From positions 1-33,639 of the forward strand of contig CACZGM010000016.1 of assembly GCA_902780695.1 (NCBI GenBank): 33,639 nt of DNA, written 5' to 3'. Origin of the DNA: an uncultured Ruminococcus sp. (GTDB lineage Bacteria; Bacillota; Clostridia; Oscillospirales; Ruminococcaceae). Position numbers and translations under genes: made by a program. This document shows positions 1 through 33,639 of this stretch, piece after piece. Every line of letters starts with the position of its first letter. Within the stretch, counting starts at the first letter, position 1. Below the pieces are notes generated by a model. It was not told where the DNA came from. It saw nothing but the letters and a program-made list of their open reading frames with translations, and did not search any database.

Positions 1-1
1 C

Positions 2-448
2 AAGTTTGTCGTAAAGACAAACTACGGCATCGGTCTCGGAATGCCGCAGACTATGGAGCTCTGCATACGCGAGGTAGGCCGTCCGAAAGTGCTGTGGGCT
101 GCGTTCTGCGCTGCAATAGGCAAGATATTCGGCAAGAAGGGCGTTTTCTACAATATATGCGGTATGAAGGCACGCGCGATCGACGGTCCCTGCGATTATA
201 CGCTCCCGCCGTACAACCATTACGCCAAAATGGCTCCGGACAAGCCCGACGAGGCTGCCGCAGCCCTCGCGAAGCACTGCGGCTGTGACGTTATCATTAT
301 AGACGCGAACGATATCGCGGCTACCGTTCTCGGCAAGAGCCGCCCCGATCTTCCCAACGCGTTCGGCGAGCAGGTCTTCCGTGACAACCCGCACGATCAG
401 TGCTCGCAGCAGACACCGATCTCCATTGTGCGCAAGGTCTCCGCTTAA
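2..448 (+). CDS. Coenzyme F420-0:L-glutamate ligase-like protein, 5' end cut by window
   Basis: The reading frame is open from base 2 to the TAA at 446-448, so the start lies outside the window. The visible 148 residues contain the C-terminal blocks I associate with F420-0 gamma-glutamyl ligase (CofE-like) domain proteins: a KARAIDGPCDY segment, PPYNHYAK, a VIIIDANDI strand, an LGKSRPDL turn and the closing DQCSQQTPISIVRK. In methanogens and actinobacteria this fold adds glutamate to F420-0. Clostridia carry stand-alone relatives without other F420 genes, so the substrate here is unknown. It is followed four bases later by the YunG-like gene and probably shares its transcript. The family call is recognition by eye; the biochemical role is inference. 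Confidence 0.72.
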   Translation, partial: KFVVKTNYGIGLGMPQTMELCIREVGRPKVLWAAFCAAIGKIFGKKGVFYNICGMKARAIDGPCDYTLPPYNHYAKMAPDKPDEAAAALAKHCGCDVIIIDANDIAATVLGKSRPDLPNAFGEQVFRDNPHDQCSQQTPISIVRKVSA

Positions 449-451
449 GCT

Positions 452-889
452 ATGGGATATAGATTTTACGGTTGGGAAAATGCGGACGTGAAACCGGCAG
501 ATGAAATGTTTGCCGCAGTACGCGACCCACGCGGCCTGTACGATCTGCTGTCCGGTATCTGGTGCGCGGATACCTGTGCTCCCCGTATGCGCAGCAGGTG
601 GAGCCCGGACAACCGCACGCTCGGGCAGTGCTCCATAACCGCATTCCTTGCGCAGGATATCTTCGGCGGCAAGGTATACGGAATTCTCCGCGAGGGCGGG
701 AATTATCACTGTTACAACGTTGTCGGCGGCTGTGTGTTCGACCTTACAAGTGAGCAGTTCGGTGACGAGAAGCTGTGCTACGAGGGAAACCCGGAGCAGT
801 CCCGCGAAGTCCATTTTTCCAAGACCGAAAAGCGCGAAAGATATGAGTATCTGCGTTCGGAGCTGCTGAAGAAACTTTCCCGTAAATAA
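452..889 (+). CDS. YunG-like conserved hypothetical protein
   Basis: A 145-residue soluble protein without signal peptide or membrane segment. A central block has TLGQCSITAFLAQDIFGG, then NYHCYNVVGG and VFDLTSEQF, and near the end REVHF. This order (Cys in GQC, His in NYHCYN, Asp in FDLTSEQF) matches what I recall of the YunG-like family. The Cys-His-Asp order resembles a papain-like fold, but a hydrolase activity is only inference. It begins four bases after the preceding stop with no strong ribosome site, which suggests translational coupling. A strong terminator follows at 897-931. The function is not known. Confidence 0.65.
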   Translation: MGYRFYGWENADVKPADEMFAAVRDPRGLYDLLSGIWCADTCAPRMRSRWSPDNRTLGQCSITAFLAQDIFGGKVYGILREGGNYHCYNVVGGCVFDLTSEQFGDEKLCYEGNPEQSREVHFSKTEKRERYEYLRSELLKKLSRK

Positions 890-896
890 TACTGAA

Positions 897-931
897 TCCC
901 GGAAACCGTCTCGGTTTTCGGGAGCTTTTTT
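897..931 (+). terminator. Rho-independent terminator after the YunG-like gene
   Basis: A 12-bp stem (897-908 with 912-923, one G-T pair) with a three-base loop is followed by GCTTTTTT. It ends the forward transcript eight bases after the stop codon. Confidence 0.85.
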
Positions 932-944
932 CGTCAAAATAATA

Positions 945-971
945 TTCCCCTCCGCTATAAGCGGAGGGGAA
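945..971 (-). terminator. Terminator for the leftward purine/YjbR transcript
   Basis: A perfect 12-bp stem (945-956 with 960-971, loop ATA) is followed, when read on the minus strand, by TATTATTTT. It lies 11 bases beyond the YjbR-type stop, tail to tail with the forward terminator at 897-931. Confidence 0.8.
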
Positions 972-981
972 GGCTGTATCG

Positions 982-1365
982 CTACATAAATATATCTTCA
1001 AGAATTTCGTGCTGTACTTTTTTGGAAAAATGCCGCAGAACGATATTGTATCCGCGGTCGCACATATCCTTCACGACCTCATAAGGCACGGTGCCGGTGA
1101 GCTTAACGCTGTTCCAGTGCTGCTTGTTCATGTAGTAGCCCTCGTTAATATCCTCGTGAAGCCTGCGTATCGTGTCGTTATAGTCCGGCTGTGCCTTGAT
1201 ATTAAGCAAGGCATCGTCTGTTCCGTCCGCGCATATTGCCGCGAACATCTTCCCGCGGAGCATGAATCTCGTCCAGCCCCACTGCTCCTGATAGTCTGTT
1301 TCCACGCCTTTCTTATTGCACAGATATTCGTACAATTCCGGGTATATGTCTTTGCACCAGCTCAT
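982..1365 (-). CDS. MmcQ/YjbR family protein
   Basis: A 127-residue protein of the MmcQ/YjbR (CyaY-like fold) family. The blocks I recognise are EQWGWTRFMLRGKMFAAI near residues 27-44, LLNIKAQPDY, GYYMNKQHWNSVKL near the middle and a final DRGYNIVLRHF. Family members are small single-domain proteins sometimes annotated as DNA-binding; a firm cellular role is not established. AAAGGA lies seven bases before the ATG. It is the last gene before the leftward terminator at 945-971. It is separated from purH by 113 bases with two hairpins, so it may be partly independent of the purine operon. Confidence 0.85.
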   Translation of the reverse strand: MSWCKDIYPELYEYLCNKKGVETDYQEQWGWTRFMLRGKMFAAICADGTDDALLNIKAQPDYNDTIRRLHEDINEGYYMNKQHWNSVKLTGTVPYEVVKDMCDRGYNIVLRHFSKKVQHEILEDIFM

Positions 1366-1398
1366 AGCATATCCTTTCCCGCTTATCGACTGTTTTTC

Positions 1399-1460
1399 CT
1401 CCGCTTTTCTGAAAAGCGGAGCGGAGTAAGAGCGCGAGAGAGGGGCAGAGCTCCTCTCTC
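1399..1460 (-). other. Two hairpins in the purH to YjbR gap
   Basis: A 10-bp perfect stem (1399-1408 with 1412-1421) and a second stem (1436-1443 with 1453-1460, loop of nine) sit just after the purH stop. Neither has a T-run on the minus strand, so they look more like RNA processing or stabilising stems than a full terminator. Confidence 0.4.
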
Positions 1461-1478
1461 GTTCGCGTCCGCGGCGGC

Positions 1479-2654
1479 TTAATGATGGAACAGTCTGATA
1501 CCGGTGAACGCCATAGCGATGCCGTACTTGTTGCAGGTCTCGATGACGTTGTCGTCGCGTATGGAACCGCCGGGCTGAGCGATGAACTCAACGCCGCTGC
1601 GGTGTGCTCTTTCGATGTTGTCGCCGAAGGGGAAGAACGCGTCGGAGCCGAGGGAAACGCCCTTCATTGTGGAGAGCCACTTCTGCTTCTCTTCCTTTGT
1701 GAATACGTCGGGCTTAACCTTGAATATATTCTGCCATGCGCCGTCTGCAAGAACGTCCATGTAGTCCTCACCGATGTAGAGGTCTATAGCATTGTCGCGG
1801 TCTGCGCGTCTGATCGTGTCAACGAACTGAAGTCCGAGTACCTGCGGAGACTGGCGGAGATACCAGTTGTCCGCCTTTGTTCCGGCAAGACGGGTGCAGT
1901 GTATTCTGGACTGCTGACCCGCGCCGATACCGATAGCCTGACCGCCGCAGGCATAAGCTACAGAGTTGGACTGTGTGTATTTGAGGGTTATAAGCGATAT
2001 GATAAGGTCGATCTTTGCGGACTCGGGAATGTTCTTGTTTTCGGTCACGATGTTAGCAAACAGCTCGTCGTTTATCACAAGCTCATTTCTGCCCTGCTCA
2101 AATGTGATGCCGTAAACCTGCTTGCGCTCGATCGGATCGGGGGTGTAGTCGGGGTCTATCTTGATGATGTTATATGTGCCTTTTCTCTTGGTCTTGAGGA
2201 TCTCAAGCGCTTCCTGCTCATAGCCGGGAGCTATAACGCCGTCGGAAACTTCGCGCTGTATCATCTTTGCGGTCGAAACGTCGCACACGTCGGACAGCGA
2301 GATGAAATCGCCGTAAGAAGACATTCTGTCTGCGCCTCTTGCTCTTGCGTATGCACAGGCAAGGGGAGAGAGCTTTCCGAGATCATCGACCCAGTATATC
2401 TTTTTGAGGGTGTCGGTAAGCTCGATACCTACCGCCGCACCGGCAGGGGAAACGTGCTTGAAGGAAGCCGCAGCGGGAAGTCCCGTAGCCTTTTTCAGCT
2501 CCTTTACGAGCTGCCAGCCGTTGAACGCGTCCATGAAGTTGATATAGCCGGGCTTGCCGTTGAGTACCTCTATCGGCAGCTCACCGTTTTCCATAAATAT
2601 TCTCGACGGCTTCTGATTGGGGTTGCAGCCGTACTTTAATTCAAGTTCTTTCAT
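1479..2654 (-). CDS. purH: Stand-alone AICAR transformylase (PurH C-terminal activity)
   Basis: A 391-residue protein for the ninth purine step, formyl transfer from 10-formyl-tetrahydrofolate to AICAR to give FAICAR. It starts with ELKYGCNPNQKPSRI, typical of AICARFT domains, and carries the catalytic Lys-His pair in SFKHVSPAGAA. It lacks the N-terminal IMP cyclohydrolase half of the usual ~510-residue bifunctional PurH. The cyclohydrolase step is supplied by the neighbouring purO-like gene. I placed the start at the ATG at 2652-2654, with GGAGG eight bases upstream. The longer open frame to 2714 adds only an Arg-rich stretch without a ribosome site. It is the last enzyme gene of the operon, 131 bases after purO. 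Confidence 0.92.
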   Translation of the reverse strand: MKELELKYGCNPNQKPSRIFMENGELPIEVLNGKPGYINFMDAFNGWQLVKELKKATGLPAAASFKHVSPAGAAVGIELTDTLKKIYWVDDLGKLSPLACAYARARGADRMSSYGDFISLSDVCDVSTAKMIQREVSDGVIAPGYEQEALEILKTKRKGTYNIIKIDPDYTPDPIERKQVYGITFEQGRNELVINDELFANIVTENKNIPESAKIDLIISLITLKYTQSNSVAYACGGQAIGIGAGQQSRIHCTRLAGTKADNWYLRQSPQVLGLQFVDTIRRADRDNAIDLYIGEDYMDVLADGAWQNIFKVKPDVFTKEEKQKWLSTMKGVSLGSDAFFPFGDNIERAHRSGVEFIAQPGGSIRDDNVIETCNKYGIAMAFTGIRLFHH

Positions 2655-2709
2655 TCTGTGATACCTCCATATTCGGCGTCTGCGTCTTTGTGCTTTAGTC
2701 CTTTGAGCC

Positions 2710-2747
2710 GACACTTTTATGCGCGCATCATACGCGCTTTTGGTGTC
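2710..2747. other. Hairpin in the purO to purH gap
   Basis: GACAC (2710-2714) pairs with GTGTC (2743-2747), enclosing GCGCG/CGCGC (2721-2725 with 2733-2737). There is no T-run. It may adjust the relative expression or stability of purO and purH messages. Confidence 0.35.
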
Positions 2748-2785
2748 AGCCGCAGTGCTGCGTGACGCTGCACCCGACAGTATAA

Positions 2786-3502
2786 TTAATTGTTTTTGTT
2801 CACTATACGGGAGTCAAATTTACCCGTTTCTATGTCTATATATCTTGTGAAGAGGGATACCTTGTTGTCCTTGTTGAGATTATCCCATACGAGCTTGGTG
2901 AAGTCGTCCAGCGAAAGGTCGGGGATAATAACACGCTTGGGCTCTCCTTCAAAGCTCGGCAGCGGGTCGCCGGCACCCTTGTATGTGTGAATGAAGCGTC
3001 CTTCGCCGCTCTTGGGGCAGCTGTATGCGTATGTGTTGCGCACGGTGCATTCCGGGTCGCCGTCAAGGCTCTTTATGATATGCATAGCGTAGTTCATATT
3101 GCCGCAGTCGGCGTGAACTATGCCGGAAATACGGGGAGTATAGTTCGGCTTGTCGTCCTCGAATTCGCGGAAGCGAAGAGACTGCTCAAAGGTCTGCTGC
3201 TTGTCCATCTGCTCGTAGATAGTGTCGGTCTGATCGCCGTTGGTAACTATCGTCTTGGTTCCGAGCACTTTTACAGGAGCGTAGATGATGAGATGAGGAT
3301 CGACCATTTTCGACGGGTCGAAAGCCTGTGTGCGTATGCCGTTTCCGTCCTCGACAAAAACACGGTTGCGGCTGTTCTCGCTTCTGCCCATGATGAAGTA
3401 CGCGATAACCGCGTTCTTTCCGTCGGGAGACTTGCCGAGGATAATTCCTCTGCCGTGATAAGCGAGGCTGTTAAGTTCCTTTTCAATGCTAATAAGTTCC
3501 AT
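2786..3502 (-). CDS. purO: IMP cyclohydrolase, archaeal PurO type
   Basis: A 238-residue protein resembling the IMP_cyclohyd (PurO) family, which closes the ring of FAICAR to give IMP, the last step of de novo purine synthesis. Features I associate with the family are LAYHGRGIILGKSPDG near the N-terminus, a YFIMGRSENSRNRVF block, DPHLIIYAP, TPRISGIV and a late GEGRFIHTYKGAGDPLPSF segment. The ATG at 3500-3502 is chosen because AAAGGGG lies eight bases upstream; the longer frame to 3529 overlaps the purN stop. Its place between purN and a cyclohydrolase-less purH strongly supports the call. PurO was first described in archaea but also occurs in clostridia. Confidence 0.88.
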   Translation of the reverse strand: MELISIEKELNSLAYHGRGIILGKSPDGKNAVIAYFIMGRSENSRNRVFVEDGNGIRTQAFDPSKMVDPHLIIYAPVKVLGTKTIVTNGDQTDTIYEQMDKQQTFEQSLRFREFEDDKPNYTPRISGIVHADCGNMNYAMHIIKSLDGDPECTVRNTYAYSCPKSGEGRFIHTYKGAGDPLPSFEGEPKRVIIPDLSLDDFTKLVWDNLNKDNKVSLFTRYIDIETGKFDSRIVNKNN

Positions 3503-3518
3503 ATTGTGACCCCTTTCG

Positions 3519-4145
3519 TCATCTTTCAACGACAGTAACGCCGTTTTCCACCTTTATTTTTCCCTCGCAGAAGAGTCTTACCGCTTCCGGAAGAATCTTC
3601 CACTCCGCCTGTTCCATGACGCGTTTCTGCAAGATCTCGGGCGTATCGCCGTTCTGCACTTCGACCGCCTTTTGCAGTATTATCGGACCGCCGTCGCATT
3701 CCTCGGTGACAAAATGAACGGTAGCTCCCGTTATCTTAACGCCCTTTTTCAGAGCCTCCTCATGGACTTTCAGCCCGTAGTAGCCCTTTCCGCAGAACGA
3801 CGGTATCAGCGCCGGGTGGACGTTCATCATCCTGTACGGGAAAGCCTTGCAGACCTGCTCATCGAGTATCGTCATGAAGCCCGCATAAACGACGAGATCG
3901 GCTTCCGCTTCGACCAGAGCATCGACCATAGCCTTGCTGTAAGCGGCGATATCGGAGTATGCTTTTCTTTCGAGTACCTTTGTTTTTATGAAGTTGTCCT
4001 TTGCGCGTTTGAGTGCGTAAGCGTCGGGCTTTGAGGATATCACGCAGGTGATGCTGCCGTCGCCGAGTTCGCCGCGCTTCTGCGCGTCAATGAGCGCCTG
4101 CAGGTTCGTGCCTCCGCCCGACACGAGAACCGAGATGTTTTTCAT
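3519..4145 (-). CDS. purN: Phosphoribosylglycinamide formyltransferase
   Basis: A 208-residue GAR transformylase of the 10-formyl-THF-dependent PurN family. The N-terminal SVLVSGGGTNLQAL is the phosphate-binding loop. The catalytic Asn and His are in MMNVHPALIPSF (about residues 108-119), and the Asp is in EECDGGPIILQ. Length is normal for the family. Its ATG overlaps the stop of the upstream unknown gene by four bases (ATGA), so the two are translationally coupled, and purO follows after 16 bases. It converts GAR to FGAR in the third committed step of purine synthesis. Confidence 0.95.
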   Translation of the reverse strand: MKNISVLVSGGGTNLQALIDAQKRGELGDGSITCVISSKPDAYALKRAKDNFIKTKVLERKAYSDIAAYSKAMVDALVEAEADLVVYAGFMTILDEQVCKAFPYRMMNVHPALIPSFCGKGYYGLKVHEEALKKGVKITGATVHFVTEECDGGPIILQKAVEVQNGDTPEILQKRVMEQAEWKILPEAVRLFCEGKIKVENGVTVVER

Positions 4146-4951
4146 TGCTTTTCCTCCGTAATGAGTCCGTATTCCTTCAGTTTCAGCAGGTTGTGCGCCC
4201 TGCGGCGTTCAAGCTCGGCAAAAGCCTTTTCGTGCATAGCAGGGTCGAACGCGCCGGCTGCTTTCACCGCTTCGAGCTTTGCGGTAAAGCGTTCGAGGTC
4301 GTCCTGCGTGTAAAACGTTCCGATGTTCCGCTTCATGGCATCTTTCCGGGACTCCATGCCCTTGAGAAGCTCCTGCCGGTCTTTCAGAAGATACACGAGC
4401 AGCCCCTCGGTATAGTAATTGTTCGGGTTTTCGTTATTGAAGCTGTTTGTCTCGTCATAAAGCGGCAAAGACGCGTTTCCGTAATATCTAAAATGCTCGT
4501 AACACGAGGGGATATCGGCAGCGCTGTCAAAGATCGGGAGCATTATCCTTGCTGTATGCCTGCACGCTCTTTCAAGCGTGTTCATAAGCGCGTTGTCATT
4601 ATCTTCATACCTGAATGATCTGATCGAATTGTGAAGAGCCTCCTGAACCGCATTTAAAGGGCTGTTTGCCTTCAAAAAGTAATGTGACAGCGCTTTCAGC
4701 CAAGGGGTACTGTCATGCGGGCAGACGGTAAGATCTATACTCTGCCTGTAAACGGTAGCAGTGCCGCACAGAACGTTGAACGCTTTGAAGCCGGGCTTGT
4801 ATTCGCGGTCGGGGCTTACCGATACGATCTGCACTATCTCATTGCCCGGCATGACCCGAGCCAGATACGGCTGTCTGCCTTTCACCTTCACAAACCCGTA
4901 TTCCTTCAAGCCCTCGCCGAACACCTGTTTAAACGCCGTATTAAGTGTCAT
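4142..4951 (-). CDS. Unknown protein inside the purine operon (DUF4304-like N-terminus)
   Basis: A 269-residue soluble protein that I do not recognise securely. The first half (LNTAFKQVF, a YLARVMPGNEIVQIVSV strand pair, then FNVLCGTATVY) reminds me of DUF4304-type proteins. The second half is helical and charged, ending with an AELERRRAHNLLKLKEYG helix. No signal peptide, membrane segment or catalytic motif is visible. CGGAG lies about eight bases before the ATG. It lies 54 bases after purM, and its TGA overlaps the purN ATG, so it is expressed as part of the operon. A role in purine synthesis is possible, but position is the only support. Confidence 0.75.
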   Translation of the reverse strand: MTLNTAFKQVFGEGLKEYGFVKVKGRQPYLARVMPGNEIVQIVSVSPDREYKPGFKAFNVLCGTATVYRQSIDLTVCPHDSTPWLKALSHYFLKANSPLNAVQEALHNSIRSFRYEDNDNALMNTLERACRHTARIMLPIFDSAADIPSCYEHFRYYGNASLPLYDETNSFNNENPNNYYTEGLLVYLLKDRQELLKGMESRKDAMKRNIGTFYTQDDLERFTAKLEAVKAAGAFDPAMHEKAFAELERRRAHNLLKLKEYGLITEEKQ

Positions 4952-4975
4952 ATTGATCTCCGTACAGCCGAAATC

Positions 4976-5000
4976 GGGCGCTGCCGTAAAAACAGCGCCC
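4976..5000. other. Hairpin between purM and the unknown gene
   Basis: A perfect 8-bp GC-rich stem (4976-4983 with 4993-5000, loop of nine) just after the purM stop. On the minus strand it is followed by GATTT rather than a T-run, so it may be a weak terminator or an mRNA-stabilising stem. Confidence 0.45.
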
Positions 5001-5005
5001 TCGCA

Positions 5006-6043
5006 TTACTTTATTATTATCGCCTTTTCGGACTTGTCTATCGTGCCTATCCTGCACGCGTTGCAGCCGTTCGCGTTCAGCACTTCGACTGCCTTGTCCG
5101 CTTCTTCCGCGGGAACGACAATCGACATACCGATACCCATGTTGAAGGTGTTGAACATATCGTGCTCATCTATGCCGCCGCGCTCCTGCAGGAGTTTGAA
5201 GATATACGGCACTTCCCAGCTTCCCTTGTCGATGACAGCGGTAAACCCGTCGGGTATCGAACGCGGGATATTCTCATAGAAGCCGCCGCCGGTGATATGA
5301 CTTATCGCTTTGACCTGCACCTTGCTTATAAGATCGAGCACAGGCTTCACATACAGATTTGTGGGTGTGAGCAGAGTCTCGCCGAGAGTTCTGCCGTCCG
5401 GCAGCTTTTCATCGAGCACTTCCTTTTTATCTATGCCAAATACCTTGCGCACAAGAGAAAATCCGTTTGAGTGTACGCCGGAGGATGCAAGTCCGATTAT
5501 CGCGTCACCGACCTGCACCTTTGAGCCGTCGATTATTGCCTTCTTGCTGACGATGCCTACCGAGAAGCCGCCCACATCGTATTCGTCCTCGGGCATAAGA
5601 CCGGGATGCTCGGCAGTCTCGCCGCCGATAAGCGCACATCCGGACTCAACGCAGCCGTCCGCTATGCCTTTTACGATAGATGCGATCTTTGCCGGCTCGT
5701 TCTTGCCGCACGCGATATAGTCAAGGAAGAACAGGGGCTTTGCGCCGCAGCAGATTATATCGTTGACGCACATGGCCACAGCGTCGATACCTATGGTGTC
5801 ATGCTTGTCGAGCAGAAACGCGAGTTTGATCTTCGTACCTACGCCGTCCGTGCCGGAAACGAGCACCGGATCGTCATATTCCTTCGGGTCAAGCTCAAAA
5901 AGCCCGCCGAATCCGCCGATGCTGTCGATAGCGCCTTTTATGCGTGTGCGCTCGACGTGCTCCTTCATCAGCTTTACGGCTTCGTAACCCGCGGTAACAT
6001 CAACGCCCGCGGCTTTGTAGCTTTCGGAATGACTGTCTTTCAT
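5006..6043 (-). CDS. purM: Phosphoribosylformylglycinamidine cyclo-ligase (AIR synthetase)
   Basis: A 345-residue PurM. It has [15 protein letters not shown] at the N-terminus and [13 protein letters not shown] for the ATP-binding loop. [30 protein letters not shown] and [14 protein letters not shown] follow, then [13 protein letters not shown]. The protein converts FGAM to AIR using ATP. Length is normal. AAAGGA stands nine bases before the ATG. It follows purF after a 157-base gap that holds a hairpin and an AT-rich repeat, the largest break inside this operon. Confidence 0.96.
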
Positions 6044-6089
6044 ATTGTTATTCCTTTCGTATCGGTTAACAGTTATTTCTATGTTCCCG

Positions 6090-6132
6090 AATTGTGACGA
6101 GCAGAAAACAGGGCTGTAAATACGTCACGATT
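6090..6132. other. Imperfect hairpin upstream of purM
   Basis: AATTGTGACG (6090-6099) and CGTCACGATT (6123-6132) can pair in 9 of 10 positions around a 23-base loop. It has no T-run. It may be part of the intergenic repeat that follows. Confidence 0.35.
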
Positions 6133-6139
6133 CAGATAT

Positions 6140-6198
6140 GTCGCCGCAGGCGACTCCACAATTCTTCATTATTCGTTATTCACTATTCAATATTCACT
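6140..6198. repeat. Intergenic GC-hairpin plus TTCATTA-type direct repeat
   Basis: GTCGCC-GCA-GGCGAC (6140-6154) is followed by about five degenerate copies of a seven-base unit (TTCATTA, TTCGTTA, TTCACTA, TTCAATA, TTCAC) up to the purF stop. I recall similar elements, a GC stem beside ATTCATTATTCATTA-like tracts, scattered between genes in clostridial genomes. That this is a dispersed repeat is inference from a single copy. Confidence 0.5.
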
Positions 6199-6200
6199 GC

Positions 6201-7622
6201 TTATTCTTTCCCGTTCCAGCAGTAGGTGCAGAGCTTGCACTCGGGAAGACCTACGGCGCGGACAGTGCCTGGCAGTGACTGGAATTCGAGAGAGGTGAGC
6301 TTCAGTCTGCGGCAGATCTCGTCGCGGAGATATTTGCCGCGTTCAGTCGAGGAATCGCTGTATTCGTCAATGTATTTTACTCCCTCGCTGCCTTCCTTTT
6401 CCTGTATGATCTGTCTTGCGATAAGATCAAGTTCGGAATTGCTGCGGGAGAAGTTGAGGTACTTGCAGCCGTACATTATCGGCGGACAGGCAGATCTCAT
6501 ATGTACTTCCTTCGCACCGTTCTCGTACAGAAATTCAACGGTCTCGCGCATCTGTGTGCCGCGGACGATACTGTCGTCAACGAACAGCAGTTTCTTTCCC
6601 TCGATAAGTTCATGCACCGGCACGAGCTTCATTTTTGCGACCCTGTTGCGCATAGCCTGCGTCTGCGGCATGAAGCTGCGCGGCCATGTGGGAGTGTACT
6701 TTATAAAAGGTCTTGCGAAAGGTATGCCGCTCTTGTTGGCATAGCCTATAGCGTGCGGTATGCCGGAATCCGGAACTCCGCAGACGTAGTCAACGTCCGG
6801 CAGTCTGCCGTTCTTTATGTCGGTCTCTGCCATTATCTCGCCGTTGCGTGCGCGCATCACCTCTACGTTCACACCCTCGTAAACGGCGTTCGGATAACCG
6901 TAATAAGTCCAGAGGAAAGTGCATATCCTCATATTGAAGGAGCCGGGCTCCAGCGTTTCACAGCCGTCGGCGGTCAGTCTGACTATTTCACCCGCCGCAA
7001 GCTCCTTGTATGTCTTATAGCCGAGCTTCTGGAACGCGAACGATTCGAATGACAGGCAGTATCCGTCGCTGCGCTTTCCTATTATTATAGGAAGTCTTCC
7101 GCGCTTGTCACGCGCAGCTATTATACAGTCCTTGGTCATTATCAGCAGAGTGAGCGTGCCGTCGATCTTCTCCTGCGCGTACTTGATGCCGTCCGTGAAG
7201 TTGTCCTTCTGTGCTATAAGTGCGCCGATAAGAGCGCTGGAATTGATGTTTCCGCTGCTCATGGACTCAAAGTTCGCGCAGCCGTTGTCGAGCAGCTCGT
7301 TGTACAGCTCATTTGCGTTGTTGATGATGCCGACGTTGCATATAGCATACAGACCGAGCTTGGAGGTCACAAGTATCGGCTGCGGGTCGGAGTCGCTTAT
7401 GCAGCCGATGCACAGCTTGCCGTGTATTCCCGCCGCATCGCTCTCGAATTTTGTTCTGAACGGCGAGTTCTCTATGCTGTGAATGCTTCTCTGAAATCCG
7501 AGCTCGGGAGAATACGCCGCCATACCGCCGCGCCTTGTGCCGAGGTGAGAATGATAGTCGGTTCCGAAGAATACATCGGAAATACAGTCGTTATGCGAGA
7601 TCGCACCGAAAAATCCACCCAT
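6201..7622 (-). CDS. purF: PurF-like amidophosphoribosyltransferase with degenerate glutaminase site
   Basis: A 473-residue relative of PurF, which makes 5-phosphoribosylamine from PRPP and glutamine. The C-terminal phosphoribosyltransferase half looks intact: VCGVPDSGIPHAIGYA (280-295) and the PRPP loop FVDDSIVRGTQ (347-357). Cys 234, 386, 462 and 465 match the spacing of the [4Fe-4S] ligands known in Bacillus subtilis PurF. The N-terminal Ntn half is eroded. It starts MGGFFGA instead of M-C-G-[VI]-F-G, so the nucleophile Cys is Gly. The RYST glutamine-binding block is replaced by GCISD, and the usual NGN block reads CNVGI. Similar MGGFFG copies occur in other clostridia, often beside a normal PurF elsewhere. 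It may use free ammonia or a partner glutaminase, or have a regulatory role. Confidence 0.88.
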   Translation of the reverse strand: MGGFFGAISHNDCISDVFFGTDYHSHLGTRRGGMAAYSPELGFQRSIHSIENSPFRTKFESDAAGIHGKLCIGCISDSDPQPILVTSKLGLYAICNVGIINNANELYNELLDNGCANFESMSSGNINSSALIGALIAQKDNFTDGIKYAQEKIDGTLTLLIMTKDCIIAARDKRGRLPIIIGKRSDGYCLSFESFAFQKLGYKTYKELAAGEIVRLTADGCETLEPGSFNMRICTFLWTYYGYPNAVYEGVNVEVMRARNGEIMAETDIKNGRLPDVDYVCGVPDSGIPHAIGYANKSGIPFARPFIKYTPTWPRSFMPQTQAMRNRVAKMKLVPVHELIEGKKLLFVDDSIVRGTQMRETVEFLYENGAKEVHMRSACPPIMYGCKYLNFSRSNSELDLIARQIIQEKEGSEGVKYIDEYSDSSTERGKYLRDEICRRLKLTSLEFQSLPGTVRAVGLPECKLCTYCWNGKE

Positions 7623-7654
7623 GTGTGTCCAAACCTTTCGTTATGCGGCGCGTA

Positions 7655-8362
7655 TTATTCGCCGAAAATTCTTCTTCTGATCTCCTTGTAAGCGTCCTCT
7701 ACGCCGCCCATATCTCTGCGGAAACGATCCTTGTCGAGCTTCTCGTGTGTCTTGGAATCCCAGAAACGGCAGGTATCGGGAGAAATCTCGTCGGCAAGGA
7801 GTATCTGACCCTTGAAACGGCCGAATTCGATCTTGAAGTCGATAAGGTCAATGCCTATCTCCTTGAAATATTTCAGCATGAATTCGTTTACCTTGAACGC
7901 ATACTTAGCGATAGTATCGAGCTCTTCCTTGGTAGCGATGCCGAGCGCAAGTGCATAGTAGTCGTTGATGAACGGGTCGCCGAGATCGTCGTTCTTGTAG
8001 CTGTATTCAAGGATAGGTGTGAGCAGAGCCTTGCCTTCTTCAACGCCCATTCTCTTGGAGAAGCTGCCTGCGGCAACGTTTCTGATGATGACTTCGAGCT
8101 GTACGATCTCAACTTTCTTGACGAGAGTTTCACGGTCGCTGAGCTCCTTGACGAGGTGTGTAGGAACGCCTTCCTTTTCAAGCAGACCGAACATATAGTT
8201 TGTCATCTTGTTGTTGATAACGCCCTTGCCTTCGATCGTGCCTTTCTTGAGGCCGTTGAATGCGGTAGCGTCGTCCTTGTAGGAGACGATAACGAGATCG
8301 GGATCGTCTGTTGCGAAAACCTTCTTTGCTTTTCCTTCATAGAGCTGTTCTTTCTTTTCCAT
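7655..8362 (-). CDS. purC: SAICAR synthetase
   Basis: A 235-residue PurC, joining CAIR and aspartate with ATP to give SAICAR. Recognised blocks are [10 protein letters not shown] (7-16), [24 protein letters not shown], a VEVIIRN-like strand reading [30 protein letters not shown] and [10 protein letters not shown] followed by [16 protein letters not shown]. All are typical and the length is standard for the bacterial enzyme. GGAAGG precedes the ATG by ten bases. It lies 20 bases after purE and 32 bases before purF in one operon. Confidence 0.97.
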
Positions 8363-8382
8363 GGTGTTGTTTCCTTCCTTTA

Positions 8383-8880
8383 TTATATTTCCTTAGCAGT
8401 TTCCTGCATTTTTGCATCTGCGGCAAGGTTCTTCTTATGCTGTTCTTCCTTGAATTCCGCGTATTTCTGCGCAAGCTCGTCGTCGGAAACGGCGAGTATC
8501 TGCACCGCAAGATATCCCGCGTTTGCCGCACAGTCTATGCCGACAGTGGCGACGGGAACTCCGGGGGGCATCATAACGGAGGAGAGCAGGGAATCCATGC
8601 CCTCAAGTGCCTTTGCCTTTACGGGGAGAGCAATGACAGGAAGCACTGTGTTTGCGGCAAGAGCCCCGGCAAGGTGAGCTGCCATTCCGGCGGCTCCTAT
8701 AATAACGCCGAAGCCGTTGTCTCTTGCGCTTCTGGCGAACTCTGCGGCTTCAACGGGAGAACGGTGCGCCGAGAACACGTGCATCTCAAACGGTACGCCG
8801 AACTGTTTCAGTGCTTCGGCAGCCTTTCGTACAACGGGAAGATCGCTGTCGCTTCCCATGATGATAGCAGCTTTTTTCAT
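8383..8880 (-). CDS. purE: N5-CAIR mutase, class I PurE
   Basis: A 165-residue PurE, first gene of the operon. It has GSDSDLPVV (9-17), the catalytic loop FSAHRSP and [14 protein letters not shown], which are typical of class I PurE enzymes that convert N5-CAIR to CAIR. A class I enzyme normally needs PurK, but no purK is in the window. AAAGGA lies nine bases before the ATG. The T-run of a terminator ends about five bases before this ribosome site, so expression depends on read-through of the leader. Confidence 0.96.
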
Positions 8881-8903
8881 AACTCACATTCCTTTCAAAA
8901 AAA

Positions 8904-8931
8904 CAAAAAAGCCGTACTTTCGGTTACAGCT
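8904..8931 (-). terminator. Attenuator terminator just ahead of purE
   Basis: On the minus strand, AGCTGTA (8931-8925) pairs with TACGGCT (8916-8910), including one T-G pair, around an 8-base loop. A run of T follows at 8910-8905 and continues as GTTTTTTT. The purE ribosome site begins only a few bases further on, leaving no room for another promoter. The stem must therefore be bypassed for the operon to be read. Confidence 0.75.
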
Positions 8932-8945
8932 CGAAAATCCTTAAA

Positions 8946-9037
8946 ATATCCCGCATAAAGAACACCCGCGGCTGTCTTGCCGTTTCTTCTGCACAACAGT
9001 GAGTCTTGTTCACGCGAACCACTCCGATCCGGGATAT
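8946..9037 (-). promoter_or_regulatory. Structured 5' leader of the purine operon, riboswitch-like, class unassigned
   Basis: Read on the minus strand, ATATCCCG (9037-9030) and CGGGATAT (8953-8946) form a perfect closing stem. Inside, GAACA pairs with TGTTC, and CTGTTGTGC pairs with GCAAGACAG apart from one G-A mismatch, capped by a 10-base loop. A short GTTC-GCGT-GAAC hairpin is an alternative fold near the 5' side. ACAGC (plus 8971-8975) could pair with GCTGT (plus 8926-8930) in the terminator stem, a possible antiterminator. I could not match it to the purine, PRPP, ZTP or tetrahydrofolate consensus. It is shorter than typical 6S RNA. The ligand or factor is unknown. Confidence 0.55.
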
Positions 9038-9040
9038 ACC

Positions 9041-9046
9041 ATTATA
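9041..9046 (-). promoter_or_regulatory. -10 box of the purE operon promoter
   Basis: A perfect TATAAT on the minus strand. The -35 region is weak (TTTTCC, 16 bases upstream). A start about seven bases downstream would place the RNA 5' end right at the closing stem of the leader. Confidence 0.6.
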
Positions 9047-9260
9047 ATATAATACAAAATATGGAAAACGGGGAAATGCTCCCGTCAATATACCGTGTTT
9101 CAGATCCGGTATGACCATATATTTATTTTACAATATTTTATGACTAAATTCAAGCATTTTCCAAAAATAATTTCAACATTTTTTCGTTTCGGGGCAGATA
9201 CAAAACAGTGATATTGCACAATACACACCTGTTGAAAACTTTTTAAGGGAGAAAATTAAA

Positions 9261-9347
9261 GTGGATATTAAGCAAATTAAGCGAAAACACCGCCTTGAAT
9301 TAGGTAAAAAACAGGATAAAAGCGGTTACAAAGGTATTACAATTTAG
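9261..9347 (+). CDS. Candidate 28-codon ORF in the purE/ABC intergenic region
   Basis: A GTG with GGGAG eight bases upstream opens a 28-codon frame ending TAG. The peptide is very basic (MDIKQIKRKHRLELGKK then QDKSGYKGITI). The surrounding 650 bases are otherwise non-coding. It could be a leader peptide or chance; the only evidence is the ribosome site and base composition. Confidence 0.25.
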   Translation: MDIKQIKRKHRLELGKKQDKSGYKGITI

Positions 9348-9360
9348 CGGCAAAACCAGC

Positions 9361-9374
9361 CGTAAACGTTTACA
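9361..9374 (+). promoter_or_regulatory. CcpA/LacI-family operator candidate 1
   Basis: CGTAAACGTTTACA contains the perfect 12-bp palindrome GTAAACGTTTAC and differs from the catabolite-response (cre) pattern TGNAANCGNNNNCA only at the first base. It lies 275 bases before the sugar-transporter promoter and may act on the purine operon, the transporter, or both. Confidence 0.5.
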
Positions 9375-9588
9375 AAAATGATGTCAAATTTTTCGTTGAT
9401 ATGCATAATATAGGCTGTTGAAAAATCGTTCGTCTTATAAATGAATGACAGTTGAAAAATATGTGAAAGCAAAGTGACCGATTCGCGAACCCCGCTGTGT
9501 AAAGGCTGCGGAGAAATTGAAGGCTCCCGGAGATATTACAGACGTGATGTTGAAAACCGATGATGTCAAAATCAACAAAAATATATCG

Positions 9589-9602
9589 CGAAAACGTTTG
9601 CT
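9589..9602 (+). promoter_or_regulatory. CcpA/LacI-family operator candidate 2
   Basis: CGAAAACGTTTGCT shares the AAACGTTT core with the site at 9361 and matches the cre pattern with two end mismatches. It sits about 47 bases upstream of the -35 box of the transporter promoter, a sensible place for sugar control. Confidence 0.45.
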
Positions 9603-9648
9603 GTAATCGTTTCCGAGGATTGGGAGAGAAAATTTTTGAAAAAAAGAC

Positions 9649-9677
9649 TTGCAAAAATGAAAATTTTGTGATATAGT
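9649..9677 (+). promoter_or_regulatory. Promoter of the sugar ABC importer operon
   Basis: TTGCAA (9649-9654), a 17-base spacer and TATAGT (9672-9677) form a good housekeeping promoter. The 5' untranslated region holds a 7-bp hairpin at 9740-9758 just before the GGAGG ribosome site. Confidence 0.7.
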
Positions 9678-9781
9678 TACAAATGAAATCGCGGGGCGAT
9701 GATTTAATCAAAGCCTGCGCGATGGAAAAAATCAAAAACGTTCCGTAAGATACGGAACAAAAATCTTTGGAGGAAAGAACT

Positions 9782-11218
9782 ATGAAGAAAAGAATAACTT
9801 CCGCACTTCTCGCTTCCGCTGTTATCCTGTCGGTAGCCGGCTGTGGCGGAACAACAACACCCGCTTCTACAACAGCTGCTGCACCCGCTGCAACAGAAGC
9901 TGCCGCAACTGAGGCTGCTGCTACTGAAGCTGCTGCAACCGAGGCTGCTGCTACTGAAGAAGCTGCTCCTGCTGCTAACACAGACAACAGCGGTACAGTA
10001 TTCAACATCCGTGCATGGAACGAGGAATTCAAGGGATTCTTCGAGAAGTATATGCCCGGCTACGATGCATCCGCTCAGACTCTTGACGGTGTTCCGGTAG
10101 TATGGACAATCGTTCCTTCTGACGATCTGGCTTACCAGAACGCTCTTGACGAAGCTCTCCAGAAGAACGCTTCCGCTTCCGCTGATGACAAGGTTGATAT
10201 GTTCCTTGCTGAGGCTGACTACATCCTCAAGTACACAGATTCCGACTTCACAATGGATATCGCTAACCTCGGCGTAAACCAGGTTGACACTGAGTACCAG
10301 TACACAGTATCCGCTGCTTCCGACAGCAACGGCAAGATCAAGGGTGTATCCTTCCAGTGCTGCCCGTCCGCTCTTATCTACAGAAGATCTATAGCTAAGG
10401 ACGTTCTCGGTACAGATGATCCTGATCAGGTACAGGCTGCTCTCGATTCTTGGGCAAAGTATGATGACGTTGCTAAGCAGGCTAAGGACAAGGGCTACTA
10501 CATGCACGCTTCCTTCGCTGAAACATACCGTGTATTCTCCAACAACGCTGACGGCGCTTGGGTAACCGGCGGCCAGCTCACAATCCCTGCTGTAGTCGAT
10601 CAGTGGACAGAGCAGGCTAAGACCTACTTCGACAACGGCTATATCCTCGACACATGCCCCGGCATCTGGGACGACGGAAAGAACGCTGAGATGTTCGCAA
10701 CAGGTAAGACAATGTGCTTCTTCGGTCCTGCTTGGTACTTCAACTTCTGCATGGGCAACGCACAGGATCCCGACAACGGCTGCTTCGGCGACTGGGCTAT
10801 CTGCAAGGGACCGCAGGGTCACTTCTGGGGCGGTACATGGATCCTCGCAGCAACAGGCACAGACAACGGCGACCTCGTTGCTAAGGTTATGAAGGCATTC
10901 ACAGAGAATGAAGAAGTTTGTGAGAACCTCATCGTTAACGAAGGTCAGTTCACAAACAACAAGAAGGTTAACGAGAAGTTCGCTAACGATCCTTCCTTCG
11001 GTGTTGACTTCCTCGGCGGTCAGAACGCTACTGCGGTATTCTGCGGCATGACAGACTCCATCAAGTGGGAGAACGCTACTATCTACGATCAGGCTTGCAA
11101 CGAAGGTTACCAGAACTTCATCAAGACCTACATCAACGGTACAACAACTAAGGAAGCTTCCCTCGCTGACTTCTACACCTACATCAACGAGAAGTATCCT
11201 GCAGTTCAGACTCCGTGA
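9782..11218 (+). CDS. Sugar ABC transporter substrate-binding lipoprotein
   Basis: A 478-residue family 1-type extracellular solute-binding protein. Residues 1-21 are a lipoprotein signal (MKKRI, hydrophobic core, lipobox SVAGC with Cys 21). Residues 22-70 are a Thr/Ala/Glu linker with about five tandem ATEAA units, a tether from the membrane. The mature domain follows, with ALDEALQKNAS, CFFGPAWYFNFCMGN and a WGGTWILAATGT segment typical of sugar-binding proteins. The start at 9782 has GGAGG nine bases upstream; the TTG further upstream lies in the ribosome site and is rejected. Codons are strongly biased (GCT, AAC, CTC), suggesting high expression. Two permease genes follow; the exact sugar cannot be told. 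Confidence 0.9.
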   Translation: MKKRITSALLASAVILSVAGCGGTTTPASTTAAAPAATEAAATEAAATEAAATEAAATEEAAPAANTDNSGTVFNIRAWNEEFKGFFEKYMPGYDASAQTLDGVPVVWTIVPSDDLAYQNALDEALQKNASASADDKVDMFLAEADYILKYTDSDFTMDIANLGVNQVDTEYQYTVSAASDSNGKIKGVSFQCCPSALIYRRSIAKDVLGTDDPDQVQAALDSWAKYDDVAKQAKDKGYYMHASFAETYRVFSNNADGAWVTGGQLTIPAVVDQWTEQAKTYFDNGYILDTCPGIWDDGKNAEMFATGKTMCFFGPAWYFNFCMGNAQDPDNGCFGDWAICKGPQGHFWGGTWILAATGTDNGDLVAKVMKAFTENEEVCENLIVNEGQFTNNKKVNEKFANDPSFGVDFLGGQNATAVFCGMTDSIKWENATIYDQACNEGYQNFIKTYINGTTTKEASLADFYTYINEKYPAVQTP

Positions 11219-11247
11219 GTTATCTAAAGATCACAAATAATTGCTGA

Positions 11248-11285
11248 TTAAAGAGGCGAGGCAAGTATCTTGCTTCGCCTCTTAA
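11248..11285 (+). terminator. Intercistronic stem between binding protein and permeases
   Basis: A long stem (AAGAGGCGAGGCAAG with TTGCTTCGCCTCTT, loop TATC) with only a short T-poor tail. Such partial terminators after the binding-protein gene usually allow more binding protein than permease to be made. Confidence 0.65.
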
Positions 11286-11319
11286 TTAACAAAATACAAT
11301 TATGAGAGGATAACGGCTT

Positions 11320-12279
11320 ATGAGTTCGACAACTACCACCGCACCGGCAAAGCACAAATCGATAAGCTATGCAAAATGGGGTTATTTCTTTATCGCGCCG
11401 TTTGTTATTGTTTATCTTTTCTGCTCGCTGATACCGCTGCTTTCCACGTTTTATAACTCCCTTTTTGAGAACTATATGGACGGTCTGAAACAGATCGGAC
11501 CGAATTTCGTAGGTCTGCAGAACTTCATCTCAATATTCACTCCTCGTTCTTCCGACGGTAAGATGGAAATTTTCAGCTATACCGGAAATACGATGATCAT
11601 GTGGGTCATGGGTGCTGTACCGCAGATCGTTTTTGCGCTTCTCCTCGCTGTTATTTTCACGAGTGAGAGAATGAAGATCAAGGGACAGGGATTCTTCAAG
11701 ACAGTTATCTATATGCCTAACCTGATAATGGCGTCGGCGTTCGCAATGCTGTTCTTCCAGATCTTCTCGTCTGTTGGTCCTATCAACCAGATCATTACGG
11801 CTAACGGAGGTTCCGCGTTCCTGTTCTTCGACAATGAATGGTCGGCAAGAACAATAATCGCGTTCATCAACTTCCTGATGTGGTTCGGTAACACGACGAT
11901 CCTGCTTATGGCGGGTATCATGGGTATCGACCAGAGCCTTTTCGAAGCTGCTTCGATAGACGGTGCGAACTCCACTCAGGTGTTCTTCCGCATAACTATC
12001 CCGCTGCTTATGCCTATTATAATTTACGTTGTTATCACAGCCCTCATAGGCGGTCTGCAGATGTTCGACGTACCGCAGATCATCACCTCCGGCAAGGGCA
12101 ACCCGAGCAACACTACCAAGACGCTCGTTATGGCACTTAACGGCTATATCGGACTCAGCAAGAACTACGGTATGGCTGGTGCTTATTCCTTCTTCCTGTT
12201 CATCGTAACAGGCGCTCTGAGTGTATTAGTATTCAAGTCCACAGAGCCCAAGAAGGAAAAGAAAGGAGGTAAGAAGTAA
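11320..12279 (+). CDS. Sugar ABC transporter permease, MalF/UgpA type
   Basis: A 319-residue inner-membrane permease with six predicted membrane helices, the first being YFFIAPFVIVYLFCSLIPLL at about residues 22-41. The cytoplasmic EAA loop that contacts the ATPase reads EAASIDGANSTQVFFRITIPLL at about residues 207-228. The C-terminus is Lys-rich (EPKKEKKGGKK). GAGAGG lies ten bases upstream of the ATG. Its TAA shares an A with the ATG of the second permease (TAATG), so the pair is coupled. No ATPase gene is in the window; such importers commonly use one shared MsmK-type ATPase encoded elsewhere. Confidence 0.93.
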   Translation: MSSTTTTAPAKHKSISYAKWGYFFIAPFVIVYLFCSLIPLLSTFYNSLFENYMDGLKQIGPNFVGLQNFISIFTPRSSDGKMEIFSYTGNTMIMWVMGAVPQIVFALLLAVIFTSERMKIKGQGFFKTVIYMPNLIMASAFAMLFFQIFSSVGPINQIITANGGSAFLFFDNEWSARTIIAFINFLMWFGNTTILLMAGIMGIDQSLFEAASIDGANSTQVFFRITIPLLMPIIIYVVITALIGGLQMFDVPQIITSGKGNPSNTTKTLVMALNGYIGLSKNYGMAGAYSFFLFIVTGALSVLVFKSTEPKKEKKGGKK

Positions 12280-13157
12280 TGGCAAGCAGAATGGAATACA
12301 TCGATAAGGGCAATAAGACTTCGCTGTTTATTTCGCGTCTTGTTTCTTACATCTTCCTTGTCTTTGTAACTATACTCAGCTTATTCTCCTTTTATCTCCT
12401 TATAATCAACTCCTCCAGAAGCAATGCACAGCTGCAGGCAGGTTTTGAGTTCTTACCCAAGGAGCATTTCTTCGATAACCTTGTTACGGCATGGAACGAC
12501 CAGAGTATATTCTTCCTCCCGCAGGGTATGCTGAACAGCTTCATAGTTGCGGCGCTGACATGTATCCTTACATCGTACTTCTCCGCTATGACAGCTTACG
12601 GCGTATGCGTATATGATTTCAAGGGAAGAAAGTTCATACATAAGGCTATAATCCTTGTTATGATGATACCTACACAGGTTTCCGCCCTCGGTTTCGTACA
12701 GCTCGTAAACAACCTGCATCTTACAAACACATACTGGCCTCTTGTTATCCCGGCTATCGCGGCTCCCTCCACTTATTTCTATATGAAGCAGTACATCGAC
12801 AGTACGCTTCCGCTTGAAATAGTTGAGGCTGCTCGTGTTGACGGTTCCAACGAGTTCAGAACTTACAACTTCATCTGTATGCCGATCCTTAAGCCGGCTC
12901 TGGCTGTTCAGATGATATTCGCTTTCGTCGCATCGTGGAACAACTTCTTTACTCCGGCCCTCATACTGGATAAGAAGGAAATGTACACCCTCCCGATCAT
13001 GCTTTCGATCGTTCGTTCCCGTATCAACTCCCAGGCAGGCGATATGGGTGAGGTTTACATGATAATCCTGCTTGCGATCGTCCCCGTCGTTATAGTTTAC
13101 CTCTTCCTCTCGAAGTTTATCATCGGCGGTGTAACTCTCGGAAGCGTTAAGGGTTAA
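12279..13157 (+). CDS. Sugar ABC transporter permease, MalG/UgpE type
   Basis: A 292-residue second permease of the importer, with about six membrane helices, the first (VSYIFLVFVTILSLFSFYL) at about 22-40. The EAA loop reads EAARVDGSNEFRTYNFICMP near residues 186-205. AAAGGAGG, inside the end of the preceding gene, is a strong ribosome site. The last segment VTLGSVKG is typical for this subfamily. It is the final gene of the operon, followed by a clear terminator at 13178-13206. With the binding lipoprotein and first permease it forms a carbohydrate importer lacking its own ATPase. Confidence 0.93.
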   Translation: MASRMEYIDKGNKTSLFISRLVSYIFLVFVTILSLFSFYLLIINSSRSNAQLQAGFEFLPKEHFFDNLVTAWNDQSIFFLPQGMLNSFIVAALTCILTSYFSAMTAYGVCVYDFKGRKFIHKAIILVMMIPTQVSALGFVQLVNNLHLTNTYWPLVIPAIAAPSTYFYMKQYIDSTLPLEIVEAARVDGSNEFRTYNFICMPILKPALAVQMIFAFVASWNNFFTPALILDKKEMYTLPIMLSIVRSRINSQAGDMGEVYMIILLAIVPVVIVYLFLSKFIIGGVTLGSVKG

Positions 13158-13177
13158 TGACAAAACACAAAATGCAT

Positions 13178-13206
13178 ATCCCGGCGGTTTCCGCCGGGAT
13201 TTTTTT
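13178..13206 (+). terminator. Terminator of the ABC importer operon
   Basis: A perfect 10-bp stem (13178-13187 with 13191-13200, loop TTT) followed by six T. Confidence 0.92.
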
Positions 13207-13237
13207 CTGTCAGGAATGAATTTATAGATAAGCTGGA

Positions 13238-13260
13238 CTCCCGACAGTCTCTGCCGGGAG
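13238..13260. other. Second hairpin after the importer operon
   Basis: CTCCCG-A-CAG and CTG-C-CGGGAG pair around TCT, with one A-C mismatch, and are followed by ATTATTG. It may be a back-up terminator; the tail is weak. The remainder of the 13207-13346 gap is AT-rich and shows nothing else clear. Confidence 0.4.
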
Positions 13261-13346
13261 ATTATTGTCGGTAAGTTATCCCACGGAGCATAAAAGACGG
13301 AATTTTTATGAAAAAGATTTATATTTTAAGTTTTTCATAAAAACTA

Positions 13347-13375
13347 TTGAAATTCTTATAAAAATATGCTAAAAT
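13347..13375 (+). promoter_or_regulatory. Promoter for the dCMP deaminase/LacI-GGDEF pair
   Basis: TTGAAA (13347-13352), a 17-base spacer and TAAAAT (13370-13375) in an AT-rich stretch, about 90 bases before the GTG start at 13471. Confidence 0.65.
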
Positions 13376-13470
13376 TATATGGAATATAATAGTTCATCGG
13401 CTTTGAGACTTTGTATTATTCAGATCGTGTGACGGCCTTTGACAGGATATAGTAATCGGGAGGTGCAGGA

Positions 13471-13953
13471 GTGAAGCGTTCGGATTATATTTCATGGGAC
13501 GAGTATTTTATGGGTATCGCCCTGCTGTCGGCGCAGAGAAGCAAGGACAGCAACACACAGGTCGGTGCGTGCATCGTGAATTCCGACAATAAGATAGTCT
13601 CTGTCGGATATAACGGAATGCCTACGGGATGCGCCGACGACGATATGCCGTGGGAAAGAAGCGCGGACAGCGCCCTCGACACAAAGTACCCGTTTGTCTG
13701 CCACGCAGAGCTCAACGCTATCCTGAACAGCAATATCCCTACGCTTTCCGGCTCCACGCTTTATGTGACACTGTTTCCGTGCAACGAGTGCGCAAAAGCC
13801 ATTATACAGTGCGGGATAAAGCGTGTCGTTTATATGGAGAACAAGTACGCCGATACCGACGGAGTGCGTGCTTCGGAAATAATGTTCAGAAAATGCGGGA
13901 TCACCGCTGAGCTGTATCAGCCCACGGGAAGAGAACTTACTATCAATTTATAA
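13471..13953 (+). CDS. Deoxycytidylate (dCMP) deaminase family protein
   Basis: A 160-residue zinc-dependent cytidine/dCMP deaminase. The metal and catalytic motif is CHAELNAI, the two other zinc cysteines are in PCNEC, and YNGMPTGCADDDMPWER is the block typical of dCMP deaminases (ComEB-like). The enzyme would convert dCMP to dUMP for thymidylate supply. The start is a GTG, chosen because GGGAGG lies seven bases upstream at 13458-13463. The LacI-GGDEF gene begins ten bases after its stop, so they share a transcript. A functional link between them is not obvious. Confidence 0.9.
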   Translation: MKRSDYISWDEYFMGIALLSAQRSKDSNTQVGACIVNSDNKIVSVGYNGMPTGCADDDMPWERSADSALDTKYPFVCHAELNAILNSNIPTLSGSTLYVTLFPCNECAKAIIQCGIKRVVYMENKYADTDGVRASEIMFRKCGITAELYQPTGRELTINL

Positions 13954-13963
13954 GAGAGTTAAT

Positions 13964-15883
13964 ATGAAGAAGAGAAAGACGATCGCTGTTATTGTCGGTA
14001 CCACTAACGGATTCTTCCGGAGTCCGTGTCTTTCCGGCATTATAAAACAAGCAAAAATACTTGACTACAATGTTGCGGTCTTCTCGGTTTCCACTATGTG
14101 GAATGACAGGACAAAGCACCAGTTCGGTGAAGAGAATATTTACAGCCTGCTGTCTATCGGTAAGTTTGACGGTGCTGTTTTTATTGACTATTCTTTTTGG
14201 GAAGATGTTGTCCGTCAGAAGGTAATGAAGCTCATACGTTCAATTCCCGGATTCAATATGGTCATCTACGATCAGAAGGGCGTAGAGGGTTTTGAGAGTG
14301 TAGTTTCCAATGACCGGGACGGCTTTGCATCAATGGTTGATCATCTTATCGAGGTACACGGATTTAGTAAGATATGGTGTCTTACGGGCGGTGCGGAGTT
14401 CCCGATCGCACATGACAGAATGAACGGCTATATTGATTCCATGACCCGGCACGGGCTTGAAGTCAAGGAAGAGTACAAGATCTTCGGCGATTTCTGGACT
14501 ATGGCTGCCACCGCGCTTGCGGAAAAGATAGCGAACGGTGAAGTCGAAATGCCGGAGGCTGTGGTCTGCGGAAACGACAAATCCGCGGTGACCCTTGTAA
14601 ACGAGCTTATGCACAGAGGTATCAGTGTGCCGGAAGATATGGTAGTTGTAGGATATGACCTCGGCGGTGAGTCCATAACCAACGATCCTTCCGTAACCAC
14701 CTGTACAAGACCGGAAAAATACACCGGCGAGAAGTGCGTATGTGTGCTGCACCGGAAAATAACGGGAGAAGATGTGTACCCTGCCGACGCGGATGAGGTA
14801 CTGTTTGTCAGCGGCGAGAGCTGCGGCTGCCACAGGGATATCGCTTTTGCCCACAGATATAACGAGATGGACAAGCTCGAAAGAGAGTCCGAGGCGCAGC
14901 TGCGATTCAGCTGTATGCAGGAATCGCTTATGGCGTCGGAGACGTTCGATGAGTTTTTACAGATAATATACAAGCACGTTCACCTTATAAGAGACAGAGC
15001 CGCTTATGTGATATGTCTGAACAAGGACTGGAATCTTTTCCGCGAGGACGACACTATCTATATCCGCGACGGATATCAGGAGGATATGTTCGAGGCACTT
15101 GTCAATATAGGCAACACAGATCTCGGACGCGGTGAATCGTTCAGATCGGGTGATCTCTTCCCGCCTCACATACTGCTTGACGAACGTCCTGTTGCCTGCT
15201 TCTTTAACGCTGTGCATTTTGAAGACAGATGCTTCGGCTATCAGGTCGTAAGATTCAACGATGATGAGAACGTCTTCCCCGAAGATTTCACTCATTCATG
15301 GGTATCGGGTATAAGCGTATCTCTCGAATATCTGCGTATGAGCGAGCGTATGAAGCTGATGTACAACCGAGCGTTCGCCAATTCTGTCCGTGACGCTATG
15401 ACCGGTCTTTATAACCGTCAGGGCTATGAGCTTTACAGCGATAAGGTGTTCCGTCTCGCGAAGGAGCACGGAACGAAACTGCTCGTTGTGGTAGCCGACC
15501 TTGACGACCTCAAGAAGATAAACGACACCTACGGTCACAACGAAGGCGACAATGCTATCACGGTAGCGGCACGCGCTTTGCAGACCTGCTGCGGCAACGG
15601 TGAATACTGCGTGCGTTCCGGCGGTGACGAGTTCATCATATTCGGCACCTACGACTATGATAACGCGATACCCGTGTTCTACCGCAGCCGTATAGACGGA
15701 TATCTCGCAAGATACAACTCGTCCTCCGACAAGCCGTATAATGTGGGAATGAGCACCGGCTTTTTCATAGACTATATCGACGACTATGAGGACATCGACC
15801 GCTGTCTGAAAATAGCCGACGAGCGTATGTACGCAAACAAGGCTGCCCGCAAGAAGGGGCGCGGGATCACGCACGGGCAGTAG
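13964..15883 (+). CDS. Soluble LacI-type sugar-binding domain fused to GGDEF diguanylate cyclase
   Basis: A 639-residue protein. Residues ~5-285 form a periplasmic-binding-protein-like sensor of the LacI/GalR type (IAVIVGTTNGFF, FDGAVFIDY, VVCGNDKSAV, MVVVGYDLGGES, VTTCTRP). There is no helix-turn-helix, signal peptide or membrane helix, so it should sense a cytoplasmic ligand. Residues ~290-330 look coiled-coil, ~330-460 may be a GAF-like domain, and ~478-635 are GGDEF. The signature SGGDEF (about 552-557) is intact, as is DLDDLKKINDTYGHNEGD, so c-di-GMP synthesis is expected. The RxxD inhibitory site before it is absent (GNGEYCV). No EAL domain is present. The gene lies beside a sugar importer, which suggests carbohydrate-controlled signalling. 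Confidence 0.9.
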   Translation: MKKRKTIAVIVGTTNGFFRSPCLSGIIKQAKILDYNVAVFSVSTMWNDRTKHQFGEENIYSLLSIGKFDGAVFIDYSFWEDVVRQKVMKLIRSIPGFNMVIYDQKGVEGFESVVSNDRDGFASMVDHLIEVHGFSKIWCLTGGAEFPIAHDRMNGYIDSMTRHGLEVKEEYKIFGDFWTMAATALAEKIANGEVEMPEAVVCGNDKSAVTLVNELMHRGISVPEDMVVVGYDLGGESITNDPSVTTCTRPEKYTGEKCVCVLHRKITGEDVYPADADEVLFVSGESCGCHRDIAFAHRYNEMDKLERESEAQLRFSCMQESLMASETFDEFLQIIYKHVHLIRDRAAYVICLNKDWNLFREDDTIYIRDGYQEDMFEALVNIGNTDLGRGESFRSGDLFPPHILLDERPVACFFNAVHFEDRCFGYQVVRFNDDENVFPEDFTHSWVSGISVSLEYLRMSERMKLMYNRAFANSVRDAMTGLYNRQGYELYSDKVFRLAKEHGTKLLVVVADLDDLKKINDTYGHNEGDNAITVAARALQTCCGNGEYCVRSGGDEFIIFGTYDYDNAIPVFYRSRIDGYLARYNSSSDKPYNVGMSTGFFIDYIDDYEDIDRCLKIADERMYANKAARKKGRGITHGQ

Positions 15884-15935
15884 CGGTATTCCTGAGTTTC
15901 CGCTATGGCGCCCCAGTAACAAACAACCGCAAATG

Positions 15936-15965
15936 CCGCTGAGATCAATGATTTCAGCGGTTTTT
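15936..15965 (+). terminator. Terminator after the LacI-GGDEF gene
   Basis: CCGCTGA (15936-15942) pairs with TCAGCGG (15954-15960), with further pairing possible inside the loop, followed by TTTTT. Confidence 0.85.
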
Positions 15966-16002
15966 AAGGGATAATGCAATAATTTTTGAAAGGAAGAATT
16001 AA

Positions 16003-18216
16003 ATGAAGAAAAGGATCATAGCTGCTTTTGCGGCTGCGGCAGTATTGCTCGCTGCCGGCTGTTCCGGCAATACACCGGCACAGACTACGGCTGCGGCGCA
16101 GGAGAGCAAGTCCGAGCAGACAACGGCGGCTGCAAACGATACCGATGCTCCGGACAATGATGAAGACGAAGATGAAGATATCGATGACGAAGACGAGGAA
16201 GAGGACGACGAGACCGATGACGGCGAAAATGCCGCAGAAAAGGAAGTAAACGGCTTTGCGCTTTCTGTAAACGGTTCTGACGGCAAAATGCGAGTTTCCC
16301 GTGCGAAAAACAAATCGCAGGCTATGGGCGAACCCGATGTGTGGACGATATTCGTTTATCTCTGCGGAACCGATCTTGAAAGCGAGGACGGCTACGGCGC
16401 GGCATCGGGCGATATAGCACAGATGCTCGAAGCCGAGGGCAGCGACAATGTTCGGTTCGTTATCCAGACAGGCGGTACATCGCAATGGCAGAATGAGGTA
16501 TTCAGCTCAGATGAGTGCGGACGTTATCTGCTCCAGAATCAGGATATTACCTCTGTTGATTCCGTTCCGCTGGCTAATATGGGATCTCCCGATACTCTTG
16601 CCGACTTCCTTGAATGGGGTGTTGAGAATTACGCTTCCGAGAAAATGGGAGTTGTTTTCTGGGATCACGGCGGCGGAAGCATTACAGGCGTATGCGTTGA
16701 CGAGCTCTTTGAGGGAGACACGCTGTATCTTTCGGAGATAAACAGTGCTTTCTCAAAAGTATATGCGAATATGACAGATAAGTTCGAGTTTGTAGGCTTT
16801 GACTGCTGTCTTATGGGAACCGCGGAAACGGCAAATATTCTCGCTTCCTATGCAAGATATTTCTACGGCTCACAGGAGACCGAACCCGGTTCCGGCTGGG
16901 ACTACACCGCAATAGGCAATTTCCTTGCGCAGAATCCCTCCGCGAACGGTGCAGAGCTCGGCAAGGTCGTAGCAGACAGCTTCTATGCGGAGTGTGAGGC
17001 TTCTGAGCAGGAAGACGGCTGCACATTCACTATCGTGGACTGCGATAAAATCGACGAATTCATTGTTGCATTCAACGATTATATGAATGAACTGTACGGA
17101 TCGGCGGACAGCGATCTCGCCGGAATCGTAAGAGGCGTGAATAACGCGGAGAACTTCGGCGGAAACAACAAGTCCGAGAGCTATACTAACATGGTAGATA
17201 TAGGCGGTATCGTGAAGAGCTGCTCGTCCTATGCGGACGGAAGTGCTTTGCTCTCCGCACTCGATGACTGCATAGTTTACAATATAAACGGAATCAACCA
17301 CTCGAATGCATCCGGTCTGTCCGTTTATTACCCGCTTTGCGTACAGGGTTCTGAGGAGCTCAAGGTATTTTCCGGCATCTGCATAAGCCCGTTCTATCTC
17401 TCGCTCGTTGATATGGTAGCCAAGGGCTACACCGGCAACGGCTATGACAACCAGGTGTTCTTCACCGAGGACGGAGACTGGGAGATCGAGGACGGCAGCT
17501 GCGAGTATTATGATGACAGCTACTTTGATTATGCCGACGAGGAAAGCGACGAGCAGAGCGAGCTTATCACATTCGCGGCGAAACCGTACCTTGACGATGA
17601 CGGAGTATATGCGTTCATGCTCGACGAGAACGGGCTTGAATATACTGCAGGCGTATCGGCGTACATCATTATGAAGATCGGTGACAATACAATGCTTGAG
17701 CTTGGTGAAACATACGATGTTTACGCCGACTGGGAAAAAGGTATATTCACAGACAATTTCGACGGATCGTGGTTATCGCTTCCCGACGGCTCACTCCTTG
17801 CATTATACATTGTCGGTTTTGAGGACGGACGCGCTATATACACTTCTCCCATAGAGCTCAACGGAAAGCGCACAAATCTGCGTATAGTTCAGACTTCGGA
17901 CAGCATTTACATAGATGGTGCATGGGACGGTATCGACGAGAACGGTATGGCTTCGCGTGAAGTAAAGAAGCTCAAGGCCGGAGATATGATAGCTCCGATC
18001 TACTACTTCTATGAAGATGACGATGACGAGCAGACATTTACCGCGGACGCGTATGAATGGTCGGACGGTGACACCATACAGTACAGCACACTTCCGGACT
18101 CCAATTACTATTACGCATTCTGCATAGATGACGTTTACGGCGACTTCTATATGACCGATCCTGTATGTTTTACTGTGGAAGGCGATAAGATACGGTTCAG
18201 CGACCTTTCGGAATAA
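16003..18216 (+). CDS. Clostripain-family (peptidase C11) surface lipoprotein
   Basis: A 737-residue predicted cysteine peptidase. Residues 1-20 are a lipoprotein signal with lipobox LAAGC (Cys 20). Residues 21-48 are a Thr/Ala-rich tether and 49-73 a very acidic run of Asp and Glu. The clan CD peptidase domain starts at about 112 (VWTIFVYLCGTDLES). The catalytic His is His 222 in WDHGGGS, and the Cys is probably Cys 269 in GFDCCLMGT. C11 enzymes cleave after Arg or Lys. A C-terminal region of about 250 residues rich in Asp and Tyr is probably a beta-sandwich and not assigned. GAAAGGA precedes the ATG. It is flanked by terminators on both sides, so it is a single-gene transcript. Confidence 0.88.
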   Translation: MKKRIIAAFAAAAVLLAAGCSGNTPAQTTAAAQESKSEQTTAAANDTDAPDNDEDEDEDIDDEDEEEDDETDDGENAAEKEVNGFALSVNGSDGKMRVSRAKNKSQAMGEPDVWTIFVYLCGTDLESEDGYGAASGDIAQMLEAEGSDNVRFVIQTGGTSQWQNEVFSSDECGRYLLQNQDITSVDSVPLANMGSPDTLADFLEWGVENYASEKMGVVFWDHGGGSITGVCVDELFEGDTLYLSEINSAFSKVYANMTDKFEFVGFDCCLMGTAETANILASYARYFYGSQETEPGSGWDYTAIGNFLAQNPSANGAELGKVVADSFYAECEASEQEDGCTFTIVDCDKIDEFIVAFNDYMNELYGSADSDLAGIVRGVNNAENFGGNNKSESYTNMVDIGGIVKSCSSYADGSALLSALDDCIVYNINGINHSNASGLSVYYPLCVQGSEELKVFSGICISPFYLSLVDMVAKGYTGNGYDNQVFFTEDGDWEIEDGSCEYYDDSYFDYADEESDEQSELITFAAKPYLDDDGVYAFMLDENGLEYTAGVSAYIIMKIGDNTMLELGETYDVYADWEKGIFTDNFDGSWLSLPDGSLLALYIVGFEDGRAIYTSPIELNGKRTNLRIVQTSDSIYIDGAWDGIDENGMASREVKKLKAGDMIAPIYYFYEDDDDEQTFTADAYEWSDGDTIQYSTLPDSNYYYAFCIDDVYGDFYMTDPVCFTVEGDKIRFSDLSE

Positions 18217-18232
18217 TGATCCTGTATTAAAA

Positions 18233-18267
18233 GAACAGCTTGCTGTGAAGATCACAGCAAGCTGTTC
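18233..18267 (+). terminator. Hairpin after the clostripain gene, first of two copies
   Basis: A perfect 16-bp stem (18233-18248 with 18252-18267, loop AGA) 16 bases after the stop. The tail GGTTTAT is poor in T. The same hairpin core occurs again at 18448-18478. Confidence 0.7.
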
Positions 18268-18370
18268 GGTTTATCAACAGACCATATTTTGTATTTTCCC
18301 GATCCTCTGCGTTTCAGTCTGCGCCTGACATATATCGGTGCAATGAAATACCACATCAGTTTGTGGTGTC

Positions 18371-18443
18371 AAGCCCACTTTTCCAAAGGGGGCTTGCGCC
18401 GTCCGCGCAGGACAAGTCTGTCAAAAAATTTATTTTTTGACAG
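18371..18443. repeat. Hairpin-rich intergenic repeat patch
   Basis: AAGCCCACTTT (18371-18381) pairs with AAAGGGGGCTT (18385-18395), one mismatch. CTGTCAAAAAA (18418-18428) pairs perfectly with TTTTTTGACAG (18433-18443). Between them is a GC-rich linker. Together with the duplicated hairpins on either side this resembles a composite dispersed intergenic element rather than a gene. No convincing ORF is present in 18268-18447. Confidence 0.5.
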
Positions 18444-18447
18444 ACAG

Positions 18448-18484
18448 ACAGCTTGCTGTGAAGATCACAGCAAGCTGTTTTTGT
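18448..18484 (+). terminator. Second copy of the clostripain terminator hairpin
   Basis: A 14-bp perfect stem (18448-18461 with 18465-18478, loop AGA) identical in core sequence to the one at 18233-18267, here followed by TTTTTTG, a full terminator tail. Confidence 0.75.
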
Positions 18485-18502
18485 TCCTTCTGAGGGGGAA
18501 AG

Positions 18503-18532
18503 CCCGGTCCGCTTTTTTTAAAGAGGACCGGG
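18503..18532. terminator. GC hairpin downstream of the Cys-rich small gene
   Basis: CCCGGTCC (18503-18510) pairs with GGACCGGG (18525-18532) around an AT-rich loop of 14. Read leftward it lies 18 bases after the small-gene stop, followed by CTTTCCC. It is a plausible but weak terminator for that gene. Confidence 0.4.
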
Positions 18533-18550
18533 GCGTGACCCCGGATCGGC

Positions 18551-18694
18551 TCAGCAGCAGTTGTTGCCGCAGTTGTTGTTGCAGCCGCAGTTGTTATCAC
18601 AGCTGTTTCCGCAGCCGAGGATATTGCAGTTGCCGCAGCAAAGGAACAGGAGAATGATGATGATAGCGAGCGAGCAGTTGTTGTTTCCGCACAT
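18551..18694 (-). CDS. 47-residue Cys/Asn-rich small membrane protein
   Basis: A short gene missed by usual length limits. ATG at 18692-18694 has GGAGG nine bases upstream and the frame runs to TGA at 18551-18553. The peptide starts MCGNNNCS and has a hydrophobic segment LAIIIILLFL (9-18). The rest is a tail of Cys, Asn and Gly (CCGNCNILGCGNS, then CDNNCGCNNNCGNNCC). Twelve of 47 residues are Cys. The layout recalls YjcZ-like small spore proteins and other clostridial Cys-rich peptides, but I do not assign a family. It could be a spore-surface or metal-binding protein. It diverges from the ClpC gene across a shared palindrome. Confidence 0.72.
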   Translation of the reverse strand: MCGNNNCSLAIIIILLFLCCGNCNILGCGNSCDNNCGCNNNCGNNCC

Positions 18695-18724
18695 AATATG
18701 TTTCCTCCGGTTGATTAATTATTT

Positions 18725-18738
18725 ATGAAACGTTTCAT
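18725..18738. promoter_or_regulatory. 14-bp palindromic operator between the Cys-rich gene and clpC
   Basis: ATGAAACGTTTCAT is a perfect inverted repeat with the central CG of LacI-family sites. It sits in the 107-base gap between two divergent genes, next to TATAAT at 18741-18746. It could control both genes. It is not the CtsR heptad repeat usual for clpC. The two ends deviate from the cre pattern. Confidence 0.5.
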
Positions 18739-18801
18739 AATATAATATATGACAGACATCGAAAAATGTTACCTGTCGGCGAAAAAATCGGGAGGGATAT
18801 T

Positions 18802-21177
18802 ATGATAGAATTCAAGGGCTTTACCGTTAAGGCAAACTCGGCGCTGAACAAAGGTGCGGACAAGGCAATGGAAATGGGACACACCTATATCGGCAGTGAG
18901 CATATCCTGTACGGGCTTTTGTGTGAGGAAAGCAGCGCTGCCTGCGCCGCTCTCGGCAAGTACGGAATAAACGCGGGAGAGATACTGCACAAGATAGAGC
19001 TTGCGGCAGGGAAGGGGATAAAAACGCGGCTTACCTCCGCGGATATCACTCCACGCGGCAGAAAGATACTCGAAAGCGCTCTCTGCGATCCCGGAAACGA
19101 CTGCGGCGGCCTTGCCGGCACCGGGCATATCCTGCTTGCCGTGCTGCGTGACGAGAACTGCTGCGGAGCTATGATGCTGAAGGAGCTCGGAGCCGATATA
19201 CGGCAGATCACCCGCGACTGCGCCGCCGCACCGCATAACGGCGGTATCGCGAACGCACCGGACAAAGAATACCGCAGTACCGTGCTCGACAGGTTCGGCA
19301 CCGACCTCACACAGCTTGCGCGGGAGGGTAAGCTCGACCCTGTCATAGCGCGGGACAGGGAGATAAATGAGGCTGTCCGTATTCTGATGTGCCGGCGAAA
19401 GAACAACCCCTGCATTATCGGAGAGAGCGGTGTCGGAAAGACCGCCATAGCTGAGGGCATAGCCCTGCTTGCGGCATCGGGCAGATTGCCGGAGGAGTTT
19501 GCGAATGTGCGGATATTCAGTCTCGATATGGCTTCCGTGGTTGCGGGAGCCAAGTACCGCGGCGATTTTGAGGAACGAATAAAATCCATAACCGATGAGG
19601 TAAAGAGCAGCGGAAACACCATACTGTTCATTGACGAGATCCATACAATAGCCGGAGCCGGTGCCGCAGAGGGAGCGATAGACGCGGCAAACATACTAAA
19701 ACCCGTACTTGCCCGTGGTGAGATACGCGTTATCGGAGCTACCACAGCCGATGAATACAGACGGTATATCGAAAAGGACGCGGCTCTCGCAAGGCGTTTC
19801 AGACCCGTATATACCGACGAGCCGGACGAGAGCTCGGCGGCAGCTATATTAAAAGGTATCAGACCGAGGTATGAGGAGCACCACGGGGTGACTCTTTCCG
19901 ATGAAGCGATTGAAGCCGCGGTGAAGCTGTCCGTTCGGTATATGGAGGACAGAAAGCTGCCGGACAAGGCGATAGACCTTATCGACGAGAGCTGCGCGGC
20001 GGTAAGGCTCGGGAAGAATGACAGTGAAAGCAGCAGAGAGATGCAGATAAAGCATCGCATAGACGAGCTTGCCGCGGAAAAAGAAAAGGCGGTCATAATG
20101 CAGGATTTTGAGCTTGCGGCGGAGATACGCGACCGCGAGAAAGCTGTCACTGCCGAGTACGAGGAAATACTGTCGGAGCAAAAGAGCGGTATCGACAGGC
20201 CTGTTATCACCGCGAACGATATCGCCGCATCACTCGAACGTATTACAGGGATCCCGGCGGCGGAGGTGCTGAAAGACGACGCGGACCGGTTGATGCGGCT
20301 CGAAGAAACGCTGAAAAAGGAGATAATCGGTCAGGACAAGGCTGTGTGTGCAGCAGCAGCGGCGGTAAAGCGCGGAAGATCGGGACTTGCGAGACATGAC
20401 CGTCCGATAGGCAGCTTCATATTTGCGGGACCTACCGGTGTCGGAAAAACTGGATTGTCAAAAGCTCTTTCCCGGGCAATATTCGGGAAAGATGACGCTT
20501 TGACAAGATTCGATATGTCGGAGTATATGGAAAAGCACAGTGTTTCCGGGCTTATCGGTTCGCCGTCGGGATATGTGGGGTACGAAGACGGCGGGAGGCT
20601 GATCGAAGCTGTAAAGCGCCGTCCGTACAGCGTGCTGCTGTTCGACGAGATAGAAAAAGCTCACCCGGATGTACTCGATCTGCTGCTTCAGGTGCTCGAC
20701 GAGGGGCATCTGACAGCAGCGGACGGTACACGGGTGAGCCTTAAGAACTGCATAATAATAATGACGACAAATGTCGGAGCGAGAGCTTCCGGTGAAAAAA
20801 AGCCTGCCGTCGGATTTATTTCCGGGGAAAACGAAAAATATGATGACATTATTAAAGCGGAGCTGATGAAGACATTCCGGCCGGAATTTATCAACCGTGT
20901 CGATGAGATCGCTGTTTTTTCACGGCTTTCCGAGGAAGCCGCCGTGATTATCTGCCGGAAGATGATATCGGAGCTTTCGGAGCGTGCTGCCGGGGCAGGG
21001 ATATCTCTCACCGTGACCGACGCGGCGGTGCGGAAGCTCGCCAAGCTCGGATACAGCGAGAAATTCGGCGCAAGGGAGATGTACCGCACGATAGTGAAGC
21101 ACATAGAAGACCCGCTTGCTGAAAAGCTGTTTTCCGGAGAAAAGCAGGCTGTTTTCGACGAAGCGGATATCGTCTGA
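18802..21177 (+). CDS. clpC: ClpC-type AAA+ unfoldase of the Clp protease
   Basis: A 791-residue Hsp100 protein. A Clp N-domain pair fills about 1-140. The first AAA+ module has Walker A GESGVGKT near residue 207 and Walker B ILFIDEIHT. A UVR-like middle segment lies at about 413-453 (KEKAVIMQDFELAAEIRDRE). The second AAA+ module has Walker A GPTGVGKT near 543 and Walker B LLFDEIEKAHPDV. A VGF motif (AVGFISGE, near 669) is the loop that docks on ClpP, so it should feed proteins to ClpP rather than act as a ClpB-like disaggregase. The ATG at 18802 follows GGGAGGG. It is slightly shorter than typical ClpC, with no ctsR or mcsAB nearby. Confidence 0.92.
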   Translation: MIEFKGFTVKANSALNKGADKAMEMGHTYIGSEHILYGLLCEESSAACAALGKYGINAGEILHKIELAAGKGIKTRLTSADITPRGRKILESALCDPGNDCGGLAGTGHILLAVLRDENCCGAMMLKELGADIRQITRDCAAAPHNGGIANAPDKEYRSTVLDRFGTDLTQLAREGKLDPVIARDREINEAVRILMCRRKNNPCIIGESGVGKTAIAEGIALLAASGRLPEEFANVRIFSLDMASVVAGAKYRGDFEERIKSITDEVKSSGNTILFIDEIHTIAGAGAAEGAIDAANILKPVLARGEIRVIGATTADEYRRYIEKDAALARRFRPVYTDEPDESSAAAILKGIRPRYEEHHGVTLSDEAIEAAVKLSVRYMEDRKLPDKAIDLIDESCAAVRLGKNDSESSREMQIKHRIDELAAEKEKAVIMQDFELAAEIRDREKAVTAEYEEILSEQKSGIDRPVITANDIAASLERITGIPAAEVLKDDADRLMRLEETLKKEIIGQDKAVCAAAAAVKRGRSGLARHDRPIGSFIFAGPTGVGKTGLSKALSRAIFGKDDALTRFDMSEYMEKHSVSGLIGSPSGYVGYEDGGRLIEAVKRRPYSVLLFDEIEKAHPDVLDLLLQVLDEGHLTAADGTRVSLKNCIIIMTTNVGARASGEKKPAVGFISGENEKYDDIIKAELMKTFRPEFINRVDEIAVFSRLSEEAAVIICRKMISELSERAAGAGISLTVTDAAVRKLAKLGYSEKFGAREMYRTIVKHIEDPLAEKLFSGEKQAVFDEADIV

Positions 21178-21191
21178 TAGCGGTCTAATAT

Positions 21192-21353
21192 ATGGGAACC
21201 TCTAAAAACCCATTTTGAGAGAAAAAGAGCTATCCGCATCATCTACTGCGTCAAGCCTCCTAACCGGGCGACAGCCCGCCTTCGTCGCCTTTCCTTGTAT
21301 CTGACGCGCCTATCTCATTTTCTCTTTTCAAAGTGGTTTTTAGATGTACCCAT
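21192..21353. mobile_element. MITE-like element with about 36-bp imperfect terminal inverted repeats
   Basis: The left end ATGGGAACCTCTAAAAACCC and the inverse of the right end ATGGGTACATCTAAAAACCA match closely and continue into AGAGAAAA-rich segments. Inside, GCGTCA (21248-21253) pairs with TGACGC (21302-21307), and CGGGC-GACA-GCCCG forms the centre (21265-21278), so the whole element can fold on itself. It encodes no transposase and separates clpC from spmA. Target-site duplication is not clear. I infer a non-autonomous mobile element from this structure and from a memory of similar sequences in Ruminococcus-type genomes. Confidence 0.65.
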
Positions 21354-21414
21354 GTGTATTTTCTGTTCATTATCCACTGTTCGCACTCATATAATAGTGC
21401 AGGGGGTCTGCGAT

Positions 21415-22011
21415 ATGATGAAATGGATAATGACGGGGCTTATTCTGCTTTCTGTGATATTCGCGGCGGTGACCGGGCGAATGGACTGCCTTTCGGCCGC
21501 GTTTCTGGAGGAATGCAGCGGTGCGGTGCAGCTCGCATTATCGCTTGCCGGTATAATCGCGCTGTGGAGCGGTATTATGCGGGTCGCGCAAAGCTCCGGG
21601 CTTACCGGAAAGCTCGCAGGTATCGCGGAGCCTGTGCTGTCAAAGCTGTTCGGCGGGCTGGAGCGCGGCGGCAGGGCAATGCAGTATATCACACTCAATA
21701 TAACGGCGAACATTCTCGGTCTCGGGAACGCATCAACGCCGTTCGGTATAGCGGCAATGCGTGAGATCGAAAGGGAAGAGCGAAGTCCCGAACCGGACAG
21801 AGCTTCACACAATATGATAGTGCTTACCGTGATGAACACCGCGAGCCTGCAGCTGATACCTACGACCGCGGCGGCACTGCGGCTTGCTCATGGTTCCACC
21901 GACCCTATGGAGATACTGCCGTGCGTATGGATAACATCGGTTTCCGCGCTGACGGCAGCTCTTACCGCAGCAGCGGTATGCCGGGCGGTAAGCAGGAGGA
22001 AGCTGCGTTGA
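21415..22011 (+). CDS. spmA: Spore maturation protein A
   Basis: A 198-residue membrane protein with a nucleoside-recognition (Gate) domain. Hydrophobic helices begin with WIMTGLILLSVIFAAVTG at about residues 4-21. The conserved block NITANILGLGNASTPFGIAAM lies near the middle, followed by NMIVLTVMNTASLQLIPTT. In Bacillus, SpmA and SpmB act together in spore core dehydration. The start at 21415 has AGGGGGT seven bases upstream; the longer frame would run into the MITE and is rejected. The stop overlaps the TTG start of spmB. Confidence 0.9.
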   Translation: MMKWIMTGLILLSVIFAAVTGRMDCLSAAFLEECSGAVQLALSLAGIIALWSGIMRVAQSSGLTGKLAGIAEPVLSKLFGGLERGGRAMQYITLNITANILGLGNASTPFGIAAMREIEREERSPEPDRASHNMIVLTVMNTASLQLIPTTAAALRLAHGSTDPMEILPCVWITSVSALTAALTAAAVCRAVSRRKLR

Positions 22012-22523
22012 ACATATCCGATCTCATTATACCGCTGATTTTCGCGGGAGTACTTATATACGGGCTTTGCGTAAGGACCGATGTTTTCGCGGAGTTCACG
22101 GAGGGTGTTAAGGACGGCTTAAAGACGGTATATGAAATATTCCCGTCGCTGTTCTGTCTTGTTATATCGGTCGGTGTGTTTCGTGCGTCCGGCGGTGCGG
22201 AGCTGCTTACTTCGGCGCTGTCACCGCTGCTCGGTGCGGTCGGGTTCCCGCCGGAATGTGCGGAGCTTATGCTTCTGCGACCTTTTTCCGGCAGCGGTGC
22301 GATAGCAGTATTCGAGCGCGTTCTTACAGACTGCGGTGCCGACAGCTTTGCCGGACGAACGGCTTCGGTCATTCTCGGCAGCAGCGAGACAACGTTTTAT
22401 ACTCTCTCCGTCTATTTTGCAGCCGTCAGGGCGAAAAAGACACGTTACGCCCTCTTCTGCGCACTTGTCGGTGACTTTGTCTGTGCGGCCGTAAGTGCTG
22501 TGACGGTGAAAATGCTGCTGTGA
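22008..22523 (+). CDS. spmB: Spore maturation protein B
   Basis: A 171-residue membrane protein, partner of SpmA. I place the start at the TTG at 22008-22010, ten bases after AGGAGG (21993-21998); it overlaps the spmA stop (TTGA). The frame extends upstream to 21921 but that part is inside spmA. Recognised features are DLIIPLIFAGVLIYGL at the N-terminus, the SLFCLVISVGVFRASGG helix, LLRPFSGSGAIAVF and ILGSSETTFYTLSVYF, the typical Gate-domain motif. A bidirectional terminator follows at 22562-22593. The pair indicates a spore-forming host. Confidence 0.9.
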   Translation: MNISDLIIPLIFAGVLIYGLCVRTDVFAEFTEGVKDGLKTVYEIFPSLFCLVISVGVFRASGGAELLTSALSPLLGAVGFPPECAELMLLRPFSGSGAIAVFERVLTDCGADSFAGRTASVILGSSETTFYTLSVYFAAVRAKKTRYALFCALVGDFVCAAVSAVTVKMLL

Positions 22524-22561
22524 TGCAGGCTTTCTGAAAAAAAGATTACCGCATCACAGAA

Positions 22562-22593
22562 AAAGACCGCTGAATTGTCACTCAGCGGTCTTT
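22562..22593. terminator. Bidirectional terminator between spmB and the histidine kinase
   Basis: A perfect 12-bp stem (22562-22573 with 22582-22593) with an 8-base loop. It has TTTTTCTG on the minus-strand side and ATGTTTT on the plus side. It serves the convergent spm and kinase transcripts. Confidence 0.85.
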
Positions 22594-22655
22594 ATGTTTT
22601 GGATTTTTTGTTTACGGAATTCCGTGTTACGGTCAGGAAAGATTCGGGATATCCG

Positions 22656-24059
22656 TTAAGTCTTCACCAGCGGCAGGGTTATAATGACTTCCGTACCCTC
22701 ACCGAGAGAGCTGTTGATATCGAGCGAGCCTCCGTGGACGCGGATTATCTCGTCAGCTACCGCGAGACCTATTCCGGAACCGCGGACTGTGTTGTTCGCT
22801 TTGTAGAATTTCTCCTTTATGCGCGGGAGATCGGCTTCGGCGATGCCTACGCCGTCGTCACTGACGGAGATCCTGATCTTTCCGCCGGACACCTCTGTGC
22901 TTACGAAAGTGTGACCGCCTTTTCTGCCGTACTTGATCGAATTGTCGATGATATTGATAAATACCTGACGCAGACGGTTCTTGTCACCGTAAACTACCGC
23001 TATCTCCTCACTCTCTTCCATTGTGAGAGTGATATTCTCCGTCTTTGCGCGTTCCTCATACATCAGCACAGCGTCAGACAGTTCCGCGATAACATCAAGA
23101 TTGGCCTGCTGCAGCGACAGATGACCGTTCTGTATGCGGGAGAAGTCAAGCAGTTCCTCGACCATTTCGGACAGTCTGCTCGTCTCCTTGCCTATTATCT
23201 GCATACCTTTCTTGCGGGTCTCCGCGTCATCTATATCGACGAGAGTTTCGCTCCAGCCTTTTATAGCAGTGAGAGGAGTGCGCAGCTCATGCGATACCGA
23301 CGAGATGAACTCGTTCTTGATATTCTCGGAGTGTTCGAGCTCGTCCGCCATATAGTTGAATATATCGCAGAGCTCACCGATCTCTTCCGTTGTGTTGTTG
23401 CCGCTGTCTATGCGGACTTTGAAGTCGCCCGCGGCGAGCTTCCTCGCCGTTACGCCGACACGGTGTATCGGCTGCACGATGCTTCGTATGAAGTATATGC
23501 CGAGCACAAGCAGAAGGAACAGTATGACCGCGCTTATCGCAAGAACGCCGAATGTCAGACCCCAGATATGCGTGTCGGTCTTGTCGAGTGACGTGACTAT
23601 CCGTATGCCGCCGCCTGTCAGCGCATTCAGTACGGTATATGCCATATACTTCTCGCCGCCGGAAAAGCTGCCTACATAGTAGCCGCTGCGGTCATCAGAA
23701 GCGGCGGCCTCGTCATAGTCCGGCATATTGTATGTCTCGGAGGGCGTGAAGCCGCTGCTCGAAAGATATACTTTTCCGTCACGGTTTATCGCCATAAGCT
23801 CCGCGTAGTTCTTCTTCTCGAACTGTTCGACCGAGTTGATTATCTCGTCCGAGTAATCCGAACCGGATTCCTCATAGGAGCGCTCCACAACTCCCGCAAC
23901 GATGTTCGCCTGTGTTTCGATGTACTGCCTTACCGCTCCGTAATAGTAGTTTCTTATCAGAAAATACGTTACGATATCGAGTATTATCAGCAGCACCGCA
24001 ACAATGCTGAAGCTGTTGTAGAACCAGCGGGCAGCGATGCTCCGCCTGCGCAGAGTCAT
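22656..24059 (-). CDS. Membrane sensor histidine kinase, coupled to iorB
   Basis: A 467-residue kinase. TM1 lies at about 14-36, an extracellular sensor of about 130 residues follows, and TM2 is at about 168-192. A HAMP domain (SIVQPIHRVGVTARKLAAGDF) precedes HisKA with the phospho-acceptor His in SSVSHELRTPLTAIKGW. The ATPase domain has the N-box INIIDNSIKYG, the G1 box DDGVGIAEAD and GSGIGLAVADEI. I chose the ATG at 24057-24059, which overlaps the iorB TGA (ATGA); the longer frame lies inside iorB. No response regulator is adjacent. Being in the iorAB operon suggests a link to amino-acid or redox state, which is inference. Confidence 0.9.
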   Translation of the reverse strand: MTLRRRSIAARWFYNSFSIVAVLLIILDIVTYFLIRNYYYGAVRQYIETQANIVAGVVERSYEESGSDYSDEIINSVEQFEKKNYAELMAINRDGKVYLSSSGFTPSETYNMPDYDEAAASDDRSGYYVGSFSGGEKYMAYTVLNALTGGGIRIVTSLDKTDTHIWGLTFGVLAISAVILFLLLVLGIYFIRSIVQPIHRVGVTARKLAAGDFKVRIDSGNNTTEEIGELCDIFNYMADELEHSENIKNEFISSVSHELRTPLTAIKGWSETLVDIDDAETRKKGMQIIGKETSRLSEMVEELLDFSRIQNGHLSLQQANLDVIAELSDAVLMYEERAKTENITLTMEESEEIAVVYGDKNRLRQVFINIIDNSIKYGRKGGHTFVSTEVSGGKIRISVSDDGVGIAEADLPRIKEKFYKANNTVRGSGIGLAVADEIIRVHGGSLDINSSLGEGTEVIITLPLVKT

Positions 24060-24631
24060 GCTTCGCGTCCGAGCGCAAACGCCTTCTTGTTGATCTCTAT
24101 CGCTTTCTTCGGCACGCACTCGTCAAGCGCCTTCTGCCATGCTTCTTCGGGGAAGCCCGCGGTCTTTGAGATAAGACCCATCAGCACGACATTAACAGCT
24201 CTTGAGCTTCCCGCCTTCTCCGCGAGTGTGAGCGCGTCTATAGCCGTGATATCCACACCCTTTGCGCGTATCTTTTCCGTAAGGCTGCCGGGGTATTCCT
24301 GCACGCCCATAATAACGGGCATAGGGTTTATCTGCTGTGAGTTTGTGATTATCTTACCGCCCTTTTTGAGATACGGCAGCCATCTTGCGGCTTCAAGCTC
24401 CTCGAAGGAGATGATGATATCCGCTTCTCCCTTTTCGATAACGGGGGAGAATATCTTGTCGCCGTACTTTATATATGTTACGACGGAACCGCCGCGCTGG
24501 GACATTCCGTGTACTTCGCTGACCTTTACGTCATAGCCTGCGGAAAGCAGGACGTTTCCGAGGATACGGCTCGCGAGGAGCGTTCCCTGTCCGCCTACGC
24601 CGACCAGCATTATTGCTTTTGTTTCAGCCAT
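24056..24631 (-). CDS. iorB: Indolepyruvate ferredoxin oxidoreductase, beta subunit
   Basis: A 191-residue gamma-type 2-oxoacid oxidoreductase domain protein. MLVGVGGQGTLLASRILG at about residues 8-25 is the signature glycine loop, with EVHGMSQRGGSVVTYIKYG next and a C-terminal NVVLMGLISKTAGFP segment. With IorA it oxidatively decarboxylates aryl pyruvates (from Trp, Phe and Tyr) to aryl-acyl-CoA with reduced ferredoxin, or works in reverse. GGGAGG precedes the ATG; iorA ends 15 bases upstream. Its stop overlaps the start of the histidine kinase. Confidence 0.93.
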   Translation of the reverse strand: MAETKAIMLVGVGGQGTLLASRILGNVLLSAGYDVKVSEVHGMSQRGGSVVTYIKYGDKIFSPVIEKGEADIIISFEELEAARWLPYLKKGGKIITNSQQINPMPVIMGVQEYPGSLTEKIRAKGVDITAIDALTLAEKAGSSRAVNVVLMGLISKTAGFPEEAWQKALDECVPKKAIEINKKAFALGREA

Positions 24632-24646
24632 TTCACTCTACCTCCC

Positions 24647-26377
24647 TTATTCCTGTATCGCGCCGAACCTGCACATCTGTGTGCAGAGTCCGCAGCCTAC
24701 GCAGAGCGTATTGTCGATCTGTGCCTTGCCGTCAACCATAGAGATCGCAGGGCAGCCGATCTTCATACAAGCCTTGCAGCTCTTGCACTTATCCCTGTCA
24801 ACCTTGAACGGGGGCTTATGCTTTACAGTCTTGAGCAGTGCGCAGGGCTTTCTGCAAATGATAACGGAGGGAGCGTCCGCGGCAAGCTCTTCCTTTATAG
24901 CGGCTTCGGTCTCCGCAAGATCGCCGGGATTTATCACTCTTACGCGGTCGATACCGACAGCATGGCAGAGTGCTTCAAGATCTACTGCCGCAGCCGGGTC
25001 GCCGTAGATGTTCTTGCCGTTTGCGGGGTTGTTCTGATGACCGGTCATGCCTGTGATGCTGTTGTCAAGTATCAGAACAGTGGAATTTGTGCGGTTGTAC
25101 GCGATATTGATAAGACCGGTTATACCGGAGTGAATGAATGTGGAGTCGCCGATGACAGCCACAGCCTTGCCTTCATATTCGCCGCGCATTGCCTTGTTGA
25201 AACCGTGCAGGCCGCTTACGGACGCACCCATACAGACTGTGGTGTCCATAGCTTCAAGCGGAGCGGCGGAGCCGAGTGTGTAGCAGCCGATATCGCCGCT
25301 TACGAACACGCCGAGCTTCTTAAGTGTGTAGAATACTCCGCGGTGAGGACATCCGGCGCACATTACGGGAGGACGGATCGGTATAACGTCGTCAAGCTGC
25401 TCGTACTCGTTCTTTACGCCGAGTATCTTTTCACGCAGATATGTCTGCGAATATTCGCCTATGAATGTGAACAGCTCCTTGCCTATCGGGTCAAGACCTA
25501 TCTTGCGGCAGTGCGTTTCGATTATATCGTCAAGCTCTTCAACAACATACAGCTTCTTCACCTTTGCGGCGAAGTCCTTTATCAGCTTTACGGGCAGCGG
25601 GTTCACCATACCGAGTTTCAGGTAGCTTGCCTTTTCTCCGAGAGCTTCTCTTGCGTACTGGTAAGCGGCTCCGTTGGTGATGATGCCTATTTCGGTATCG
25701 AACATCTCAACTCTGTTGAGCGGAGAAGTTTCCGCGTATTCGACGAGCTTTTTCGTGCGCTCTTCGACAACGATGTGCTTCGGTTTCGCGTTCGCGGGAG
25801 TCATGATATTCTTGCGGGGATTTTTGGTATAGTCATAGCGGACGGTCTTTCTGTCTTCAAGCTCAACTATGCTCTGCGAGTGTGCAACTCTTGTGGAAAG
25901 ACGGAGTATGACGGGAGTGTCGAACTGCTCGGATATTTCATAGGCGAGCTTCGTGAACTCCTTGCATTCGCCGGAATCCGACGGTTCGAGCATCGGCACC
26001 TTTGAGCCGATAGCGTGATTGCGGGAATCCTGCTCGTTCTGTGACGAGTGCATACCCTGATCGTCGGCAACAGCGAGAACAAAACCGCCGTTCACGCCGG
26101 TATATGACGCGGTATAGAGCGGGTCGGCAGCCACATTGAGTCCGACGTGCTTCATAGCGCAGAACGAACGTCTGCCGGCAAAGGACGCGCCTATTGCCGC
26201 TTCACACGCCACCTTCTCGTTGGGAGCCCATTCGCTGTACATTTCATTTTTGTCGTAGGTCGAAGCAAATTCGGTTATTTCGGTGCTGGGGGTTCCGGGA
26301 TAACTTGAAACGAACTCAACGCCCGCCTCGTATAATCCTCTTGCCACAGCCTGATTGCCAAGCATCAAACCTGCCAT
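24647..26377 (-). CDS. iorA: Indolepyruvate ferredoxin oxidoreductase, alpha subunit
   Basis: A 576-residue thiamine diphosphate enzyme. The N-terminal pyrimidine-binding part has VSSYPGTPSTEITEF and FCAMKHVGLNVAADPL. The middle has PVMCAGCPHRGVFY. The TPP motif is GDSTFIHSG with NSITGMTGHQNNP (about 410-450). Two [4Fe-4S] ferredoxin motifs close the protein (CKSCKACMKIGCP and CVGCGLCTQMCRFG). I place the start at the second ATG (26375-26377). AAAGGA stands nine bases before it, whereas the first ATG at 26386 touches the ribosome site. A strong promoter lies at 26424-26452. Confidence 0.95.
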   Translation of the reverse strand: MAGLMLGNQAVARGLYEAGVEFVSSYPGTPSTEITEFASTYDKNEMYSEWAPNEKVACEAAIGASFAGRRSFCAMKHVGLNVAADPLYTASYTGVNGGFVLAVADDQGMHSSQNEQDSRNHAIGSKVPMLEPSDSGECKEFTKLAYEISEQFDTPVILRLSTRVAHSQSIVELEDRKTVRYDYTKNPRKNIMTPANAKPKHIVVEERTKKLVEYAETSPLNRVEMFDTEIGIITNGAAYQYAREALGEKASYLKLGMVNPLPVKLIKDFAAKVKKLYVVEELDDIIETHCRKIGLDPIGKELFTFIGEYSQTYLREKILGVKNEYEQLDDVIPIRPPVMCAGCPHRGVFYTLKKLGVFVSGDIGCYTLGSAAPLEAMDTTVCMGASVSGLHGFNKAMRGEYEGKAVAVIGDSTFIHSGITGLINIAYNRTNSTVLILDNSITGMTGHQNNPANGKNIYGDPAAAVDLEALCHAVGIDRVRVINPGDLAETEAAIKEELAADAPSVIICRKPCALLKTVKHKPPFKVDRDKCKSCKACMKIGCPAISMVDGKAQIDNTLCVGCGLCTQMCRFGAIQE

Positions 26378-26423
26378 CAGAATCATTCCTTTCGTTACGT
26401 TTTGAACGTTATATTATTTTTTT

Positions 26424-26452
26424 ATTATACCACACTCTGCCCCATTTTGCAA
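26424..26452 (-). promoter_or_regulatory. Promoter of the iorA-iorB-kinase operon
   Basis: On the minus strand TTGCAA (26452-26447), a 17-base spacer and TATAAT (26429-26424). The leader to the iorA start is about 40 bases and shows no obvious fold. Confidence 0.85.
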
Positions 26453-26541
26453 GATTTTTTGTTATATTTTGCGCTGTTCTGCGCGGACGGCGCCAGACAC
26501 TCTGAACAGACTGCTGCGGGGCAGGCAAAGATCTGAATAAC

Positions 26542-26576
26542 AAAGACCGTTGTATGTTTGAAATACAGCGGTCTTT
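26542..26576 (-). terminator. Terminator after the 64-residue small gene
   Basis: AAAGACCGTTGTAT (26542-26555) pairs with ATACAGCGGTCTTT (26563-26576), one mismatch, loop of seven. Read leftward it is followed by GTTATT. It begins 13 bases after the small-gene stop. Confidence 0.7.
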
Positions 26577-26589
26577 CTGTTAATGTGTT

Positions 26590-26784
26590 TTATTTGATCC
26601 CTTTCCGGCTTTTTTTCGAGTATTCGTGGAGCCGGTTGCTTTCGTCGAATTTCTCCGCGCTGTCAACGCTTCCCGCCGGTATCATTCCCGTACAGTCCGA
26701 CGTGCTTACCGTTCCGGTAAGGCACATATCGTCGTTCATCGGAAATTCATTGTGTGTGCCGCGGTTCTTTTTCTTTCCGCTCAT
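26590..26784 (-). CDS. Small hypothetical protein with a CTGMIP motif
   Basis: A 64-residue hydrophilic protein, MSGKKKNRGTHNEF at the start, then MCLTGTVSTSDCTGMIPAG in the middle and a basic tail (HEYSKKSRKGIK). The Asp-Cys-Thr-Gly-hydrophobic-hydrophobic-Pro block resembles small clostridial proteins I have seen without assigned function. GGGGTG lies six bases before the ATG and a terminator follows the stop, which together make it a believable gene rather than a chance frame. No membrane segment or enzyme motif is visible. Confidence 0.6.
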   Translation of the reverse strand: MSGKKKNRGTHNEFPMNDDMCLTGTVSTSDCTGMIPAGSVDSAEKFDESNRLHEYSKKSRKGIK

Positions 26785-26832
26785 TTTATCACCCCGCGTT
26801 TATTATCTGTCTTTTCCCGCTGAAATATACAA

Positions 26833-26857
26833 CTCCCGTATGTCCTGCATACGGGAG
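26833..26857 (-). terminator. Terminator after the pseudouridine synthase
   Basis: A perfect 10-bp stem (26833-26842 with 26848-26857, loop of five) six bases after the stop, followed on the minus strand by TTGTATATTT. Confidence 0.75.
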
Positions 26858-26863
26858 CCTGTG

Positions 26864-27817
26864 TTAATGATCGAATTTGTCCAGAAACCAGATATCTCTT
26901 GCCGTAAACTCTTTTCCGTCGAGATATGACAGAATACCGGCATCTGTCGTGAATTTAAATGTCAGCTTGTAGCTGTATAGAGCCTGATATTTATATCCTT
27001 TTTCCTTGTTCACGCGGTTTGAGCCGTATTTTCCGTCGCCGAGCAGCGGGTGACCGATATACGCCATGTGTGCGCGTATCTGATGTGTGCGTCCGGTCAC
27101 AAGATCAACTTCCAGCAGACTGTCGCCATCCGCGTTCACGGACAGAACACGGTATTTCGTGACTATCGTGCGGTTTTCTGGTGTTTTCTTGTCGGAGATG
27201 ATAACACGGTTTTCCTGCTCATTCTTGTACAGATATGCGGTGAGTGTGGCTTCTTTCTTCTCCGGCACACCGCAGACTGCGCAGAGATACAGCTTCGTGA
27301 GCTCCCTGTCGCGTATCTTCTGGTTGAGTATCCGCAGGCTTTCGGCATTCTTAGCCGCAATCACAATGCCGCCCGTGTTGCGGTCTATGCGGTTGCACAG
27401 TGCCGGAGCAAAGCACTGCTCGTCCTCCGGGCGGTATTCGCCCTTTTCACGCAGATACCGCTGAATACCCGCAATAAGGGTATTGCCGTTTCCGTCTGAG
27501 TCTTCATGCACCAGCAGTCCCGGTTCCTTGTCCGCCAGCAGGATATTCTCGTCCTCGTACAGCACTCTGACATCCGGAGCCTCGTCCGGTACGCTGTTCA
27601 CGGGCTTTTCCGCGAGCATCTCCTCCGGCGCATAAACGGTGATCTCGTCGCCCTCGCACAGCTTGTATGCGGGCTCGGTGCGTCTGCCGCCGACCTTGAT
27701 GTCCTTTTTGCGTATCAGCCTGCATACGGCTCCCTGCGACATGGCGGGAAACGTTTTGAGCAGAAATCTGTCGATGCGCTGACCGGCGGAGTTCCTTCCG
27801 ACGGTTAGTTTCCGCAT
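26864..27817 (-). CDS. RluA/RluD-family RNA pseudouridine synthase
   Basis: A 317-residue enzyme that isomerises uridine in RNA. Residues ~10-60 form an S4 RNA-binding domain (AGQRIDRFLLKTFP, then GAVCRLIRKKDIKVGG). The catalytic domain has VLYEDENILLADKEPGLLVH and the active Asp in CNRIDRNTGGIVIAAK, followed by LYLCAVCG, VTGRTHQIRAHMAYIGHPLLGD and KYQALYSYKLTF. I place the start at the ATG 27815-27817, which overlaps the TGA of the preceding 70-residue gene. The extra TTG upstream lies inside that overlap. The target RNA (23S rRNA or tRNA) cannot be told from sequence. Confidence 0.93.
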   Translation of the reverse strand: MRKLTVGRNSAGQRIDRFLLKTFPAMSQGAVCRLIRKKDIKVGGRRTEPAYKLCEGDEITVYAPEEMLAEKPVNSVPDEAPDVRVLYEDENILLADKEPGLLVHEDSDGNGNTLIAGIQRYLREKGEYRPEDEQCFAPALCNRIDRNTGGIVIAAKNAESLRILNQKIRDRELTKLYLCAVCGVPEKKEATLTAYLYKNEQENRVIISDKKTPENRTIVTKYRVLSVNADGDSLLEVDLVTGRTHQIRAHMAYIGHPLLGDGKYGSNRVNKEKGYKYQALYSYKLTFKFTTDAGILSYLDGKEFTARDIWFLDKFDH

Positions 27818-28029
27818 CAACGCATTATCCTCGTGAAGCCGCGCTCTTCAAAATATTCGATAGCCGCCGCCATGAATTCGTTTGAGTTGGTGCACTGCTC
27901 GCTGACAGCGGGAAGACGATCTACTGCCTTTGCCCACTTTTCCTCGGTCTCCGGGTCGTCCTCCGCAGAGAACCACAGTTCATTGCGCCACATCTTGAAT
28001 TTAAGGCATACTATATAGGGCTTATTCAT
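27817..28029 (-). CDS. 70-residue hypothetical protein coupled to the pseudouridine synthase
   Basis: A small protein rich in Trp and acidic residues (KFKMWRNELWFSAEDDPETEE). It also has a SEQCTNSNEFMAAAIEYFE helix and a basic C-terminal end (ERGFTRIMR). No family is recognised. AAGGACGG lies seven bases before the ATG. Its TGA overlaps the next gene's ATG, so it is almost certainly translated. It might assist or regulate the pseudouridine synthase, but only position supports that. Confidence 0.7.
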   Translation of the reverse strand: MNKPYIVCLKFKMWRNELWFSAEDDPETEEKWAKAVDRLPAVSEQCTNSNEFMAAAIEYFEERGFTRIMR

Positions 28030-28056
28030 ATTTCCGTCCTTTTTGCGAACTTTAAA

Positions 28057-28093
28057 GGAACCTCCGGTATCGTAATAATATCGTGGAGGTTCC
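28057..28093 (-). terminator. Terminator after the phosphoesterase gene
   Basis: GGAACCTCC (28057-28065) pairs with GGAGGTTCC (28085-28093). The 19-base loop can itself pair. Read leftward it ends TTTAAAG. It is 31 bases after the phosphoesterase stop. Confidence 0.65.
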
Positions 28094-28124
28094 CTTAACA
28101 GTTATTTCGCATATAATAATATTG

Positions 28125-28604
28125 TTACTGGATAGCTACTATGTTCATCATGAGCTTTCCGTTCTCGTCGATAGTGATAACGCCGTAGGAAGGCTTGTTC
28201 TTGCCTCTTGGGGAGTCTATCGCGCCGGGGTTCATGACATAAACGCCGTCAATGCACTCTGTGCGGTACATATGTGTATGACCGTAGAGAGCCACCTTGC
28301 AGCCGCGGTTCTTGGCTTCGTTTACTATCGGGTCAAGGCTTCCCTGAACATTATGCTCGTGTCCATGTACGCAAAGGATCTTGTAGCCTGCCGCTTCAAC
28401 GACTTCGAGAGACTTATGCTTACCGTAATCACATTCGCCGAGGACATAGTAGAATGTCATTTCGGGATGTTCTCTTTTTACGTCGGCAAACTCGTGCTCA
28501 CCGTCGCCGAGGTGTATGACCATATCCGCGTCGAGATTTTTCTCAACAACGGCTTTATACTTGTGGTAATCCTTGTTTGTGTCCGAAACTACGATGATCT
28601 TCAT
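28125..28604 (-). CDS. YfcE/MJ0936-type metallophosphoesterase with altered metal motifs
   Basis: A 159-residue calcineurin-like phosphoesterase of the small YfcE type. Asp 8 is in VVSDTNKD, Asp 34 in HLGDGEHEF, His 80 and His 82 in VHGHEHN, and His 109 and 111 in YGHTH. NPGAIDSPRG near 125-134 is typical. Two dimetal-site residues differ from the family norm. The DxH motif reads D-T-N (Asn 10), and the GN[HC]D motif reads GECD (Glu 57 in place of Asn). Activity or metal use may therefore be changed. AGGAGG lies six bases before the ATG, and its own promoter is at 28653-28681. Confidence 0.9.
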   Translation of the reverse strand: MKIIVVSDTNKDYHKYKAVVEKNLDADMVIHLGDGEHEFADVKREHPEMTFYYVLGECDYGKHKSLEVVEAAGYKILCVHGHEHNVQGSLDPIVNEAKNRGCKVALYGHTHMYRTECIDGVYVMNPGAIDSPRGKNKPSYGVITIDENGKLMMNIVAIQ

Positions 28605-28652
28605 GATGACCTCCTGTTCTCCCTCGCGGGCGACCCGATTTATTCAAATACT

Positions 28653-28681
28653 ATTATATCATCTAAAGTCATACAAGTCAA
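28653..28681 (-). promoter_or_regulatory. Promoter of the phosphoesterase gene
   Basis: On the minus strand TTGACT (28681-28676), a 17-base spacer and TATAAT (28658-28653), about 50 bases before the start codon. The rest of 28682-28888 contains one short hairpin (28707-28713 with 28724-28730) and no clear promoter for the forward cassette. Confidence 0.85.
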
Positions 28682-28888
28682 ATGTTTTTTTACAAAAACA
28701 GCAATTTTTTCACACTTATTTTGGTGAAAACGTATTCACGGCGGTTTCCGATACTCATTCTGCCTGAATCCGGCACCGTATTAGTTGCCGTAAAGCACCG
28801 GGAAAGCAAAAACACATCCGCCGTGCGGCAGAATTTGCAGACATAAGCGCGGCAGAACCTGCATATCTTTTGAAGGGAGGGAATAAAG

Positions 28889-29101
28889 ATGGGTATAAAC
28901 ATAAACGATCTGATCGCGGCAGCGAGCAGAAAGCTCGGCGTACCGGAGGAAAAGATACGCGCAGCCGTGAACAGCGGGAATGTCTCGGAGCTTAAAGCCT
29001 ATCTCGGCGACAAAGAACGAGAGCGCTTTGAGCGGACGATGAATGACCGCGGGCTTACGGAGGAGCTCGGTAAAAAATACATGGCGGACAAACGCCGTTG
29101 A
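28889..29101 (+). CDS. Small helical protein, first gene of the four-gene cassette
   Basis: A 70-residue hydrophilic helical protein. NINDLIAAASRKLGVPEEKI is followed by VNSGNVSELKAYL and a C-terminal charged helix. I recall similar short clostridial proteins with the pattern SGN-[LV]-x-x-L followed by x-x-x-L-x-D-x-E, but no function is known. GGGAGGG lies eight bases upstream of the ATG. The second gene begins 51 bases after its stop. No signal peptide or membrane segment. Expression during sporulation is possible but not shown by a recognisable promoter. Confidence 0.72.
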   Translation: MGININDLIAAASRKLGVPEEKIRAAVNSGNVSELKAYLGDKERERFERTMNDRGLTEELGKKYMADKRR

Positions 29102-29152
29102 TCGTTATACGGGCGTATCGGGACAGTGTCCGCTCCGAAAGGAATGACAGCC

Positions 29153-29422
29153 GTGGCGGATATCGACGATTTAACGGGTCTTCTCGGCGGACTGTTCGGC
29201 GGCAGCGGCGGCGGTGAAGGTGCTCCAGACATCGACCCGGAAATGCTTCTCAAGCTGCTTGAGATCATATCGAAGCTCGGTGAGAACGACAAGAACACAG
29301 AGCTTCTGAACGCTCTGCGTCCGCATTTGCGTGCCGAGAACCGCGCAAAGCTCGACCGCGCCGCAATGCTGATGAAGGTGATCGGGCTTCTCCCGCTTCT
29401 CAGGGAAAGCGGAATAATGTGA
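29153..29422 (+). CDS. Small conserved clostridial protein, second gene of the cassette
   Basis: An 89-residue protein with a Gly-rich N-terminal stretch (LLGGLFGGSGGGEG) and a helical block DPEMLLKLLEIISKL. KNTELLNALRPHLR, a KLDRAAMLMKVIGLLPLL helix and ESGIM close it. This block pattern is familiar to me from unassigned clostridial proteins. I place the start at the GTG at 29153. AAAGGA lies nine bases before it, while the ATG at 29144 abuts that ribosome site and the GTG at 29126 has none. No enzyme motif. The third gene follows after 31 bases. Confidence 0.72.
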   Translation: MADIDDLTGLLGGLFGGSGGGEGAPDIDPEMLLKLLEIISKLGENDKNTELLNALRPHLRAENRAKLDRAAMLMKVIGLLPLLRESGIM

Positions 29423-29453
29423 AATTCTGAATTAATCATACGGAGGTCGTAAT

Positions 29454-30032
29454 ATGGATTGGAAGAAAGAAACGATGAGTGCCGCAGAGCTTGAAAAGCG
29501 GCAGAAAGAGTATATGAGTGCGGCATTGAGCATGATGAAAAGGTCGTCGGTGGCGCCGGAGCCGGAGCCGCTCGCGGTTTCAGAACCGGAGCCCGAAGTT
29601 CCCGCCGGTCTGCCGGAAACGCCGGTGGAAGTGCAGCCTGTTCCGGACGAGGAGCAGAAAACGGACGAGGAGCCGAAAACGAACGAGGATCCGGATACGG
29701 AGAAAGAGCCGGAAAAAGAACCCGAACCGGAGCCCGGACCCGAAACCGGAAGTGACACCTCCGGCAGCGGAACAGACAAAAGCTACGGTGTATATACCGC
29801 AGACGAGCTGTTGAGCGGAGAATATCACGATGACGGGCTTAAAAAGGCGGCGGAGATACTCGAAGAAATGACAAGGAACACGGCGATGATGAAGAAGCTC
29901 GCTGACGGAGACGGCGGCAGTTCCGATACTACCGATTTCCCGGAGTTTTCCTGCGGAACGGACGGTGAAGAAGAGGACACGTTTCGCGGATCGGCGGAAG
30001 CGGAGCAGGAGTACGTCCCGTCCGATGAATGA
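29454..30032 (+). CDS. Acidic Pro/Glu-rich protein, third gene of the cassette
   Basis: A 192-residue protein. An N-terminal helix (MDWKKETMSAAELEKRQKEY) is followed by a ~70-residue low-complexity region of Glu, Pro and Asp (EPEPEVPAG, EKEPEKEPEPEPGPE). A second folded part begins at about 114 (YTADELLSGEYHDDGLKKAAEILEE), and an acidic tail closes the protein. GGAGG lies seven bases before the ATG. No signal peptide or membrane helix. The shape suggests a flexible linker protein joining two interaction ends. Its stop overlaps the next start by eight bases. No family assigned. Confidence 0.7.
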   Translation: MDWKKETMSAAELEKRQKEYMSAALSMMKRSSVAPEPEPLAVSEPEPEVPAGLPETPVEVQPVPDEEQKTDEEPKTNEDPDTEKEPEKEPEPEPGPETGSDTSGSGTDKSYGVYTADELLSGEYHDDGLKKAAEILEEMTRNTAMMKKLADGDGGSSDTTDFPEFSCGTDGEEEDTFRGSAEAEQEYVPSDE

Positions 30033-30162
30033 CGGAGGACTGCCCGGCGGGCTCCTGTCGGACAGCGATACCCTGCTTATACTCGGACTGTGTTACATAC
30101 TCTACAGGCAGGATGCGGACAAAACGCTCATTCTCGCTCTGCTGTCAATACTTATCGCGTGA
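30025..30162 (+). CDS. 45-residue hydrophobic protein, fourth gene of the cassette
   Basis: A tiny protein, MNDGGLPGGLLSDSDTLLIL at the start and two hydrophobic stretches (TLLILGLCYILY and KTLILALLSILIA) separated by RQDAD. Start at the ATG 30025-30027 inside the last codons of the preceding gene, which implies coupling. I have seen short LL-rich proteins of this layout next to similar clostridial genes, often in spore-formers. It may be a membrane or spore-surface component. A terminator follows at 30178-30215. Confidence 0.68.
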   Translation: MNDGGLPGGLLSDSDTLLILGLCYILYRQDADKTLILALLSILIA

Positions 30163-30177
30163 GCGTACATGACAAGG

Positions 30178-30215
30178 AACGTCCTCCCCCTCGGTCTGAG
30201 GTGAGAGGGCGTTTT
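30178..30215 (+). terminator. Terminator of the four-gene cassette
   Basis: AACG-T-CCTC at 30178-30186 pairs with GAGG-G-CGTT at 30205-30213, with an inner CCTC/GAGG stem, followed by TTTT. It closes the cassette 15 bases after the last stop. Confidence 0.65.
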
Positions 30216-30246
30216 CCTGCATTCTTTTCCGACGGGTCGGTTCTGC

Positions 30247-30276
30247 TTGACAAAATGCCGTATTCTGGTGTATAAT
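30247..30276 (+). promoter_or_regulatory. Promoter of the hydrolase/Mur ligase transcript
   Basis: TTGACA (30247-30252), an 18-base spacer and TATAAT (30271-30276), both boxes perfect. The start codon is about 44 bases downstream of the -10. Confidence 0.9.
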
Positions 30277-30319
30277 ATATTCGTATGTGATTTTCTCGCC
30301 GCAGCTTTCGGAGGACATG

Positions 30320-31096
30320 ATGAACATTGATATAAACGGCATTGATACGAACTATATCGACAAGGGTGAGGGCGATGTCGTTCTGCTGCTTCAGGGCTGG
30401 GGAACGAGCGTTGACCTTTATTCCGCAGTCATTGATAAAATGGCTGAAAAGTACCGCGTTCTCGCGCCGGATATGCCCGGTTTCGGCGCAACTCCGGAAC
30501 CGCCGGAGCCGTGGCACGTCGATGATTACGCGGATTTTGTCCTCGCGTTCTGCGAAAAGCTCGGTGTCCGGAAATGTATTATCTTCGCACACAGCTTCGG
30601 CGGACGCGTGACTCTGAAGCTGATGGCAAGAGACGGTCTGCCGATAGAGGTAACAAAGATAATACTGACGGGAGCTGCCGGAATACGGCACGAACCCTCG
30701 GAGAAAGCGAAAAAGAAAGCCGCTGCATATCAGCGCGGCAAGAAATTTCTGTCGAGCGCACCGATGAAAGCGCTGTTTCCGAATGCCCTTGAGAACCTGC
30801 GCAATAAACACGGCTCCGCGGATTACAGGGCGGCAAGCCCGATGATGCGGCAGGTGCTTGTGAACACGGTCAACGAGGATCTGTCCGCGCTGCTGCCGGA
30901 ATGCAGACCGGAAACGCTGCTTATCTGGGGAAGAAACGACGACGCGGCTCCGCTCTGTGACGGTGAGCGCATGGAACGCGAAATGCCGGACGCGGGGCTT
31001 GTGACCATTGACAATGCGGGACACTTTGCCTTTATCGAACAGCAGTATATGTTCCTGCGGGTGATCTCGTCATTTCTCGGAATACCGACAGACTGA
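30320..31096 (+). CDS. Alpha/beta-fold hydrolase
   Basis: A 258-residue hydrolase with the usual core: VVLLLQGWGTS for the oxyanion loop, APDMPGFGATPEP, the nucleophile elbow FAHSFGGR (Ser in H-S-F), the acid Asp in IWGRNDDAAP and the His in DNAGHFAF near the C-terminus. The substrate cannot be told. CGGAGG at 30309-30314 favours the ATG at 30320 over the one at 30317 and over the frame opening at 30287. It is followed after 54 bases by the Mur-ligase gene, most likely on the same transcript. Confidence 0.88.
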   Translation: MNIDINGIDTNYIDKGEGDVVLLLQGWGTSVDLYSAVIDKMAEKYRVLAPDMPGFGATPEPPEPWHVDDYADFVLAFCEKLGVRKCIIFAHSFGGRVTLKLMARDGLPIEVTKIILTGAAGIRHEPSEKAKKKAAAYQRGKKFLSSAPMKALFPNALENLRNKHGSADYRAASPMMRQVLVNTVNEDLSALLPECRPETLLIWGRNDDAAPLCDGERMEREMPDAGLVTIDNAGHFAFIEQQYMFLRVISSFLGIPTD

Positions 31097-31150
31097 TGCC
31101 TTCATGCCCGGCGTACGATCCGAAATATTATTCCGTAAAGGAAACGACCT

Positions 31151-32764
31151 ATGAATGTAATTGACCATGTTATTTTCTACGCGGCACTGCTCGCGAACTT
31201 TACAATAAACTTCGTGCATTTCATGCATATGTTCCAGCTCAATTCGTACAGCGCCCGCGAGCAGTATGAGTGGCGCAAAAAGAACTCGCTGGACGTGTTG
31301 AACCGCTGTTTGTGGGCTTTGATCTACGGGCTCATGGCGGCTATGTTCGCAATATGCGCCCTCTTTGCAAACGATTCTCCGTTCTTTAATGCTATGTGCA
31401 ATCACCTGCCGATTTACGGCGCGGTCCTGATGACAGTGGGCTGTGTGCCGGGACTGTGGGCGCTGAGAAAACCTGCGAAGAAGAAGCTCGTGTTCACACC
31501 ACGCGTCATAAGAATGTGCGTCACAATGACGATAATTTACGGTGCGGTTTGTTCGCTGTCATTCGTATTCCTGCATGAATCGAAGCTGTATTTCGCGGTC
31601 GCTTCGATACTGCCGGCATTCTGCGTTTATATGCCGTGCCTTGCGAACCTTATCAACAAGCCGATAGAAAAATCGGTCAACAACCACTATATCAACGATG
31701 CGAAGCGCATAATAAGCGAGCTTCCGAACACGACAGTCATCGGCATTACGGGCAGCTACGGCAAGACTTCGACAAAGTTCTATCTCGAACGTCTGCTTTC
31801 CGCAAAATACAACGTGCTTATGACTCCGGGCAGCTTCAATACCACAATGGGCGTGGTCAAGGTCGTCCGCGGAAGCCTTAATGCGACGCATGAGATATTC
31901 CTCTGCGAAATGGGCGCAAAGGGTGTGGGCGAGATCAAGGAGATATGCGATATCGTCCACCCGAAGCATTCCATAATCACCTCGATCGGCGAACAGCACC
32001 TTGAGACATTCGGTTCCGTTGACAATATCATTAAAACCAAATTCGAGATAGCCGACGCTGTCACGGACGGCACGGTCTTTCTTAATTACGACAATGAGTT
32101 CATCAGGGATCATAAGATCGACAAGAACCATGTTACCTACGGTATAAACGGCGGCGAGTGGGATTACACCGCCGACAATATAAAGGTCACCGGGAAGGGA
32201 ACGACCTTTACCGTGCATCACGGCGGCGAGGAAAAGCAGTTCTCAACTAAGCTGCTCGGCGAGCATAACGTTCAGAATATCCTCGGCGCTATCGCCGTTT
32301 CCCACGAGCTCGGCATTTCTTTCGACGAGCTTGTATATCCGGTAAAGCGTCTTGAAGCCGTTCCCCACAGAATGCAGATACTTGACAAGGGCAACGGCGT
32401 TACGATCATCGACGACGCGTTCAACTCGAATCCTGCCGGTGCGAGAGCGGCACTGAAAACGCTGTCAATGTTTGACGACGCGCTTCGTATCGTTGCGACT
32501 CCCGGTATGATAGAACTCGGAGAACGCGAATATCAGCTCAACAGGGAGCTGGGAGAGTTTGCGGCCGGCTGCTGCGATATCGCCATTCTTGTAGGCGCCC
32601 GTCAGGCTCCGCCGATAAAAGAGGGTCTGCTGGCGAAGGGCTTCACAGAGAACCATATAATCGTTGCCGCCGACCTCAATGAAGCGATGAAAGCGGCATA
32701 TTCGATCCAGGCGGGCAGGAACCGCGTTATTCTCCTCGAAAACGACCTGCCGGATAATTTCTGA
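31151..32764 (+). CDS. Mur ligase (MurF-like) with an N-terminal multi-helix membrane domain
   Basis: A 537-residue protein. Residues 1-170 hold about five membrane helices (approximately 5-27, 53-73, 86-104, 119-141, 146-167). The Mur ligase catalytic part starts at about 195 with the P-loop GITGSYGKTS (198-207). TPGSFNTTMGVVKVV, FLCEMGAKGVGEIKEIC, ITSIGEQHLETFGS and NYDNEF follow. The C-terminal domain has HRMQILDKGNGVTIIDDAFNS-type and ELGEREYQLNRELGE blocks. The N-terminal substrate-binding domain of classical MurF is missing and the membrane part takes its place. Family chemistry is ATP-driven amide bond formation. The substrate here is unknown, perhaps a membrane-bound precursor. AAAGGA is nine bases before the ATG. 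Confidence 0.85.
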   Translation: MNVIDHVIFYAALLANFTINFVHFMHMFQLNSYSAREQYEWRKKNSLDVLNRCLWALIYGLMAAMFAICALFANDSPFFNAMCNHLPIYGAVLMTVGCVPGLWALRKPAKKKLVFTPRVIRMCVTMTIIYGAVCSLSFVFLHESKLYFAVASILPAFCVYMPCLANLINKPIEKSVNNHYINDAKRIISELPNTTVIGITGSYGKTSTKFYLERLLSAKYNVLMTPGSFNTTMGVVKVVRGSLNATHEIFLCEMGAKGVGEIKEICDIVHPKHSIITSIGEQHLETFGSVDNIIKTKFEIADAVTDGTVFLNYDNEFIRDHKIDKNHVTYGINGGEWDYTADNIKVTGKGTTFTVHHGGEEKQFSTKLLGEHNVQNILGAIAVSHELGISFDELVYPVKRLEAVPHRMQILDKGNGVTIIDDAFNSNPAGARAALKTLSMFDDALRIVATPGMIELGEREYQLNRELGEFAAGCCDIAILVGARQAPPIKEGLLAKGFTENHIIVAADLNEAMKAAYSIQAGRNRVILLENDLPDNF

Positions 32765-32800
32765 GCGTATAAGCGTATAATTGTAGGGAAGTGAAATGAT

Positions 32801-33639
32801 ATGAAGATAAACTGTGATTACTGCGGTGCTCTGATAGACACCGACAAATACAGGACCTGTCCGAACTGCGGCGGCGCTTACGGAAACGATCATGAGGTGA
32901 TCAAAGAAAAGGAAAAGCTCGACAGGGCAGATGACTTGTATTTCCAGAAAAAAGAGCTCGAAAACGACAGAATGAGGATAGAGAACAAAAATCTGATGAC
33001 AAATTCTGCCGCAAATTCAAAGACTGTGCAAAACGCTGCGAAGTTTATGAGCTTAGGCTGTTTGATGCCGATAATAACGATCTGCATCACATTCGTCATT
33101 ATTATCGTATTCGCGGTAATGGCGGTAGCGGAAGAAAACAAAACCGGAAGCAGCTCTTCAAAGAAGGCAAAGGAAACAACGGCCCACAGCAGCATTTCCG
33201 TAGAGCCGATAGAAATGCCGGATATCTCCATTCCGGAGATACCCGAGATCACAGTACCTCAGATCGAGACAAAAGTGACTGCGGGACTGGGAGAGCCTGC
33301 ACAGACTCTCACTTATTCCGTGACCTGCGACAGGTATCAGCCCGTTGACCGCTGGCCGTACAAACCGTCGGAGGGCTATGATTATGTGTCGTTTCATATA
33401 ATAATAGAGAACACCGGAAAAGAGGAGTACAGCCCCGAAGAAAAGATCATGTGCCTTGTGGACGGGATAATGTGTGATTCCCAGTGGGATTCTGACCGCA
33501 AGCAGCTGTCCTCGGATCCCATACCCTCCGGGATAAAGGCGGATGGCAACATCTGCTTTGAAGTACCCGTTGACGCGGAATACTTCGATATTAAATACGG
33601 CGATTATGTAACGCTTCATCTGAAGAATACATTGACCGC
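32801..33639 (+). CDS. Zinc-ribbon membrane protein with DUF4352-like domain, 3' end cut
   Basis: The frame is open from ATG 32801 to the window end, 279 codons without stop. The first 30 residues are a zinc ribbon (CDYCGALID and CPNCGGAYG). A coiled-coil-like charged helix (KEKEKLDRADDLYF, KKELENDRMRIENK) leads to a membrane helix (IITICITFVIIIVFAVMAVA, about 88-107). A Ser/Lys/Pro-rich linker follows. The outside part (YSVTCDRYQP, YDYVSFHIIIENTGKEEY, MCLVDGIMCDSQW) resembles the DUF4352 immunoglobulin-like fold of clostridial surface proteins. The protein is probably anchored in the membrane with the ribbon in the cytoplasm. AGGGA precedes the ATG by about 12 bases. Confidence 0.8.
   Translation, partial: MKINCDYCGALIDTDKYRTCPNCGGAYGNDHEVIKEKEKLDRADDLYFQKKELENDRMRIENKNLMTNSAANSKTVQNAAKFMSLGCLMPIITICITFVIIIVFAVMAVAEENKTGSSSSKKAKETTAHSSISVEPIEMPDISIPEIPEITVPQIETKVTAGLGEPAQTLTYSVTCDRYQPVDRWPYKPSEGYDYVSFHIIIENTGKEEYSPEEKIMCLVDGIMCDSQWDSDRKQLSSDPIPSGIKADGNICFEVPVDAEYFDIKYGDYVTLHLKNTLT

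Follow-up and report, generated by a model that had tools for sequence, protein, structure and literature searches.

Upstream of purE in an uncultured Ruminococcus sp. lies a leader in which an open reading frame (ORF), led by a Shine-Dalgarno sequence, runs from a predicted promoter to an intrinsic terminator, placed between that promoter and purE, and ends inside the terminator's 5' arm. The window, by which we mean the whole stretch of 33,639 nucleotides that was analysed, carries this arrangement at the head of a purine biosynthesis operon, and the same ORF-terminator layout is seen in sequences from the genus, the family and the order of the window. It is the best supported feature of the leader, and a translated attenuator in the window itself is well supported as a prediction from sequence. 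An SD-led ORF that stops at a terminator, taken with pause-like sites in other genera, points to translation-coupled transcription attenuation. That the leader is such an attenuator of the purE operon, with purine shortage acting through polymerase pausing as the proposed signal, is a tentative reading that we place close to an even chance without reaching it.

All of the attenuator elements before purE are on the minus strand (Table 1). Behind purE follow purC, a PurF-like gene, purM, an ORF (4142-4951), purN, and genes for IMP cyclohydrolase and AICAR formyltransferase, as assigned with NCBIfam and Pfam; the PurF-like protein scores below its family cut-off. The ORF between purM and purN (minus strand, 269 aa) has no match in Pfam or NCBIfam and may belong to the purine operon as an uncharacterised member. 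Elsewhere in the window, an ORF without a family (9767-11218, plus strand, 483 aa) directly precedes two ABC permease genes (11320-13157) and perhaps encodes a fast-evolving substrate-binding protein.

Table 1. Coordinates of the purE leader and of the operon that it precedes, in positions of the window.
Feature	Position	Strand	Basis
-10 element TATAAT (9046-9041), predicted leader promoter	9041..9046	-	sequence; conserved block in clade alignment
Putative Shine-Dalgarno GGAG, 8 nt ahead of the leader ORF's GTG	9022..9025	-	sequence; also at the matching place in L069 and L088
Leader ORF, 29 codons, GTG start (9013), TAA stop (8926-8924) in the terminator 5' arm	8924..9013	-	sequence; layout in relatives
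Complementary arms (9037-9030 and 8953-8946) of the 8-bp stem in the earlier note	8946..9037	-	not conserved
Weak candidate pause site: G-11 8963, T8955 G8954 C-1 8953, G+1 8952	8952..8963	-	sequence
Intrinsic terminator hairpin (8932-8909), then T-run	8909..8932	-	terminator scan; sole clade-wide structure
Shine-Dalgarno AAAGGAA of purE	8889..8895	-	sequence
purE, first gene of the purine operon	8383..8880	-	TIGR01162, 188.5 bits against a cut-off of 149.6
Rest of the purine operon, 3' of purE	1479..8362	-	NCBIfam and Pfam

An earlier note on this DNA, made from the letters alone, had described a perfect TATAAT before purE, a long-range stem, and a separate terminator whose T-run ends at the purE ribosome site. 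All three exist, although the stem is not conserved and the leader ORF had been overlooked. The TATAAT belongs to a -10 block that is conserved in a 15-sequence alignment of the clade; the output of a simple promoter scan did not include this promoter, which has no good -35 element. The T-run of the terminator extends to the Shine-Dalgarno sequence of purE, and the region 8700-9300 holds four terminator-like sites against 0.6 expected from shuffles.

To place the leader among its relatives, we used three samples of purE upstream regions. The training sample held 196 unique regions (genus plus family), of which 122 had a terminator scoring at least 23 within 110 nt; removal of 17 ZTP- or PyrR-like sequences left 105, and a redundancy filter reduced these to 88. 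A hold-out of 60 loci, fetched afterwards, came down to 32 (21 without a terminator, four ZTP-like and three redundant), and an order-level sample of 30 loci came down to eight (16 without a terminator and six ZTP-like). The terminator of the window leader scores 21, below the cut, so the window leader stands outside these counts. An ORF was counted when it was SD-led, was 12 to 60 codons long and stopped within -18 to +13 nt of the terminator. This layout was present in 67 of the 88 training leaders, whereas 50 shuffles gave a mean of 7.1 and a maximum of 15; in 27 of the 32 held-out leaders (shuffles 3.1, maximum 7); and in seven of the eight order-level leaders. The 30 leaders from the genus of the window, which are a subset of the 88, contributed 23. 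Over 94 ORFs, the median stop position was -7 relative to the terminator.

In the close clade of the window (21 loci, L039-L059), a terminator at most 60 nt from purE was detected automatically in 14, and in 13 of these 14 an SD-led ORF stopped within -18 to +45 of the hairpin. The automatic rule missed a long-loop terminator in L058 that is visible in the alignment, and it took the wrong hairpin in L054; the loci without a terminator are L042, L043, L044, L046, L050 and L059. With the exception of L059, these loci, and also L071, have neither leader nor terminator. There the promoter adjoins purE, with the same -10 block directly before the gene, and immediately upstream there is an inverted repeat of the type TACAACAT...ATGTTGTA, which may be a repressor operator that has taken the place of the attenuator. 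Other types of leader were also encountered before purE. Sequences resembling the ZTP riboswitch, CTGACGG...CCGTCTGGGCA, occur as pattern matches in other genera (L109-L113, L120, L124, L125 and others). In Erysipelotrichaceae-like MAGs (L117, L121, L128; also L105, L108, L139), a sequence like a PyrR-binding loop, recognised by eye and with a simple pattern, precedes purE, and in these loci it is followed by a short ORF, a terminator and the purine gene.

The structural claims of the earlier note gave a different result from its promoter and terminator. The arms of its 8-bp stem are complementary (ATATCCCG with CGGGATAT on the minus strand), but they showed no covariation, and in the 15 clade sequences 66.4% of cells were paired as compared with 66.0% in shuffles; the stem is probably not functional. 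RNAalifold on the clade leaders (15 sequences) recovered the terminator only. The fold of the whole leader was not above chance (MFE -40.1, z -0.78, with 37 of 200 shuffles equally stable). The pair ACAGC/GCTGT, put forward as a possible antiterminator, does no better: in 120 leaders the longest stretch complementary to the 5' arm of the terminator averaged 4.28 nt, against 4.31 nt in shuffles. The remark that the leader fits none of the known purine-related riboswitches holds, since an Rfam cmscan of the whole window returned zero matches at gathering score; with the threshold relaxed to E<=10, the region 8850-9200 gave a single weak match, S774, at E=1.3. A transcription attenuator without an Rfam family before the purine operon is what these results support. 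An undescribed RNA class, which the earlier note had thought possible, is not supported, because the stem does not covary, the terminator is the sole structure that the clade shares and the antiterminator pairing is at chance level. The note had itself named missing covariation among homologues as the outcome that would speak against its idea, and this was the outcome for the stem. No conserved, covarying aptamer appeared among the 15 clade sequences. A new riboswitch for a purine-pathway ligand would be compatible with the empty Rfam search and with a terminator immediately upstream of purE; given a leader whose one conserved structure is that terminator and whose fold has a z of -0.78, we consider it very improbable.

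We then turn to the sequence of the leaders rather than their folding. A general EM search had at an earlier stage yielded T-rich composition motifs before GG..TGYR; in the 88 training leaders, EM gave the strand-specific motif G G N A T N N N T G Y R. The form GGN6TGYR occurs at 57 sites in these leaders (100 shuffles: 10.8, maximum 21). Its spacing variants N5 and N7 occur at 49 and 30 sites and those with N2-4 and N8-11 at 7 to 14, and the TGYY versions are at background. The motif was learnt on the training leaders, and the hold-out is therefore the real test. There, GGN6TGYR was found at 35 sites in 21 of the 32 leaders against 4.5 expected, and GGN6TGYA at 31 sites against 2.2, numbers reached by none of 200 shuffles in either case; the leader sequences are related, and the motif sites in all of these counts are not all independent. 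The N5 and N7 variants numbered 24 and 13. Spacing was less clean in the hold-out, with nine GGN4TGYR sites (4.7; 5 of 200 shuffles) and ten GGN7TGYY sites (4.5; 3 of 200). The order-level leaders had nine GGN6TGYR sites against 1.0 (0 of 100 shuffles), and N9 spacing occurred four times against 0.9 (1 of 100).

The base at +1 of the N6 sites was A in 39, G in 18, T in 5 and C in 4 training cases, and A in 31, G in 4 and a pyrimidine in 7 held-out cases. GGN5-7TGYA reaches 10.8 per kb in 120 leaders as compared with 1.2 per kb on the sense strand of 381 kb of downstream operon; the purE coding sequence is a less favourable background, with 2.5 per kb, and 4.0 per kb for GGN6TGYY. In ORF-bearing leaders, 108 of 124 motif sites fall inside the ORF, and their codon phases (26/49/33) indicate that the constraint is mostly on the nucleotides and not on the peptide. 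The E. coli pause element found in vivo consists of G at -10 (or -9 or -11) and TGC-1G+1 (PMC4457086, available part), and a similar element is described in the available part of PMC10268239. The leaders agree with that consensus, which may not be the one of these bacteria, except that +1 is mostly A. As a sequence motif, then, pause-like sites with a purine at +1 are present upstream of the terminator in the relatives, and the motif may pause RNA polymerase in these bacteria; the A in place of the consensus G could be a lineage habit of the polymerase.

The genus of the window differs from the other genera in this respect. GGN5-7TGYR has 11 sites in its 30 leaders (shuffles 6.9, maximum 15) and occurs in 9 of the 30 (shuffles 5.4, maximum 10), so it is not enriched, whereas the other genera have 125 sites in 58 leaders against 25.7 and the held-out leaders 72 sites in 32 against 13.1. 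A position weight matrix (PWM) score of at least 7 was reached by 13 of the 30 own-genus leaders as compared with 3.05 in shuffles, with a PWM that had been trained on those leaders. In the window leader the best PWM score is 3.5, which is no good match. Its weak candidate site has counterparts at the corresponding position of L069 and L088, and by our own estimate about one match as weak is expected by chance per 110 nt. Neither the leader of the window nor its genus thus shows the pause sites of the relatives. Because the enrichment comes from other genera and the match in the window is weak, purine sensing in the window is extrapolated from relatives, and its copy of the leader may work as the pause-rich ones would.

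The mechanism that we propose for the translation-coupled attenuator would run as follows. Transcription would begin just upstream, and a ribosome would initiate on the leader ORF, which has its stop codon at the terminator's 5' arm or adjoining it. A ribosome close behind the polymerase would mask the 5' arm and permit read-through into purECFM and beyond; with the polymerase further ahead, the hairpin would form and transcription would end. Pause sites (G at -9 to -12, TGY at -3 to -1, purine at +1) would hold the polymerase until ATP (or GTP) binds. Under purine shortage the pauses would be longer, the ribosome would catch up and the operon would be turned on, a purine counterpart of pyrBI; with purines plentiful, the polymerase would outrun the ribosome and terminate. 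The coupling, the role of a purine NTP as signal and the direction in which control runs are inferred. The broader proposal, that the main purine operon of Oscillospirales is under a coupled attenuator that senses purine NTPs through a mostly-A pause array inside an ORF stopping on the terminator, is possible, at somewhat below even confidence. Several points bear on these proposals. The ATP pool of the cell usually far exceeds the needs of RNA polymerase. Many of the ORFs end 5-13 nt short of the arm, a distance at which a ribosome finishing translation would only abut it, and this counts against the proposal. Bacillota are placed among the bacteria with runaway transcription (PMC13323073, available part), which argues against coupling. 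In E. coli, the ribosome represses terminators that follow a stop codon within a few bp (PMC4824070, available part).

Among known systems, the pyrL leader of the E. coli pyrBI operon is the closest comparison. The window and its relatives have, in their sequence, an SD-led ORF that extends as far as the terminator or enters it. In pyrL the ORF runs through the terminator, whereas here the stop is usually at the terminator edge. Both share a nucleotide biosynthesis operon and, as predicted here, a translated leader that reaches an intrinsic terminator, pause sites before that terminator and a ribosome near the polymerase that blocks the hairpin; in pyrBI, the terminator is kept from forming when polymerase and ribosome stay coupled over the leader (PMC5021804, available part). 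The E. coli system governs a pyrimidine operon, senses UTP through a U-rich tract and is proven by experiment, in contrast to the purine operon, the TGY|A/G motif and the Bacillota host of the leader described here, which is known from its sequence. In B. subtilis, the tlrB/yxjB and vmlR leaders likewise require pausing and a translated leader in a member of the Bacillota, but they respond to antibiotics through ribosome stalling and not to nucleotide pools (PMC6851288 and PMC9226507, available parts). The guanine, PRPP, ZTP and THF riboswitches also control purine genes by premature termination; they differ in having an Rfam match and an aptamer structure, both of which are absent here. The attenuators of trp and his share a leader ORF, a terminator and pausing, and they differ in their run of a single codon and their antiterminator. 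Neither was found in these leaders, which have no dominant amino acid and a terminator complement at shuffle level. The main text of a survey of attenuation (PMC2965389, available part) does not contain the word 'purine' and reports Firmicutes leader peptides for hisS. A search of the open-access literature, which may miss subscription papers and other wording, found no purine analogue of the pyrBI attenuator.

The same layout can be read with translation as the sensor. In his and trp leaders pauses synchronise polymerase and ribosome, and the pauses here might merely do likewise while translation reads the signal, be it charged tRNA, initiation capacity or the nascent peptide. The ORF-terminator layout, being the strongest feature, suits this explanation, as does the composition of the 94 ORFs, in which Ser makes up 10.8% in frame (6.0 and 6.8 out of frame) and Gly 8.1 (4.7 and 5.8). 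We nevertheless hold it to be unlikely, as no amino acid is dominant or clustered, the peptides vary among close relatives and shift frame, an antiterminator complement was not found, and the preference for A over the consensus G at +1 is left unexplained. Two more specific ideas about the ORF were set aside. A conserved or arrest peptide, suggested by a GISVS-like string that recurs by eye, was dropped because the nucleotides behind it are conserved whichever of the three frames they fall in, while the peptides diverge; amino-acid sensing was rejected, the excess of Ser and Gly being mild.

Two further explanations place less weight on the ORF or on the leader as a whole. The GGN5-7UGYR repeats could be the site of an RNA-binding protein that affects termination in either direction, with the ORF secondary; multiple copies per leader of a strand-specific, single-strand motif would be expected of such a site. 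Yet the spacing, the 3' TGY and the G at -9 to -12 match a pause element, and a protein site has no need of an ORF ending at the terminator, so we regard this as improbable. The leader of the window's own clade could also be a decaying or unregulated remnant whose ORF, together with the terminator, fixes a basal level while the promoter holds the real control. The missing enrichment of the pause motif in the genus fits that explanation, and so do the five of 21 close-clade loci that lack a leader and have an inverted repeat at their promoter; most of the clade, however, keeps terminator and ORF despite divergence elsewhere in the leader, and we consider a remnant rather unlikely.

We also looked beyond purE for leaders of the same design. 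For guaB, one of 30 loci had a terminator, without an ORF; for purL, none of 30 had a terminator; and for purB, five of 30 had one, with neither an ORF nor a GGN5-7TGYA site. With the layout absent from guaB, purL and purB, there is no wider regulon among these genes. The pyrB upstream regions (70 loci) included 18 with a terminator, two PyrR-like and nine with an ORF near the terminator, some of which are probably not genuine leaders. In those nine, GGN5-7TGYA stands at 0.99 per kb. Five pyrB leaders (L289, L290, L291, L292 and L452), judged by eye, have an ORF and a U-rich tract before the terminator, as in pyrBI, and T makes up on average 43% of the last 20 nt of pyrB leaders against 31% in pur leaders. 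These five pyrB leaders would be the matching pyrimidine case, one that rests on few loci. Upstream of pyrB in L301 and L303, PyrR-like sequences stand in place of the ORF and U-rich leader.

Purine operons are already known to be controlled by repressors and by riboswitches. If the proposed mechanism is true, a large group of bacteria from gut and rumen would use RNA polymerase itself to sense purines, and Bacillota, a phylum assigned to runaway transcription (PMC13323073, available part), would regain coupling at selected leaders through pausing. The pause base would also match the nucleotide that the operon makes, A for pur and a U-rich tract for certain pyr operons within the family. The combination of a pause array, an ORF and a terminator would offer a simple signature for finding nucleotide-sensing attenuators that lie beyond the reach of covariation methods.
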